A DNA stretch of 64,000 bases, taken from assembly GCF_001051995.2 (NCBI RefSeq), contig NZ_CP014646.1:124001-188000 (forward strand), given 5' to 3'. The DNA comes from Thauera humireducens. Lineage in GTDB: Bacteria > Pseudomonadota > Gammaproteobacteria > Burkholderiales > Rhodocyclaceae. Below are positions 1 through 64,000 of this stretch, one piece after another. The first letter of the stretch is position 1. Each line of letters begins with the position of its first letter. The notes beneath the pieces were generated by a model. It ran no database searches and had not been told where the DNA came from. It saw only the letters and a program-made list of their open reading frames with translations. The position numbers and the translations under genes are program-made.

Positions 1-3
1 AAG

Positions 4-486
4 GTGAAAAAGGCGGTCTCGCAGGTCACGCCCCTGTCGGTGCTTCAGCGCTTCAGGGTGCTCATCCGCACCGCCCAGCGTCATTCGCAGTGGATCGAGC
101 GCCAGAGCGGCGTGACGGGCGCGCAGTTGTGGGCGCTGCAGGAACTGGCTGAAGTCCCGGGCCTGCGTGTTGGCGAGCTTGCGAACCGCATGGCGCTGCA
201 TCAGTCGACAGCATCGAACATGGTCGACCGCCTCGAGACTGCAGCCCTGATCCGCAAGGAGCGCACCAGCGCCGACCAGCGCGTCGTGCGCCTGTACCTG
301 ACGGAGGCTGGAACTGCACTGCTTGCGCGCGCGCCTTCTCCGGCGCGCGGGGTGCTGCCCGAGGCGCTGCGCCTGCTTGATCCGGAGGCGCTTGCGCGCC
401 TGCAGGGCGAACTGGACGGCTTGCTCCTGCAGATCCGCGATCTGGACGAAGGTTTCGGCATGCAACCGCTGCCCTTTACCGAATGA
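4..486 (+). CDS. MarR-family transcriptional regulator
   Basis: The 160-residue protein has the layout of a MarR winged-helix regulator. A helix-turn-helix at about residues 55-80 (RVGELANRMALHQSTASNMV) is followed by a charged wing at about residues 85-100 (RKERTSADQRVVRLYLT). MarR dimers usually repress genes for efflux or aromatic-compound stress and respond to small ligands, but the ligand here cannot be read from sequence. The gene begins with GTG at the window edge, so a start further upstream is possible. A strong intrinsic terminator follows, so it is probably the last gene of its transcript. The next gene, bamD, is convergent. Confidence 0.8.
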   Translation: MKKAVSQVTPLSVLQRFRVLIRTAQRHSQWIERQSGVTGAQLWALQELAEVPGLRVGELANRMALHQSTASNMVDRLETAALIRKERTSADQRVVRLYLTEAGTALLARAPSPARGVLPEALRLLDPEALARLQGELDGLLLQIRDLDEGFGMQPLPFTE

Positions 487-536
487 GTTCCCTGTATCTG
501 GGGGGGTGTGATTGCCCCGGGTGCGGACAGCAGCTT

Positions 537-562
537 GAGCGGCCAGAAGGCCGCTCTTTTTT
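537..562 (+). terminator. Rho-independent terminator of the MarR gene
   Basis: Perfect 8-bp stem GAGCGGCC/GGCCGCTC with an AGAA loop, followed directly by six T. It lies 51 bases after the MarR stop codon. Confidence 0.9.
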
Positions 563-629
563 GTCCTTGTGTATTCGAATGGAATTATTGGTCGGTGTCG
601 CAGCATCGTTGTGATCCAACGGTGGCAAC

Positions 630-656
630 AAAAAGGCGCTCCCGAGGGAGCGCCTT
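630..656 (-). terminator. Rho-independent terminator of bamD
   Basis: A 10-bp stem (AAGGCGCTCC/GGAGCGCCTT) with a four-base loop. Read on the minus strand it ends in a run of T (the five A at 630-634 of the plus strand). It lies about 35 bases past the bamD stop. Confidence 0.85.
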
Positions 657-689
657 TGCTTGCAACCGGCCTGATTCGTCAGTACCTGC

Positions 690-1499
690 TCACCAGAGCT
701 GCCACCAGGGCTTGTCGCTCTTCGGTCCGCCGCTGAAGTAGACGCTGTTCGGGAAATTGGTGCGCATCACGCGGTCGGCGTCATCACGCAACTGTGTCAT
801 GCCGAGCGCGTCGTAGCTCTTGACCAGCAGGAACAGAGCCTCTTCGTTCGCAGGGGCCTGCGGGAAGTTGGTGATTGCCGCCTGGGCGCGGTTGATCGTC
901 GCGACATAAGCGCCGCGGTTGTAGTAATAGCGCGCCACGTGAACTTCGTGAGAGGCCAGCGAATTCACCAGATACTGCATCCGCGCACGCGAATCGTCCG
1001 CGTAACGGCTCTCAGGGAAGCGGGTGACCAGCTCGCGGAAGCTGTCGAAGGCCTCGCGCGCGCCCTTCGGGTCGCGCTCGGACAGATCCTGACGCGACAG
1101 TCCGGCGAGCAGGCCGAGATCCTCGTTGAAGTTGACCAGCCCCTTCAGGTAATAGACGTAATCGACATTGGGGTGGTTGGGGTGCAGCTTGATGAAGCGG
1201 TCCGCCGCGGCAAGGGCGAGCGCCTGTTCGCCTTGCTTGTAGTACGCGTAAGCGACCTCGATCTGGGCTTGCTGGGCGAAGCGACCATAGGGGTAGCGCG
1301 CCTCGAGCTTCTCGAACATCTGGATGGCGCGGTCGTAGGCACCCTCGGTCATCGAGGTCTTGGCCTCGGAGTAGAGCTTCTGCGCGTTCCAGCCTGCAGT
1401 TTCGTCGATCTGTTCGGGCAACAGGCCGCAGCCGCCGAGCAACAGGGCGCCGATCAGCGCCGCTTTTCCCGCTAAACTTCCAAGGGTGAACCTGGCCAT
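690..1499 (-). CDS. bamD: Outer membrane assembly lipoprotein BamD (ComL/YfiO)
   Basis: BamD is the essential lipoprotein partner of BamA in the complex that inserts beta-barrel proteins into the outer membrane. The 269-residue product starts with a lipoprotein signal peptide ending in the lipobox LLGGC, so the mature chain should begin at Cys24. Tetratricopeptide-like helical repeats follow; the segment EGAYDRAIQMFEKLEARYPY, repeated in variant form, is typical. Length matches Neisseria ComL. The gene is divergent from rluD, an arrangement common in proteobacteria, and a good minus-strand minus-10 (TATAAT) lies about 30 bases upstream. Confidence 0.95.
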   Translation of the reverse strand: MARFTLGSLAGKAALIGALLLGGCGLLPEQIDETAGWNAQKLYSEAKTSMTEGAYDRAIQMFEKLEARYPYGRFAQQAQIEVAYAYYKQGEQALALAAADRFIKLHPNHPNVDYVYYLKGLVNFNEDLGLLAGLSRQDLSERDPKGAREAFDSFRELVTRFPESRYADDSRARMQYLVNSLASHEVHVARYYYNRGAYVATINRAQAAITNFPQAPANEEALFLLVKSYDALGMTQLRDDADRVMRTNFPNSVYFSGGPKSDKPWWQLW

Positions 1500-1512
1500 C
1501 GAAAAAACTCGC

Positions 1513-2469
1513 GTGAATGAACGCGCTGATTATATAGCAGGCGACGAGTCCGACCCGCCTGCCGTGATTACGATTCCTGCCGAGCTTGGCGGGCTGCGGC
1601 TCGACCAGGCGCTGGCCCGGCTGTTTCCCCAGCATTCTCGCAGCCGACTGCAGGGCTGGCTCAAGGACGGGCGTATCCGGCTCGACGGCGCTTCAGCCGG
1701 CTCGCGCCAGAAGGTGAGCGGCGGCGAGCGCGTCGAAGTCGATGCTGCGCCCCCGCCCGAGATTGCCGCCGAGCAGCCCGAGGACATCCCGCTGAAGATC
1801 GTGTTCGAGGACGCGCACCTGCTGGTGATCGACAAGCCCCCCGGGCTGGTCGTGCATCCCGGCAGCGGCAACTGGAGCGGGACGCTGCTCAATGCGCTGC
1901 TGCATCACGCGCCGCAGGTTGCGGAAGTGCCGCGTGCCGGCATCGTGCATCGTCTCGACAAGGACACCAGCGGCCTGCTGGTGGTGGCCAAGACGCTGAC
2001 GGCGCAGACCGATCTTGTGCGCCAGCTTCAGGCCCGCACGGTCCGACGCCATTACTGGGCGCTGGCCCAGGGGCGGGTGCCGGCCGGCGGCACCGTCGAT
2101 GCCCCGATCGGGCGCCATCCGACGCAGCGCACGAAGATGGCCGTGGTCGGCAACGGCCGCCCGGCGGTGACGCATTACGCGGTGGTCGAGCGCTTCGAGC
2201 GTGCGACGCTGCTCGAGTGCCGGCTGGAAACGGGGCGCACGCACCAGATCCGCGTGCATATGGCGCACATCGGTCATCCGCTGGTCGGCGACCCAGTGTA
2301 TGCCGCACGCCGGGTCGCAGAACCCGCCTGGGCGGACTTCGAGCGCCAGGCCTTGCATGCTTTCCGGCTCGGCCTGGTTCATCCGGCCACGGGCGAAGCG
2401 ATGGAGTGGGAGATTCCGATGGCAGCGGATTTCGATGCGTTGCTGCTGCGGTTGAGGTCGGTGCGATGA
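1513..2469 (+). CDS. rluD: 23S rRNA pseudouridine(1911/1915/1917) synthase RluD
   Basis: RluD converts three uridines of helix 69 in 23S rRNA to pseudouridine, supporting 50S assembly. An S4 RNA-binding domain occupies about residues 25-85 (GGLRLDQALARLFPQHSRSR). The catalytic domain carries the family motif GIVHRLDKDTSGLLVVAK with the nucleophilic Asp at about residue 149, and the downstream LETGRTHQIRVHM motif. The length of 318 residues fits E. coli RluD (326). The start is uncertain: GTG codons at 1486, 1513 and 1564 are in frame and none has a good ribosome binding site. The stop overlaps the start of pgeF. Confidence 0.93.
   Translation: MNERADYIAGDESDPPAVITIPAELGGLRLDQALARLFPQHSRSRLQGWLKDGRIRLDGASAGSRQKVSGGERVEVDAAPPPEIAAEQPEDIPLKIVFEDAHLLVIDKPPGLVVHPGSGNWSGTLLNALLHHAPQVAEVPRAGIVHRLDKDTSGLLVVAKTLTAQTDLVRQLQARTVRRHYWALAQGRVPAGGTVDAPIGRHPTQRTKMAVVGNGRPAVTHYAVVERFERATLLECRLETGRTHQIRVHMAHIGHPLVGDPVYAARRVAEPAWADFERQALHAFRLGLVHPATGEAMEWEIPMAADFDALLLRLRSVR
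1529..1534 (-). promoter_or_regulatory. Candidate minus-10 box for bamD
   Basis: The minus strand reads TATAAT here, about 30 bases before the bamD start. The region 17 bases further upstream has no good minus-35 match, so this is only a partial promoter call. It lies inside the 5' end of rluD if the upstream rluD start is used. Confidence 0.35.
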
Positions 2470-3206
2470 CACAGGGCGCCGGCTTCATCGTGCCTGACTG
2501 GTCCGTGCCGATGGGCGTGCGGACGCTGGTCACCACGCGTGCTGGTGGCGTCAGCCTGCCACCCTACGCCAGCTTCAATCTCGGCGACCATGTCGGCGAT
2601 GATCCGGCCGCCGTAGCGCAAAATCGCGCACGTTTGCGTGCCTGCCTGCCGACGGAGCCGACGTGGCTCGCCCAGGTGCACGGCATCGTCGTGGCGGACG
2701 CCGATCAAGCCTCCGGCGTGCCGGAAGCCGATGCGGTCGTGGCGCGAGGGCAGGGGGCGGTGTGCGCAGTGTTGACGGCAGATTGCCTGCCGGTGCTGCT
2801 GTGCGACGACGATGGCTCGGTGGTGGCCGCCGCGCATGCGGGCTGGCGGGGGTTGGTGGCCGGCGTGCTGGAAGCGACGGTTGCACGCATGGCGGTTGCG
2901 CCGTCCTCGATCCGTGCCTGGCTGGGGCCGGCGATCGGCCAGGGAGCCTTCGAGGTGGGTGACGAGGTGCGCCAGGCGTTCGTCACCGCTGATCCGGGAG
3001 CGGCTGCAGCTTTCGTGCCCGGTGCGGTGCAGGGTAAATGGATGGCCGACCTCTTCCTGCTCGCGCGGCGACGGCTGTCGCAGGCAGGTGTGCATCGTGT
3101 CGAGGGCGGAGGCATATGCACCTACACGGATGCCGCGCGCTTCTACTCCTACCGCCGCGACGGCCGCACCGGACGCTTCGCCTCGTTGATCTGGATCGAA
3201 TCCTGA
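2466..3206 (+). CDS. pgeF: Peptidoglycan editing factor / purine nucleoside phosphorylase-like YfiH
   Basis: YfiH/PgeF proteins are zinc enzymes first called multicopper oxidases or laccases. In E. coli PgeF keeps peptidoglycan precursors free of L-Ser, and homologues have purine nucleoside phosphorylase/adenosine deaminase activity. The 246-residue protein has the full zinc site: His42 (NLGDHVGD), Cys107 (TADCLPV) and His124 (AAAHAGWRG). The ATG overlaps the rluD stop (ATGA), which implies translational coupling. rluD-pgeF is a conserved pair across proteobacteria. Confidence 0.92.
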   Translation: MTQGAGFIVPDWSVPMGVRTLVTTRAGGVSLPPYASFNLGDHVGDDPAAVAQNRARLRACLPTEPTWLAQVHGIVVADADQASGVPEADAVVARGQGAVCAVLTADCLPVLLCDDDGSVVAAAHAGWRGLVAGVLEATVARMAVAPSSIRAWLGPAIGQGAFEVGDEVRQAFVTADPGAAAAFVPGAVQGKWMADLFLLARRRLSQAGVHRVEGGGICTYTDAARFYSYRRDGRTGRFASLIWIES

Positions 3207-3263
3207 TGCGGCCTGCGGCCTCGAGGCCTGGAACGCCCGACCGGGGCAATGGCAGGCGTTTCG

Positions 3264-3479
3264 CTATTGATCGGCGTCCGATTCACCTCTATCGTTGAGG
3301 CCGCCTGCTTCCCGTTCGCGCTGCCGGCGACGCCTGGCGGGGGTGCCGAACAGCCAGAAGAACAGGGCCATCGGAGCGATCCCGTAAAAAATGAAGGTGA
3401 GTACGCCGCCGACGACCGTATTTTCGGAGATGGCGGCGAGCAGCGCGACGTAGAGCCAGGCGATTGCGATCAAATACAT
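3264..3479 (-). CDS. Small two-helix inner membrane protein, unknown function
   Basis: A 71-residue protein starting MYLIAIAWLYVALLAAISEN. It has two clear hydrophobic helices (about residues 1-18 and 23-46), the second rich in aromatic residues, then a basic stretch (RRRRQRER) and an acidic tail. This suggests a helical hairpin with both charged ends in the cytoplasm. I do not recognise a family. The gene is divergent from phaC, and its end lies 57 bases beyond the convergent pgeF stop. Support comes from hydrophobic pattern and position only; no Shine-Dalgarno sequence was confirmed. Confidence 0.6.
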   Translation of the reverse strand: MYLIAIAWLYVALLAAISENTVVGGVLTFIFYGIAPMALFFWLFGTPARRRRQREREAGGLNDRGESDADQ

Positions 3480-3574
3480 GCCGTCGATTCTAAGCCCGTC
3501 GGGTGCCGGGCGAGGGCTGAAAAACGGAAAATCCGGGCGCTGGCCTTGCGTCGCGCCGTAAACAGGAGACAGGG

Positions 3575-5320
3575 ATGTCGGATTCGGAAGGCAGGCAGGA
3601 GAACCCGGGCGTGCAGGCCATGCTCGCCGCCGGTCAGGCGATGGCGCAGCAGTTCTTTGATGCGCTGGCGCGCCAGCATGTCGCCATGCAGGATTCGTCG
3701 GGACTTGCCGCACCCAAGCTGCCCATGCCCGAGACGGAGGCATTCGCGAAGCTGCAGAAGGACTTTGCCGAGAAGCATGCCGCGCTGTGGTCCGCGATGC
3801 TGGGGCGAAAGCAGGGGGCTGCAGGCGAGCCGGTCGTGCAGCCCGAACCGGGCGATCGCCGTTTTTCCGCGCCCGAGTGGTCCGAGAGCCCGGTGTTCGA
3901 CTACATCCGCCAGGCCTACCTGCTCAACGCGGGTTTCCTGAAGGACGTTGCCGAGGCGCTGCCGATGGCCGACGGGCGAGCCAAGTCCCGGCTGCAGTTC
4001 CTCACCCGGCAGTACATCGACGCGCTGGCGCCGACCAACTTCGCGGCGACCAATCCCGAGTTCATCAAGACGGCCATCGAGACCAAGGGCGAGAGCATCA
4101 CGCGCGGCGTGCGCAACATGCTCGGCGACCTTGAAAAGGGCCGGATCTCGATGACCGACGATAGCGCGTTCGAAGTCGGGCGCAACCTCGCGCTGACGCC
4201 GGGCGCGGTGATCTTCGAGAACGAGCTGATGCAGCTGATCCAGTACGCGCCGCTGACCGACAAGGTCGCGCAGGTGCCGCTGCTGATCGTTCCGCCCTGC
4301 ATCAACAAGTTCTACATCATGGATCTCCAGCCGGAGAACTCCCTGGTGCGCTTCATCGTGGAGCAAGGGTTCACGGTCTTCCTCGTGTCGTGGAAGAACC
4401 CTCGCGCCGACAGCGACGGCCACCATACCTGGGACGACTATCTCGACAAGGGGCCGCTGAAGGCGCTCGAGGTCGTGCGTTCGGTGACCCGCGTGAAGAA
4501 GCCCAGTGTCCTCGGTTTCTGCGTGGGCGGCACGATGCTGACTTCGGCGCTGGCGGTCGCGCGCGCGCGCGGCGAGGAGCCGGTGGCCAGTCTCACGCTG
4601 ATGACGACGCTGCTGGACTTTGCCGATGCCGGCGAGATTGGCTGCCTTGTGGACGAGGCCAGCGTTGCCGCACGCGAGGCTGCGATTGGCAAGGGCGGCG
4701 TGCTGCGCGGCCAGGAACTTGCGAACGTGTTCTCGTCACTGCGCGCGAACGACCTCGTGTGGCAATACGTGGTGGGCAACTACCTCAAGGGCAACACGCC
4801 GCAGGCCTTCGACCTGCTGTACTGGAACTCGGATTCGACCAATCTGCCGGGCCCCTTCCTGACCTGGTACCTGCGCAACATGTACCTCGAGAACAACCTG
4901 CGCGTGCCGGGCAAGCTCAAGATGCTGGGCGAGAAGATCGATCTCGCCAAGGTCGACATGCCTGCATACCTGATGGCGGCGCGCGAGGATCACATCGTGC
5001 CGTGGAAGAGCGCCTACCTCGCCCGCAACCTGCTGGGCGGGGAAACGACCTTCGCGCTGGGGGCCAGCGGACATATCGCCGGTGCGATCAATCCGGCCTC
5101 GAAGAACCGTCGCAGCTTCTGGACGGCTGACGTGAAGGCGACCGACCCGGACGAGTGGCTCGAGCAGGCGAACGAGCACAAGGGCAGTTGGTGGTTGCAC
5201 TGGATCGAATGGCTGCGTCAGTATGGCGGCAAGCAGGTTGCCGCGCGCGGCCGGCTCGGCAGCACGAAGTACGAGCCGGTCGAGCCTGCGCCGGGGCGCT
5301 ATGTGAAGGAGCGTGCCTGA
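3575..5320 (+). CDS. phaC: Class I poly(3-hydroxyalkanoate) polymerase PhaC
   Basis: PhaC polymerises short-chain (R)-3-hydroxyacyl-CoA, mainly 3-hydroxybutyryl-CoA, into storage polyester on cytoplasmic granules. The 581-residue length is typical of class I synthases. The alpha/beta-hydrolase domain has the lipase-like box GFCVGG with catalytic Cys316, Asp472 (AREDHIVPWKSAYL) and His500 (ASGHIAGAINP). The N-terminal 200 residues match the PhaC N domain. ATG has a good Shine-Dalgarno (AGGAGA) five bases upstream. It heads phaC-phaB-phaB-phaR. phaA (beta-ketothiolase) is missing from the cluster, so acetoacetyl-CoA must come from a ketothiolase encoded elsewhere. Confidence 0.97.
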   Translation: MSDSEGRQENPGVQAMLAAGQAMAQQFFDALARQHVAMQDSSGLAAPKLPMPETEAFAKLQKDFAEKHAALWSAMLGRKQGAAGEPVVQPEPGDRRFSAPEWSESPVFDYIRQAYLLNAGFLKDVAEALPMADGRAKSRLQFLTRQYIDALAPTNFAATNPEFIKTAIETKGESITRGVRNMLGDLEKGRISMTDDSAFEVGRNLALTPGAVIFENELMQLIQYAPLTDKVAQVPLLIVPPCINKFYIMDLQPENSLVRFIVEQGFTVFLVSWKNPRADSDGHHTWDDYLDKGPLKALEVVRSVTRVKKPSVLGFCVGGTMLTSALAVARARGEEPVASLTLMTTLLDFADAGEIGCLVDEASVAAREAAIGKGGVLRGQELANVFSSLRANDLVWQYVVGNYLKGNTPQAFDLLYWNSDSTNLPGPFLTWYLRNMYLENNLRVPGKLKMLGEKIDLAKVDMPAYLMAAREDHIVPWKSAYLARNLLGGETTFALGASGHIAGAINPASKNRRSFWTADVKATDPDEWLEQANEHKGSWWLHWIEWLRQYGGKQVAARGRLGSTKYEPVEPAPGRYVKERA

Positions 5321-5358
5321 GCGGAGCGGCTGTACCAACGGTTGGACCGGACGGCAGC

Positions 5359-5398
5359 GGGTGGGGAGGGCGCTGTGCAGTCCACGATCACCCCACCC
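5359..5398 (+). other. Stem-loop in the phaC-phaB1 gap
   Basis: A perfect 8-bp stem, GGGTGGGG (5359-5366) with CCCCACCC (5391-5398), and a 24-base loop. No T run follows, so it is not a standard terminator. A short palindrome CCAAC-G-GTTGG lies just upstream at 5335-5345. It could stabilise the 3' end of phaC mRNA or set the phaC:phaB ratio; that role is inferred. Confidence 0.45.
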
Positions 5399-5431
5399 CC
5401 AGAAGAACCCGATTAGGGAGAGGAGAGGCGT

Positions 5432-6172
5432 ATGTCGAGAGTTGCACTGGTTACTGGTGGTATGGGCGGCCTCGGCGAGGCGATCTGCATCAAGCTCGCC
5501 GCGCTGGGCTACCGCGTCGTCACCACCCACTCGCCTGGCAATACCAAGGCGGCGGAGTGGCTGCAGACGATGAACAACATGGGCTATGGCTTCAAGGCCT
5601 ATCCGTGCGACGTGGCGGACTTCGATTCGGCCAAGGCCTGCGTCGAGCAGGTGACGCGCGAGGTGGGGGCAGTCGATGTACTGGTCAACAACGCGGGCAT
5701 CACGCGTGACATGACCTTCAAGAAGATGACGAAGGCCGATTGGGACGCGGTCATCAGCACCAACCTCGATTCGGTGTTCAACATGACCAAGCAGGTCATG
5801 GATGGCATGGTCGAGCGCAAGTGGGGGCGCGTCATCAACGTGTCCTCGGTCAACGGCCAGAAGGGGGCTTTCGGCCAGACCAACTACTCGGCGGCCAAGG
5901 CCGGCATGCATGGCTTCACCAAGGCCCTGGCGCTCGAGGTGGCGCGCAACGGCGTGACGGTGAACACCATCTCGCCGGGGTACATCGGCACCAAGATGGT
6001 GATGGCGATCCCGCAGGAGATTCTCGACTCCAAGATCCTCCCGCAGATCCCGATTTCCCGTCTTGGCAAGCCGGAGGAGATCGCCGGCCTGGTCGCCTAC
6101 CTGGCGTCGGAGGAAGCGGCGTTCGTGACGGGAGCCAACATCTCGATCAACGGCGGTCAGCACATGTTCTGA
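5432..6172 (+). CDS. phaB: Acetoacetyl-CoA reductase PhaB (first copy)
   Basis: An NADPH-dependent short-chain dehydrogenase that reduces acetoacetyl-CoA to (R)-3-hydroxybutyryl-CoA, the PhaC substrate. The 246-residue chain has the Rossmann glycine motif VTGGMGGLGEAI at the N-terminus, the NNAGITRD motif, and the catalytic set Ser139, Tyr152 and Lys156 in SSVNGQKGAFGQTNYSAAK. It closely resembles Cupriavidus PhaB. A purine-rich ribosome binding site (GGGAGAGGAGAGG) precedes the ATG. It lies 111 bases after phaC and ends at a good intrinsic terminator, so phaC-phaB1 can be one transcript that stops before phaB2. Confidence 0.95.
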   Translation: MSRVALVTGGMGGLGEAICIKLAALGYRVVTTHSPGNTKAAEWLQTMNNMGYGFKAYPCDVADFDSAKACVEQVTREVGAVDVLVNNAGITRDMTFKKMTKADWDAVISTNLDSVFNMTKQVMDGMVERKWGRVINVSSVNGQKGAFGQTNYSAAKAGMHGFTKALALEVARNGVTVNTISPGYIGTKMVMAIPQEILDSKILPQIPISRLGKPEEIAGLVAYLASEEAAFVTGANISINGGQHMF

Positions 6173-6200
6173 TTTCGGGTTTCCCGAGAGGCGGCAAGAG

Positions 6201-6230
6201 ACGGCGCGTCCCCACAGGGCGCGCCGTTTT
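6201..6230 (+). terminator. Rho-independent terminator after phaB1
   Basis: Stem ACGGCGCG (6201-6208) with CGCGCCGT (6220-6227), extendable inward by three weaker pairs, followed by TTTTGCTTTT. It separates phaC-phaB1 from phaB2. Confidence 0.85.
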
Positions 6231-6260
6231 GCTTTTGGCATCACGGGTTTGTGCCATGTA

Positions 6261-6297
6261 TTGCATTGCAGCAAGAGTCGTCGAGAGTGTTTATAAT
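6261..6297 (+). promoter_or_regulatory. phaB2 promoter with candidate PhaR operator
   Basis: A perfect minus-10 hexamer TATAAT is at 6292-6297, about 110 bases before the phaB2 start. The minus-35 region holds a TGC/GCA-rich palindromic cluster, TTGCATTGCAGCAA, at 6261-6274. PhaR proteins are known to bind TGC...GCA inverted repeats. No hexamer near minus-35 matches the sigma-70 consensus at 17 bp (TTGCAG is 20 bp away), which suits a regulated promoter. The operator role is inference. Confidence 0.55.
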
Positions 6298-6407
6298 GCA
6301 AGGGCAAGGCCGCTGACGCGCTGCGGCAAAATGCGCCGAAAGCCCCATCCGGGCACAGTTTCGTGATGGACGCTCGGTATCGAAAATTGCTCCAGAAGGA
6401 ATTCAAG

Positions 6408-7148
6408 ATGTCGCAGAAAATCGCTCTCGTTACGGGCGCCATGGGTGGTCTCGGCACCGCAATCTGCCAATCGCTGGCCAAGGACGGCATGAAGGTCGTG
6501 GCCAACTGTCTGCCGGGCTTCGAGCAGAAGGACGCCTGGCTCGCCGCCCAACGCGACCTCGGCTTCGATTTCGCCGTCGCCGAAGGTGACGTCTCAAACT
6601 ACGAATCCTGCGCAGCGATGGTCGCCAAGGTCGAGGCCGAAGTCGGCCCGATCGACGTGCTGATCAACAACGCCGGCATCACGCGTGACAAGTTCTTCCC
6701 CAAGATGGAGAAGGGCCAGTGGGACGCCGTCATCAACACCAACCTGAACAGCCTGTTCAACGTTACCCATCATGTGTCGGCCAAGATGGCCGAGCGTGGC
6801 TGGGGCCGCATCATCAACATCTCGTCGGTGAATGGCGTGAAGGGCCAGGCAGGTCAGACCAACTACTCGACCGCAAAGGCCGGCGTGCTTGGCTTCACCA
6901 AGGCACTCGCCGCCGAGCTGGCGACCAAGGGCGTGACCGTGAACGCCGTGGCCCCGGGCTACATCGGCACCGAAATGGTCATGGCGATTCGCGAGGACAT
7001 CCGCCAGGGCATCATCGACACCGTCCCGATGAAGCGTCTGGGTCGTCCGGACGAGATCGGCGACCTGTGCGCCTACCTTGCGTCCGACAAGGCCGCCTAC
7101 ATCACCGGCGCCACCATCAACATCAATGGTGGCCTGCACATGTGCTGA
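6408..7148 (+). CDS. phaB: Acetoacetyl-CoA reductase PhaB (second copy)
   Basis: A second 246-residue NADPH-dependent acetoacetyl-CoA reductase. It has VTGAMGGLGTAI for cofactor binding, NNAGITRD, and the catalytic Ser140, Tyr153 and Lys157 (SSVNGVKGQAGQTNYSTAK). The start is ATG 6408, seven bases after AGAAGGA; the in-frame upstream codons lack this signal. By eye it is clearly divergent from the first copy (for example GFEQKDAWLAAQRDLGFDF against GNTKAAEWLQTMNNMGYGF), so the duplication is old. It has its own promoter and terminator and may serve different growth or redox conditions. Confidence 0.94.
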   Translation: MSQKIALVTGAMGGLGTAICQSLAKDGMKVVANCLPGFEQKDAWLAAQRDLGFDFAVAEGDVSNYESCAAMVAKVEAEVGPIDVLINNAGITRDKFFPKMEKGQWDAVINTNLNSLFNVTHHVSAKMAERGWGRIINISSVNGVKGQAGQTNYSTAKAGVLGFTKALAAELATKGVTVNAVAPGYIGTEMVMAIREDIRQGIIDTVPMKRLGRPDEIGDLCAYLASDKAAYITGATININGGLHMC

Positions 7149-7176
7149 TGTTGCACTGTGCCATGTTCGAAATCAC

Positions 7177-7208
7177 GAAACCCCGTCGATTGGCGGGGTT
7201 TCCTTTTC
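7177..7208 (+). terminator. Rho-independent terminator after phaB2
   Basis: Perfect 9-bp stem GAAACCCCG (7177-7185) with CGGGGTTTC (7194-7202), then CTTTTC. It isolates phaB2 from phaR. A TATAAT box at 7218-7223 directly after it may be the phaR minus-10. Confidence 0.85.
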
Positions 7209-7272
7209 GCAGCGCGATATAATTCGATTTGAAATTGAAGAGCGGAATGACCGCCGCAGAGGAGATGGGGAA

Positions 7273-7872
7273 ATGTCTGAGCAGTCGCGCCTGATCAAGA
7301 AGTATCCGAACCGCCGCCTGTACGATACGCGCACCAGTTCGTACATCACGCTCGCGGACGTCAAGGAACTCGTACTCAACAACGAGGAGTTCCAGGTGGT
7401 CGACGCCAAGACCGGCGAGGACCTGACCCGCAGCATCCTGCTGCAGATCATCCTCGAGGAAGAGGCTGGCGGGGCGCCGATGTTTACCAGCGACCTGCTC
7501 GCGCACATGATCCGCTTCTACGGCAATGCGATGCAGGGCATGATGGGCAAGTATCTCGAGAGCAACATCAAGGCGTTCACCGAGATGCAGGGCAAGCTGC
7601 AGGACCAGGCTCGCGCCATTTATGGCGAGAACAGTCCGGTCGGACAGGACCTCTGGGCGCAGTTCCTCAATTTCCAGGGGCCCGCACTGCAGAGCATGAT
7701 GGGTGCCTACGTCGACCAGTCGAAGAAGATGTTCGAGCAGATGCAGCAACAGCTCGAAAGCCAGACGCGCAACATGTTCACCGGCTTCAAGTTTCCGAAT
7801 TACGGTGCACCGGGCGAAGACCCGTCCGCATCACTGGGCGCCGCCGCCGACAAGAGCGGCGTACGCAAATAA
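7273..7872 (+). CDS. phaR: PHA synthesis repressor PhaR
   Basis: PhaR binds both DNA and nascent PHA polymer. It represses phasin and other PHA genes until polymer titrates it away. The 199-residue protein opens with the conserved DNA-binding domain ([20 protein letters not shown], residues 6-25, continuing to about 65). PHB-accumulation domains with amphipathic helices follow ([20 protein letters not shown]). The start at ATG 7273 gives the canonical N-terminus and lies about 50 bases after a TATAAT box. A GCAC-T-GTGC palindrome upstream at about 7153-7161 could be an autoregulatory site. Its place downstream of phaCBB is standard. Confidence 0.95.
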
Positions 7873-7928
7873 GCTTCCCGACGGCCGCCGTGGACGGCGG
7901 CCGCGCCGACCCCGACAGGCCTTCAAGC

Positions 7929-9260
7929 ATGACCACTTTCAAGACACCGGACCTGCCGCGCGTCGGCTTCGTATCCCTCGGTTGCCCGAAGGCGACGGTC
8001 GATTCGGAGCATATCCTGACCCGGCTGCGGGCCGAGGGCTACAGCATCACGGGTTCGTACGACGATGCCGACCTGGTGGTCGTCAATACCTGTGGGTTCA
8101 TCGACGCCGCGGTCGAGGAGTCGCTCGATGCGATCGGCGAGGCGCTCAACGAGAACGGCAAGGTCATCGTCACGGGCTGTCTCGGTGCCAAGGACGACGT
8201 GATCCTGGCCGCGCATCCGCAGGTGCTCGCAGTGACCGGTCCGCACGCGACTGAAGAAGTGATGCATGCGGTGCACAAGCACCTGCCCAAGCCGCACGAT
8301 CCCTTCACCGACCTCGTACCGCCGCAGGGTATCCGGCTCACGCCGCAGCACTACGCCTACCTGAAGATTTCCGAAGGCTGCAACCACCGCTGCACCTTCT
8401 GCATCATCCCGTCGATGCGGGGCGACCTGGTGAGCCGGCCCATCCACGAGGTGATGCGTGAGGCCGAGGCGCTGGCCGATTCCGGCGTCAAGGAAATCCT
8501 CGTCATCTCGCAGGACACCTCGGCCTACGGCGTGGACGTGAAGTACCGCACCGGCTTCTGGGGTGGCCGGCCGATCAAGACGCGTCTGCTCGAACTGGCC
8601 AAGGCGCTGGGCGAACTGGGCATCTGGATCCGCATGCACTACGTCTATCCCTATCCCAGCGTGGATGACCTGATTCCGCTGATGGCCGAGGGCAAGATCC
8701 TGCCTTACCTGGATGTGCCGTTCCAGCATGCCAGCCCGAAGATCCTGAAAGCGATGAAGCGTCCGGCCAACGCCGAGAACGTGCTCGAGCGCGTGCGCAA
8801 GTGGCGCAGCATCTGTCCGGAACTCACCATTCGCTCGACCTTCATTACCGGCTTCCCCGGCGAGACCGAAGAAGACTTCGAGATGCTGCTGAACTTCCTC
8901 GAGGAGGCCCAGCTTGACCGCGTGGGGGCGTTCGCCTACTCGCCGGTCGAGGGAGCGGCTGCCAACGAGTTGCCGGATGCGGTTCCCGATGAGGTGCGCG
9001 AGGAGCGTCGCGCGCGCCTGATGGACTTCCAGGAAGACATCTCCACGCAGCGCCTCGAAGCCAAGATCGGTCGCGAGATGACGGTGCTGGTGGACGAGGT
9101 GGATGAAGAGGGGGCGCTTGCGCGCTCGCCGGGCGATGCGCCCGAGATCGACGGCCTTGTCGTCATTCCCGATGGCGAGGGCCTGGAGGCCGGTGACTTC
9201 GTGCGCGTGCGCATCACCGATTGCGATGTTCACGACCTTTACGCCGAGCGCCTCGATTGA
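7929..9260 (+). CDS. rimO: Ribosomal protein S12 methylthiotransferase RimO
   Basis: RimO is a radical SAM enzyme that adds a methylthio group to the conserved aspartate of ribosomal protein S12. The 443-residue protein has the three N-terminal cluster cysteines (Cys19, Cys55, Cys84) and the radical SAM motif CxxxCxxC at Cys151, Cys155 and Cys158 ([17 protein letters not shown]). A C-terminal TRAM domain ends near [18 protein letters not shown]. The N-terminus [15 protein letters not shown] separates it from the related tRNA enzyme MiaB. ATG 7929 was chosen because it directly precedes the conserved region. It follows phaR by 56 bases. Confidence 0.95.
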
Positions 9261-9290
9261 GTTTCCGGGCGCCGAGTGCGGAGGCCGGCC

Positions 9291-10280
9291 GTGGTTGTAA
9301 GCCGACAGCCCGCCCGCCTCGTCGCTGAATCGCCGTCGCCTGCCGGCGGCCACGGGCGTGCGCCGGTAATCGGGCTTGCGCTCGGCAGCGGTGCTGCGCG
9401 TGGCTGGTCGCATCTCGGCGTGTTGAAGGCCCTGGCGGCCGAGGGCGTGGTCCCTCAGGTCATCTGCGGCTGCTCGATCGGTGCCTTCGTCGGTGCCGCC
9501 GCGGCATCGGGTGATCTTGCCAAGCTCGCGCAATGGGCTGAATCCCTGAAGTGGCAGGATGTCGTCTCCTTGCTCGATGTTTCGCTGCGTGGCGGGCTCA
9601 TCAAGGGCGACAGGCTCATCGGTTTCTTCGAGCGCAATTTCGTCGATCGCGATTTCACCGAACTTGATACGCGCTTCGCCTGCGTCGCCACCGAGCTGAC
9701 GACGGGTCGCGAGATCTGGCTGCAGGAAGGCAGTGTTTCCGCGGCCGTGCGCGCCTCGATCGCGTTGCCGGGGCTGATGACCCCTGTCATGCATCATGGT
9801 CGGCTGCTGGTCGATGGCGGGCTGGTGAATCCGGTACCGGTGTCGCTGTGCCGCGCGATGGGCGCGGATGTCGTGATCGCCGTCGATCTCGGTTCGGACA
9901 TGGTGGGGCGGGCCTTTCGCCATACCGCCATCGAACCGACGCCAGCGGAGGAGACCGAGGCCGGCTGGACGGATCGCCTGCTCGCCCGCTTCGGGTTCGC
10001 AGGCGGCGACGAACTGGCGGTGCCGCGGCCGGCCAGCTCGAGTAGCGAGGCCTTGCCGTCACTGGTTTCCGTCATCAGCTCGAGCATCAATATCATGCAG
10101 GTGCGCATCGCGCGGAGCAGGCTCGCGGGCGAGCCCGCCGATGTCATGATCTCGCCGAGGGTCGGTCAGCTGGGGCTGATGGACTACCATCGGGCGGCCG
10201 AGGCAATCGCCGAGGGAGAGGCCGCCGTGATGCGCATGCGACCGCTGCTGCGCTACGTGCTCGGTCACGATCCCGACTGA
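9291..10280 (+). CDS. Patatin-like phospholipase family protein
   Basis: A serine acyl hydrolase of the bacterial patatin/RssA type, 329 residues. The oxyanion-hole motif is GSGAARGWSHLG, the nucleophile elbow GCSIGA carries Ser62, and the dyad Asp175 lies in DGGLVNPVP. GTG 9291 was chosen because GGAGG sits six bases upstream; GTG 9276 is also in frame. No signal peptide is visible, so it is probably cytoplasmic or membrane-associated. Substrates of this subgroup are not well defined; phospholipid or lysophospholipid hydrolysis is the likely activity. It is 30 bases downstream of rimO and may share its transcript. Confidence 0.85.
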   Translation: MVVSRQPARLVAESPSPAGGHGRAPVIGLALGSGAARGWSHLGVLKALAAEGVVPQVICGCSIGAFVGAAAASGDLAKLAQWAESLKWQDVVSLLDVSLRGGLIKGDRLIGFFERNFVDRDFTELDTRFACVATELTTGREIWLQEGSVSAAVRASIALPGLMTPVMHHGRLLVDGGLVNPVPVSLCRAMGADVVIAVDLGSDMVGRAFRHTAIEPTPAEETEAGWTDRLLARFGFAGGDELAVPRPASSSSEALPSLVSVISSSINIMQVRIARSRLAGEPADVMISPRVGQLGLMDYHRAAEAIAEGEAAVMRMRPLLRYVLGHDPD

Positions 10281-10328
10281 CTGTCATCACCCGCGACACG
10301 TGGGGGTGCGTTTCCTGGAGTTCTCCGA

Positions 10329-11774
10329 GTGGATCCTTTCATTCGTGCCCTGATCGCAGTGGTCGGCGCCGAGCGTGTCCTTTCCGATCCTGCCGACATG
10401 GCGCCTTACCTGACGGACTGGCGCGGCCGCTACCGCGGTGTAGCGCGTGCCGTCGTCTGTCCTGAAAGCACGGGAGAGGTCGCTGCGGTCGTCAGGCTGT
10501 GTGCCGGGCACGAAGTGCCCATCGTCCCGCAGGGCGGCAATACAGGGCTGTGTGGCGGGGCAACGCCGGGTGCTGATGGCGAGGCCATCGTCCTCGCGCT
10601 GGGGCGCCTCAACCGCATCCGCGACATCGATGCCGATAACAACACGATCGTCGTCGAGGCGGGTTGCACGCTCGCGGCCGTGCAGACCGCCGCAGTGGAG
10701 GCGGGGCGGCTGTTTCCGCTATCGCTCGCGTCCGAAGGTAGCTGCACCATCGGCGGTAACCTGTCGACCAACGCTGGCGGCGTGCAGGTGCTGCGCTACG
10801 GCAACACCCGCGAGCTGGTGCTCGGCCTCGAGGCCGTGTTGCCTGACGGGCGCGTGTGGGATGGCCTGCGCGGCCTGCGCAAGGACAACACGGGTTACGA
10901 CCTCAAGCAGTTGTTCATCGGTGCCGAGGGCACGCTCGGCGTGATCACGGCCGCGGTGCTAAAGCTTTATCCTGCGATCCATCAACGTGCCACCGCCTGG
11001 GTGGCGGTGCCAGACCCGGTTTCAGCCGTGCATATGCTGGGGCTGATGCGCCGACACTGCGGCGATCGTGTCACCGCCTTCGAGATCGTCGGGCGGTCGG
11101 CGCTGGATCTGGTGCTTGCCCACATTCCGGGCAGTCGCGATCCCTTGCTGGGGCGGCCCGAGTGGAGCGTCCTGATCGAATTGTCCGATCCTGCCGAGTC
11201 AGCCGACACCAGAACGCTTCTGGAGGCTGCGTTGTCCCACGCCGTCGATGAAGGGCTCGCCTGCGATGCGGTCGTTGCCAACAGTCTCGCCCAGGCTTCC
11301 GCCTTGTGGGCGTTGCGCGAGAACATCTCCGAGGCTCAGCGCCTGGAAGGCGTCAGCATCAAGCACGACGTATCCGTGCCGGTGAGCCGCATTCCCGATT
11401 TTCTCGATCGTGCCCGACAGCGCCTGACACAAATGTGGCCAGACATCCGTATCGTGGCTTTTGGCCACATCGGCGATGGTAATCTGCACTACAACCTCTC
11501 CAAGCAGGCGGCGGAGGCAAACGCTGCATTCGTTGGCCGTACAAGTGAGGCCAACCGGATCGTGCATGATCTGGTCGCCTCGCTCGGTGGGTCGATTTCC
11601 GCCGAGCACGGACTTGGACAGCTCAAGCGGGACGAGATCCTCCGCTACAAGCCGGCCGTTGAGATGGAGTTGATGCGAAGCATCAAGCGCACCCTGGACC
11701 CGCAGGGCCTGATGAATCCCGGTAAGGTGCTCGATGTGACGGTGCGGGCAGGCAGGGCGAACGAGAAAATCTAA
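10329..11774 (+). CDS. FAD-linked D-2-hydroxyacid dehydrogenase (GlcD/D-2-hydroxyglutarate dehydrogenase family)
   Basis: A 481-residue flavoprotein of the VAO/GlcD family. The FAD-binding loop is VPQGGNTGLCGG near residue 62, and the C-terminal metal and substrate motifs are AFGHIGDGNLHYN and SAEHGLGQLKRDE. These match D-2-hydroxyglutarate and D-lactate/glycolate dehydrogenases, which pass electrons to an electron-transfer flavoprotein or quinone. D-2-hydroxyglutarate dehydrogenase would recycle the by-product of SerA, but the exact substrate cannot be assigned from sequence. The GTG start has TGGAG eight bases upstream. No GlcE/GlcF partners are adjacent, which argues against glycolate oxidase. 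Confidence 0.85.
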   Translation: MDPFIRALIAVVGAERVLSDPADMAPYLTDWRGRYRGVARAVVCPESTGEVAAVVRLCAGHEVPIVPQGGNTGLCGGATPGADGEAIVLALGRLNRIRDIDADNNTIVVEAGCTLAAVQTAAVEAGRLFPLSLASEGSCTIGGNLSTNAGGVQVLRYGNTRELVLGLEAVLPDGRVWDGLRGLRKDNTGYDLKQLFIGAEGTLGVITAAVLKLYPAIHQRATAWVAVPDPVSAVHMLGLMRRHCGDRVTAFEIVGRSALDLVLAHIPGSRDPLLGRPEWSVLIELSDPAESADTRTLLEAALSHAVDEGLACDAVVANSLAQASALWALRENISEAQRLEGVSIKHDVSVPVSRIPDFLDRARQRLTQMWPDIRIVAFGHIGDGNLHYNLSKQAAEANAAFVGRTSEANRIVHDLVASLGGSISAEHGLGQLKRDEILRYKPAVEMELMRSIKRTLDPQGLMNPGKVLDVTVRAGRANEKI

Positions 11775-11782
11775 AAAAGGTG

Positions 11783-11811
11783 TTTACAGGGTTCAATTGC
11801 AGACCTATAAT
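11783..11811 (+). promoter_or_regulatory. Sigma-70 promoter of the first tRNA triplet
   Basis: TTTACA (11783-11788) and TATAAT (11806-11811) are separated by 17 bases. Transcription would start about 10 bases before tRNA-Ala. This is a near-consensus promoter, as expected for stable RNA. Confidence 0.85.
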
Positions 11812-11828
11812 GCGCGCTCTTCGGTGAC

Positions 11829-11904
<76 letters not shown>

Positions 11905-11933
11905 AATCGAAGTTGTGGTTGTTGCAGTACGTA

Positions 11934-12009
11934 GTCCCCATCGTCTAGAGGCCTAGGACACCGCCCTTTCACGGCGATAACCGGGGTTCGAATCCCCGTG
12001 GGGACGCCA
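11934..12009 (+). tRNA. tRNA-Glu (TTC), copy 1
   Basis: A 76-base tRNA with encoded CCA. Acceptor GTCCCCA pairs with TGGGGAC, the anticodon loop CTTTCAC gives anticodon TTC, and the T arm is CCGGGGTTCGAATCCCCG. Confidence 0.97.
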
Positions 12010-12076
12010 ATTCAAGGCGTTTTAGCCTGGATGGGCTGGAATGCAGGGCCGGCAGAACGTCGGTGCAGTTTGGTGC

Positions 12077-12153
12077 GGAGTGGTAGTTCAGTTGGTTAGA
12101 ATACCGGCCTGTCACGCCGGGGGTCGCGGGTTCGAGTCCCGTCCACTCCGCCA
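12077..12153 (+). tRNA. tRNA-Asp (GTC), copy 1
   Basis: A 77-base tRNA with encoded CCA. Acceptor GGAGTGG pairs with CCACTCC, the anticodon loop CTGTCAC gives anticodon GTC, and the T loop is TTCGAGT. Confidence 0.97.
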
Positions 12154-12202
12154 GTTTTAAGTCGGGCCATGCTCAAAGTCTGATCTTCATAGGCCGAAGA
12201 TC

Positions 12203-12231
12203 TTGCTGAAAGCGTCAGTGGTGGCTATAAT
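12203..12231 (+). promoter_or_regulatory. Sigma-70 promoter of the second tRNA triplet
   Basis: TTGCTG (12203-12208) and TATAAT (12226-12231), 17-base spacing, placed just upstream of the second tRNA-Ala. The duplicated unit therefore does not depend on the first promoter. Confidence 0.8.
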
Positions 12232-12245
12232 CGCCGGCTCGTTGT

Positions 12246-12321
<76 letters not shown>

Positions 12322-12343
12322 AGGGTTTTAAAGCAGTACCGCA

Positions 12344-12419
12344 GTCCCCATCGTCTAGAGGCCTAGGACACCGCCCTTTCACGGCGATAACCGGGGTTCG
12401 AATCCCCGTGGGGACGCCA
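12344..12419 (+). tRNA. tRNA-Glu (TTC), copy 2
   Basis: Identical to the copy at 11934-12009: 76 bases, anticodon TTC, CCA encoded. It is 22 bases after tRNA-Ala copy 2. Confidence 0.97.
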
Positions 12420-12480
12420 ACATCGCAGTCTGGCGTAGCCAGATTGCAGTGCCGGAGATATCCGGCGGCAGGTTCGGTGC

Positions 12481-12557
12481 GGAGTGGTAGTTCAGTTGGT
12501 TAGAATACCGGCCTGTCACGCCGGGGGTCGCGGGTTCGAGTCCCGTCCACTCCGCCA
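12481..12557 (+). tRNA. tRNA-Asp (GTC), copy 2
   Basis: Identical to the copy at 12077-12153: 77 bases, anticodon GTC, CCA encoded. A strong terminator follows directly. Confidence 0.97.
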
Positions 12558-12566
12558 AATGATCAA

Positions 12567-12591
12567 GGGAGCCCATGGGCTCCCTTTTTTT
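12567..12591 (+). terminator. Rho-independent terminator of the tRNA cluster
   Basis: Stem GGGAGCCC (12567-12574) with GGGCTCCC (12577-12584), then seven T. It begins ten bases after the last tRNA. Confidence 0.92.
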
Positions 12592-12707
12592 GCGTTCACG
12601 TCCCAGGCGGCGTTGCGTTCGGCAGCGTCGCCCGATTCTTCCCGTCTTCTCTGCTATTGCCCGGCCAGCCTCGCTGGCGCGCACTGATCAAATCCGTTAA
12701 AGTCACG

Positions 12708-12729
12708 CTCCATACGCAGCGGTATGGAG
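12708..12729 (+). promoter_or_regulatory. Inverted repeat upstream of hbd
   Basis: Perfect 8-bp inverted repeat CTCCATAC / GTATGGAG with a six-base centre, 57 bases before the hbd start codon. It could be an operator for an acyl-CoA-responsive regulator or a 5' UTR hairpin. Sequence alone does not decide. Confidence 0.45.
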
Positions 12730-12785
12730 TCCGAGATCTCTCGGTTCCTGCTCGCGTAGCGAACCTGATTGGGAGAGTTTTCGAG

Positions 12786-13637
12786 ATGACTATCAGCAAG
12801 ATCGGTGTGGTGGGTGCGGGAACGATGGGTAACGGCATTACGCAGGCCTTCGCGGTTGCGGGTCTCGACGTGGTGATGATGGACATCGGCGAGCCGCAGG
12901 TGCAGCGCGGCCTGGCGACGATTGGTGCAAGTCTGGATCGGCTGATCAAGAAGGAAAAGATGAGTGCCGAGCAGAAGGCCGCAGCGATGGCGCGTATCTC
13001 GACCGCCACGGCGGTGTCGGCTCTCGCGGATTGCGATCTGGTGATCGAGGCTGCGACGGAGAACCTCGAACTCAAGCTCGACATCTTCGCGCAACTCGAC
13101 GCTGTAATGCGCGCAGACGCGATTCTCGCCAGCAATACCTCGTCGATTTCGATCACCAAGCTTGCAGCGGCGACCGAGCGTTCTGCCCAGGTGATCGGCA
13201 TGCATTTCTTCAACCCGGTGCCGATGATGGCGCTGGTGGAAGTGATCCGCGGCCTGCAGACCTCGGATGAGACCTACGCGAAAGTCGAGTCGGTTGCCAA
13301 GGCGATTGGCAAGACGCCGGTCCAGATCAAGAACAGTCCGGGCTTCGTCGTGAACAGGATGTTGTGCCCGATGATCAACGAGGCCGTGTTCGCGCTGGGC
13401 GAAGGTCTCGCGACGGCTGCCGAGATCGACGAGGCGATGAAGCTGGGGTGCAACCACCCGATCGGCCCGCTCGCGCTCTGCGACCTTATTGGTCTCGATG
13501 TCCAGCTGGCGGTGATGCAGGTGCTGTTCGACGGGTTCAAGGACCCGAAGTATCGTCCGGCACCGCTCCTTGTCGAGATGGTGGAGGCGGGCTATCTGGG
13601 TCGCAAGACTGGCAAGGGTTTCTTCGATTACAGCTGA
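12786..13637 (+). CDS. hbd: 3-hydroxybutyryl-CoA dehydrogenase
   Basis: Oxidises or reduces the (S)-3-hydroxybutyryl-CoA/acetoacetyl-CoA pair with NAD(P), as part of butyrate or short-chain beta-oxidation metabolism. The 283-residue protein has the N-terminal GxGxxG fold ([10 protein letters not shown], Gly10-Gly15), the catalytic region [14 protein letters not shown] with His140, and the C-terminal dimerisation domain ending [14 protein letters not shown] 12786 was chosen because it precedes the conserved N-terminus after GGGAG. It stands alone between the tRNA cluster and a bidirectional terminator. Together with ketothiolase and the PHA genes it can link acetoacetyl-CoA pools, but its stereochemistry differs from PhaB. 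Confidence 0.93.
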
Positions 13638-13686
13638 GTCCTGTGCCGCATGCGCCCGCTTGGGCATGCGGGCTTGCGGAAAAAGA

Positions 13687-13710
13687 AAACGCCACCCTTG
13701 GGTGGCGTTT
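13687..13710. terminator. Bidirectional terminator between hbd and rho
   Basis: Perfect 11-bp stem AAACGCCACCC/GGGTGGCGTTT with a TT loop. The A-rich run before it and the T run after it let it work for hbd (plus) and rho (minus), which converge here. Confidence 0.85.
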
Positions 13711-13733
13711 GTACTTGCGGAGCATGCCAGGCG

Positions 13734-15188
13734 TTAGCCGCGGCCGGAACGCATGGCGTCGAAGAACTCGGCGTTGCTCTTTGTGGCCTTGATCTTGTCG
13801 AGCAGGAACTCCATCGCGTCGATGTCGTCCATTCCGTACAGCAGCTTGCGCAGGATCCAGACCTTTTGCAGGATGTCCTGCTTGAGCAGCAACTCCTCGC
13901 GACGCGTGCCCGAGCGGTTGACGTTGATCGCCGGATAGACGCGTTTCTCGGCCATGCGGCGATCGAGGTGGAGCTCCATGTTGCCGGTGCCCTTGAACTC
14001 CTCGTAGATCACGTCGTCCATGCGGCTGCCGGTGTCGATCAGCGCAGTGGCGATGATGGTCAGCGAGCCGCCTTCCTCGATGTTGCGTGCCGCGCCGAAG
14101 AAGCGCTTGGGCTTCTGCAGTGCGTTGGCATCGACGCCGCCGGTCAGTACCTTGCCGGAGGCAGGGACGACCGTATTGTAGGCGCGCGCCAGGCGGGTCA
14201 GCGAGTCGAGCAGGATCACGACGTCGTACTTGTGTTCGGTCAGGCGCTTGGCCTTCTCGATCACCATCTCGGCGACCTGCACGTGACGCGTGGCCGGCTC
14301 GTCGAAGGTGGACGCCACGACCTCGCCCTTCACCGAGCGGAGCATTTCCGTCACTTCTTCCGGGCGTTCGTCGATCAGCAGTACGATCAGCTTCACGTCA
14401 GGATGATTGGCCGTGATCGCGTGGGCAATGTGCTGCAGCATGACCGTCTTGCCGCTCTTGGGCGGGGCGACGAGCAGGCCGCGCTGGCCCTTGCCGATCG
14501 GTGCGATCATGTCGATCACGCGGCTGGTGATGTTTTCCTCGCCGCGGACATCGCGCTCGAGCTTCAGGCATTCCTGCGGGTGCAGGGGCGTGAGGTTCTC
14601 GAACAGGATCTTGCTCTTGCACTCTTCCGGCGGTCGACCGTTGATCTTGTCGAGCTTGGTCAGCGCGAAATAGCGCTCGCCGTCCTTGGGCGTGCGGATT
14701 TCGCCTTCGATCGTGTCCCCGGTGCGCAGGTTGAAGCGCCGGATCTGCGAGGGGGAGACGTAGATGTCGTCCGTCCCCGCGAGATACGAGGTGTCCGGGG
14801 AGCGCAGGAAGCCGAATCCGTCAGGCAGCACTTCGAGTGCGCCGTCGCCACAGATCGGTTCGCCCCTGCGGGCACGGTTGCGGAGCAGCGCGAAGACGAG
14901 TTCCTGCTTGCGCAGCCTGTTCGCGCCTTCGACGCCGGCTTCAGTGGCCATCTGCAGCAGTTCGCTGACGTGCAGGGCCTTGAGTTCGGACAGGTGAAGG
15001 GCGGGGACGTCGGGGTTGCGGGGCGTGACGTTGCCGTCCTCGCCACCATTGTCGACGTCGAACAGATCGTCTTCGGTCTGCGGATTCTGGGGGGGATTAC
15101 CGTCGCGATTGCGCGCGCCACGGCGACGGGCGCGCGAAGAACCGCGAGAACGGGCCGGACCTTGGTCTGGCTTAGATGTTGCTGTCAA
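13734..15188 (-). CDS. rho: Transcription termination factor Rho with N-terminal extension
   Basis: Rho is the hexameric RNA helicase that ends transcription at C-rich sites. The canonical protein begins near residue 64 ([19 protein letters not shown]). It has the RNA-binding OSB domain (about 112-180), Walker [12 protein letters not shown], the [10 protein letters not shown] region and the C-terminal motor. The unusual part is residues 1-63: a basic RS/RG stretch ([20 protein letters not shown]) then an acidic, Asn/Pro-rich stretch. I see no later in-frame ATG, GTG or TTG before the conserved part, so the extension seems real. The start overlaps the trxA stop by 17 bases. Total 484 residues, against 419 in E. 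coli. Confidence 0.95.
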
Positions 15189-15498
15189 TGAAGGCGGTCA
15201 GTTGAGATTTGGAAAGGGCGCCCACTTTGGTCGCCTCGACGTTGCCACCCTTGAACAGCATCAGCGTGGGAATGCCGCGGATGCCGTACTTGGCGGGAGT
15301 GTCCTGGTTTTCGTCGATGTTGAGCTTGGCAACCTTGAGTTTGCCAGCGTAGTCCTTGGCGACGTCATCCAGAATGGGGGCGATCATCTTGCACGGACCG
15401 CACCATTCGGCCCAGTAATCGACCAGAACAGGGGTCTGGGACTGCAGCACTTCGGACTCGAAGTTGCCGTCGGTCACATAGTGGATATGCTCGCTCAT
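15172..15498 (-). CDS. trxA: Thioredoxin 1
   Basis: Small cytoplasmic disulfide reductase, 108 residues, with the active site WCGPCK (Cys33 and Cys36) and the cis-proline segment [14 protein letters not shown]. It is 108 residues long, like E. coli TrxA. It lies upstream of rho and overlaps it by 17 bases, so the two are co-transcribed and probably translationally coupled. A good minus-strand sigma-70 promoter lies about 130 bases upstream. Confidence 0.96.
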
Positions 15499-15601
15499 GA
15501 TTCCTCACATCAGGGGTGGCGGGTATTGACGCGATGCAAACACGCTCGCGGGTACTGCTTGGACGGGGAGGCAAGGTGTACGCGGGTCCGCTCACCTTGG
15601 A

Positions 15602-15619
15602 GAGAAACGTGAATTTCTC
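15602..15619 (-). promoter_or_regulatory. Small palindrome in the trxA-rho leader
   Basis: GAGAAA and TTTCTC separated by six bases, about 10 bases downstream of the predicted trxA transcription start. It could be an operator or an mRNA hairpin. Confidence 0.3.
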
Positions 15620-15635
15620 AGGAGAATTTGGTCGA

Positions 15636-15664
15636 AAGTTATGCGATGCAGTCGGCTGCGTCAA
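15636..15664 (-). promoter_or_regulatory. Sigma-70 promoter of trxA-rho
   Basis: On the minus strand TTGACG (15664-15659) and TAACTT (15641-15636) are spaced by 17 bases. This predicts a start near 15629 and a leader of about 130 bases before trxA. Confidence 0.65.
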
Positions 15665-15704
15665 GCAAATTGGCGCAGGAAACAGTGCGTGCTCGCGCGG
15701 ATCG

Positions 15705-15734
15705 TGGCGAAAATGCAAAGGGCTGGACTATATT
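15705..15734 (+). promoter_or_regulatory. Weak candidate promoter of fdxA
   Basis: TATATT at 15729-15734 is a fair minus-10. The best upstream hexamer (TGGCGA, 15705-15710, 18-base spacing) matches minus-35 poorly. The transcript would start about 50 bases before fdxA. Confidence 0.35.
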
Positions 15735-15789
15735 GTGGCCTGCGCACGCGTCCCCGATACGCGGCGAACCCAACAGGCTGGAGAGAGCA

Positions 15790-16113
15790 ATGACTTACGT
15801 GGTGACTGAATCCTGCATCCGCTGCAAATACACCGACTGTGTGGATGTGTGTCCGGTGGACTGCTTTCGCGAGGGGCCGAATTTTCTCGTAATCGACCCC
15901 GAGGAGTGCATCGACTGTACCTTGTGCGTGGCCGAGTGCCCGGTGGAGGCGATCTACGCCGAGGACGACGTGCCGGCGGACCAGCATCAGTTCATCGCGC
16001 TCAACGCCGAACTGTCCAAGAAGTGGAAGCCCATCGTGGAGCGCAAGGATGCGTTGCCCGATGCTTCGGACTGGGCGAAGGTCAAGGACAAGCTGGGTGA
16101 GTTGCAGCGCTGA
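15790..16113 (+). CDS. fdxA: Seven-iron ferredoxin FdxA
   Basis: A 107-residue 7Fe-8S ferredoxin. The N-terminal [18 protein letters not shown] segment holds the [3Fe-4S]-type cysteines and [12 protein letters not shown] holds the [4Fe-4S] set. A C-terminal tail of about 50 residues (helix EWKPI-like, [16 protein letters not shown]) is typical of FdxA of Azotobacter and other proteobacteria. It is a cytoplasmic low-potential electron carrier; the redox partner is not evident from the neighbours. Confidence 0.95.
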
Positions 16114-16131
16114 CACTGCCGGGTTCTGCCT

Positions 16132-16159
16132 TTGCGGCGCCGGTGCGATGCACTAATAT
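16132..16159 (+). promoter_or_regulatory. Candidate promoter of the CBS-domain gene
   Basis: TTGCGG (16132-16137) and TAATAT (16154-16159), 16-base spacing, about 50 bases before the start codon. Confidence 0.4.
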
Positions 16160-16209
16160 GGCGCATCGAACCCACGGTCCGAGCGACTGAACAAGGCACG
16201 GAGAGCAAC

Positions 16210-16662
16210 ATGCTGGTAAGCGAGATTCTCGCCATCAAGGGCAAGGTGCTATTCACCATCGCACCCAACAAGAGTGTTGCCGAGGCAATCGAGATCATGA
16301 ACGAGCAGGATGTTGGCTCGCTCGTGGTCTTCTCGCGCGGTGAGATGGTCGGCATGTTGACCTTCCGTCAGGTCCTGCAGGGTGTGCAGAAGGGCAGCGC
16401 TGACTTGCATGCGCTCACCGTCGAAGCGGTCATGATCCGGAATCCGTTTGTGGCTTCCCCCAATATGGAGATGGACGAGTTGCGGCGGATGATGGTGGAG
16501 CATCACCAGCGCTACCTGCCCGTGATGGACGGCCATACCCTGCTGGGCGTCGTGAGCTTTCACGACGTCGCCAAGGCAGTGCTGGAAGAGCAGAGCTTCG
16601 AGAACCGGATGCTCAAGAACTACATCCGTAACTGGCCGGCACAGGAGGAAGAAGAGCGCTGA
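16210..16662 (+). CDS. CBS-domain pair protein
   Basis: A 150-residue protein made of two CBS motifs (about residues 10-65 and 75-132). Typical signatures are TIAPNKSVAEAIEIMNEQDV, MVGMLTFRQVLQGV and HHQRYLPVMDGHTLLGVVSF. CBS pairs bind adenosine nucleotides (AMP, ATP, SAM or NADH) and act as energy sensors. With no attached catalytic or transport domain, this one probably regulates a partner in trans, which is unknown. ATG 16210 follows GGAGAG. The reading frame stays open upstream, but the conserved part starts at LVSEIL. Confidence 0.88.
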   Translation: MLVSEILAIKGKVLFTIAPNKSVAEAIEIMNEQDVGSLVVFSRGEMVGMLTFRQVLQGVQKGSADLHALTVEAVMIRNPFVASPNMEMDELRRMMVEHHQRYLPVMDGHTLLGVVSFHDVAKAVLEEQSFENRMLKNYIRNWPAQEEEER

Positions 16663-16887
16663 TCAGATTTCGGGGCTGACCGCCCCAGGTGGTGGCGGAT
16701 TCGCCATCCCTCCATGGCAGGCGCGTCGCGTCTGCCGACGTCGACTTCTGCACACAAGACAAGGAAGCGACGAGCGTTGGAATTCAGTGGTGGAGCCGGC
16801 TGCTCGCGGCTCCGCATGACGCCTTGGGAGGGCGGGGCTGGCCGGGATCGAACCGGTCGGCAATTTCCAGCATAAGGAGGAGACCGC

Positions 16888-18567
16888 GTGGAAAAGATCT
16901 GGCTGCAAAGCTATCCGAAGGGCGTACCGGCTGAGATTGACGTCGATCAGTTCAAGTCGATCGGTGACCTTTTCGAGCAGGGGGTCGCGCGCTTCGGTTC
17001 GCGCACGGCCTACGTGTGCATGGGCAAGGGCATCACCTACGGCGAACTCGACGAGTTGTCGCGTCGTTTCGCCGCGTATCTTCAGGGTGAGCTGAAACTT
17101 CCCCGCGGTGCGCGCGTGGCGTTGATGATGCCCAACGTGCTGCAGTATCCGGTTGCCCTGTTCGGCACGCTCCGCGCCGGCTACACCGTCGTGAACGTCA
17201 ATCCGCTCTACACGGCGCGCGAGCTCGAGCATCAGCTGTGCGACGCCGGCGCCGACGTGGTCGTCATCCTCGAGAACTTCGCCCACACGCTCGAGCAGGT
17301 GCGGGGCCGGGTGCCGATCAAGCATGTCGTCGTCAGTAGCCTGGGCGAGATGCTGGGGTTTCCGAAGTCTGCGCTGGTCAACTTCGTCGTCCGGCGGATC
17401 AAGAAGATGGTGCCGGCCTGGAAGCTCGATGGGGCGATCACCTTTGCGGCGGCACTGGCGCGCGGCGATCGCCATCGTCTCCAGGCCGTGGAGATCGGCC
17501 ATGAGGACATCGCCTTCCTGCAATACACGGGCGGCACCACCGGCGTGGCCAAGGGCGCCATCCTCACCCACCGCAACATCATCGCCAACCTGCAGCAGGC
17601 TCATGCCTGGATCAAGCCGTTCGTGCGCGAAGGCGAGGAACTGATCATCACGGCGCTGCCGCTCTATCACATCTTCTCGCTCACGGCGAATTGCCTGACC
17701 TTCTTCAAGATCGGTGCGACGAACGTGCTGATCACCAATCCGCGCGACATTCCCGGTTTCGTCAAGGAACTGTCAAAGCACAGGTTCACCGCCATCACCG
17801 GTGTCAATACGCTGTTCAACGCGCTGCTCAACAATCCGGATTTCGGCAAGCTCGATTTCTCGAGTCTGCATGTGGCGCTGGGGGGTGGCATGGCGGTGCA
17901 ACAGGCCGTTGCCGAGAAATGGCGGAAGGTGACGGGCATTCCGCTGGTCGAGGCCTACGGGCTCACGGAGACGTCCCCGGCCGTCACGATCAACCCGCTC
18001 GATCTGCCCGAGTTCAACCACTCGATCGGCTTGCCGGTTTCGTCAACCGACATCAGCCTGCGTGATGATGCCGACAACGAGGTGCCGGTCGGACAGCGCG
18101 GCGAGCTCTGCGTGAAGGGCCCACAGGTGACGCGGGGCTACTGGAATCGTCCGGACGATTCGGCGCGGGCATTCACGCCGGATGGCTTCCTGCGCACGGG
18201 GGACATCGCGGTCATCGACGAGAAGGGCTTCGTCTCCATCGTTGACCGGAAGAAGGACATGATTCTGGTGTCGGGCTTCAATGTCTATCCCAACGAGGTC
18301 GAAGACGTGGTCGCCAGTCACCCCGGCGTGATCGAGGTCGCTGCGGTCGGCGTGCCGGACGAGCGCAGTGGCGAGGCGGTGAAGATCTTCGTGGTGCGCA
18401 AGGATCCTGCGTTGACCGAAGCGGCGTTGATCGCCTATTGCCACGAGAATCTGACGGGCTACAAGGTGCCGCACCGCGTCGAGTTCCGCGATGAACTGCC
18501 CAAGAGCAATGTGGGCAAGATCCTGCGGCGCGAGTTGCGCGAGGGGCCGGTGAGACAAGACGCGTGA
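16888..18567 (+). CDS. fadD: Long-chain fatty acid-CoA ligase
   Basis: Activates free fatty acids to acyl-CoA with ATP, giving an acyl-AMP intermediate, for beta-oxidation. The 559-residue AMP-forming enzyme has the P-loop [16 protein letters not shown], the A5 region [16 protein letters not shown], the hinge [13 protein letters not shown], and the C-terminal catalytic lysine in [13 protein letters not shown]. The GTG start has a perfect AAGGAGG seven bases upstream. A 225-base gap separates it from the CBS gene; I see no clear promoter there. No transporter or acyl-CoA dehydrogenase is adjacent. Confidence 0.93.
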
Positions 18568-18599
18568 TCGCGTGATCGCATCAGGAATGCACGGGGTGC

Positions 18600-18628
18600 T
18601 TGTGTAGGCGGCAGTTTCGTGCTTTCAT
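18600..18628 (+). promoter_or_regulatory. Weak candidate promoter of the ilv leader
   Basis: TTGTGT (18600-18605) and TTTCAT (18623-18628), 17-base spacing. The predicted start near 18635 would place the leader peptide about 20 bases into the transcript. Confidence 0.3.
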
Positions 18629-18655
18629 CTCTCCCGCAATTCATTTCGAGCCATC

Positions 18656-18733
18656 ATGCGTTCTTCCACCCGTTTCTTCGCCGTCGTTTCCGTAGCTGTA
18701 CGCGTAGTAGGCGTAGGCATGCGCGCGTCGTAA
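18656..18733 (+). CDS. Valine-rich ilvBN leader peptide (ivbL-like)
   Basis: A 25-residue open reading frame starting MRSSTRFFAVVSVAVRVVGV and ending GMRAS-stop. Seven of its 25 codons are valine, clustered within residues 10-20, and it contains no isoleucine or leucine. The pattern resembles the E. coli ivbL leader, whose core is a run of valines broken by one arginine. It ends 30 bases before an intrinsic terminator in front of acetolactate synthase genes. Such peptides sense charged tRNA: a ribosome stalled at Val codons favours an antiterminator. No strong ribosome binding site is visible upstream, and expression is inferred from context. Confidence 0.75.
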   Translation: MRSSTRFFAVVSVAVRVVGVGMRAS

Positions 18734-18763
18734 CGGGACAGAACACTCGAACAGCAGGATTCC

Positions 18764-18800
18764 AAACCCCCGTCGGCGCGCAAGCCCGGCGGGGGTTTTT
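18764..18800 (+). terminator. Attenuator terminator before ilvB
   Basis: Perfect 9-bp outer stem AAACCCCCG (18764-18772) with CGGGGGTTT (18790-18798), ending in five T. It sits between the valine-rich leader peptide and ilvB. An alternative pairing is visible: GCGCGC (18721-18726) and ACGGG (18733-18737) can pair in nested order with GCGCGC (18776-18781) and CCCGT (18769-18773). That would consume the 5' arm of the terminator and act as antiterminator. The 5' half of this pairing overlaps the end of the leader peptide, as attenuation requires. Confidence 0.8.
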
Positions 18801-18854
18801 GCATTCTGGGGCCGCGCCGGTGATGTCGCTGAAGTCAAAACCAAGGAGAGCATC

Positions 18855-20522
18855 ATGACTCAACTCACCGGCGCGCAACTGATCGTGCGCCTCCTCGAAC
18901 GCCAGGGCGTGCGTACCATCGCCGGCATCCCCGGTGGCGCGATTCTTCCGTTCTACGACGCGCTGTCGGCCAGTGCGCAGATCCGGCACGTGCTGGCGCG
19001 CCACGAGCAGGGCGCTGGCTTCATGGCGCAGGGCATGGCGCGGGTGTCGGGCGTGCCCCAGGTGTGCATCGCCTCGAGCGGTCCGGGGGCGACCAACCTC
19101 GTCACCGCGATTGCCGATGCCTGCCTCGATTCGATTCCGATGGTCATCATCACCGGCCAGGTGCCGCAATCCATGATCGGGACCGACGCCTTCCAGGAAG
19201 TGGATATCTACGGCATCACGGTGCCGATCACCAAGCACAATTTCCTTGTGCGCTCGGCGCAGGAGTTGCTCGAGGTCGTGCCCGACGCGTTCCGCATCGC
19301 CATGTCCGGCCGACCGGGTCCGGTGCTGATCGATGTGCCCAAGGATGTGCAGAACCAGCTGATCGAAGTCGACGAACTGCCGCCGCCCGCAGTGCCCGAC
19401 GCGCCGCCGCAGCTGGACATGGCGGCCATCGATACCGCAGCGCAGATGATCAACTCGGCCGTGCGACCGGTGCTCTATCTGGGCGGCGGTGTGGTCCATT
19501 CCGGTGCTTCCGCACTCGCGGTGACGCTGGCAGAGCAGGGCGCGCTGCCGACGACGATGACCCTGATGGCGCTGGGTGCGATGCCGATGGACCATCCGCT
19601 GTCGGTCGGCATGCTCGGCATGCACGGTGCCCGCTACACCAACTTCGTGCTCGAGGAGGCGGACCTGCTGATCTGCGTCGGTGCGCGCTTCGACGACCGC
19701 GCCATCGGCCGGGCCGCCCAGTTCTGCCCCAACGCGAAGATCGTCCACATCGACGTTGATCGCTCCGAGTTGCACAAGATCAAGACCGCGCACGTCGCGA
19801 TTCATGCCGATGTCACGGAGGCGCTCGAGGCCCTGCTGCCCCGTGTCAAGGCCGTGCTGCGCACCGACTGGCTGGCGCAGGTCGCGGATCTCAAGCAGCG
19901 GTTTCCGATGCAGCTCCCGGGCAGCGACGATCCGCGCAGTCACTACGGCCTGATCAAGGCGGTCGCCGACGCGCTCGACGACGAGGCGGTGGTTGCCACC
20001 GACGTGGGTCAGCACCAGATGTGGGTCGCTCAGGCCTATCCTTTCCGCCGTCCGCGCCAGTGGTTGACCTCGGGCGGGCTGGGCACGATGGGATTCGGCC
20101 TGCCGACGGCAATCGGCGCCGCCCTGGCCGAGCCCGAGCGCACGGTGGTGTGCTTCTCGGGCGACGGCAGCTTCAAGATGAACATCCAGGAGCTTGCGAC
20201 ACTGGCCGAGGAGGGGCTCAACCTCAAGGTCGTGCTCATGAACAACAATGCGCTGGGTCTGGTGTACCAGCAGCAGGCGCTGTTCTACGGCAAGCGCCAG
20301 TTCGCGTCCAGGTACCGCACCGAACCCGATTTCGTGAAGATCGCCGAAGGCTTCGGCGTGCCGGCCATCGACCTCGACAAGGCCGACGATCCCCGTGCCG
20401 CGCTGGCCGAGGCGCTGAATGCGCCCGGACCGTGCCTGATCCACGCGACGATCGATCGCGAGCAGTTTGTCTATCCCATGGTGCCGCCGGGTGCCGCCAA
20501 CACCGAAATGATCGGAGGCTGA
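18855..20522 (+). CDS. ilvB: Acetolactate (acetohydroxyacid) synthase large subunit
   Basis: Thiamine-diphosphate enzyme that makes 2-acetolactate and 2-aceto-2-hydroxybutyrate, the first shared step of Val, Leu and Ile synthesis. The 555 residues carry the cofactor-activating Glu in [17 protein letters not shown], the FAD region, and the C-terminal ThDP/Mg motif [20 protein letters not shown]...NNNALGLV. The small partner is short (IlvN type) and the leader peptide is ivbL-like, so this resembles E. coli isozyme I (IlvBN) rather than IlvIH. There is no ilvC alongside. The TGA stop overlaps the ilvN start. Confidence 0.93.
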
Positions 20523-20839
20523 TGATGATCGAACAAGTTGCCGACCCGCTGCCGCAAGCCGGCCACGCAAAGGTCATTCTAGAGATCGATGTGAATAACC
20601 ACGCCGGGGTGATGAGCCACATCTGCAATCTTTTTGCGCGCCGCGCCTTCAACGTCGAAGGCATTCTGTGCATGCCGGTTTCCGACGGCAGGCGCTCGCG
20701 CATCTGGCTGCTCGTGTTCGACGACCAGCGCCTCGAGCAGATGGTCCGCCAGGTTGAAAAGCTGGAGGACGTGCTCGCGGTGCGTCGCCATGGGGCGGAG
20801 CACGAAGTGTTCGAACGCCTGGAAGACTTCTTCCACTGA
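20522..20839 (+). CDS. ilvN: Acetolactate synthase small regulatory subunit
   Basis: A 105-residue ACT-domain protein ([20 protein letters not shown], then [20 protein letters not shown]). It activates the large subunit and gives valine feedback inhibition. The short length matches E. coli IlvN (96) and not IlvH (163). The start is ATG 20522 in TGATG overlap with the ilvB stop, or ATG 20525 directly after it; either way translation is coupled. Confidence 0.92.
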
Positions 20840-20872
20840 GCGCTGGCCGGCGCCCCGTGCGCCGTGGCCGAA

Positions 20873-20909
20873 GGGGATGGGGCGCGTGCTAGACTCGCGC
20901 CCCATCCCC
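20873..20909 (+). other. Long GC-rich hairpin between ilvN and aroC
   Basis: A perfect 14-bp inverted repeat, GGGGATGGGGCGCG (20873-20886) with CGCGCCCCATCCCC (20896-20909) and a nine-base loop, 34 bases after the ilvN stop. The bases after it are CTCTTGTTCCTC, so the T run is weak. It probably acts as terminator or 3' mRNA stabiliser of the ilv operon. The loop contains TGCTAGACT, a possible extended minus-10 for aroC. Confidence 0.6.
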
Positions 20910-20968
20910 CTCTTGTTCCTCTGCGCCCCGTGGGGCAGCGGGTTCATTGCTGATCAGGCAGGAAAGTC

Positions 20969-22099
20969 ATGTCCGGAAACACCATCGGTACCCTATTCAC
21001 CGTCACGTCCTTTGGCGAGTCGCACGGCCCGGCGATCGGCTGCGTCGTCGATGGCTGCCCGCCGGGACTGGCACTGACAGCGGCTGACATCCAGATCGAA
21101 CTGGATCGGCGCAAGCCCGGCACCTCCCGTCACGTGACCCAGCGTCGCGAGCCCGACGAGGTCGAGATCCTGTCCGGGGTATTCGAGGGCGTGACCACCG
21201 GTACGCCGATCGCACTGCTGATTCGCAACCAGGACCAGCGCAGCAAGGACTACGGCAACATCGCCGATACCTTCCGCCCGGGACACGCCGATTACCCCTA
21301 TTGGCAGAAGTACGGCATCCGCGACTACCGTGGCGGCGGCCGTTCTTCGGCGCGCGAGACCGCAGTGCGCGTGGCGGCAGGTGCGATCGCGAAGAAATGG
21401 CTGCATGAGCGCTACGGTATCGTGATCCGGGCCTGCATGACGGCGCTCGGGCCGATCGAGATCCCGTTCATGTCGTGGGACGAGGTCGATCGCAATCCCT
21501 TCTTCGCGCCCAACGCCGATATCGTGCCGCAACTCGAGACCTACATGGACGAACTGCGCAAGTCCGGCGACTCGATCGGTGCGCGCATCGACGTGGTGGC
21601 CAGCGGCGTGCCCGTGGGCTGGGGCGAGCCGGTGTATGGCCGCCTGGATGCCGACATCGCCTACGCGATGATGGGCATCAATGCAGTGAAGGGCGTCGAG
21701 ATCGGCGCGGGGTTTGCCTCCGTTGCGCAGCGTGGCACCGAGCATGGTGACGAGATGACGCCGGAAGGCTTCCTGTCGAACAATGCGGGTGGCGTGCTTG
21801 GCGGCATCTCCACCGGCCAGGACGTCATCGCCAGCATCGCGATCAAGCCGACCTCGAGCATCCGCCTCGATCGGCGCTCCATCGACCGTGCAGGCAACCC
21901 GGTCATCGTCAACACCCACGGTCGCCACGATCCCTGCGTCGGCATCCGTGCGACACCGATCGCCGAGTCCATGCTCGCACTGGTGCTGATCGATCACGCG
22001 CTGCGTCATCGCGCCCAGTGCGGCGACGTCCGCACCGACACGCCGCGCATTGCCGGGCTCGCGCCACTGGGACAGCAGCGCCTGCCGTCGCCGCGCTGA
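20969..22099 (+). CDS. aroC: Chorismate synthase
   Basis: Converts 5-enolpyruvylshikimate-3-phosphate to chorismate with reduced FMN, the last step of the shikimate pathway. The 376-residue protein starts [18 protein letters not shown] and has the family signatures [16 protein letters not shown] and [19 protein letters not shown]. The extreme C-terminus ([11 protein letters not shown]) runs on slightly past the conserved end. Its substrate is made by AroA, encoded 37 kb away in this window. Confidence 0.96.
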
Positions 22100-22134
22100 C
22101 GGTCGCTCCCGGTTCGCGCGAGGCGCAGGCGCGC

Positions 22135-23292
22135 ATGCTCCCGTACTGGCGCCTGTCGGCGTATTACTTCTTCTATTTCGCCTTCGTCGGCGCCTTTTCG
22201 CCGTACTTCACGCTGTACCTGCAGGCGGCGTCGCTGAGCGCGACCGAGATCGCGCTGCTGATGTCGCTGATGCAGTTGATGCGCATCCTGGCGCCGAACC
22301 TGTGGGGCTGGCTGGCCGAACGGCTCGGCATGCGCGTGGCGATCGTCCGGCTTTCGGCCCTGATGAGCCTGGTCGGCTTCTCGGGCTTCTTCCTGACCAC
22401 GGAGTTCGGCGGCCTTTTCGCCGCGATGGCCCTGATGGCCTTCTTCTGGAGTGCCGCGCTGCCCTTGATCGAAGGGCTCGCCTTCTCGCACCTCGGCGAC
22501 GAGGCGCATCGCTACGGCAGCATCCGTGTCTGGGGTTCGGTCGGCTTCGTCGTTGCGGTGCTGGCATTGGGGCTGGTGCTGGATCACGTTGCGATCGATG
22601 CGGTGTTATGGGTCACGGCCGCAATCCTGCTTGGCATCCTGGCGTGCTCGTTCACGATCCCCGAGGCCGTGTCCGCACATGTCGAGCGTGCATCGCTCAG
22701 CCTGCGCGAGACGCTGCGCCGGCGTGAGGTCAGGGCCTTGCTGGGCGCGTGCTTCCTGATGTCGGCGGCGCATGGGGCCTTCTACGTCTTCTATTCCATC
22801 TATCTCGTCGACAATGGCTACGACAAGGCGCTGGTCGGTTGGATGTGGACCCTCGGCGTGGTCGCGGAGATCATCCTCTTCATGCTGATGCCGCGGCTCA
22901 TGCGGCGCTTCAGTCTACGGGCGATCCTGCTGTTCTCCTTTGCCTGTGCAGTCGTGCGCTTCGTGCTGATCGGCTGGGGGGCTGACAGCCTGCCAGTGTT
23001 GCTGTTCGCGCAGATCCTGCACGGCGCCACCTTCGGCGCCTATCATGTCGCGGCGATTGCCGCGGTGAACCTCTGGTTCCCCGGACGACTCCAATCGCGA
23101 GGCCAAGCCCTGTACGGCAGTGTGTCATTCGGGGCGGGCGGCATGCTGGGCGGCCTGCTCAGCGGCTATACGTGGGAGGCGATCGGTGCGGCGTGGACCT
23201 TCACGCTGGGGTCCGTGTTCGCGCTGGCGGGGCTCGTTTGGCTGGCGCGCGGATGGCCGTCGTCGACGCACGGCGAGGCTGGCCCTTCGTGA
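22135..23292 (+). CDS. MFS transporter, phenylpropionate-permease (HcaT-like) family
   Basis: A 385-residue inner membrane protein with about twelve hydrophobic helices. It begins MLPYWRLSAYYFFYFAFVGA, a hallmark of the 3-phenylpropionic acid transporter subgroup of the major facilitator superfamily. Other signatures are YGSIRVWGSVGF after helix 4 and an MPRLMRRFSLRAIL loop. The true substrate is unknown; homologues are often encoded beside aroC without catabolic genes, as here. ATG 22135 was chosen as the start of the first helix; it is 36 bases after aroC. Confidence 0.88.
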   Translation: MLPYWRLSAYYFFYFAFVGAFSPYFTLYLQAASLSATEIALLMSLMQLMRILAPNLWGWLAERLGMRVAIVRLSALMSLVGFSGFFLTTEFGGLFAAMALMAFFWSAALPLIEGLAFSHLGDEAHRYGSIRVWGSVGFVVAVLALGLVLDHVAIDAVLWVTAAILLGILACSFTIPEAVSAHVERASLSLRETLRRREVRALLGACFLMSAAHGAFYVFYSIYLVDNGYDKALVGWMWTLGVVAEIILFMLMPRLMRRFSLRAILLFSFACAVVRFVLIGWGADSLPVLLFAQILHGATFGAYHVAAIAAVNLWFPGRLQSRGQALYGSVSFGAGGMLGGLLSGYTWEAIGAAWTFTLGSVFALAGLVWLARGWPSSTHGEAGPS

Positions 23293-23302
23293 GGAGAGAG
23301 GA

Positions 23303-24121
23303 ATGATCGGGACGATTTCAAGAACCGTGTTGCCGGCCGTGCTGGCGGCCACGATCACCGTGGCCTGCCAGACGGTGCAGACGACGCAGGGCGGCGCGGT
23401 CGGCGTGCAGCGCTCGCAGCTGATGATGGTTTCGGCGCAGGAAGTGGAGCAGGCGTCGAACAAGCAGTACCGGCAGATGCTCGACGAGGCTCGCCGCAAG
23501 AACGCGCTCAACCGCGACGCCGCCACGGTACAGCGGGTGCGCCGCATCGTGTCGCGACTGACGGCGCAGACGGCCGTGTTCCGGCCCGATGCACCCGCCT
23601 GGCAGTGGGAGGTCAACGTATTCACGTCGAACGAACTGAATGCCTGGTGCATGGCCGGCGGCAAGATGGCGATCTACACCGGACTGATCGACCGGCTCCA
23701 GCTCAGCGACGACGAGATTGCGGCGGTCATGGGGCACGAGATTGCCCACGCCCTGCGCGAGCATGCCCGCGAGCGCGTCTCCAAGGCGATGGCAACGGGG
23801 CTCGGTGTGTCGGTGGCGGGCGCGCTGCTCGGCGTGGGGCAGGTGGGGCAGGACCTGATGAACACGGTCGCCAAGGTGACGTTCGAGTTGCCGAATTCGC
23901 GCGAGCACGAGATGGAGGCCGATCGCATGGGCGTGGAGCTGGCCGCGCGTGCGGGCTACGACCCCAGGGCCGCCGTCACGTTGTGGGACAAGATGGCCTC
24001 GCAGTCGGCAGGCGCTCCGCCGCAGTGGCTATCGACGCATCCGTCGCACTCGACGCGCAAGCGGGATCTGACCGAATACGCCGCGCGCGTGATGCCGCTT
24101 TATCAGGGCGTCCGCCGCTGA
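23303..24121 (+). CDS. M48 family metalloprotease, lipoprotein (LoiP/YggG-like)
   Basis: A 272-residue periplasmic zinc protease. The N-terminal signal ends in a lipobox-like TVAC (Cys22). The catalytic HEIAH motif (AVMGHEIAHALREHARER) and the third zinc ligand in REHEMEADRMGVELAARAGY are intact. E. coli LoiP and BepA of this family act in outer membrane protein quality control. BamD, encoded at the start of this window, belongs to the pathway they monitor, but the two genes are 22 kb apart. GAGGAGAG precedes ATG 23303. Confidence 0.9.
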   Translation: MIGTISRTVLPAVLAATITVACQTVQTTQGGAVGVQRSQLMMVSAQEVEQASNKQYRQMLDEARRKNALNRDAATVQRVRRIVSRLTAQTAVFRPDAPAWQWEVNVFTSNELNAWCMAGGKMAIYTGLIDRLQLSDDEIAAVMGHEIAHALREHARERVSKAMATGLGVSVAGALLGVGQVGQDLMNTVAKVTFELPNSREHEMEADRMGVELAARAGYDPRAAVTLWDKMASQSAGAPPQWLSTHPSHSTRKRDLTEYAARVMPLYQGVRR

Positions 24122-24212
24122 AACGGCCTGTCATCGATCAGTCCGGGTCAATCTGGTCAGTTTTCGCTGCTTTGTGAAATAATCGATTTCTTTTTTGCGC
24201 GGATTACACGGG

Positions 24213-25622
24213 ATGGCAGCTCAAACCCTGTACGAGAAGCTCTGGTCGAGCCACGTCGTTCACGAAGAAGCCGACGGCACGGCGCTGATCTACATCGATC
24301 GTCACCTGGTGCACGAAGTCACCAGCCCGCAGGCCTTCGAGGGGCTGAAGCTGGCCGGGCGCAAGCCGTGGCGCATCAGCTCGATCGTCGCCACCGCCGA
24401 CCACAACACGCCCACCGACCACTGGGATCTCGGTATCCAGGATCCTGTGTCGCGTCAGCAGGTCGAGACGCTGGATGCCAACATCCGCGAGGTCGGCTCG
24501 CTCGCCTACTTCCCGTTCAAGGACGAACGCCAGGGCATCGTCCATGTGATCGGGCCCGAGAACGGCGCGACACTGCCGGGCATGACCGTCGTCTGTGGCG
24601 ATTCGCACACGTCCACGCACGGCGCCTTTGGCTGTCTGGCGCATGGCATCGGGACCTCCGAGGTCGAGCACGTGATGGCCACGCAGTGCCTGCTGCAGAA
24701 GAAGTCCCGGACGATGCTGATCAAGGTCGACGGGCAACTCGGCAAGGGCGTGACCGCGAAGGACATCGTGCTCGCCATCATCGGCAAGATCGGCACTGCC
24801 GGTGGCACCGGCTTCGCGATGGAGTTCGGCGGGAGCGCCATCCGCGCGCTGTCGATGGAAGGCCGCATGACGATCTGCAACATGGCGATCGAGGCGGGCG
24901 CGCGTGCGGGCATGGTCGGCGTGGATGAGACGACCATCGCCTACCTCAGGAATCGTCCGTTTTCGCCCAAGGGCGAAGCCTGGGATCAGGCGGTTGCCTA
25001 CTGGCGCACGCTTCACAGCGACGAAGGCGCGCAGTTCGACAAGGTCGTCGAACTCAAGGCCGAAGACATCCTGCCGCAGGTCACCTGGGGAACATCGCCC
25101 GAGATGGTCACTACGGTCGATGGCCGTGTGCCCGATCCTGCCGCAGTGGCGGACCCGGTGCGCCGCGAAGGCGTCGAGCGCGCGCTGAAGTACATGGGAC
25201 TCGAGCCGAACACGCCGATCACCGACATCAAGGTCGACCAGGTCTTCATCGGCTCGTGCACCAACTCGCGCATCGAGGATCTGCGCGAAGCCGCGGCCGT
25301 GGCCAAGGGGCGCAGCAAGGCCGCCAATGTCAAGCGCGTGCTGGTGGTGCCGGGGTCGGGTCTCGTCAAGCGCCAGGCCGAAGAGGAGGGCTTGCACGAG
25401 ATCTTCCTTGCCGCCGGATTCGAATGGCGCGAACCGGGCTGTTCGATGTGCCTGGCGATGAATGCCGACCGCCTCGAACCGGGCGAGCGCTGCGCCTCGA
25501 CCTCGAACCGCAATTTCGAAGGCCGTCAGGGCGCGGGGGGGCGTACCCACCTCGTGAGCCCGGCAATGGCCGCGGCGGCTGCGGTGACCGGCCATTTTGC
25601 CGACGTGCGCACGCTGGCCTGA
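24213..25622 (+). CDS. leuC: 3-isopropylmalate dehydratase large subunit
   Basis: With LeuD it isomerises 2- to 3-isopropylmalate in leucine synthesis. The 469-residue aconitase-family protein holds the cysteine ligands of the [4Fe-4S] cluster in [17 protein letters not shown] and [11 protein letters not shown], and the motif [16 protein letters not shown] 24213 was chosen as the family start. The 91-base upstream gap has no leader peptide or terminator that I can see; a T-rich stretch (24189-24196) lies close to the start. Confidence 0.96.
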
Positions 25623-25654
25623 GCGCCGGTTTGATCAAGATTGAGGAGCATGCA

Positions 25655-25783
25655 ATGAAGAAACTTGCACTGGTCGTCGCCGCGCTGGTGGCCGGCTTCG
25701 TCTCCATGGCTTGCAACACCGTCCAGGGTGTCGGTAAGGACATCGAAAAGGGTGGCGAGGCCATCCAGAGGGCAGTGAAGTAA
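25655..25783 (+). CDS. Entericidin-type small lipoprotein
   Basis: A 42-residue protein: [20 protein letters not shown] followed by [20 protein letters not shown]. It has a lipoprotein signal with acylated Cys20 and the entericidin motif C-NT-x-GxGxDI. E. coli entericidins A/B are a small lipoprotein antidote/toxin pair induced in stationary phase, but function in other bacteria is unproven. It lies between leuC and leuD, and its TAA stop overlaps the leuD ATG, so it is translated as part of the leucine operon. Confidence 0.88.
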
Positions 25784-26421
25784 TGAAGCCATTTACCCGA
25801 CTCGACGGTCTGGTCGCGCCGCTCGACCGTGCCAACGTCGACACCGACGCGATCATCCCCAAGCAGTTCCTGAAGTCGATCAAGCGCAGCGGCTTCGGTC
25901 CGAACGCCTTCGATGAGTGGCGCTATCTCGACGTTGGTCAGCCTGGCCAGGATTGCAGCACGCGTCCCCTGAACCCCGACTTCGTGCTCAACCAGCCGCG
26001 CTACCAGGGCGCGCAGATCCTGCTGACGCGCGACAACTTCGGCTGCGGCAGTTCGCGCGAGCACGCACCATGGGCGCTGGAGGACTACGGTTTCCGCGTG
26101 CTGATCGGGCCGAGCTTCGCCGACATCTTCTTCAACAACAGCTTCAAGAACGGCCTGCTGCCGATCAAGCTGGATGCGGTGGAAGTGGACGAACTGTTCC
26201 GCCAGTGCGAGGCAAGCGAAGGTTACCGCCTGGTCGTCGATCTGGCGGCGCAGACCATCACGCGCCCCGACGGCAGGGTGATCGGTTTCGACATCGACCC
26301 CTTCCGCAAGGAATGCCTGCTCAACGGCTGGGACGACATCGGCCTGACGCTGCGCCACGCAGACAAGATCCGCGCGTTCGAAGACAAGCGCCGCGCCGAA
26401 CACCCGTATTACTTTGCCTGA
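25783..26421 (+). CDS. leuD: 3-isopropylmalate dehydratase small subunit
   Basis: Swivel domain partner of LeuC, 212 residues, with the signature [15 protein letters not shown] and the substrate loop [20 protein letters not shown]. The ATG shares a base with the stop of the entericidin gene (TAATG). leuB follows 36 bases later. Confidence 0.96.
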
Positions 26422-26457
26422 GCCCGTACGGCTCACCGAACCAAGGAAGACGATTCG

Positions 26458-27522
26458 ATGAAGATTTGCGTGCTGCCGGGTGACGGCATCGGTCCCGAGA
26501 TCATGGCGGAAGCCGTGCGCGTGCTGAAGGCCCTGGACCTGAAGCTCGAGATGGAGGAAGGGCTGCTTGGCGGCTGCGCGGTGGATGCCACCGGCACCCC
26601 GTATCCCGAGGCCACCCAGAAGCTCGCACGCGAAGCCGATGCGGTTTTGCTCGGCGCCGTCGGCGGCCCCAAGTGGGACACGCTGCCGCGCGAGCAGCGC
26701 CCCGAGCGCGGCCTGCTCGGCATCCGCAAGGATCTCGGCCTGTTCGCCAACCTGCGCCCGGCGATCCTGTATCCCGAACTGGCCAATGCCTCGTCGCTGA
26801 AGCCCGAGATCGTTGCTGGTCTGGACATCCTGATCGTGCGTGAGCTCACCGGCGACATCTACTTCGGCCAGCCGCGCGGCATCGAGACGCGAGAAGTCAA
26901 CGGCACGCAGCAGCGCGTGGGCTGGAACACCATGATCTACGCCGAGTACGAGATCCGTCGCATCCTCAAGGTGGCCTTCGAGGCGGCACAGAAGCGCGGC
27001 AAGAAGCTGTGCTCGGTCGACAAGATGAACGTGCTCGAATGCACCCAGCTGTGGCGCGACATCGCCGAGGAAGTCGCCAAGGACTACCCGGACGTCGAGC
27101 TCACCCACATGCTGGTGGATAACGCCGCGATGCAGCTCGTGCGCGCGCCCAAGCAGTTCGATGTGATGGTCACCGGCAACATGTTCGGCGACATCCTGTC
27201 CGATGAGGCCTCGATGCTGACCGGCTCGATCGGCATGCTGCCCTCGGCCTCGCTGGATGCCAACAACAAGGGCTTGTACGAGCCCTCGCATGGTTCTGCA
27301 CCCGACATCGCGGGCAAGAATCTGGCCAACCCGCTCGCCACCATCCTGTCTGCGGCGATGATGCTGCGCTATACCTTCAATCAGGAAGCGGCTGCGCAGC
27401 GCGTCGAGAATGCAGTCAAGAAGGTGCTCGCCCAGGGGTACCGTACCGGCGACATCTACGAGCCGGGCACCAGGAAGGTTGGGACGCGCGAGATGGGCGA
27501 CGCGGTGCTCGCCGCGCTGTAA
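26458..27522 (+). CDS. leuB: 3-isopropylmalate dehydrogenase
   Basis: NAD-dependent oxidative decarboxylase of the leucine pathway, 354 residues. It starts [20 protein letters not shown]. It has the substrate motif [15 protein letters not shown], and the C-terminal [14 protein letters not shown] and [16 protein letters not shown] motifs for metal and NAD binding. It ends the leuC-ecn-leuD-leuB operon; asd follows after a 54-base gap. Confidence 0.97.
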
Positions 27523-27576
27523 GCTGATGCGCCTGCAAGGGTTTTCGAAGAATCGTTTTTGTAGAGAGTGATGAAC

Positions 27577-28710
27577 ATGAATCGAGTCGGTCTGGTTGGC
27601 TGGCGTGGCATGGTCGGTTCCGTGCTGATGCAGCGCATGGTGGAAGAGGGCGACTTCGCCTTCATCGAGCCGGTCTATTTCTCCACCTCGAACGCCGGTG
27701 GCAAGGCGCCGTCCTTCGGCGGCAAGGAAGCCGCCGCGCCGCTGCAGGACGCGACGGACATCGACGCGCTGAAGTCCTGCGACATCGTGATCACCTGCCA
27801 GGGCGGCGACTACACCAAGGAAGTCTTCCCCAAGCTGCGCGCCACCGGCTGGAACGGCCACTGGATCGACGCCGCCAGCGCGCTACGCATGAACGACGAC
27901 GCGGTGATCATCCTCGATCCGGTCAACCGCAACGTCATCGACGCCGCGCTCGCCAAGGGCGGCCGCAGCTGGATCGGCGGCAACTGCACCGTGTCGCTGA
28001 TGCTGATGGGCCTGGGCGGCCTGTTCAAGCACGGCCTGGTGGAGTGGATCTCGGCGATGACCTACCAGGCGGCCTCGGGCGCCGGCGCGCAGAACATGCG
28101 CGAACTCATCAGCCAGATGGGCACCATTCACGACTCGGTCAAGGATCTGCTCGCCGACCCGGCCTCGGCCATCCTGGAAATCGACCGCAAGGTCGCCGAG
28201 ACCATGCGCTCGGACAGCTTCCCGAAGAAGAACTTCCGCAACACCCCGCTCGCTGGCAGCCTGATCCCCTGGATCGACGTGCCGGTCGAACACGGCCAGA
28301 GCAAGGAAGAATGGAAGGGCGGTGCCGAGTGCAACAAGATCCTCGGCAACCCGGCCTTCCGCAGTCCGGGCTCGATCCCGATCGACGGCCTGTGCGTGCG
28401 CATCGGCGCGATGCGCTGCCACTCGCAGGCACTGACGATCAAGCTGAAGAAGGACGTGCCGCTCGACGAGATCACCGAGATCATCGCGGGCGCCAACCAG
28501 TGGGTGAAGGTCGTGCCTAACGACCGCGAGATCACCGAGCGCGAACTGACCCCGACGGCCGTCACCGGCACGCTGGGCATCCCGGTCGGCCGTCTGCACA
28601 AGATGGCGATGGGCCCCGAGTATCTCGGCGCGTTCACCGTCGGCGACCAGCTGCTGTGGGGCGCAGCCGAGCCGCTGCGCCGCATGCTGCGCATCCTGCT
28701 CGAGCGCTGA
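27577..28710 (+). CDS. asd: Aspartate-semialdehyde dehydrogenase
   Basis: Reduces aspartyl phosphate to aspartate semialdehyde, the branch point for Lys, Met and Thr and for diaminopimelate. The 377-residue protein starts [20 protein letters not shown], almost as in E. coli Asd. The catalytic Cys137 is in [12 protein letters not shown]. Two in-frame ATG codons exist (27571, 27577); 27577 fits the AGAGAG ribosome binding site (27563-27568) better. A terminator follows at once. Confidence 0.95.
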
Positions 28711-28732
28711 GCGCACGAGAAACGTCCGATGA

Positions 28733-28762
28733 ACAAAGGGGCCACTGGCCCCTTTGTCTTTT
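28733..28762 (+). terminator. Rho-independent terminator after asd
   Basis: Perfect 11-bp stem ACAAAGGGGCC (28733-28743) with GGCCCCTTTGT (28747-28757), three-base loop, then CTTTT. It separates the leu-asd block from fimV. Confidence 0.88.
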
Positions 28763-28912
28763 CGATGGCATTCCAGCGTGCACGTAACTAATTCACGACA
28801 AAACACTGCGAATCATCGCGGATTGATGCGCCAAGGCCGGGAAAATGCTAGATTCCTAAGCCACGTCATGATGCATATGATTAAAAAGCTTGGCTTTCGG
28901 GGGAGTTGCAGT

Positions 28913-31900
28913 TTGAAGACCACGATGAATAAGTCGCTCAGGGCATCCGTGATCGCTGTCGCGATCGCCGCGATTCCGCTAGGGGCTCAGGCCGCAGGAA
29001 TGGGGCAGATCAACGTCTTCAGCGGCCTGGGGCAGCCCTTGCGCGCAGAGATCCAGGTCAGTGCCACGGCACAGGAACTGCAGTCCTTGACGGCTCGTAT
29101 CGCTTCTCCCGAGGCGTTCCGGCAGGCAAACGTGAACTACTCCTCGGCGGTTTCCGCCATCCGGGTCAGTGTGGATACGCGTGCCTCGCGTCCCGTGATC
29201 CGCCTGTCCAGCGATCGCCCGATCAACGATCCGTTCGTCGACCTGCTGGTCGAACTGAACTGGGCCAACGGGCGCATGGCGCGCGAGTACACGTTCCTGC
29301 TCGATCCCGTTGACCTTGCCGCGCCCCGGCCACTGGCCGCGGCGGTGGATGCGCCCGCCACGCCTGCCGCGCGCCCACTGCAGCCGGCGGTCCGTCCAGC
29401 GGTGCCGTCCGCCACGTCGGCGATCCCTGATGCCTACACGGTTCGTCGCGGCGACACGCTGCGGCGGATCGCTGCTGCCAACACGCCTCCTGGCGTGACC
29501 CTCGATCAGATGCTCGTTGCCCTCTTTCGGGCCAACCCGGGCGCGTTTGACGGCGGCAACATCAATCGTCTTCGTGCGGGTTCGGTGCTGAACGTGCCGA
29601 GCGTGGATGAAGCGTTGAGCGTTTCTTCGGTGGAGGCAAAGCGCGAAATTCGTGCGCAATCGGCCGATTTCGAAGCATACCGCCGCAGCCTTGCAACCGC
29701 TTCCGCGCAGCGTGCGCCGGTTGTCGCTGAGGAAGCACAGCAGGAAAGCGCCGGTCGGATCGTTCCCAAGGTCGAGGAGCCCGCGCCGGTCGCCGAGACG
29801 GCCGACCAGGTCAAGGTTTCGCGCAGTCAGGCAGCGGGTGCGCCTGGCACCGAAGCCGACATCCGGCTGCAGGCGCTCGAGGAGGAGCTCGCCACGCGCG
29901 AGAAGGCGCTCGAGGAGGCAAACGACCGCCTGAGGCAGCTCGAGCAAAGCGTGCGCGACATGCAGAAGCTCCTTGAGCTGCGCAGTGGCACGCTGGCTCA
30001 GCTGCAAGAAGGTGCGGTGGCGCCGCCGGCGCCTGCGCCCGTTGCTGGGGCCAGCCAGGAGGCGCCCGCTGCGCCGGTTGCCGCTGGAGCGCCCCAGGCT
30101 GTCGAGCCCCAGGCGGTCGAGCCGCAGGCTGCGCCGCCCGCGGAGCCAGTTCAGTCTGCGCCCCAGGCCGCCCAGGAAGAAGCCAAGCCGGCGCCCAAGC
30201 GTCCGGTCCGTCGTCCGCCGCCCGAACCCGTTCCCGAGCCTGGTCTGGTCGAGTCGATGATGTCCGATCCGACCGTAGTCGCCGGCGGTGCAGGTATTCT
30301 GGCCCTGTTGCTGGGTTACGCGGGATTCAAGCTGCGCGGGCGCCGCAAGGCGGCGTCCGGCAGTGGGCAGGTTGGCGATCTGGCGCCCAGCGGTCCAGGC
30401 GTCTTCTCGGCGACGGGTGGGCAGAGCGTCGATACCGGCGCAAGCAGCATCATCCAGACCGATTTCAGCCAGTCGGGGCTTTCGGCCATCGATGCGGACG
30501 AAGGTGTCGATCCGGTGGCCGAGGCCGACGTGTATATGGCTTATGGCCGGGATGCACAGGCCGAGGAGATCCTCCAGGATGCGCTGAAGGCAGACCCTTC
30601 GCGGCTTGCGATCTATCTCAAGCTGCTCGAGATCTACTCGCTGCGCAAGAGTGCGCGCGAGTTCGAAACGGTGGCGACCGAACTGTTCTCCCGTACGAAC
30701 GGCCAGGGCCGCGAATGGGACAAGGCAGCGACCATGGGGCGCAAGCTCGACGCCGACAACCCGCTCTATGCCGAGCAGGGGAGTGCGGACGAATCCATCG
30801 CGCCCACCACCGAGGTGCCCTCGGGTATCGCGCCGGTCGCGACCGTCGGCGTGGCGGCTGCGGCAGGCGTGGCAAGTGCCCTGACTTCGCCTCAGGCAAC
30901 GGATTCGATGCCGCAGGCGGAGGGGGTCGAGACGCGTGTCGATACCCTGGAAGAGGCGGCGCCGGCTGCCTCCTTGTCCAGCCTGGATTTCTCGTCGAGC
31001 GGGCCGGTTGAGCCGAGTCAGTCGCAGATGCGCGACACATGGACCGTCCCGGGCGATCTGCGTCAGTTTGCGGGTGACAAGCCCGACGGTGCGGCGCCCG
31101 ACCTCGAGGGCTTGAGTGCCGCGATCGCAGCCGGGGTTGATCTCGAGACGCCTGCCGACGAGTTTGCGCCGGTCGATACGGGCGTGATCGACTTCGAACT
31201 CGATCTCGGGGAGGACGTTCAGGCTGCTTCGACCGAGCCGGAAGATCTTTCGATCGCAACGACCGGCAGCGATGGCGGTCTCTCGTTCGATCTCGATCTC
31301 GGCGAGCCGGAAACGCCTGTGGCGCCCGCAGCACTCGACGCTGCGCAACCGCAAGTCGCGAACTTCGATTCCTCTGCGGCCACCATCGTTGCCAGTGACG
31401 ACAATCTGGCAGCGGCACTCGATTTCGAGCTGCCCGACCTTGACCTCGGTGGCGGGGCGCCTTCCCCCGATATGAACGCCACCGTGTTGCAGAGCGATGC
31501 GCTGCTTCAGTCGGATGCGGAGGAGTCGATTGCGGCGTCTTCGGAGCCCGGGAAGACGTCCGAGGCGCTGGTTGACCTGGAGAAGACGAGCTTCGACAGC
31601 AGTCTGCTCGACTTCGATTTCGACATCGATACGCCGCTCCAGCCGGCTGCCGCGGCGCCGAGCGGGCTGGACCTGACGTCGATCGACCTCGACCTCGATT
31701 CGCTGGACGCGGCAGCTGAAGCGGACGATGCCGAAGCCCAGTCGATGGAGGCCACCCAGCTCGGCGAGCTGACACCCCAGAGCGAGTTCGGCGATGCCCC
31801 GGCAGCGTCCGGTGGGGATGAAGTCGACACCAAGCTTGAGCTTGCCCGTGCCTACGACGACATGGGTGACAAGGAGGGGGCGCTGGAGTTGCTCGAGGAG

Positions 31901-31966
31901 GTCGTGCGGGATGGCTCCGCCGAGCAGCAGGCGGCCGCGCGCGAGATGATCGCCCGCCTGACCTGA
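28913..31966 (+). CDS. fimV: FimV/HubP-family polar inner membrane protein
   Basis: A peptidoglycan-binding polar organiser for type IV pili and other polar machinery. The roughly 1017-residue protein has a signal peptide (cleavage near Ala27, GAQA-AGMG), a periplasmic FimV N domain, a LysM-like domain (about 175-230, YTVRRGDTLRRIAAANTPPG), a coiled coil (about 316-363) and an Ala/Pro/Glu linker. One transmembrane helix follows (about 455-472), then a long acidic Asp/Ala/Leu-rich cytoplasmic region and a C-terminal TPR domain (last 45 residues). The start is probably TTG 28913, seven bases after GGGAG; ATG 28925 is the alternative. A possible extended minus-10 (TGCTAGATT) lies at 28846-28854. 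Confidence 0.9.
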   Translation: MKTTMNKSLRASVIAVAIAAIPLGAQAAGMGQINVFSGLGQPLRAEIQVSATAQELQSLTARIASPEAFRQANVNYSSAVSAIRVSVDTRASRPVIRLSSDRPINDPFVDLLVELNWANGRMAREYTFLLDPVDLAAPRPLAAAVDAPATPAARPLQPAVRPAVPSATSAIPDAYTVRRGDTLRRIAAANTPPGVTLDQMLVALFRANPGAFDGGNINRLRAGSVLNVPSVDEALSVSSVEAKREIRAQSADFEAYRRSLATASAQRAPVVAEEAQQESAGRIVPKVEEPAPVAETADQVKVSRSQAAGAPGTEADIRLQALEEELATREKALEEANDRLRQLEQSVRDMQKLLELRSGTLAQLQEGAVAPPAPAPVAGASQEAPAAPVAAGAPQAVEPQAVEPQAAPPAEPVQSAPQAAQEEAKPAPKRPVRRPPPEPVPEPGLVESMMSDPTVVAGGAGILALLLGYAGFKLRGRRKAASGSGQVGDLAPSGPGVFSATGGQSVDTGASSIIQTDFSQSGLSAIDADEGVDPVAEADVYMAYGRDAQAEEILQDALKADPSRLAIYLKLLEIYSLRKSAREFETVATELFSRTNGQGREWDKAATMGRKLDADNPLYAEQGSADESIAPTTEVPSGIAPVATVGVAAAAGVASALTSPQATDSMPQAEGVETRVDTLEEAAPAASLSSLDFSSSGPVEPSQSQMRDTWTVPGDLRQFAGDKPDGAAPDLEGLSAAIAAGVDLETPADEFAPVDTGVIDFELDLGEDVQAASTEPEDLSIATTGSDGGLSFDLDLGEPETPVAPAALDAAQPQVANFDSSAATIVASDDNLAAALDFELPDLDLGGGAPSPDMNATVLQSDALLQSDAEESIAASSEPGKTSEALVDLEKTSFDSSLLDFDFDIDTPLQPAAAAPSGLDLTSIDLDLDSLDAAAEADDAEAQSMEATQLGELTPQSEFGDAPAASGGDEVDTKLELARAYDDMGDKEGALELLEEVVRDGSAEQQAAAREMIARLT

Positions 31967-32026
31967 GCTTCAATTCCATTGCCGCCGCAGGGCCCAGGCC
32001 CCGCGGCGGCTTCGCCGTTTACGCGC

Positions 32027-32635
32027 ATGCATTCCGGTTTCCTTCTCCTGTTGTGGTTTGTCGGCGTCGCGTCGGTGCAGTTCGTGCCGTCCGCCGTGCT
32101 CGGGCTGCTCGTCACGGCCTGCCTCTTCTGCGCACTCATGTTGTCCAGGGCGCGCGTGATCCGGTTGTTGCGGCGTGTCAGGGTGCTGGCGATCGCCATC
32201 GTCGTGCTGTTCGGGTGGTTTACGCCGGGTGAGGCGCTGCTCGCAGAATGGCCTGGTTTCTCACCGACGCGCGAGGGCGTCGCGATGGCGCTGGTTCATG
32301 TCGGTCGCCTCGTCATCGTCGTCAGTGCGGTCGCGTTGCTGCTCGAACGCCTGCCGCTCGAGCGACTGGTCGGAGGCCTGTACAGTCTGGCCCGACCCTG
32401 GCAAGTGATCGGCCTGAACGCTCGCGACGTTGCATTGCGGTTGCTGCTGGTGCTGCGGTTCGTCGACGCGTCGCCGCGCGGCGCAGCGCCGATTCACTGG
32501 AAGGAGTGGCTGCGGGACGAGGCGGCGGAGGAAGCCTTGCCGCCGATTCAGCTTGTACGGGAGCGTTTTGGCCGTGGCGATGTCGCGGTCGCCTGTGTCC
32601 TCGTCGTATTCGCGCTAGGTTGGGGAGTGGCATGA
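32027..32635 (+). CDS. CbiQ/EcfT-like membrane protein
   Basis: A 202-residue inner membrane protein with five or more hydrophobic helices (for example HSGFLLLLWFVGVASVQFVP and HVGRLVIVVSAVALLLERLP). It resembles the T component of energy-coupling-factor transporters in the central LERLVGGLYSLARPW segment. No ATPase or substrate-binding component is encoded nearby, and the usual Arg-Gly coupling motifs are not clear, so it may be degenerate or do another job. The start is ATG 32027; the stop overlaps truA (ATGA), so translation is coupled. Confidence 0.7.
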   Translation: MHSGFLLLLWFVGVASVQFVPSAVLGLLVTACLFCALMLSRARVIRLLRRVRVLAIAIVVLFGWFTPGEALLAEWPGFSPTREGVAMALVHVGRLVIVVSAVALLLERLPLERLVGGLYSLARPWQVIGLNARDVALRLLLVLRFVDASPRGAAPIHWKEWLRDEAAEEALPPIQLVRERFGRGDVAVACVLVVFALGWGVA

Positions 32636-33429
32636 TGCGAGTCGCGATCGGCGTCGAGTACGCAGGCGATGCATTCTGCGGCTGGCAGAGCCAGGCGCAC
32701 GGGCGAACGGTGCAGGATGTGCTCGAGCGCGCGCTGTCGGAGATTGCCGCGGAGCCGCTCAGGCTGCACTGCGCGGGGCGGACGGATACGGGGGTTCATG
32801 CCAGTGCCCAGGTGGCGCACTTCGATACGTCGGCGCGCCGTCCCCTGTCGGCGTGGGTGCGTGGGGTGAATGCGCTGCTGCCTCCCGCCGTGGTGGTGCG
32901 CTGGGCCGTGGAGGTGGACGAGACCTTCCATGCCCGCTTTCTCGCGACCGAGCGCCAGTACCGCTACATTCTGCACAATGCGCCGACCCGGCCTGCGATG
33001 CTGGCGGGGCGGGTCGGCTGGTTTCATCCCGCACTCGACGAGCAGCGCATGGCCGAAGCCGTCGCCTGTCTTGTCGGGACGCACGATTTTTCTTCCTTTC
33101 GTGCCGCGGGGTGTCAGGCCAAGACGCCCATTAAAGTGATGCACGAGGCGCGGGTCGCGCGGCAGGGCGAGTACCTGCTGTTCGATTTCCGCGCCAATGG
33201 TTTCCTGCATCACATGATCCGGAACCTCGTCGGGGCGCTGGTTTATGTGGGCAAGGGGCGTTACCCGGTCGAATGGATGAACGAACTGCTCTTGGCGCGC
33301 GATCGCACGCATGCGGCGCCGACCTTCTCGCCCGACGGTCTCTACCTTTGCGGCGTGAGCTATCCGCCGCGCTGGTCGCTCCCCAACGATGGGCGTATCA
33401 TCGCGCTGCCCCAGCTTCCCCTCGTCTGA
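32632..33429 (+). CDS. truA: tRNA pseudouridine(38-40) synthase TruA
   Basis: Makes pseudouridine at positions 38-40 of the tRNA anticodon stem. The 265-residue protein has the catalytic Asp52 in HCAGRTDTGVHASAQVAHF and the C-terminal motif FDFRANGFLHHMIRNLVGAL. It starts in an ATGA overlap with the previous gene; a second ATG follows directly and either may be used. trpF begins immediately after its stop, matching the truA-trpF order of Pseudomonas and other relatives. Confidence 0.96.
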   Translation: MMRVAIGVEYAGDAFCGWQSQAHGRTVQDVLERALSEIAAEPLRLHCAGRTDTGVHASAQVAHFDTSARRPLSAWVRGVNALLPPAVVVRWAVEVDETFHARFLATERQYRYILHNAPTRPAMLAGRVGWFHPALDEQRMAEAVACLVGTHDFSSFRAAGCQAKTPIKVMHEARVARQGEYLLFDFRANGFLHHMIRNLVGALVYVGKGRYPVEWMNELLLARDRTHAAPTFSPDGLYLCGVSYPPRWSLPNDGRIIALPQLPLV

Positions 33430-34053
33430 ATGTCCCGTACCCGAATCAAGATCTGCGGCCTCACGCGGCCGCAAGACGTGCGCGCAGCCGTTGAACACGG
33501 CGCCGATGCGATCGGCTTCGTGTTCTATCCGCACAGTCCGCGCGCGGTCGGCATCGAGCAGGCCGCAGAGCTTGTAGCGCTGCTGCCGCCCTTCGTGACC
33601 TCGGTCGGCCTTTTCGTCAATGCTGCCGAGGCCGAGGTCAATGCCGTGCTGCAGCGCGTGCCACTGCAGCTGCTGCAGTTTCATGGCGACGAAACCGACG
33701 CGCAATGCGCGCGCCACGGGCGGCCCTGGATCAAGGCAGCGCGAATGCGGCAAGGGGTCGATCTGGTAGAATTCTCATCTTTGCATCCGCGCGCCAGCGG
33801 CGTTCTCGTCGACGCGTTCGTCGATGGCTATGGCGGCGGAGGCAAGACTTTCGACTGGTCGCTGATTCCTGAGGGATTCGAGCGACCGTTGGTGCTTTCC
33901 GGCGGTCTCGACGTCGACAACGTCGTCGAGGCCGTGCGCCGCGTCCGCCCCTGGGCGGTGGATGTTTCGAGCGGCGTGGAAAGCGCCAAGGGAATCAAGG
34001 ATGCGGTGAAGATCGCCGCATTCATCGCCGGAGTTCGACATGCAGATGGCTGA
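33430..34053 (+). CDS. trpF: Phosphoribosylanthranilate isomerase
   Basis: Third-step enzyme of the tryptophan pathway, a 207-residue TIM barrel. It has the catalytic Cys9 ([11 protein letters not shown]), the general acid Asp in [19 protein letters not shown], and the phosphate loop [10 protein letters not shown]. The ATG follows the truA stop with no gap, and the end overlaps trpB by 14 bases. Confidence 0.96.
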
Positions 34054-35251
34054 TACGCCTTACCAGTTTCCCGATGCGAGCGGGCATTTCGGCCCCTATG
34101 GCGGCATCTTCGTCGCCGAGACCCTGATGCCGGCCCTGGCCGAATTGCGCGAAGCCTACGCAGCCTGCCAGAGCGATCCGGCCTTTGTCGCGGAGTTCGA
34201 ATACGAACTCAAGCACTACGTGGGCCGGCCGAGCCCGATCTACCACGCCAAGCGCTGGTCCGAGATCCTCGGCGGTGCGCAGATCTACCTGAAGCGCGAG
34301 GACCTGAACCACACCGGCGCGCACAAGGTTAACAACTGCATCGGCCAGGCCCTGGTGGCCCGGCGCATGGGCAAGCCACGCGTCATCGCCGAGACCGGCG
34401 CGGGCCAGCATGGTGTGGCGACAGCCACCGTGGCGGCACGCTACGGCATGGAGTGCGTGGTGTACATGGGCGCCGAGGACGTCAAGCGCCAGGCCGCCAA
34501 CGTGTACCGCATGAAGCTGCTCGGCGCCACCGTCGTGCCGGTGGAGTCGGGCTCGAAGACGCTCAAGGATGCGCTGAACGAGGCGATGCGCGACTGGGTC
34601 ACCAACATCGCCGACACGTTCTACATCATCGGCACGGTGGCTGGCCCGCACCCCTATCCGATGATGGTGCGCGACTTCCAGTCGGTGATCGGCAAGGAAT
34701 GCCTGGTGCAGATGCCCGAGATGGTGGGGCGCCAGCCGGATTATGTGATCGCCTGCGTCGGCGGTGGCTCGAATGCGATGGGCATCTTTCACCCCTACAT
34801 CGGTGTGCCCGGCGTCAAGCTCATCGGCGTCGAGGCGGCGGGCGACGGCATCGAGACCGGACGCCACTCGGCCTCGCTGAGCGCCGGGCGTCCCGGCGTG
34901 CTGCACGGCAACCGCACCTACCTGCTGCAGAACGAGGACGGCCAGATCATCGAGACGCATTCGATTTCGGCAGGGCTCGACTACCCCGGCGTCGGTCCCG
35001 AGCACGCCTGGCTCAAGGATGCCGCGCTCGCGGACTACGTCGGCATCACCGACGACGAGGCGTTGCAGGCCTTCCACAAGCTGTGCCGACTGGAGGGCAT
35101 CATTCCGGCGCTCGAGTCCTCGCATGCGCTGGCCTATGCGGCAAAGCTCGCGCCGACGCTGCCCAAGGACCAAATCCTGCTGGTCAATCTCTCCGGCCGT
35201 GGCGACAAGGACATGCACACCGTCGCCGAGCGTTCCGGCATCCAGTTCTGA
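34040..35251 (+). CDS. trpB: Tryptophan synthase beta chain
   Basis: PLP enzyme that joins indole and serine to give tryptophan. The 403 residues contain the PLP lysine Lys96 ([15 protein letters not shown]), the glycine-rich phosphate site [10 protein letters not shown], and [11 protein letters not shown]. The start at ATG 34040 overlaps trpF; ATG 34046 is also possible. trpA follows 42 bases later. Confidence 0.97.
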
Positions 35252-35293
35252 ACCTGCCACGGGCCGCGCTGCGGCCCGTAGTGTGATCGAGAC

Positions 35294-36118
35294 ATGTCAA
35301 GAATCCAGACCGTTTTCAAGCGCCTGCAAGGCGAAGGCCGCAAGGCGCTGATCCCGTTCGTCACCGGGGGCTTTCCCGAGCCGGCGCTGACCCTGCCGCT
35401 GATGCGCGCGCTCGTCGAGGGCGGCGCCGACATCATCGAGCTCGGCGTACCGTTCTCCGACCCGATGGCCGACGGCCCGACCATTCAGCGTGCATCCGAA
35501 TGCGCGCTTGCGCAGGGCATGAGCCTGCGCAAGCTGCTCGACATCGTGCGCGCCTTCCGCGTCGAGAACACCGACACCCCGGTCGTGCTGATGGGCTACG
35601 CGAATCCGATCGAGGCGATGGGCGTGGAGACCTTCGCGAGTGCCGCGCGCGACGCCGGTGTCGATGGCGTGCTCGTCGTCGACTATCCGCCGGAGGAGTC
35701 CGTCGCGTTTGCGACCGCGGCCAAGGGCGCGGGTCTCGATCCGATCTTCCTGCTGGCACCGACCTCTTCGGCGCAGCGCTTTGCCGATGTCGCGGCGGTC
35801 GGCAGCGGCTATATCTACTATGTGTCGCTGAAGGGCGTGACCGGTAGCGGCAAGCTCGACATCGACGAAGTCGCGCGCCGTATTCCCCTGATCCGCGCGG
35901 CCGTGGGCATGCCGGTCGGCGTCGGTTTCGGCATCCGCGACGCCGACAGCGCGCAACGCATCGGCGCCGTCGCCGACGCCGTGGTGATCGGCAGCCGCAT
36001 CATCGAAGTGATTGAACAGAGCCCGCGTGATGAGGCCGCACAACGGGTCGCCACATTCATGCGTGGCATCCGCGAGGCGCTCGACACGATCGGGCCGGCG
36101 AAAGGAGTAACCCCATGA
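35294..36118 (+). CDS. trpA: Tryptophan synthase alpha chain
   Basis: Releases indole from indole-3-glycerol phosphate and channels it to TrpB. A 274-residue TIM barrel with the catalytic Glu and Asp in [19 protein letters not shown] and the phosphate loop [15 protein letters not shown]. The stop overlaps the accD start (ATGA). Confidence 0.96.
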
Positions 36119-36993
36119 GCTGGTTGCAGAAGCTGCTGCCGCCCAAGATCAAGCGCAGCGACAGCGCTGCCCGTGGCAAGTCGTCGATTCCGGAAGGGCT
36201 GTGGAGCAAGTGCGGCGCCTGCGAGGCGGTCCTGTACCGTTCCGATCTCGACAGCAACCAGGGCGTGTGCCCGAAGTGCGGCCACCATCATCGGCTGCGC
36301 GCGCGCCAGCGCCTCGACCTGCTGCTCGATGCCGAAGGGCGGTTCGAGATCGGCGCCGAAGTGGTGCCGGTCGATGCGCTGAAGTTCAAGGATTCGCGCA
36401 AGTATCCCGAACGCCTGTCGACGGCCACCTCGGATACGGGCGAGGCCGATGCGATGGTGGTCATGCAGGGCGCGATCGAGAGCGTGCCGGTCGTCGTCGC
36501 CTGCTTCGAGTTCGAGTTCCTCGGCGGTTCGATGGGTTCGGTGGTCGGCGAGCGCTTCGTGCGCGGCGCCAAGGCGGCGTATGAGCAGCGCGTGCCCTTC
36601 ATCTGCATCACCGCATCCGGCGGGGCGCGCATGCAGGAAGGCCTCTTCTCGCTGATGCAGATGGCCAAGACCACCGCGTCGATCACCAGGCTGGCGGAAC
36701 GCCGCCTGCCGTTCGTGACCGTGCTGACCGATCCGACCATGGGCGGCGTCTCGGCCAGCTTCGCCTTCATGGGCGACATCGTCGTGGCCGAGCCCGGCGC
36801 GCTGATCGGCTTCGCCGGTCCGCGGGTCATCGAACAGACGGTGCGCGAGAAACTGCCCGAGGGCTTCCAGCGTGCCGAGTTCCTGCTCGAGAAGGGCGCC
36901 ATCGACGTCATCGTCGACCGCCGCGAGATGCGTGCAGAACTGGCGCGCATGTTAAGCCTCCTGCTGCGCCAGCCAGCCGCCAGCGCTGCCTGA
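36115..36993 (+). CDS. accD: Acetyl-CoA carboxylase carboxyltransferase beta subunit
   Basis: Carries half of the carboxyltransferase of acetyl-CoA carboxylase, the committed step of fatty acid synthesis. The 292-residue protein has an N-terminal four-Cys zinc ribbon (Cys33, Cys36, Cys52, Cys55) and the crotonase-like core ([36 protein letters not shown]). It overlaps trpA at the start and folC by one base at the end. trpA-accD-folC is a conserved order in beta- and gammaproteobacteria. Confidence 0.97.
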
Positions 36994-38306
36994 TGAGTGC
37001 GTCGATTTCCGCGCTGCCGCAGACGCTTGATGGCTGGCTGCAGCTGCTCGAGCAACGCCACGCGCAGAGCATCCGCCTCGGGCTCGACCGGGTTGCGGCC
37101 GTGCGTGCTGCGCTCGGGCCTGATCCCGATGCGGTGGTGATCACCGTCGGCGGCACCAACGGCAAGGGTTCCTGCTGCGCGATGCTGGAGGCCATCCTTC
37201 TGGCCGAGGGCTACCGGGTCGGCTGCTACACCTCGCCGCACCTGTTGAAGTACAACGAGCGTGTCCGCATCGACGGCAAGGACGTCGACGATGAGGCGCT
37301 GGTCGCCGGGTTTGCCGCGGTCGAGGCCGTGCGTGGCGACACGCCGCTGACCTATTTCGAGCACGGCACGCTGGCGGCATGGTCCGTCTTCTGCGCGGCC
37401 CGACCGGACGTGATCATCCTCGAGGTCGGTCTCGGCGGGCGGCTCGACGCGGTCAACGTGTTCGATGCCGATTGTGCGCTGGTGACAAGTATCGCGCTGG
37501 ATCACATGGATTACCTCGGTGACAGTCGCGATGCGATCGGGTTCGAGAAGGCAGGCATCTTCCGTTCCGGTCGCCCGGCCGTGTGCGGTGACCCGCAGCC
37601 GCCAGCAACCCTGCTCGCCCATGCCGAGGCCATCGGGGCGCAATTGTGGGCCAGTGGGCGCGACTTCGGCTTTGGCGGTGATCGCCAGCAGTGGGGCTAC
37701 TGGCGTTACGAAACACCGCCTGCCAGGGGGGCACTGGTCAAGCGCGGCGGGCTCGCCTATCCGGCGCTGCGCGGCGTGAACCAGTTGCTCAATGCGGCGG
37801 CGGTCATGACGGTGCTCGAGACGCTGCGCGATCGCGTTCCCGTGTCCATGCAGGCGATCCGCCAGGGGCTGATGCTGGTCGATGTGCCCGGCCGGTTCCA
37901 GGTGCTGCCGGGGCGTCCCGCGGTGGTGCTCGACGTCGCGCACAATCCTCAGGCGGCCGGCGTGCTTGCCGAGAACCTGGGGAGCATGGGTTTCTATCCC
38001 GAGACGTGGGCGGTTTTCGGCATGCTCAATGACAAGGATGTCGAGGGTGTCGTCGACCTGATCAAGGGGCGGGTAGATCATTGGCTGCTTGCCGGTCTGC
38101 CCGGGCCGCGCGGACTCAAGGCCGAGGCGCTTGCCGAGCGCTTGCGTGCCGCGGGTGTCGAGGCCGACATCCGGTGTTTCGACGCGCCTGCGGATGCGTT
38201 TGCTGCGGCGCAGCAGGCGGCTGGCGAGGGTGATAGAATCCTTGCCTTCGGCTCCTTCCTGACGGTGGCTGATGTCCTGGCGGCGGTGAAGGCCGCGCGG
38301 CACTGA
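36993..38306 (+). CDS. folC: Dihydrofolate/folylpolyglutamate synthase
   Basis: Adds glutamate to dihydropteroate and polyglutamate tails to folates. The 437-residue Mur-ligase-family protein has the ATP loop ITVGGTNGKGSCCAML, the motif YFEHGTLAAWSVFC, the metal site SIALDHMDYLG and the C-terminal VLDVAHNPQAAGVLAENL. It begins one base inside the accD stop. Confidence 0.96.
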   Translation: MSASISALPQTLDGWLQLLEQRHAQSIRLGLDRVAAVRAALGPDPDAVVITVGGTNGKGSCCAMLEAILLAEGYRVGCYTSPHLLKYNERVRIDGKDVDDEALVAGFAAVEAVRGDTPLTYFEHGTLAAWSVFCAARPDVIILEVGLGGRLDAVNVFDADCALVTSIALDHMDYLGDSRDAIGFEKAGIFRSGRPAVCGDPQPPATLLAHAEAIGAQLWASGRDFGFGGDRQQWGYWRYETPPARGALVKRGGLAYPALRGVNQLLNAAAVMTVLETLRDRVPVSMQAIRQGLMLVDVPGRFQVLPGRPAVVLDVAHNPQAAGVLAENLGSMGFYPETWAVFGMLNDKDVEGVVDLIKGRVDHWLLAGLPGPRGLKAEALAERLRAAGVEADIRCFDAPADAFAAAQQAAGEGDRILAFGSFLTVADVLAAVKAARH

Positions 38307-38318
38307 CGAGAACTTTCC

Positions 38319-38996
38319 GTGAGCGACGCTGAGAACCTCGAGATCAAGAAACGCGCAAGGCGACGCCTGGTGGGGGCGGTCGCGCTCGCGTTGCTGGCTG
38401 CGGTCGTGCTGCCGATGATGATGGACCAGGAGCCGCGCCCGGCCAGCGGCGATATCCAGATCACGATCCCCGATCGCGATCCGGCGCAGGCCCGGCCGAT
38501 CGCAGTGGCGCCTGAGGCTGCGGTGGCGCCGGTCGTCCCGCCGCCGCCTGAGGAAGAGGAATCCACGGCGGCGCCCGCGCCGCGTGAGGCCGAGCCGCCC
38601 AAAGAACCGGCCGTCGCGCCGGCTCCGGCAAAATCCGAGCCGCCGAAGCCTGAACCCAAGCGGGCGGAGCCCACGCCCCAATCCGGGACACCGCCGGCCA
38701 CGACGAAGCCCGCGGCCGAAAGCGCAGAGGCTGCGCGCGCGCGCGCGGCGCTTGAAGGGCGCGAAGTCCCGGCGCGCGGCGACGCCTTCGTGCTGCAGAT
38801 CGGTGCTTTCAGCGACGCGTCGAAGGCCGCGCGCATCACCGCCGACCTCAAGAAGCAGGGTTTTCCGGCCTACACCGAGCAGGCAGGCAATGTCACGCGT
38901 GTCCGCGTCGGCCCCGTGGCCGGACGCGCGGCGGCAGACAAGACGGCTGCACAGTTGAAGACCCTGGGCTTCAGCACGGTTGTGACTCCGCGCTGA
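38319..38996 (+). CDS. SPOR-domain membrane protein (DedD-like)
   Basis: A 225-residue cell-division-type protein. It has a short cytoplasmic end, one transmembrane helix (about residues 14-31, LVGAVALALLAAVVLPMM), a long Pro/Glu/Ala linker (about 35-140) and a C-terminal SPOR domain (about 148-225, FVLQIGAFSDASKAARITAD). SPOR domains bind denuded septal peptidoglycan, which places such proteins at the division site. The position folC-dedD-cvpA-purF matches E. coli dedD. The start is GTG, 12 bases after folC. Confidence 0.9.
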   Translation: MSDAENLEIKKRARRRLVGAVALALLAAVVLPMMMDQEPRPASGDIQITIPDRDPAQARPIAVAPEAAVAPVVPPPPEEEESTAAPAPREAEPPKEPAVAPAPAKSEPPKPEPKRAEPTPQSGTPPATTKPAAESAEAARARAALEGREVPARGDAFVLQIGAFSDASKAARITADLKKQGFPAYTEQAGNVTRVRVGPVAGRAAADKTAAQLKTLGFSTVVTPR

Positions 38997-39005
38997 AGAA
39001 CGAGC

Positions 39006-39497
39006 ATGACGGTCTTCGACTACGCTTTCCTCTCCATCCTCGCACTGTCGGCGGCGATCGGCATGTGGCGCGGCCTGGTCAGCGAGATCATGGCGGTGGT
39101 CGCGTGGGTGGTCGCACTGTATGCGGCGTGGCGCTATAACGAACAGGCAGCGCAGGTCTTTGTCGGGCTGATTGTCGAGCCGATGTGGCGACAGGTCGCC
39201 GGCGGTGCGCTGGTGGTGATCGGTGTCCTGATTCTGGCGGCTTTGTTGCGCTTTCTTCTGCGCCAGTTGTTGAAGGCGGCCGGGCTCGGTGCCACGGACC
39301 GCTTCTTCGGCGCGATCTTCGGCATTGCCCGAGGGCTTCTGGTGGCCTTCGTCGTCGTGCTGATCGGCGGCCTGGCTGGTGTGTCACGTGAACCCTGGTG
39401 GACGCAGGCGTTGTTCTCGCCACCGATGGAAACGGCAGTACTTGCTGCCAAACCCTGGCTGCCCGGTGTGGTGGCCGACAAGATTCGATTCAGATAG
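39006..39497 (+). CDS. cvpA: CvpA family inner membrane protein
   Basis: A 163-residue membrane protein with four hydrophobic segments (DYAFLSILALSAAIGMWRGL at the start). The family was named for colicin V production. In E. coli and relatives it affects envelope tolerance to bile salts, but the biochemical role is unclear. It is 9 bases after the SPOR gene and 12 before purF, the standard order. Confidence 0.92.
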   Translation: MTVFDYAFLSILALSAAIGMWRGLVSEIMAVVAWVVALYAAWRYNEQAAQVFVGLIVEPMWRQVAGGALVVIGVLILAALLRFLLRQLLKAAGLGATDRFFGAIFGIARGLLVAFVVVLIGGLAGVSREPWWTQALFSPPMETAVLAAKPWLPGVVADKIRFR

Positions 39498-39509
39498 GCG
39501 TAAATCTCC

Positions 39510-41045
39510 ATGTGCGGAATTCTCGGGGTCGTTGCCACCTCTCCGGTCAACCAGTTGCTGTATGACGGGCTGCAGGTCTTGCAGCACCGGGGCCAGGATG
39601 CGGCGGGTATCGCCACATCCGAAGGCGGGCGCTTTCACATGCACAAGGGGTCGGGCCTGGTGCGTGACGTGTTCCGCACGCGCAACATGCGCAATCTCGA
39701 GGGCAACTGGGGCATCGGACACGTCCGCTATCCCACCGCAGGTTCGGCATACAACGCCGCCGAGGCGCAGCCGTTCTACGTCAATTCGCCCTTCGGCCTG
39801 CTGCTGGCGCACAACGGCAACCTCACGAACTCCGAGGCGCTCAAGCGCGAGATGTTCCTGTCGGACCTGCGCCACATCAACACCAGCAGCGACTCCGAAG
39901 TGCTGCTGAACGTGCTGGCCCACGAGCTGCAGGCGGCCTGCAACGGTCTCAAGCTCGACGAGGACGCGGTGTTCCGCGCCGTGGCGGGTGTGCATCGCCG
40001 CTGTCGTGGCGCCTACGGTGTGGTGGCGATGATCGCCGGCTACGGCCTGCTGGCCTTCCGCGACCCCTACGGCATCCGTCCGCTGGTGATCGGTCGCAAC
40101 GACACCGAAGCGGGCACCGAGTGGCTGGTGGCGTCCGAGTCGGTGGCGCTGGACGTGCTTGGCTTCAAGCTCTTGCGCGACATCGCCCCGGGCGAGGCGG
40201 TGCTGATCGACACCCAGGGCAATTTCCACAGTCGCCAGTGCGCAAGCAAGACCGTGCAGGCCCCCTGCATGTTCGAGTTCGTCTATCTCGCGCGCCCCGA
40301 TTCGATCATCGACGGCGTGTCGGTGTACGAGTCGCGCATGAAGATGGGCGAGTATCTTGCCGACAAGATGAGACGCACGATGCCGAACGTCCACATCGAC
40401 GTCGTGATCCCGATTCCTGATTCCAGCCGTCCTTCGGCGATGCAGATGGCCGAGTGCCTCGACCTGCCGTTCCGTGAGGGCTTCGTCAAGAACCGCTACA
40501 TCGGCCGCACCTTCATCATGCCGGGCCAGTCCACGCGCAAGAAGTCGGTGCGCCAGAAGCTGAACACGATCCACCAGGAGTTCAAGGGCAAGAGCGTGCT
40601 GCTGGTCGACGACTCCATCGTGCGCGGCACGACGAGCAAGGAGATCGTCAACATGGCGCGCGAGGCCGGCGCCACCAAGGTGTACCTGGCCTCGGCCGCG
40701 CCGCCGGTTCGTTACGCGAACGTCTACGGTATCGACATGCCGACAAGGGGCGAGCTGATCGCATCGGGCCGCAGCGAAGACGAGATCTGCCGCGAGATCG
40801 GGGCCGATGGCCTGATCTATCAGGATCTCGACGACCTGAAGGCCGCGGTGCGGGCACTCAACCCGTCGATCAACTTCTTCGAGACCTCGTGCTTCGATGG
40901 CTGCTACGTGACCGGCGACATCACCGCGGAATACCTGAGCGGTGTCGAGAACCAGCGCGGGCAGGCCAAGCCGTCGAAGAACGATGGTCACGACGACGAC
41001 GGAGGTCAGCTGGATCTCAACCTCGCATCGAACCCCGACCACTGA
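39510..41045 (+). CDS. purF: Amidophosphoribosyltransferase
   Basis: First enzyme of purine synthesis, making phosphoribosylamine from PRPP and glutamine. The 511-residue protein starts MCGILGVVA, so Cys2 becomes the N-terminal nucleophile of the glutaminase domain. The PRPP site is [18 protein letters not shown]. The C-terminal acidic, Lys-rich tail ([20 protein letters not shown]) is poorly conserved. It follows cvpA by 12 bases. Confidence 0.97.
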
Positions 41046-41108
41046 GCCGATCGCTCAACCGACAATCGGGCGGCCGTCAGGCGGCCGCCACCAGCCTGAC
41101 CGACCCCG

Positions 41109-42293
41109 ATGACGTTTCCCGACGACCTTAGCCTTCATCCCGACACCCTGGCGATTCGTGCCGGCATCAACCGCAGCCAGTTCGGCGAGCACAGCGAGGC
41201 GATGTACCTGACCTCGAGCTTCGTGTTCGAGAGCGCGGCGCAGGCCGCAGCCCGCTTCTCTGGGGCGGAGGAGGGGAACGTCTACGCCCGCTTCTCCAAC
41301 CCGACCGTCACCGCCATGCAGACCCGGCTGGCTGCACTCGAGGGGGCCGAAGCGTGCGTGGCCACGGCCTCCGGCATGTCGGCGATCCTGTCGCTGGCCA
41401 TGGCGGTGCTGCAGGCGGGGGACCACGTCGTGGCATCGAACGGCCTGTTCGGCGCGACCCAGCAGTTGTTCGGCAACATCCTGTCGAAGTTCGGCATCGA
41501 GACCAGCTTCGTGCCGGCGACCGACCTCAATGCCTATCGTGATGCCGTCCGCCCGCGCACCCGGCTGTTCTTCATCGAGACGCCATCCAACCCGCTGACC
41601 GAGGTCGTCGACATCGCCGGCGTCGCGGCCATCGCCCACGAGGCGGGCGCGCTGCTGGCGGTCGACAACTGTTTCTGTTCGCCCGCATTGCAGCGTCCGC
41701 TGGAGTTCGGCGCCGACGTCGTCGTGCACTCGGCGACCAAGTATCTGGACGGGCAGGGCAGGGTGCTGGGCGGTGCCGTCGCGGGCCGGAAGGCGGTCAC
41801 CGATGAGGTGTTCAAGTTCCTCCGTACGGCCGGACCGACGCTCTCTCCGTTCAATGCCTGGGTCATCCTGAAGGGGCTCGAGACGCTGCGCCTGCGCATG
41901 GAGGCGCAGTCGGCGTCTGCGTTGGATCTGGCGCGCTGGCTCGAGGCGCAGCCGGGCGTCGCCCGCGTCTACTACCCCGGCCTGCCTTCGCATCCGCAGC
42001 ATGAACTGGCGATGCGGCAGCAGAAGACCGGCGGCGCCATCGTCAGCTTCGACGTCGAAGGCGGACGCGATGCCGCGTGGAAGGTGGTTGACTCGACCCG
42101 TCTAATGTCGATCACCGCCAACCTGGGCGACACCAAGACTACGATCACCCACCCCGCGACCACGACGCACGGTCGCATCTCGCCCGAGGCTCGGGCCGCG
42201 GCCGGCATCGGCGAAGGCCTGCTGCGCGTGGCGGTGGGGCTGGAGTCGGTCGAGGACCTGAAGGCAGATCTGGCGCGCGGACTGGCGCGCTAG
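41109..42293 (+). CDS. metZ: O-succinylhomoserine sulfhydrylase
   Basis: PLP enzyme that turns O-succinylhomoserine and sulfide into homocysteine (direct sulfhydrylation). The 394-residue Cys/Met-metabolism protein has the PLP lysine in VVHSATKYLDGQGRVLGGAV and the motif YARFSNPTV. The order purF-metZ is typical of betaproteobacteria and pseudomonads and separates MetZ from MetB or MetY homologues. The 63-base gap before it contains a 7-bp stem (GGCGGCC/GGCCGCC, 41069-41089). I see no riboswitch core. Confidence 0.92.
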   Translation: MTFPDDLSLHPDTLAIRAGINRSQFGEHSEAMYLTSSFVFESAAQAAARFSGAEEGNVYARFSNPTVTAMQTRLAALEGAEACVATASGMSAILSLAMAVLQAGDHVVASNGLFGATQQLFGNILSKFGIETSFVPATDLNAYRDAVRPRTRLFFIETPSNPLTEVVDIAGVAAIAHEAGALLAVDNCFCSPALQRPLEFGADVVVHSATKYLDGQGRVLGGAVAGRKAVTDEVFKFLRTAGPTLSPFNAWVILKGLETLRLRMEAQSASALDLARWLEAQPGVARVYYPGLPSHPQHELAMRQQKTGGAIVSFDVEGGRDAAWKVVDSTRLMSITANLGDTKTTITHPATTTHGRISPEARAAAGIGEGLLRVAVGLESVEDLKADLARGLAR

Positions 42294-42344
42294 GCCACAT
42301 CCCAACCCCTGGGAAGATGGAGCCGTCACCGCGGTAGCCGGGAA

Positions 42345-42428
42345 TGCGCGGGGTATTCCTGGCGCAGGCGAGGACTGTCCGAGCCCGAAGGGCGAGTTCC
42401 GCAGCCTGCAGAAGGAATTCCCCGTGCA
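42345..42428. repeat. Long near-palindromic (REP-like) element
   Basis: Two 25-base arms, 42345-42369 and 42404-42428, are inverted copies matching at 20 of 25 positions. They enclose a 34-base centre with its own hairpin GCCC-GAA-GGGC (about 42382-42392) and a GGACT...AGTTCC pair. The whole would fold into one long stem-loop of 84 bases. It sits between the convergent metZ and lpxH genes, where REP-type repeats and terminators usually occur. Only one copy is in the window. No T run is present, so a terminator role is less likely. Confidence 0.65.
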
Positions 42429-42458
42429 GGCCCGGCGGGTCGTGGGCCTTGGTGCGGC

Positions 42459-43211
42459 CTACCTAGAGAAGGGCGTGAAATCCCGCCCGTCGAACGCCAG
42501 CCCGCAGGCCTGCCCGTGCCAGTCCGGCAGCACATGCCGGACACAGGCGTGGCCATCCACCTCGAAGCGATGGCAAGCCGGCCGATGGGTGTGGCCGTGT
42601 ACCAGCGTCGGGTAGCCGTGCGTGCGCAGCAGGGTGGCGACCGCGTCGGCGTTGACGTCCATGATCTCCATCGTCTTCTCGGCCTTGGCCGTCTCGCTCT
42701 GCTGGCGCAGCGAGGCGATGAAGGCCTTGCGCGTGGCGAGCGCTTGGCCGAGGAAGCCTGCCTGCCATGCAGGGTCGCGCACCTGTCGGCGGAAGGCCTG
42801 GTAGGCGTGGTCGTCCGTACATAGCGCGTCGCCATGCGCGAGTAGCAGCGCCGAGGTGCCGGCGTTGCCGAAGCGCACCAGCGTAGGGTCGTCGAGCAGG
42901 GTGGCGCCGATGGTTTCTGCGAATCCGCGACCGGCGAGCAGGTCGCGGTTGCCGGTCATGAAGAAGACCGCCGTGCCGCCATCGGCCAGCGCGCGGATCG
43001 CGGCAGCGATGCGTGCATTGAAGGGCGTGGCGAGGTCGTCGTCGCCCGCCCAGTACTCGAACAGGTCGCCGAGGATGAAGAGGCTCGCCGCCCGGCGCGC
43101 GGGGCCTGCCAGGAAGCCGAGAAAGGCGTCGACGTTGGCCGGCTCGTCCTCGTTGAGATGCAGGTCCGAAATGAACAATGCCGGAAGCGCCGCATGGACG
43201 GCTTCCGGCAT
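42459..43211 (-). CDS. lpxH: UDP-2,3-diacylglucosamine diphosphatase
   Basis: Cleaves UDP-2,3-diacylglucosamine to lipid X in lipid A synthesis at the inner membrane. The 250-residue metallophosphatase has all motifs: ISDLHLNEDEP, LGDLFEYWAGDDD, FMTGNRDLL, LLAHGDALCTDD and VHGHTHRPACHRF. I chose ATG at 43211. The longer frame would need TTG at 43271 and would read through a perfect 10-bp hairpin (43220-43242). The chosen start leaves that hairpin in a 52-base gap after ppiB and gives a length like E. coli LpxH (240). Confidence 0.92.
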   Translation of the reverse strand: MPEAVHAALPALFISDLHLNEDEPANVDAFLGFLAGPARRAASLFILGDLFEYWAGDDDLATPFNARIAAAIRALADGGTAVFFMTGNRDLLAGRGFAETIGATLLDDPTLVRFGNAGTSALLLAHGDALCTDDHAYQAFRRQVRDPAWQAGFLGQALATRKAFIASLRQQSETAKAEKTMEIMDVNADAVATLLRTHGYPTLVHGHTHRPACHRFEVDGHACVRHVLPDWHGQACGLAFDGRDFTPFSR

Positions 43212-43219
43212 GGGCTGCG

Positions 43220-43242
43220 GACACCCGCCCGGGGCGGGTGTC
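43220..43242 (-). other. Hairpin between ppiB and lpxH
   Basis: Stem GACACCCGCC (43220-43229) with GGCGGGTGTC (43233-43242), three-base loop. No T run follows on the minus strand. It may protect the ppiB mRNA end or limit read-through into lpxH. Confidence 0.5.
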
Positions 43243-43263
43243 GCGTTGCCGTCGTGCGAGGAA

Positions 43264-43758
43264 TCAGACAACTTCGGCGCGCTCGATGACCACGTCTTCC
43301 TTCGGCACGTCCTGGTGGAAACCGCTGGAACCGGTCTTGACCTTGCGGATGGCGTCGACGACGTCCATGCCCTCGGTGACGCGGCCGAACACGCAGTAGC
43401 CCCAGCCCTGCAGGTCAGGCTTGGTGTGGTTGAGGAAGTCGTTGTCGGCGACGTTGATGAAGAACTGCGCGGTGGCCGAGTGCGGTGCCTGGGTGCGGGC
43501 CATGGCGATGGTGCCGCGTTCGTTCTTGAGGCCGTTGTCGGCTTCGTTCTTGATCTGCTCGCCGGTCGGCTTCTGGTTCATGCCCGGCTCGAAGCCGCCG
43601 CCCTGGATCATGAAACCGTCGATGACACGGTGGAAGATGGTGTTGTTGTAGTGGCCCGCCTCGACGTATGCGAGGAAGTTGGCGACGGTGACGGGCGCTT
43701 TCTCCGCGTCGAGTTCGAGGGTGATGACGCCGTGGTTGGTGTGCAGTTTGACTGCCAT
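43264..43758 (-). CDS. ppiB: Cytoplasmic peptidyl-prolyl cis-trans isomerase B (cyclophilin)
   Basis: Cyclophilin-fold proline isomerase, 164 residues, with no signal peptide ([20 protein letters not shown]). The active-site stretch is [20 protein letters not shown] and the core [13 protein letters not shown]. It lies downstream of its periplasmic paralogue ppiA with a 67-base gap, on the same strand. Confidence 0.94.
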
Positions 43759-43825
43759 GTGTCGTTCTCCTGGGTGATTGTGTCTCCACCGCGCTCGGGC
43801 GCGGCGGGCGTCTTGTAGCGTGTTC

Positions 43826-44407
43826 TTACTTGGCCGGCTTCTTCGCCGCGGCCTCGAGCACGCGGGCGCTCTCGACGACGACGGCTTCGACCGGCACGTT
43901 CTGGTGGAAGCCGCGGTTGCCGGTGGCGACCTTGCCGATCTTGTCGACCACGTCCATGCCCTTCACGACCTTGCCGAATACGGCATAGCCCCAGCCGTCG
44001 CGCGACGGGTAGTCGAGGAAGGTGTTGGGCACGAGGTTGATGAAGAACTGCGAGCTCGCCGAGTGCGGATCGGCGGTGCGGGCCATGGCCAGCGTGCCGC
44101 GCTCGTTCTTGAGGCCGTTCTTGGCCTCGTTCTCGATCGGCGCGCGGGTGCTCTTTTGCTTCATGTCGGCGTCGAAGCCGCCGCCCTGGATCATGAAGCC
44201 GTCGATGACACGGTGGAACACGGTGCCGTTGTAGTGGCCGTCCTTGACGTACTGCACGAAGTTTTCTGCCGACTTCGGTGCCTTGTCGGCGAAGACTTCG
44301 ACCACGATCTCGCCCTGGTTGGTCTTCAGTTCGACCATCGGATTGGCGGCCAGCGCGCTCAGTGCGGTCGTGGCGAGCGCGGCAAAGGCGATCAGGTGCT
44401 TTCTCAT
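43826..44407 (-). CDS. ppiA: Periplasmic peptidyl-prolyl cis-trans isomerase A (cyclophilin)
   Basis: A 193-residue cyclophilin with a cleavable signal peptide ([20 protein letters not shown], cut before ANPMVE), so it acts in the periplasm. The core [20 protein letters not shown] is nearly the same as in ppiB next door, which points to a tandem duplication with one copy exported. The Lys/Ala-rich tail EAAAKKPAK is not conserved. It is divergent from cysS. Confidence 0.93.
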
Positions 44408-44643
44408 GGAATCTCCGGTGCTTGGCCGTCTGGCCCTGGGCTGAATGGGAGGATGTCGCGAGCCGTGCGGCCCTTGTCCGGCAGGACGGGCGGACGAAAT
44501 GGCGGGCAAGGCGGCCGTGGTATATTTGCGGCCTGCCGTTGCGGGCCCAAGGCTGCAGAACGACGCAAGATTCTAGCAACAAGGCCCACCCCCCACAATC
44601 GCGCTGCCAGCGTGGTTTTCCGACCCGTTTCCCAGTTCTCCCG

Positions 44644-46029
44644 ATGCTCACGATCTACAACACCCTGTCGCGCAACAAGGAAGTCTTCACCCCGATCGAA
44701 CCCGGCAAGGTCCGCATGTACGTCTGCGGCATGACGGTGTATGACTTCTGCCATCTCGGGCATGCACGTGTGATGGTCGTGTTCGACATGGTGGCGCGCT
44801 GGCTGCGGGCGAGCGGGCTGGACGTGACCTACGTGCGCAACATCACCGACATCGACGACAAGATCATCCGTCGCGCGCAGGAGAATGGCGAGACCATCCG
44901 CCAGCTCACCGACCGCTTCATCGCCGCGATGCACGAGGACGCCGACGCGCTCGGCGTGCTGCGGCCGGACCACGAGCCGCGCGCGACCGACTACGTCGCG
45001 CAGATGCAGAGCCTGATCTCGCGCCTCGAGCAGAAGGGCCTGGCCTACGTTGCCGCCAACCGTGACGTGTGCTATGCGGTGCGCAAGTTCGACGGCTACG
45101 GCAAGCTGTCGGGCAAGTCGCTGGACGAGTTGCGCGCCGGCGAGCGCGTCGACGTGGCGCAGGACAAGAACGACCCGCTCGACTTCGTGTTGTGGAAGCA
45201 CGCCAAGACCGAGGAACCGGGCGAGGTGAAGTGGGCGTCGCCGTGGGGCGAGGGCCGCCCCGGCTGGCACATCGAGTGCTCAGCGATGAGCTCGGACCTG
45301 CTCGGCGACCATTTCGACATCCATGGCGGCGGCATGGACCTGCAGTTCCCGCACCACGAGAACGAGATCGCCCAGTCCGAGGGCGCGCATGGCCACACCT
45401 TCGTGAACTACTGGATGCACAACGGCTTCGTGCGCGTCGACGACGAGAAGATGTCGAAGTCGCTCGGCAACTTCTTCACCATCCGCGAGGTGTTGCAGAA
45501 GTACGACCCCGAGGTGGTGCGCTTCTTCATCCTGCGCGCGCAGTACCGCAGCGCGCTGAACTACTCGGATGCCCACCTCGAGGACGCACGCAGTTCGCTG
45601 ACCCGTCTCTATACCGCATTGAAGAACGTGCCGGTCGAGGGGGCGGTCGAGGTCGACTGGAACGAGGCACACGCGAAGCGCTTCCGCGTCGCGATGGACG
45701 ATGACTTCAATACCGCCGAGGCGGTCGCCGTGCTGTTCGAGCTGGCGAACGAGGTCAATCGCAGCATCTCCCCCGGGCTTGCGCGCCAGCTGAAGGCGCT
45801 GGGCGGTGTGCTCGGCCTGCTCGAGCGCGACCCCGTCGCCTTCCTGCAGGCTGGCACGCCGGATGCCGGCGGACTCGATGCCGCAACCATCGAATCCCGC
45901 ATCGCCGCCCGCGCTGCCGCGAAGAAGGCGAGGGATTACGCCGAGGCCGACCGCATCCGCGCCGAGCTGACCGAGGCCGGCGTGATCCTCGAGGATGGTC
46001 CCGGCGGCACGACCTGGCGCCGCGCCTGA
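44644..46029 (+). CDS. cysS: Cysteine-tRNA ligase
   Basis: Charges tRNA-Cys. The 461-residue class I synthetase has the zinc Cys in [10 protein letters not shown], the HIGH-type motif [13 protein letters not shown], the [14 protein letters not shown] zinc site and [11 protein letters not shown] 44644 gives the canonical start [13 protein letters not shown]; the frame is open further upstream but that part has no family match. A possible extended minus-10 (TGGTATATT, 44518-44526) lies about 120 bases upstream. Confidence 0.96.
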
Positions 46030-46107
46030 ACGACGACGGCGGCGCACGCTGCCCCGATGGCGGTTGGGCCTTGCCGGCGGACCCGGGCTGACCCGGCTGG
46101 ATAGCAG

Positions 46108-46144
46108 AACGCCCGCCCTGCGGTGACGCAGGAGCGGGCGTTTT
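46108..46144 (+). terminator. Rho-independent terminator after cysS
   Basis: A two-part stem: AACGCCCGC (46108-46116) with GCGGGCG plus TT (46134-46142), and CCTGCG (46117-46122) with CGCAGG (46127-46132), joined by a GTGA loop and one bulged A, then TTTT. dnaJ converges from the other side. Confidence 0.85.
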
Positions 46145-46194
46145 GTCAGGTGGAGGTGCTCAGGCTTCGGCTGTCGAAGGCCCTCTGCTGGCCC

Positions 46195-47313
<1,119 letters not shown>

Positions 47314-47343
47314 GGTGCGTCGCTCAGTCTGGTATCAAGCAAA

Positions 47344-47385
47344 GGCCGAGCCGGCACCGGAGCAGGGCTCCGGCGGGGCTCGGCC
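47344..47385 (-). other. Hairpin in the dnaK-dnaJ gap
   Basis: Outer stem GGCCGAGCC (47344-47352) with GGCTCGGCC (47377-47385), and an inner CCGGAGC/GCTCCGG pair. No T run follows on the minus strand. It may act as a partial terminator or stabiliser that keeps dnaJ expression below dnaK. Confidence 0.55.
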
Positions 47386-47409
47386 GCGAAGGATTCGCCA
47401 GAGTGACGA

Positions 47410-49338
<1,929 letters not shown>

Positions 49339-49443
49339 GAGTGTTCCTTTTCAGTCTGTATTCGGGGGCGCAGCGGAGGTGCGCCGGTCTGGTTCGAATA
49401 TGGGGTGGCGCGGACCGGTTTCAAGCGTCCGCGCGCAGATTCC

Positions 49444-50010
49444 TTACTGGCCCTTGGCCTTCGCCACCATCACCAGCGCCGGGCGGATGACGCGCTCGTT
49501 GAGCAGGTAGCCCTTCTGCAGCACCGTGACCACGGTGTTGGGCTCGGCGTCGGATTCGACCGCGCTGATCGCCTGGTGCTTGTTCGGGTCGAATTTCTGG
49601 TTGAGCGGGTTCTCTTCGGCGAGGTTGGCGCCCTCGAAGGCGGAGACGAGTTGCTTCAGCGTCAGCTCGACGCCCTCGCGCAGTTTCTCCACCGTCTGGT
49701 TCTCCACCGCGAGGGCGGCTTCCAGGCTGTCCTTCACCGGCAGCATCGCGGTCGCGAACTTCTCGGCGGCGAACTTGGATGCCTTGGCGATGTCGTCCTG
49801 CGCACGGCGGCGCACGTTCTCGGTCTCGGCCTTGGCGCGCAGCCAGGCGTCGTGATGCTCCGCGGCCTTGAGCTCGGCCTGGCGCAGGCTCTCTTCCAGG
49901 CTGGGCATGGTGTCTATCGTCGGATCGGCGTCGGCAACGGTCTGCGCGGCGGTAGCGGCCTGGGCTTGCAGTTCGTCGGCGGGCGGCGTCGAAGGGTTCT
50001 GTTCCTGCAT
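49444..50010 (-). CDS. grpE: Nucleotide exchange factor GrpE
   Basis: Releases ADP from DnaK. A 188-residue dimer-forming protein with a disordered acidic, Ala/Gln-rich N-terminus, a long coiled-coil helix (about 30-105, [20 protein letters not shown]) and a beta-domain ([22 protein letters not shown]). It is the first gene behind the heat-shock promoter. Confidence 0.96.
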
Positions 50011-50042
50011 GGATGGGGCTCCCGTAAATTCCTGACGCTGCT

Positions 50043-50070
50043 ACATTGGGGTCGGCAAGGAGATTTCAAG
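50043..50070 (-). promoter_or_regulatory. Sigma-32 heat-shock promoter of grpE-dnaK-dnaJ
   Basis: On the minus strand CTTGAAA (50070-50064) is followed after 12 bases by CCCCAATGT (50051-50043). This is very close to the sigma-32 consensus (CTTGAAA, CCCCATnT). Transcription would start about 25 bases before the grpE ATG. Confidence 0.88.
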
Positions 50071-50108
50071 GGTCGAAAGGCGTGTTTTTTCAGCCAGGGG
50101 TTCGATGG

Positions 50109-50336
50109 ATGCAAACGAGTGATTTGGCTGCCTTGCCGATGCGCAATCGCGCGGAGGCCGAGGCCCTGGTGTGCCGGGTGCAGCTGGCGTTGACGGATCG
50201 TGGTGTCGCCCTGCGGGCGCCTCCGCCGGTGCCGGACAGTTGCTGCGGACGCGGCTGCAATGGCTGCGTGTGGGAGGGGTATTACGCAGCATTGCGTTTC
50301 TGGCGCGAGGATGCCATCGCGCTGCTGGCCCGATAG
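50109..50336 (+). CDS. Oxidoreductase-like (PF09791-type) small Cys-rich protein
   Basis: A 75-residue protein ending with the motif PPPVPDSCCGRGCNGCVWEG followed by YYAALRFWRED. The proline stretch and four clustered cysteines match the short oxidoreductase-like N-terminal domain, whose function is unknown but which may bind a metal or redox group. It is divergent from grpE, and its start lies 38 bases from the heat-shock minus-35. ATG 50109 was chosen over upstream in-frame codons that would run into the grpE promoter. Confidence 0.72.
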   Translation: MQTSDLAALPMRNRAEAEALVCRVQLALTDRGVALRAPPPVPDSCCGRGCNGCVWEGYYAALRFWREDAIALLAR

Positions 50337-50432
50337 CGGGTCGGACGTGCGCCGATGCCCGAGGCGGGGCGGGCAGGGGGCGCGCGTGTTAATATTTCGC
50401 GTTTTGGTAAACGCGGCACGTCCGCTCCCAGC

Positions 50433-53086
<2,654 letters not shown>

Positions 53087-53087
<1 letters not shown>

Positions 53088-54184
53088 TGAGTCGCGTGTG
53101 GAATTTCAGCGCCGGTCCTGCGGCGCTGCCCGAAGAAGTGCTGCGCCAGGCCGCCGAGGAAATGCTCGACTGGCACGGCTCGGGCATGGGCGTGATGGAG
53201 ATGAGCCATCGCGGCAAGGAATTCACCGCCATCGCGGCGCAGGCCGAGGTCGACCTGCGGACGCTGCTGGCGGTGCCGGACGATTACCGCATCCTGTTCA
53301 TGCAGGGCGGGGCGATTGCCGAGAATGCGATCATCCCGATGAACCTGATGGGCGACAAGCGCGTGGCCGACTATGTGGTCACGGGGTCGTGGACGCAGAA
53401 ATCGCAGAAAGAGGCGCGCAAGTACGCCGAAGTGAACATCGCCGCCACGTCCGAGGCGAGCGGCTTCACCACCGTGCCGCCGGTGACGGACTGGAAGCTG
53501 TCGGCCGATCCGGCCTACGTCTTCACCTGCACCAACGAAACCATCGATGGCGTGGAGTATCCGTTCGAGCCGGATCTGGCGCAGATCGGTCGCGGCGAGG
53601 TGCCGGTGGTGGCCGACATGTCCTCGCACATCCTTTCGCGCGTGATCGACGTGTCGAAGTACGGCCTGATCTTCGGTGGCGCGCAGAAGAACATCGGTCC
53701 GGCGGGCCTGACCATCGTCATCGTGCGCGAGGACCTGCTGGGTCGCGCCATGCCGCACTGCCCGAGCGCCTTCGACTACAAGACCGTGGCCGACAACGGC
53801 TCGATGTACAACACGCCCCCGACCTACGCGATCTATATCGCAGGCCTGGTGTTCCAGTGGCTCAAGCGGCAGGGGGGCGTCGCGGCGATCGAAGCGCAGA
53901 ACATCGCCAAGGCGAAGCTGCTGTACGACTTCCTCGACAGCAGTGACTTCTACGAGAACCGGGTCGATCCGGCCTGCCGCTCGCGCATGAACGTGCCGTT
54001 CTTCCTGAAGGATGAGGCGCTCAACGAGGCCTTCCTGGCGGCGGCCAAGGCGGCGGGGCTCGTGCAATTGAGGGGCCACAAGTCGGTCGGCGGCATGCGT
54101 GCGTCGATCTACAACGCCATGCCGCTTGCCGGCGTGCAGGCCCTGGTGGATTTCATGCGCGACTTCGCCGCGCGCAAGGCTTGA
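53087..54184 (+). CDS. serC: Phosphoserine aminotransferase
   Basis: PLP aminotransferase of serine synthesis; it also serves the pyridoxal phosphate pathway. The 365-residue protein starts [18 protein letters not shown], has the PLP lysine in [20 protein letters not shown] and the motif [10 protein letters not shown]. The ATG overlaps the gyrA TGA, so the two are translationally coupled. Confidence 0.96.
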
Positions 54185-54201
54185 TCGAACGGACCGAGAG
54201 C

Positions 54202-55272
54202 ATGAGCGACGAACTGCTGAAACTGCGCAACGAAATCGACCGCCTCGACGAGGAAATCCTCGCCCGCCTGTCCGAGCGCGCACGCTGCGCGCAGCGCGTG
54301 GGCGAGGTGAAGAAGGGCAATGCGCCCTTTTACCGGCCGGAGCGCGAGGCGCAGGTGTTGCGCCGCCTGGCCGAGCTGAACCCCGGTCCGCTGCCGGCCG
54401 ATGCGGTCAAGAGCGTGTTCCGCGAGATCATGTCGGTCTGCCTCGGACTCGAGCATCCGCAGCGCGTGGCCTATCTCGGGCCGGCGGGTACGTTCTCGGA
54501 AAGCGCGAGCCGCAAGCAGTTCGGCTCGGCGCCCAGCTTCATGCCGATGGCGACGATCGAGGACGTGTTCCGCGCGGTCGAGGCAGGCAACACCGACTAC
54601 GGCGTCGTCCCGGTCGAGAACTCCACCGAGGGCGCGGTCAGCATCACGCTCGACCTGCTGCTGGCCAGTCCGGTGAAGGTCTGCGGCGAGGTCAATCTGC
54701 GCATTCACCAGCAGCTGATGTCGCGCGCCGACGGCATCGGCGCCGCCAAGCGCATCTACTCGCATGCGCAGTCGCTGGCGCAGTGCCACGAATGGCTCAA
54801 CCGCAACCTGCCGCACCTGCCGCGCATCCCGGTGGCGAGCAATGCCGAGGCCGCGCGGCTGGCGGGCGAGGATCCGGAATCCTGCGCGATCGCCGGCGAG
54901 GCTGCCGCGCAGCTTTACGGCCTGAACATCCTGGCGCCGAACATCGAGGACGATCCGAACAACACGACGCGATTCCTGGTCATCGCCGATCATGACGCCG
55001 GCCCGTCCGGCAAGGATCGCACCTCGCTGGTGTTTTCGGCACCCAACCGCCCCGGCGCGATCCACACGCTGCTCGAGCCGCTGGCGCAGCATGGCGTGGA
55101 CATGACCAAGCTGCAGTCGCGGCCGGCGCAGTCCGGATTGTGGGAATACGTTTTCTACGCCGACATCCAGGGTCACCAGTGCGACCCGGCGGTGGCGGCT
55201 GCCTTGAAGGCGTTGGGCGAGCGCGCCGCCTTCCTGAAGGTGCTGGGCTCCTATCCCGTCGCAGCAATTTGA
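54202..55272 (+). CDS. pheA: Bifunctional chorismate mutase/prephenate dehydratase (P-protein)
   Basis: Converts chorismate to prephenate and then to phenylpyruvate. The 356-residue protein has an AroQ mutase domain (about 1-90, LLKLRNEIDRLDEEILARLS), a dehydratase domain with the NNTTRFLVI catalytic Thr, and a C-terminal ACT domain. In the ACT domain the usual ESRP Phe-binding motif reads QSRP (Gln305). ATG 54202 was chosen; TTG 54181 is in frame upstream. It lies 17 bases after serC. Confidence 0.95.
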   Translation: MSDELLKLRNEIDRLDEEILARLSERARCAQRVGEVKKGNAPFYRPEREAQVLRRLAELNPGPLPADAVKSVFREIMSVCLGLEHPQRVAYLGPAGTFSESASRKQFGSAPSFMPMATIEDVFRAVEAGNTDYGVVPVENSTEGAVSITLDLLLASPVKVCGEVNLRIHQQLMSRADGIGAAKRIYSHAQSLAQCHEWLNRNLPHLPRIPVASNAEAARLAGEDPESCAIAGEAAAQLYGLNILAPNIEDDPNNTTRFLVIADHDAGPSGKDRTSLVFSAPNRPGAIHTLLEPLAQHGVDMTKLQSRPAQSGLWEYVFYADIQGHQCDPAVAAALKALGERAAFLKVLGSYPVAAI

Positions 55273-55344
55273 CCCTGCGGGCGGCCCGCCGCCGCCCGCC
55301 CACCCTGACGAACGAACACGGCCGCGTGCCACGAGGAGATTGCC

Positions 55345-56442
55345 ATGAGCGTTGCGAGCCATGCCCCCGATCACATTCGCGCCATCACGCCCTACCAGCC
55401 GGGCAAGCCGATTTCCGAACTGGCGCGCGAGATGGGCATTGCCGAGGCCAGCATTGTCAAGCTCGCCTCCAACGAGAACCCGTTGGGCATGAGTGCCCGT
55501 GCGCGCGACGCCGTACGGATCGCGCTCGCTGATCTGGCTCGCTATCCGGATGGCGGTGCGTTCTCGCTGAAAGCGGCGCTGTGCGCCCGCTTCGGCGTGA
55601 AGGCCGAGCAGCTCGTCATCGGTAACGGCTCCAACGACATCCTCGAGATCGCTTCCCTGGCCTTTCTTGGGGCGGGGCGCTCCGCCGTCTATGCGCAGCA
55701 TGCCTTCGCCGTGTATCCGCTGGCGACGCAGGCGCGCGGCGCGCGCGGCATCGAGGTGCCGGCGAAGCATTTCGGCCATGACCTCGACGCCATGGCGGCG
55801 GCGATCGCGCCGGATACGCGCATCGTCTTCATCGCCAACCCCAACAATCCGACCGGGACCTTCATTCCCGGCAGCGAGATCGAGGCGTTCCTCGCCAAGG
55901 TGCCGCAGGACGTCCTGGTCGTGCTCGACGAAGCCTATACCGAGTACCTGTCGGCCGAGCAGCGTTACGACGCCATCGCCTGGGTCGAGCGCTTTCCCAA
56001 TCTGCTGGTGTCGCGCACCTTCTCCAAGGCATACGGCCTGGCCGGGCTGCGCGTGGGATACGCGATCGCGCACCCCGAAGTCGCCGACCTGATGAACCGC
56101 GTGCGCCAGCCCTTCAACGTGTCCAGTGTTGCGCTGGCCGCCGCCGAGGCTGCGCTGGCCGACGACGAGTTCCTCGCCCAGTCGGCCGGGCTCAACCGTC
56201 GTGGCATGGTCCAGCTCACCGAGGCCTTCGGCGCATTGGGGCTCGAGTGGATTCCGTCGGCAGGCAACTTCGTCACCTTCAAGGTCGGCGACGCCGCGGG
56301 CGTGAATCGCGCGCTGCTGCAGCAGGGCGTGATCGTGCGGCCGATTGCCGGCTACGGCATGCCGCACTGGCTACGGGTGTCGATCGGCCTGCCCGAGGAG
56401 AACGAGCGCTTCATCGCCGCCCTCCGGCGCGCGCTGGGCTGA
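55345..56442 (+). CDS. hisC: Histidinol-phosphate aminotransferase (HisC2 type)
   Basis: PLP aminotransferase, 365 residues, with the PLP lysine in VSRTFSKAYGLAGLRVGYA and IANPNNPTGTFIP. In this context, between pheA and tyrA, the enzyme usually doubles as an aromatic aminotransferase acting on phenylpyruvate or prephenate. A second, his-operon copy may exist elsewhere. GAGGAG precedes the ATG. Confidence 0.93.
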   Translation: MSVASHAPDHIRAITPYQPGKPISELAREMGIAEASIVKLASNENPLGMSARARDAVRIALADLARYPDGGAFSLKAALCARFGVKAEQLVIGNGSNDILEIASLAFLGAGRSAVYAQHAFAVYPLATQARGARGIEVPAKHFGHDLDAMAAAIAPDTRIVFIANPNNPTGTFIPGSEIEAFLAKVPQDVLVVLDEAYTEYLSAEQRYDAIAWVERFPNLLVSRTFSKAYGLAGLRVGYAIAHPEVADLMNRVRQPFNVSSVALAAAEAALADDEFLAQSAGLNRRGMVQLTEAFGALGLEWIPSAGNFVTFKVGDAAGVNRALLQQGVIVRPIAGYGMPHWLRVSIGLPEENERFIAALRRALG

Positions 56443-56457
56443 GGCGGGGCCGGGACG

Positions 56458-57345
56458 ATGCCCCTGGTCGAAAAGCTCGTCATCTGCGGAGTCGGACTCA
56501 TCGGCGGCTCCTTTGCCCTCGGGCTGAAGCGTGCGCAGGCGGTTGGACATGTCGTCGGCATCGGTCGCCGGCGCGAGCCGCTCGAGCGCGCCCTGGCGCT
56601 CGGTGTGATCGACGAGATCGCGACGGACTGGGCCGAGGCCCTGCGTGATGCGGACCTCGTGTTGCTGGCGGCACCGGTGGGTCAGATGGACACGATCATG
56701 GCGGCCATGGCGCCGCATCTGCGGGACGGTACGGTCGTCACCGACGCCGGCAGCACCAAGCGCGACGTGGTTGCCGCGATCCGGCGCCACTTCGGTCATT
56801 GCCTGGCCCAGGTCGTGCCGGCCCATCCGATTGCGGGGGCCGAGAAGAGCGGGGTCGAGGCGGCCTTCGCCGATCTCTACGTCAAGCGCAAGGTGGTGCT
56901 GACGCCATTGGCCGAGAGCCGCGGCGAAGCCGTCGAGTTCGTCCGTGCCGCGTGGCAGGCGTGTGGCGCGACCGTGGTCGACATGAGTCCGCAGGAACAC
57001 GACCAGGTCTTCGCGGCCGTCAGCCATCTGCCCCATCTGCTGGCGTTTGGGCTTGTCGACGACCTGGCGCAGCGCGACAACGCCGAACTGCTGTTCTCGC
57101 ATGCGGCCAGCGGGTTCCGCGATTTCACCCGCATTGCCGGCAGCCATCCCGAGATGTGGCGCGATATCTGCGTCGCCAACCGGGTGGCGCTGCTGGCCGA
57201 ACTCGATGCCTATCTCGACGAGATGGCGCGCCTGCGCGCCATGCTGGTGGCCGGTGACGGTCCGGCGCTGGAGGCGGTGTTCGAGCGCGCGCGTCGCGCG
57301 CGTAACGCCTGGGCCGAAGGGCTGCCGGTGCAGACGGCCGAATGA
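56458..57345 (+). CDS. tyrA: Prephenate/arogenate (cyclohexadienyl) dehydrogenase
   Basis: NAD(P)-dependent oxidative decarboxylation that makes 4-hydroxyphenylpyruvate or tyrosine. The 295-residue single-domain TyrA has the cofactor motif ICGVGLIGGSFALGL, VTDAGSTKRDVV and the catalytic His region PAHPIAGAEKSGVEAA. There is no fused mutase or ACT domain. It follows hisC by 15 bases. Confidence 0.93.
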   Translation: MPLVEKLVICGVGLIGGSFALGLKRAQAVGHVVGIGRRREPLERALALGVIDEIATDWAEALRDADLVLLAAPVGQMDTIMAAMAPHLRDGTVVTDAGSTKRDVVAAIRRHFGHCLAQVVPAHPIAGAEKSGVEAAFADLYVKRKVVLTPLAESRGEAVEFVRAAWQACGATVVDMSPQEHDQVFAAVSHLPHLLAFGLVDDLAQRDNAELLFSHAASGFRDFTRIAGSHPEMWRDICVANRVALLAELDAYLDEMARLRAMLVAGDGPALEAVFERARRARNAWAEGLPVQTAE

Positions 57346-57421
57346 TGGATTGAACGGGCCGGCCTGCGGCTCGTCCCTTTGATTCGTCCCGCTCGTGCGG
57401 GACCCGCTTCTAGAGGCGAAG

Positions 57422-59374
57422 ATGGAATTTCTCGACCTGCCCCCGATGCTGGGCGCTGCCGGCAGCGTGCGTCTGCCCGGTTCCAAGAGCATCTCCAACC
57501 GCGTCCTGCTGCTCGCCGCACTGGCGGAAGGCGAGACCGAAATCCGCGACCTGCTGTTGTCGGATGACGTCGAGCGCATGCTCGAAGCCTTGCAGGCCCT
57601 GGGTGTGCGCTGGGCGCGCCGGGACGACTCGCTCGATTACGTGGTACAGGGCGTCGGCGGCCCGTTTGCGGTAAAGCGGGCGGACCTCTTCCTCGGCAAC
57701 GCCGGCACGGCCTTCCGGCCGCTCACCGCGGCGCTTGCACTGTCCGGCGGCGAGTACCGCCTGTCCGGCGTGCCGCGCATGCACGAGCGCCCGATCGGCG
57801 ATCTGGTCGAGGCGCTGCGTCAGTTGGGCGCAGACATCAGCTGCACGGCCAACGAAGGCTATCCGCCGCTGCTGCTCAAGCCGGCGACGATCCGCTCGGG
57901 TGGCGTGGTCCGCGTGCGCGGCGACGTGTCCAGCCAGTTCCTCACCGCGCTGCTGATGGCGCTGCCCCTGACCGGGGTGGAGACCACGGTGGAGGTGGTC
58001 GGCGAGCTGATCTCCAAGCCCTACATCGCGATCACGCTCGAGATGATGGCGCGCTTCGGAGTCAAGGTCGAGCAGCAGGGCTGGGAACGCTTCGTCGTGC
58101 CAGGCGGCGCGCGCTACCGCAGCCCGGGTACCGTGTTCGTCGAGGGCGATGCCTCTTCTGCGTCGTACTTCCTGGCGGCCGGCGCGATCGGCGGCGGTCC
58201 GCTGCGGGTGGAGGGCGTCGGCCGGACCAGCATCCAGGGCGACGTGCGCTTCGCCGAGGCGCTGGAGCAGCTTGGCGCGCGCATCACGATGGGCGACAAC
58301 TGGATCGAGGCTGCAGCCCCCGCTTCGGGCCGCCTCAAGGCCTTCGATCTCGACCTGAACCACATCCCGGATGCGGCGATGACGCTGGCGGTGGCCGCGC
58401 TGTTCGCGGATGGCCCCTGTCGCCTGCGCAACATCGCGAGCTGGCGTGTCAAGGAAACCGACCGCATCGCAGCGATGGCGATCGAGCTGCGCAAGGTCGG
58501 TGCGGACGTGGAGGAGGGGGCCGACTACCTGTGCGTGACGCCCCCCGCCCGCCTGCAGCCGGCGGCGATCGATACCTACGACGACCACCGCATGGCGATG
58601 TGTTTCTCGCTCGTGAGCCTCGGAGGCTGCCGGGTCCGCATCAACGACCCGAAGTGCGTGAACAAGACCTTTCCCGGCTATTTCGATGCCTTCGCCCAGG
58701 TTACGCAACCCGTGCCGGTGATTGCGATCGACGGACCCTCGGCCTCGGGCAAGGGGACAGTCGCCGAGCGTGTCGCAGCTGCGCTCGGCTGGCAGGTGCT
58801 GGACAGCGGCTCGCTGTATCGCATCGTCGCGCTGGCGGCGATGCGTGCCGGCGTGGCGCTCGACGACGAGGCCGGCGTGGCCGCGATCGCCGCGACGTTG
58901 CCGGCACGCTTCGAGGCGGGGCGCGTGCTGCTGGCCGCGGATGACGTAACGACCGAGATACGCACCGAGGCCTGCTCGGTGGGCGCCTCCAAGGTGGCGG
59001 TGCTGCCCGCGGTGCGCGAGGCCCTGCTGGGTTGGCAGCGTGACTACCGGCTGGCGCCCGGGCTGGTCGCCGACGGCCGCGACATGGGCTCGGTCGTCTT
59101 TCCCGATGCTGCGCTCAAGATCTTCCTCACGGCATCGGCCGAGGCTCGCGCCGAACGTCGCTATAAGCAGTTGATGGATAAGGGTTTGGCTGCTAACATG
59201 CAAAGTCTTCTGGACGACCTGCGGGAACGTGACGCGCGCGACGCGGCACGGCCGGTGGCGCCGCTCATGAAGTTGCCGGATGCGGCGCTGCTCGATACGA
59301 CCGAACTGGACGTCGAGGGTGCCGTGGCTTTCGTGCTCGATCTCGTGCGGGGTCGAGGACTGGCCGCCGGTTGA
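57422..59374 (+). CDS. aroA-cmk: Fused EPSP synthase / cytidylate kinase (AroA-Cmk)
   Basis: A single 650-residue reading frame joins two enzymes. Residues 1 to about 427 are 3-phosphoshikimate 1-carboxyvinyltransferase ([41 protein letters not shown]). Residues about 430-650 are cytidylate kinase, with the P-loop GPSASGKGT (438-446), DSGSLYRI and [13 protein letters not shown]. There is no stop or internal ribosome binding site that I can see at the junction ([18 protein letters not shown]). Separate aroA and cmk genes in this order are the ancestral state. ATG 57422 was chosen as the family start. Confidence 0.95.
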
Positions 59375-59381
59375 AGTGCTG

Positions 59382-59413
59382 CGCGCAAGGGTGCGAACCC
59401 GGGCGCGTTTTTT
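59382..59413 (+). terminator. Terminator/attenuator in front of rpsA
   Basis: Stem CGCGC (59382-59386) with GCGCG (59403-59407) and GGGT (59389-59392) with ACCC (59397-59400), separated by an AA/GG internal loop, with a GCGA tetraloop and six T after it. It can stop transcripts from the aroA side and make rpsA partly independent. A second small hairpin (GCCGT-CGC-ACGGC) follows at about 59432-59444. Confidence 0.75.
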
Positions 59414-59462
59414 CTTAATTCAACTTTTTTGCCGTCGCACGGCGGTCCCGGATTTATCCCTC

Positions 59463-61166
59463 ATGTCCAACGCCACCCCCTCCTTCGAAGATAGCTTTGC
59501 CGCCCTCTTCGAGGAAAGCCTTGCCCTGCAGGAAATGCGCACCGGTGAAGTCATCACCGCCGAAGTCGTGCGCATCGATCAGAACTTCGTCGTCGTCAAC
59601 GCCGGCCTGAAGTCCGAAAGCTATGTCCCCGTCGACGAGTTCCGCAACGACCGCGGTGAACTCGAAGTCAACGTCGGCGACTTCGTGCACGTCGCGATCG
59701 ACGCGCTTGAAGACGGCTTCGGCGAAACGCGCCTGTCGCGTGACAAGGCCAAGCGCATCTCGGCCTGGAACGACCTCGAGAAGGCCCTCAACGAAGGTTC
59801 GCTGGTCAAGGGTGTCATCACCGGCCGCGTCAAGGGTGGTCTGACCGTCATGACCAACAGCATCCGCGCCTTCCTGCCGGGTTCGCTGGTCGACATGCGT
59901 CCGGTCAAGGACACCACGCCGTACGAAGGCAAGGAATACGAATTCAAGGTCATCAAGCTCGACCGCAAGCGCAACAACGTCGTGGTGTCGCGCCGCGCCG
60001 TGCTGGAAGAGTCGATGGGTGAAGAGCGCGAGAAGCTGCTCTCCAACCTCAAGGAAGGCACCGTCATCAAGGGTATCGTCAAGAACATCACCGACTACGG
60101 TGCGTTCGTCGACCTGGGTGGCATCGATGGCCTGCTGCACATCACCGACCTGGCCTGGCGCCGTGTCCGTCACCCGAGCGAAGTGCTCAACGTCGGTGAC
60201 GAGATCGAAGCCAAGGTGCTCAAGTTCGACCAGGAAAAGAACCGCGTCTCGCTGGGCCTCAAGCAGCTGGGCGAAGACCCGTGGGTGGGCATCTCGCGTC
60301 GTTACCCGCAGGGCACCCGCCTGTTCGGCAAGGTGACCAACATCACCGACTACGGCGCGTTCGTCGAGGTCGAGCAGGGTATCGAGGGTCTGGTCCACGT
60401 GTCCGAAATGGACTGGACCAACAAGAACATCCATCCGACCAAGGTTGTCCAGCTGGGCGACGAGGTCGAAGTGATGATCCTCGAGATCGACGAAGACCGT
60501 CGCCGCATCTCGCTGGGCATGAAGCAGTGCATGTCCAACCCGTGGGACGATTTCGCCATCAACCACAAGAAGGGCGACAAGGTCCGCGGCCAGATCAAGT
60601 CGATCACCGACTTTGGCGTGTTCATCGGCCTGGAAGGCGGCATCGACGGTCTGGTGCACCTGTCCGACCTGTCGTGGAGCGAGCAGGGCGACGACGCCGT
60701 GCGCCGCTTCAAGAAGGGCGACGAAGTCGAGGCCGTGGTGCTGGCGATCGACGTCGAGCGCGAGCGCATCTCGCTGGGCATCAAGCAGCTCGAGGGCGAC
60801 CCCTACACCAACTTCATCGCCACCCACGAGAAGAACACCCTCGTGCGCGGCACCGTGAAGTCGGTCGATGCCCGTGGCGCCGTGATCTCGCTGGGTGACG
60901 ACGTCGAAGCCTACCTGCGCGCGTCCGAAGCCGCTGCCCATCGCGTCGATGACCTGACCACGATGCTGAAGGAAGGCGACGAAGTCGAAGCGATGGTCAT
61001 CAACGTCGATCGCAAGACCCGTTCGATCAACCTGTCGATCCGTGCCAAGGATCAGGCCGAGCAGACCGAAGCCATGAGCAAGTTCGCTTCCGACAGCTCT
61101 GCTGCCTCGGGTACGACCAACCTCGGCGCGCTGCTGAAGGCCAAGCTGAACGAGCAGAAGCAGTAA
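59463..61166 (+). CDS. rpsA: 30S ribosomal protein S1
   Basis: The largest ribosomal protein, with six S1 RNA-binding repeats, needed to initiate translation of most mRNAs. It is 567 residues (E. coli 557); repeats are marked by [48 protein letters not shown] and [20 protein letters not shown]. The bases before the ATG (GATTTATCCCTC) contain no Shine-Dalgarno sequence. That recalls E. coli rpsA, whose start region is recognised by S1 and autoregulated. ihfB follows after 11 bases. Confidence 0.98.
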
Positions 61167-61177
61167 TCTGGCCGATC

Positions 61178-61462
61178 ATGACCAAATCGGAGCTGATTGC
61201 GCAGCTCGCGGAGCGTTTCCCGCAGCTGGTCGCAAAGGACGCCGATTACGCGGTCAAGATGATCCTCGATGCGATGACCGACGCCCTGGCGCGTGGGGAT
61301 CGCATCGAGATCCGCGGGTTTGGCAGTTTTGCGCTGAACTACCGTCCGCCTCGCGTCGGACGCAACCCCAAGTCGGGCGAGAAGGTGCACGTGCCGGAGA
61401 AGTACGTGCCCCATTTCAAGGCCGGCAAGGAGTTGCGCGAACGGGTCGATCTCAGCGGTTGA
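61178..61462 (+). CDS. ihfB: Integration host factor beta subunit
   Basis: DNA-bending nucleoid protein, 94 residues. It has the HU/IHF fold with the Pro-containing arm [20 protein letters not shown] and [10 protein letters not shown]. It forms a heterodimer with IhfA, encoded elsewhere. rpsA-ihfB is a conserved pair. A strong terminator lies about 65 bases downstream. Confidence 0.96.
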
Positions 61463-61528
61463 CCGCGGGGACGGATTTCAGCAATTGACCGCGCGGCGAT
61501 CGGTTGCACGTTTAGTACTTGCAGTTAT

Positions 61529-61559
61529 GAAAGGCGGCTTCGGCCGCCTTTCTTTTTTT
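61529..61559 (+). terminator. Rho-independent terminator after ihfB
   Basis: Perfect stem GAAAGGCGGC/GCCGCCTTTC with a UUCG tetraloop (61539-61542), then seven T. It closes the gyrA-to-ihfB supraoperon. Confidence 0.93.
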
Positions 61560-61585
61560 GTGTGCGCTCGGCGATAATGGCGCCC

Positions 61586-61897
61586 ATGCGCGCAATCATG
61601 TGGTTCATCCGTATCCTGCTGTTCATCCTGCTGTTCGGGTTCGCGATCAAGAATGATCATCTGGCGACCCTGAACTTCTATTTCGGCGGGCAATGGCAGC
61701 TTCCGCTGGTGTTCGTGATCCTTGTCAGCTTCGCTGCAGGAGCCTTGCTCGGCGTTACCGCGACCTTCGCCTCGCTGCTGCGCCAGCGCAGGGAGATCTC
61801 GCATCTGCGCCGCCAACTCGAGCGTGCAGAGCGCGAGAAGGCAGCTCCGGCGCCGGTCGAGCCCGCGCCCGAGCTGCAGGTTCCCGGTCTGCCCTGA
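61586..61897 (+). CDS. lapA: LapA (lipopolysaccharide assembly protein A) domain protein
   Basis: A 103-residue inner membrane protein. Two hydrophobic helices (about 4-20 and 36-60) are followed by a basic coiled coil (LRQRREISHLRRQLERAERE) and a Pro/Glu tail. LapA works with LapB at the inner membrane to control LpxC turnover and LPS export. The start is uncertain: ATG 61577, 61586 and 61598 are in frame and none has a clear ribosome binding site. lapB follows 14 bases later. Confidence 0.85.
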   Translation: MRAIMWFIRILLFILLFGFAIKNDHLATLNFYFGGQWQLPLVFVILVSFAAGALLGVTATFASLLRQRREISHLRRQLERAEREKAAPAPVEPAPELQVPGLP

Positions 61898-61911
61898 GCG
61901 CCTGACAGCTG

Positions 61912-63087
61912 ATGGAAATCGAACTCTGGTGGCTGCTGGCCCTTCCGTTGTTCTTTGCGCTGGGCTGGCTCGCCGCGCGCATCGACATTCGCCAGGTGGT
62001 GCAGGAATCACGCTCGCTGCCGCGCTCGTATCTCAGCGGCCTCAATTTTCTCCTCAACGAGCAGCCCGACAAGGCGATCGACTCCTTCGTCGAGGCGGTC
62101 CGTATCGATCCGCAGACGATCGAGCTGCATTTTGCCCTCGGGAGCCTGTTCCGTCGTCGGGGTGAAACGGATCGTGCGATCCGCATCCATCAACTGCTGG
62201 TCGATCGCGAAGACGTGACCGAGGACCAGCGCCTGCAGGCCCTCGGCGAGCTGGGGCAGGATTTCCTGAAGGCCGGCCTGCTGGATCGCGCCGAGGCTGT
62301 CTTCGTGCGTCTGCGCGGTACGCGGGCAGATGACGTGGCGCTGCGCTATCTGCTCGAGATCTACCAGCAGGAGAAGGATTGGGCGAAGGCGATCGAGGTG
62401 GCGGCGGCCTTGCCCGATCACGAAAGCGTGATGTGGCGCACGGAAGTCGCCAACTTCCACTGCGAGCTTGCAGCCGGTGCGCTTGCCAATTCGCGCCTCG
62501 ACGAGGCGGAGGCGCATGTCGCCGATGCGCTGAAGGTGAATCCGCGCTGTGTGCGCGCGAGCCTGCTGCGCGGAGATATCTGCATGGCGCGCGGGCACGA
62601 CGAAGACGCGCTGGCGGCGTGGAAGCGCATCGAGAACCAGGACCCGGTGTATCTTGCGCTGGCGGCCGAGCGGATCATGGACGCCTATGGTCGTATCGGA
62701 CGGCTCGAGGAGGGCCATCAACTCTTGCGTGCGTGGCTGGACGGGCACGCCTCGCTGGATCTGCTCGACGAGCTGTTCCATTGGGAGATGGAGAAGCAGG
62801 GGCCCCGGGCAGCCTATGATCTGGTGCGCGAGGAGTTGCGCCGCAACCCGACCCTGCTCGGGTTGGACAAGTTGCTCGAGGCCGCATTGCTGACCGTGCC
62901 GACCGAGCACCGTGGCGATGTGGAACTGGTCAAGCAGTTGATCCACGGCCACACCCGCAAGGTGGCACGCTATCGTTGCGACGCCTGCGGCTTCAAGGCG
63001 CGCCAGTTCCATTGGCGCTGCCCGGCGTGCGGCGGGTGGGAAACCTATCCACCGCGACGGACCGAAGAGTTCGATCTCACCCCCTGA
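61912..63087 (+). CDS. lapB: LPS assembly/regulation protein LapB (YciM)
   Basis: Inner membrane TPR protein that brings LpxC to FtsH and so tunes LPS synthesis. The 391 residues have one N-terminal helix (WWLLALPLFFALGWLAARID), about eight TPR-like repeats, and a C-terminal rubredoxin-like zinc site (RCDACGFKARQFHWRCPACG). The length matches E. coli LapB (389). Together with lpxH in this window it links to lipid A synthesis. Confidence 0.95.
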   Translation: MEIELWWLLALPLFFALGWLAARIDIRQVVQESRSLPRSYLSGLNFLLNEQPDKAIDSFVEAVRIDPQTIELHFALGSLFRRRGETDRAIRIHQLLVDREDVTEDQRLQALGELGQDFLKAGLLDRAEAVFVRLRGTRADDVALRYLLEIYQQEKDWAKAIEVAAALPDHESVMWRTEVANFHCELAAGALANSRLDEAEAHVADALKVNPRCVRASLLRGDICMARGHDEDALAAWKRIENQDPVYLALAAERIMDAYGRIGRLEEGHQLLRAWLDGHASLDLLDELFHWEMEKQGPRAAYDLVREELRRNPTLLGLDKLLEAALLTVPTEHRGDVELVKQLIHGHTRKVARYRCDACGFKARQFHWRCPACGGWETYPPRRTEEFDLTP

Positions 63088-63137
63088 TGCGAGGCGCCCG
63101 AGCACGGTCGCCATCCCCGTTTTCTAGAGCGAGACCC

Positions 63138-64000
63138 ATGGAATTCAAGACGCTGGAAGACTACGTCGGACACACGCCGCTGGTGCGCCTCAAGCGCATC
63201 AACGCTGGACGCAACAACGTCATCCTTGCCAAGCTCGAGGGCAACAACCCTGCGGGTTCGGTGAAGGATCGCCCGGCGCTGTCGATGGTGATGCGTGCCG
63301 AGGCGCGCGGCGAGATCAGGCCGGGCGATACGCTGATCGAGGCGACGAGTGGCAACACGGGGATTGCGCTCGCCATGGCGGCGGCGATGCGTGGCTATCG
63401 CATGATCCTGGTGATGCCCGAGAACCAGAGTGTCGAGCGACGGCAGACGATGCGTGCATTCGGCGCCGAACTGGTGCTGACGCCGACATCCGGTGGCATG
63501 GAGATGGCGCGCGACATCGCCGAGAAGATGCGCGACGAGGGCAGAGGCATCATCCTCGACCAGTTCGCGAACCCGGACAATCCGCTGGCGCACTACGAGG
63601 GTACCGGCCCCGAGATCTGGGAACAGACGGGCGGGCGCGTCACTCACTTCGTCAGCTCGATGGGGACGACCGGCACCATCATGGGGACCTCGCGCTTCCT
63701 CAAGGAAAAGAGCGCGGCGATCCAGATCGTCGGCTGCGAGCCGGCCGAAGGCTCGCAGATCCCTGGCATCCGCAAATGGCCCGAGGCCTACCTGCCGAAG
63801 ATCTTCGAGCGTCCGCGCGTGGATCGGGTCGAGCGCGTCAGTCAGGCCGAGGCCGAGGAAATGACCCGACGCCTGGCGCGGGAAGAGGGCATCTTTGCCG
63901 GCATCTCGTCCGGCGGATCGATGCATGTTGCGTTGCGTCTTGCCGCTGAACTCGAGAACGCGGTGATCGTGTCGATCGTCTGTGATCGCGGCGATCGTTA
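63138..64000 (+). CDS. cysM: Cysteine synthase B (cut by window end)
   Basis: PLP enzyme that makes cysteine from O-acetylserine and sulfide or thiosulfate. The 287 codons visible include the PLP lysine Lys43 (NNPAGSVKDRPALSM), EATSGNTGIALAMAAAMRGY, the phosphate loop SSMGTTGTIMGTSR and ISSGGSMHVAL. The N-terminus MEFKTLEDYVGHTPLVRL is CysM-like rather than CysK-like. The reading frame is open at the last base, so about 10-15 residues are missing. Confidence 0.94.
   Translation, partial: MEFKTLEDYVGHTPLVRLKRINAGRNNVILAKLEGNNPAGSVKDRPALSMVMRAEARGEIRPGDTLIEATSGNTGIALAMAAAMRGYRMILVMPENQSVERRQTMRAFGAELVLTPTSGGMEMARDIAEKMRDEGRGIILDQFANPDNPLAHYEGTGPEIWEQTGGRVTHFVSSMGTTGTIMGTSRFLKEKSAAIQIVGCEPAEGSQIPGIRKWPEAYLPKIFERPRVDRVERVSQAEAEEMTRRLAREEGIFAGISSGGSMHVALRLAAELENAVIVSIVCDRGDR

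Follow-up and report, generated by a model that had tools for sequence, protein, structure and literature searches.

A predicted ivbL-type transcription attenuator upstream of ilvBN in Thauera humireducens

Ribosome-mediated attenuation is a textbook mechanism, and the system closest to the one described here is the ivbL-ilvBN leader of the Enterobacteriaceae; in E. coli, ilvBN has long been known to be controlled in this way (PMC6123439). The attenuators of ilvGMEDA, leu, his and trp likewise combine a leader carrying cognate codons with a terminator and an antiterminator (PMC1183508 and PMC6123439), and they differ from the present locus in the amino acids sensed and in the operons controlled. 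For the Corynebacterium ilvBNC uORF (ilvB-II motif) and for the ilvB-OMG motif, PMC10272879 reports a uORF rich in branched-chain amino acids and proposes attenuation before ilvB; these motifs occur in different bacteria, and no Rfam family reaches threshold in the DNA analyzed here. No publication among the matches listed in our literature search describes an element of this kind in the family to which T. humireducens belongs; Vitreschak 2004 and Lopatovskaya 2010 may mention the lineage. A query combining Rhodocyclaceae and leader peptide returned no publication, and the main text of PMC2965389 contains no word beginning with ilv.

The window, i.e. the whole stretch of 64,000 nucleotides of T. 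humireducens DNA that was analyzed, contains a leader region that shares with the enterobacterial ivbL-ilvBN system the ilvB gene downstream, a Val run broken by Arg, a strand 2 lying over the last codons and the stop codon, and a CCCCGCCGG-type terminator. In contrast to enterobacterial ivbL, the window leader ends in RAS rather than GNAP and contains no Leu, and the Val codons of the family leaders are mostly GTA, whereas the enteric ones are GTG or GTC. An enteric-like GNAP C-terminus is present in some family leaders (L131, L140, L145, L147 and L150). The features computed for this locus, namely the leader ORF, the terminator, the antiterminator complementarity, their conservation and the homology with ivbL at the RNA level, indicate that ilvBN is very probably governed by a ribosome-mediated transcription attenuator that is a homologue of enterobacterial ivbL.

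Organization of the ilvBN leader region

The features of the locus are collected in Table 1. Direct reading of the DNA reproduced to the base the valine-rich frame of the initial annotation, which had described 25 codons with seven Val in 11 codons and neither Ile nor Leu. The frame starts after a spacer of 88 nt from the fadD-like gene, carries Val at codons 10, 11, 13, 15, 17, 18 and 20, and terminates with TAA at 18731-18733. The window has 519 short ORFs of 11-60 aa, of which the leader alone contains at least six Val per 11 codons, and seven Val per 11 codons were found in none of the 34,815 open segments obtained from 20 base-shuffled windows. Because this Val density is unmatched both in the ORFs of the window and in the shuffles, the leader frame is not considered a chance frame. 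No clear Shine-Dalgarno sequence was seen by eye before the leader ORF in an alignment of 22 hand-picked loci. The ORF located 3' of ilvN presumably resembles aroC.

Table 1. Features of the ilvBN leader region and its neighbors in the window
Feature	Position	Strand	Basis
fadD-like long-chain fatty-acid CoA ligase gene, upstream	16888..18567	+	ORF list, family search
Candidate -35, TTGTGT, weak match	18600..18605	+	alignment of 22 hand-picked loci
Candidate -10, TTTCAT, 17 nt past -35	18623..18628	+	alignment; weak in window
Leader peptide ORF MRSSTRFFAVVSVAVRVVGVGMRAS, 25 codons, ATG...TAA	18656..18733	+	sequence, relatives, composition
Control codons, 7 Val (5 as GTA) within 11 codons	18683..18715	+	codon count
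Strand 1, ACGCG, inside Val-Arg-Val codons	18700..18704	+	RNAalifold, single-sequence fold
Strand 2, GCGCGUCG + bulged UA + ACGGG, antiterminator 5' arm	18723..18737	+	
Strand 3, partner of strand 2 (antiterminator) or strand 4 (terminator)	18769..18781	+	
Intrinsic terminator (predicted), hairpin 18767-18795 and U-run 18796-18800	18767..18800	+	folding, script, covariation
ilvB ribosome binding site, AAGGAGA	18843..18849	+	by eye
ilvB, acetolactate synthase large subunit	18855..20522	+	NCBIfam PRK08155, TIGR00118
ilvN, acetolactate synthase small subunit, start approximate	20522..20839	+	PRK08178
Next ORF 3' of ilvN	20969-22099		

The intrinsic terminator that had been proposed at 18764-18800 ahead of ilvB could also be recognized, since a hairpin (AAACCCCCGUCGGCGCGCAAGCCCGGCGGGGGUUUUU) followed by a U-run is present at that place, before the ilvB start at 18855. 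The core stem (18767-18795) has a calculated energy of -24.9 kcal/mol, and the fold of 18650-18805 is better than those of shuffled sequences (z -2.4), 3 of 200 shuffles being equally good. The locus thus has the predicted intrinsic terminator between the leader and the first gene that an attenuator requires. The stem covaries in alignment A1 (36 of 68 non-redundant loci out of 80 with a terminator, hand-picked, chiefly for a stop codon within strand 2), where 97.2% of the cells are paired and three pairs account for 13 cells with both sides changed, compared with a shuffled mean of 3.5 such cells.

A candidate promoter precedes the leader. At the place of the -35 hexamer, CTTG is kept in most of the 22 hand-picked loci, and most of these share a -10-like hexamer upstream of the leader, which in some of them reads TAGAAT, TATAAT or TTAAAT; in the window, 27 nt separate the candidate -10 from the leader start codon. 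A simple consensus scan of the window reported neither a promoter nor a terminator before ilvB.

Conservation in the family and the control codons

IlvB was searched in 150 genomes of the same family, that of T. humireducens included, drawn evenly from a larger group, and orthologues of at least 61% identity were found at 75 places in 74 genomes. When the upstream DNA was inspected at all 75 loci, a Val-rich leader frame (at least four Val in 12 codons) was present at 73 of them, 72-226 nt from leader end to aligned ilvB start; the two loci lacking it were L155 (in G136) and L157 (the second copy in G141). A script found the terminator at 70 of the 73 leader loci, and at the remaining three (L089, L117 and L160) inspection by eye showed a hairpin, the U-run being poor in L089 and L117. 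The V-R-V motif occurs in 59 of the 73 leaders. The two nearest named non-enteric relatives, Accumulibacter and Tepidiphilus, agree with the lineage suggested in the initial annotation. The second acetolactate synthase of the own genome (L002) has no such leader. Conservation of the Val codons and of the stems in relatives, which had been suggested as a check, came out in favor of the attenuator. Such control, which the initial annotation would not have expected by default in this lineage, is usual in the family.

The pattern of change within the leader suggests that the ORF is translated. In A1, each of the 56 gaps that interrupt the coding part has a length divisible by three, although the rows are related and these are not 56 independent events, and the gaps 3' of the leader stop are mostly of 1 or 2 nt. 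Conservation of the peptide lies in the Val core and the codons that form strand 2, and the N-terminus is variable. The RAS, HAS or NAP with which many of the peptides end may be kept for their bases, which belong to strand 2, and not for their residues. Two smaller alignments, A2 and A3, comprised 30 of the A1 loci and 21 loci, respectively. The 32 loci outside the alignments were still used for terminator detection and for strand 2/strand 3 pairing, and the family members among them were also counted in the codon, Leu/Ile, shuffle and leader/terminator tallies.

Judged by its codons, the window leader would sense Val. The proposal that tRNA-Val charging alone is read thus agrees with the codons of this leader, but it does not extend to the family, where 69 of the 73 leaders carry Leu or Ile and four lack both (the leader start being taken as the nearest in-frame ATG where present). 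Leu or Ile lies inside the Val core itself at 42 loci, the other 31 cores having none, and E. coli ivbL is said to sense Val and Leu. These counts speak for multivalent control, i.e. that the family attenuator senses chiefly Val but also Leu or Ile, the Val-only leader of the window being one state of drift, which would refine the attenuator reading and not replace it. Against this, the window leader has neither residue, and the cores contain on average 7.2 Val but 0.84 Leu and 0.11 Ile (29, 7.5 and 2.4%, respectively, of all residues in the family leaders); we regard multivalent control as a serious possibility with the balance tilted slightly against it.

The choice of Val codon in these leaders departs from that in ilvB. 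GTA makes up 59% of the 618 Val codons in the family leaders, compared with 2% of 1,662 in the ilvB stretches, which cover only the gene start for 45 of the 75 loci, and with 5 of 287 (1.7%) in ten hand-picked ORFs of the window; GTA is the rarest Val codon both in the ilvB stretches and in these ten window genes. It accounts for at least 40% of the leader Val codons at 57 of the 73 loci, the lowest share being 12.5%, compared with 3% of 65 Val codons in seven enteric leaders. An anticodon scan of the own genome (30 loci, in 18 stretches plus the window cluster, from 59 tRNA matches) gave one tRNA-Val with anticodon UAC, one with GAC and two with CAC. The cluster in the window (11829-12554), in which Ala-GGC, Asp-GTC and Glu-TTC were found, has an apparently repeated order.

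An argument has been made that control codons are shaped by the selective charging of tRNA isoacceptors (PMC1183508). A tentative and rather doubtful explanation of the GTA bias is that the old ivbL switch has been retuned in this family so as to respond to just one tRNA, and the switch would then report charging of the tRNA-Val(UAC) isoacceptor. A structural cause appears equally likely from folding calculations, namely that GTA prevents base pairing between the Val run and the arm of the terminator, an effect with a median of 5.2 kcal/mol. From the 70 family loci that have a terminator, 39 were selected according to their C-terminus; when their Val run was recoded with ilvB usage, pairing with strand 3 became stronger at 36 of the 39 (mean, from -14.3 to -19.4 kcal/mol), although replacing A by G or C raises pairing anyway and the enteric leaders tolerate GTG. 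The use of GTA in one group and of GTG or GTC in the other, in homologous attenuators, offers a natural comparison of control-codon choice.

Competing hairpins and the proposed mechanism

Strand 2 begins with the final eight coding bases, runs through the stop codon and extends 4 nt past it, and it could form 13 pairs with the 5' arm of the terminator, the UA of the stop codon being bulged. The resulting strand 2/strand 3 duplex has a calculated energy of -24.8 kcal/mol in the window. In RNAalifold, strands 1 and 2 share three pairs (18701-18703 with 18725-18727). The antiterminator that excludes the terminator, as required of an attenuator, is indicated by this complementarity together with the changes between terminator classes presented below, and per-locus shuffles were modestly exceeded.

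Rarer terminator classes show matching changes in strand 2. In the lineages whose terminator is CCCUCCGGAG or CCCUCCGGC, strand 2 reads CCGGAGGG or GCCGGAGGG, in frame and upstream of the stop codon, and where strand 3 contains CGGUGC, strand 2 usually contains GCACCG. On the arms UCCGGA, UCCGGC and GCCGGU, the native strands 2 reach -23.1, -22.0 and -21.1 kcal/mol, and foreign ones are weaker (-17.1, -14.5 and -18.0 kcal/mol, respectively). The reverse swap gives weaker evidence, with strands 2 of the UCCGGA and UCCGGC classes reaching -21.1 and -21.3 on ordinary arms, and the arm of L107 is bound more stably by foreign strands 2 (-25.2) than by the native one (-22.3). Over all 80 loci, the mean was -22.5 for native and -20.6 for swapped combinations.

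At the level of the single locus, strand 2/strand 3 pairing is modestly above GC-matched chance. At least 10 pairs are formed at 54 of the 70 loci and in 31% of dinucleotide shuffles, and at least seven pairs at 69 of the 70 loci and in 74% of the shuffles. Only 18 of the 70 loci beat 95% of their shuffles, and the window, where 21% of the shuffles fold as well, is not one of them. Since GC-rich sequence pairs readily, single-locus shuffles were dropped as a proof of the antiterminator. In A1, its paired cells are far above those of slid partners (81.5% versus at most 49.8%), and the excess over shuffled sequences is small, both in paired cells (79.5% when shuffled) and in cells with both sides changed (8 versus 5.1) and covariation score (0.088 versus 0.076). 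No excess over shuffles was observed in A1 either in pairs with both sides changed (4 versus 2.9) or in further pair types (10 versus 9.8).

The predicted folds depend on how much of the RNA is available. If the RNA is folded from 18720 only as far as 18785, which represents a ribosome waiting on the Val codons, the antiterminator is predicted (-23.9), and when the RNA from 18720 is extended to 18800 with strand 2 free, the minimum-energy fold is the terminator (-33.4). Because the full-length minimum-energy fold is the terminator, antitermination must be kinetic, with timing deciding the outcome, as it is in the known attenuators.

These elements suggest the following mechanism. When Val-tRNA is ample, a ribosome translating the leader would reach the stop codon and cover strand 2, so that strands 3 and 4 would form the terminator and transcription would end near 18800. 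With Val-tRNA in short supply, the ribosome would stall on the Val codons and leave strand 2 free to pair with strand 3, which would block the terminator and allow transcription of ilvBN; the supply of valine would thereby control ilvBN. Without a stalled ribosome, strand 1 may pair with strand 2.

Relationship to ivbL and distribution in other lineages

The relationship with ivbL was addressed with two RNA models. R1 includes window, enteric and family sequences among its rows, and R2 was built from 21 family sequences without the genus of the window and without enterics; because R1 holds enteric and family rows, only R2 is independent of the enterics. Run against the window together with 68 loci out of the 80, R2 recovered the window at 18692-18799 (E 1.8e-20) and all seven enteric ivbL attenuators (E 2.5e-12 to 2.3e-10). 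The parallel with E. coli ivbL-ilvBN drawn in the initial annotation is thus borne out in a stronger form, as the comparison points to homology of the window element with the E. coli ivbL-ilvBN attenuator at the RNA level. The window peptide matched no family at E up to 10 when compared with Pfam PF08049 (IlvB_leader) and NCBIfam PRK10214, and the family leader at L131 gave E 0.0033 and 0.0013, respectively, below the cut-offs. Since there is no match to a peptide profile, it is the RNA element that we call homologous, and the peptide is not filed in PF08049 or PRK10214.

R2 also matched loci with labels of other groups, i.e. L017 (Opitutaceae; E 5.8e-7), which has a Val-rich leader, L032 (Myxococcales; 2326-2423; E 1.2e-5), L038 (Fibrobacteres; 2347-2452; E 0.003) and L060 (Breznakibacter; 2174-2278; E 0.057). 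At L060, L038 and L032, where the R2 matches are weak to moderate, a Val-rich leader and a terminator-like hairpin were observed before acetolactate synthase genes. Other R2 matches in the window and the 68 loci had E values of at least 0.007. L029 (E 0.007) has neither an ilvG-type nor a Val-rich leader at the expected place, and the weak matches L066, L031, L024 and L033 (E 0.029-0.047) have leaders that we take to be ilvG-type.

Within the class, 10 of 369 genomes besides the own one have an IlvB orthologue with an E value of at most 1e-180, and an R1 match lies directly upstream at nine of these 10 orthologues outside the family; at L266, the tenth, there is a leader that contains Val, together with a hairpin that lacks a U-run. 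R1 matched 22 of the 369 genomes at E 0.001 or lower, one being the own genome, in which nothing better than E 0.02 was found beyond the window locus, itself a row of R1. Eleven of the class matches precede ilvB, nine at orthologues of 56-70% identity and two (L175 and L179) at genes of 43-47%, and the match at L177 precedes a transporter. Nine further matches have no Val leader, look like chance terminators and were discarded. Control of the ivbL type would extend past the enterics; in one family of other Proteobacteria it would apply to the majority of the ilvBN loci that were found, and elsewhere to scattered loci, those labelled Opitutaceae (L017), Myxococcales (L032) and Fibrobacteres (L038), and the RNA models supplied could be used to annotate ivbL-type attenuators.

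This distribution bears on another explanation, in which the hairpin just ends transcription of the fadD-like gene upstream and the ORF is a chance frame. The hairpin does lie about 200 nt past the fadD-like stop, and GC-rich DNA yields many open frames, but the Val content was not reached in shuffles, a promoter-like site separates the fadD-like gene from the leader, and conservation extends jointly over the leader, strand 2 and the terminator, also at ilvB in other families and phyla; this explanation is close to refuted and was set aside as very improbable. That the leader peptide additionally acts in trans as a small protein has a reported precedent in peTrpL (PMC7298713), but it would hardly be expected when conservation concentrates on the Val core and the strand 2 codons while the N-terminus varies. 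The least credible alternative, that a ligand- or tRNA-binding riboswitch (a T-box or another Rfam class) and not translation controls this terminator ahead of a biosynthetic gene, was set aside because no family of Rfam release 15 reaches its gathering score at 17500-20000 and because the conservation of the codons and the gaps that keep the frame speak for translation. The Rfam matches at E up to 1 in this region, ncr1175 and sR28, were both far below gathering score, and a scan of eight related loci gave one match at gathering score, RF02744 at L033, an ilvG-type locus.

On the minus strand of L198 (G510:C182:1-7000), at about 2335-3730, a Val leader of the ivbL type (MNLLMTGSSINSILCVIAVVVVSVVVRVRLSP) stands with a terminator before a gene for a Bcr/CflA-type MFS transporter instead of ilvB. 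The genome concerned is 92% complete, and no IlvB match in it exceeds 44%. Four further genomes of the family carry the leader before ilvB (L199-L202), and in a fifth (L203) the end of the contig is reached; the remaining five matches of that search have no Val leader. At L198, either ilvB has been lost or the switch has been captured by the transporter.
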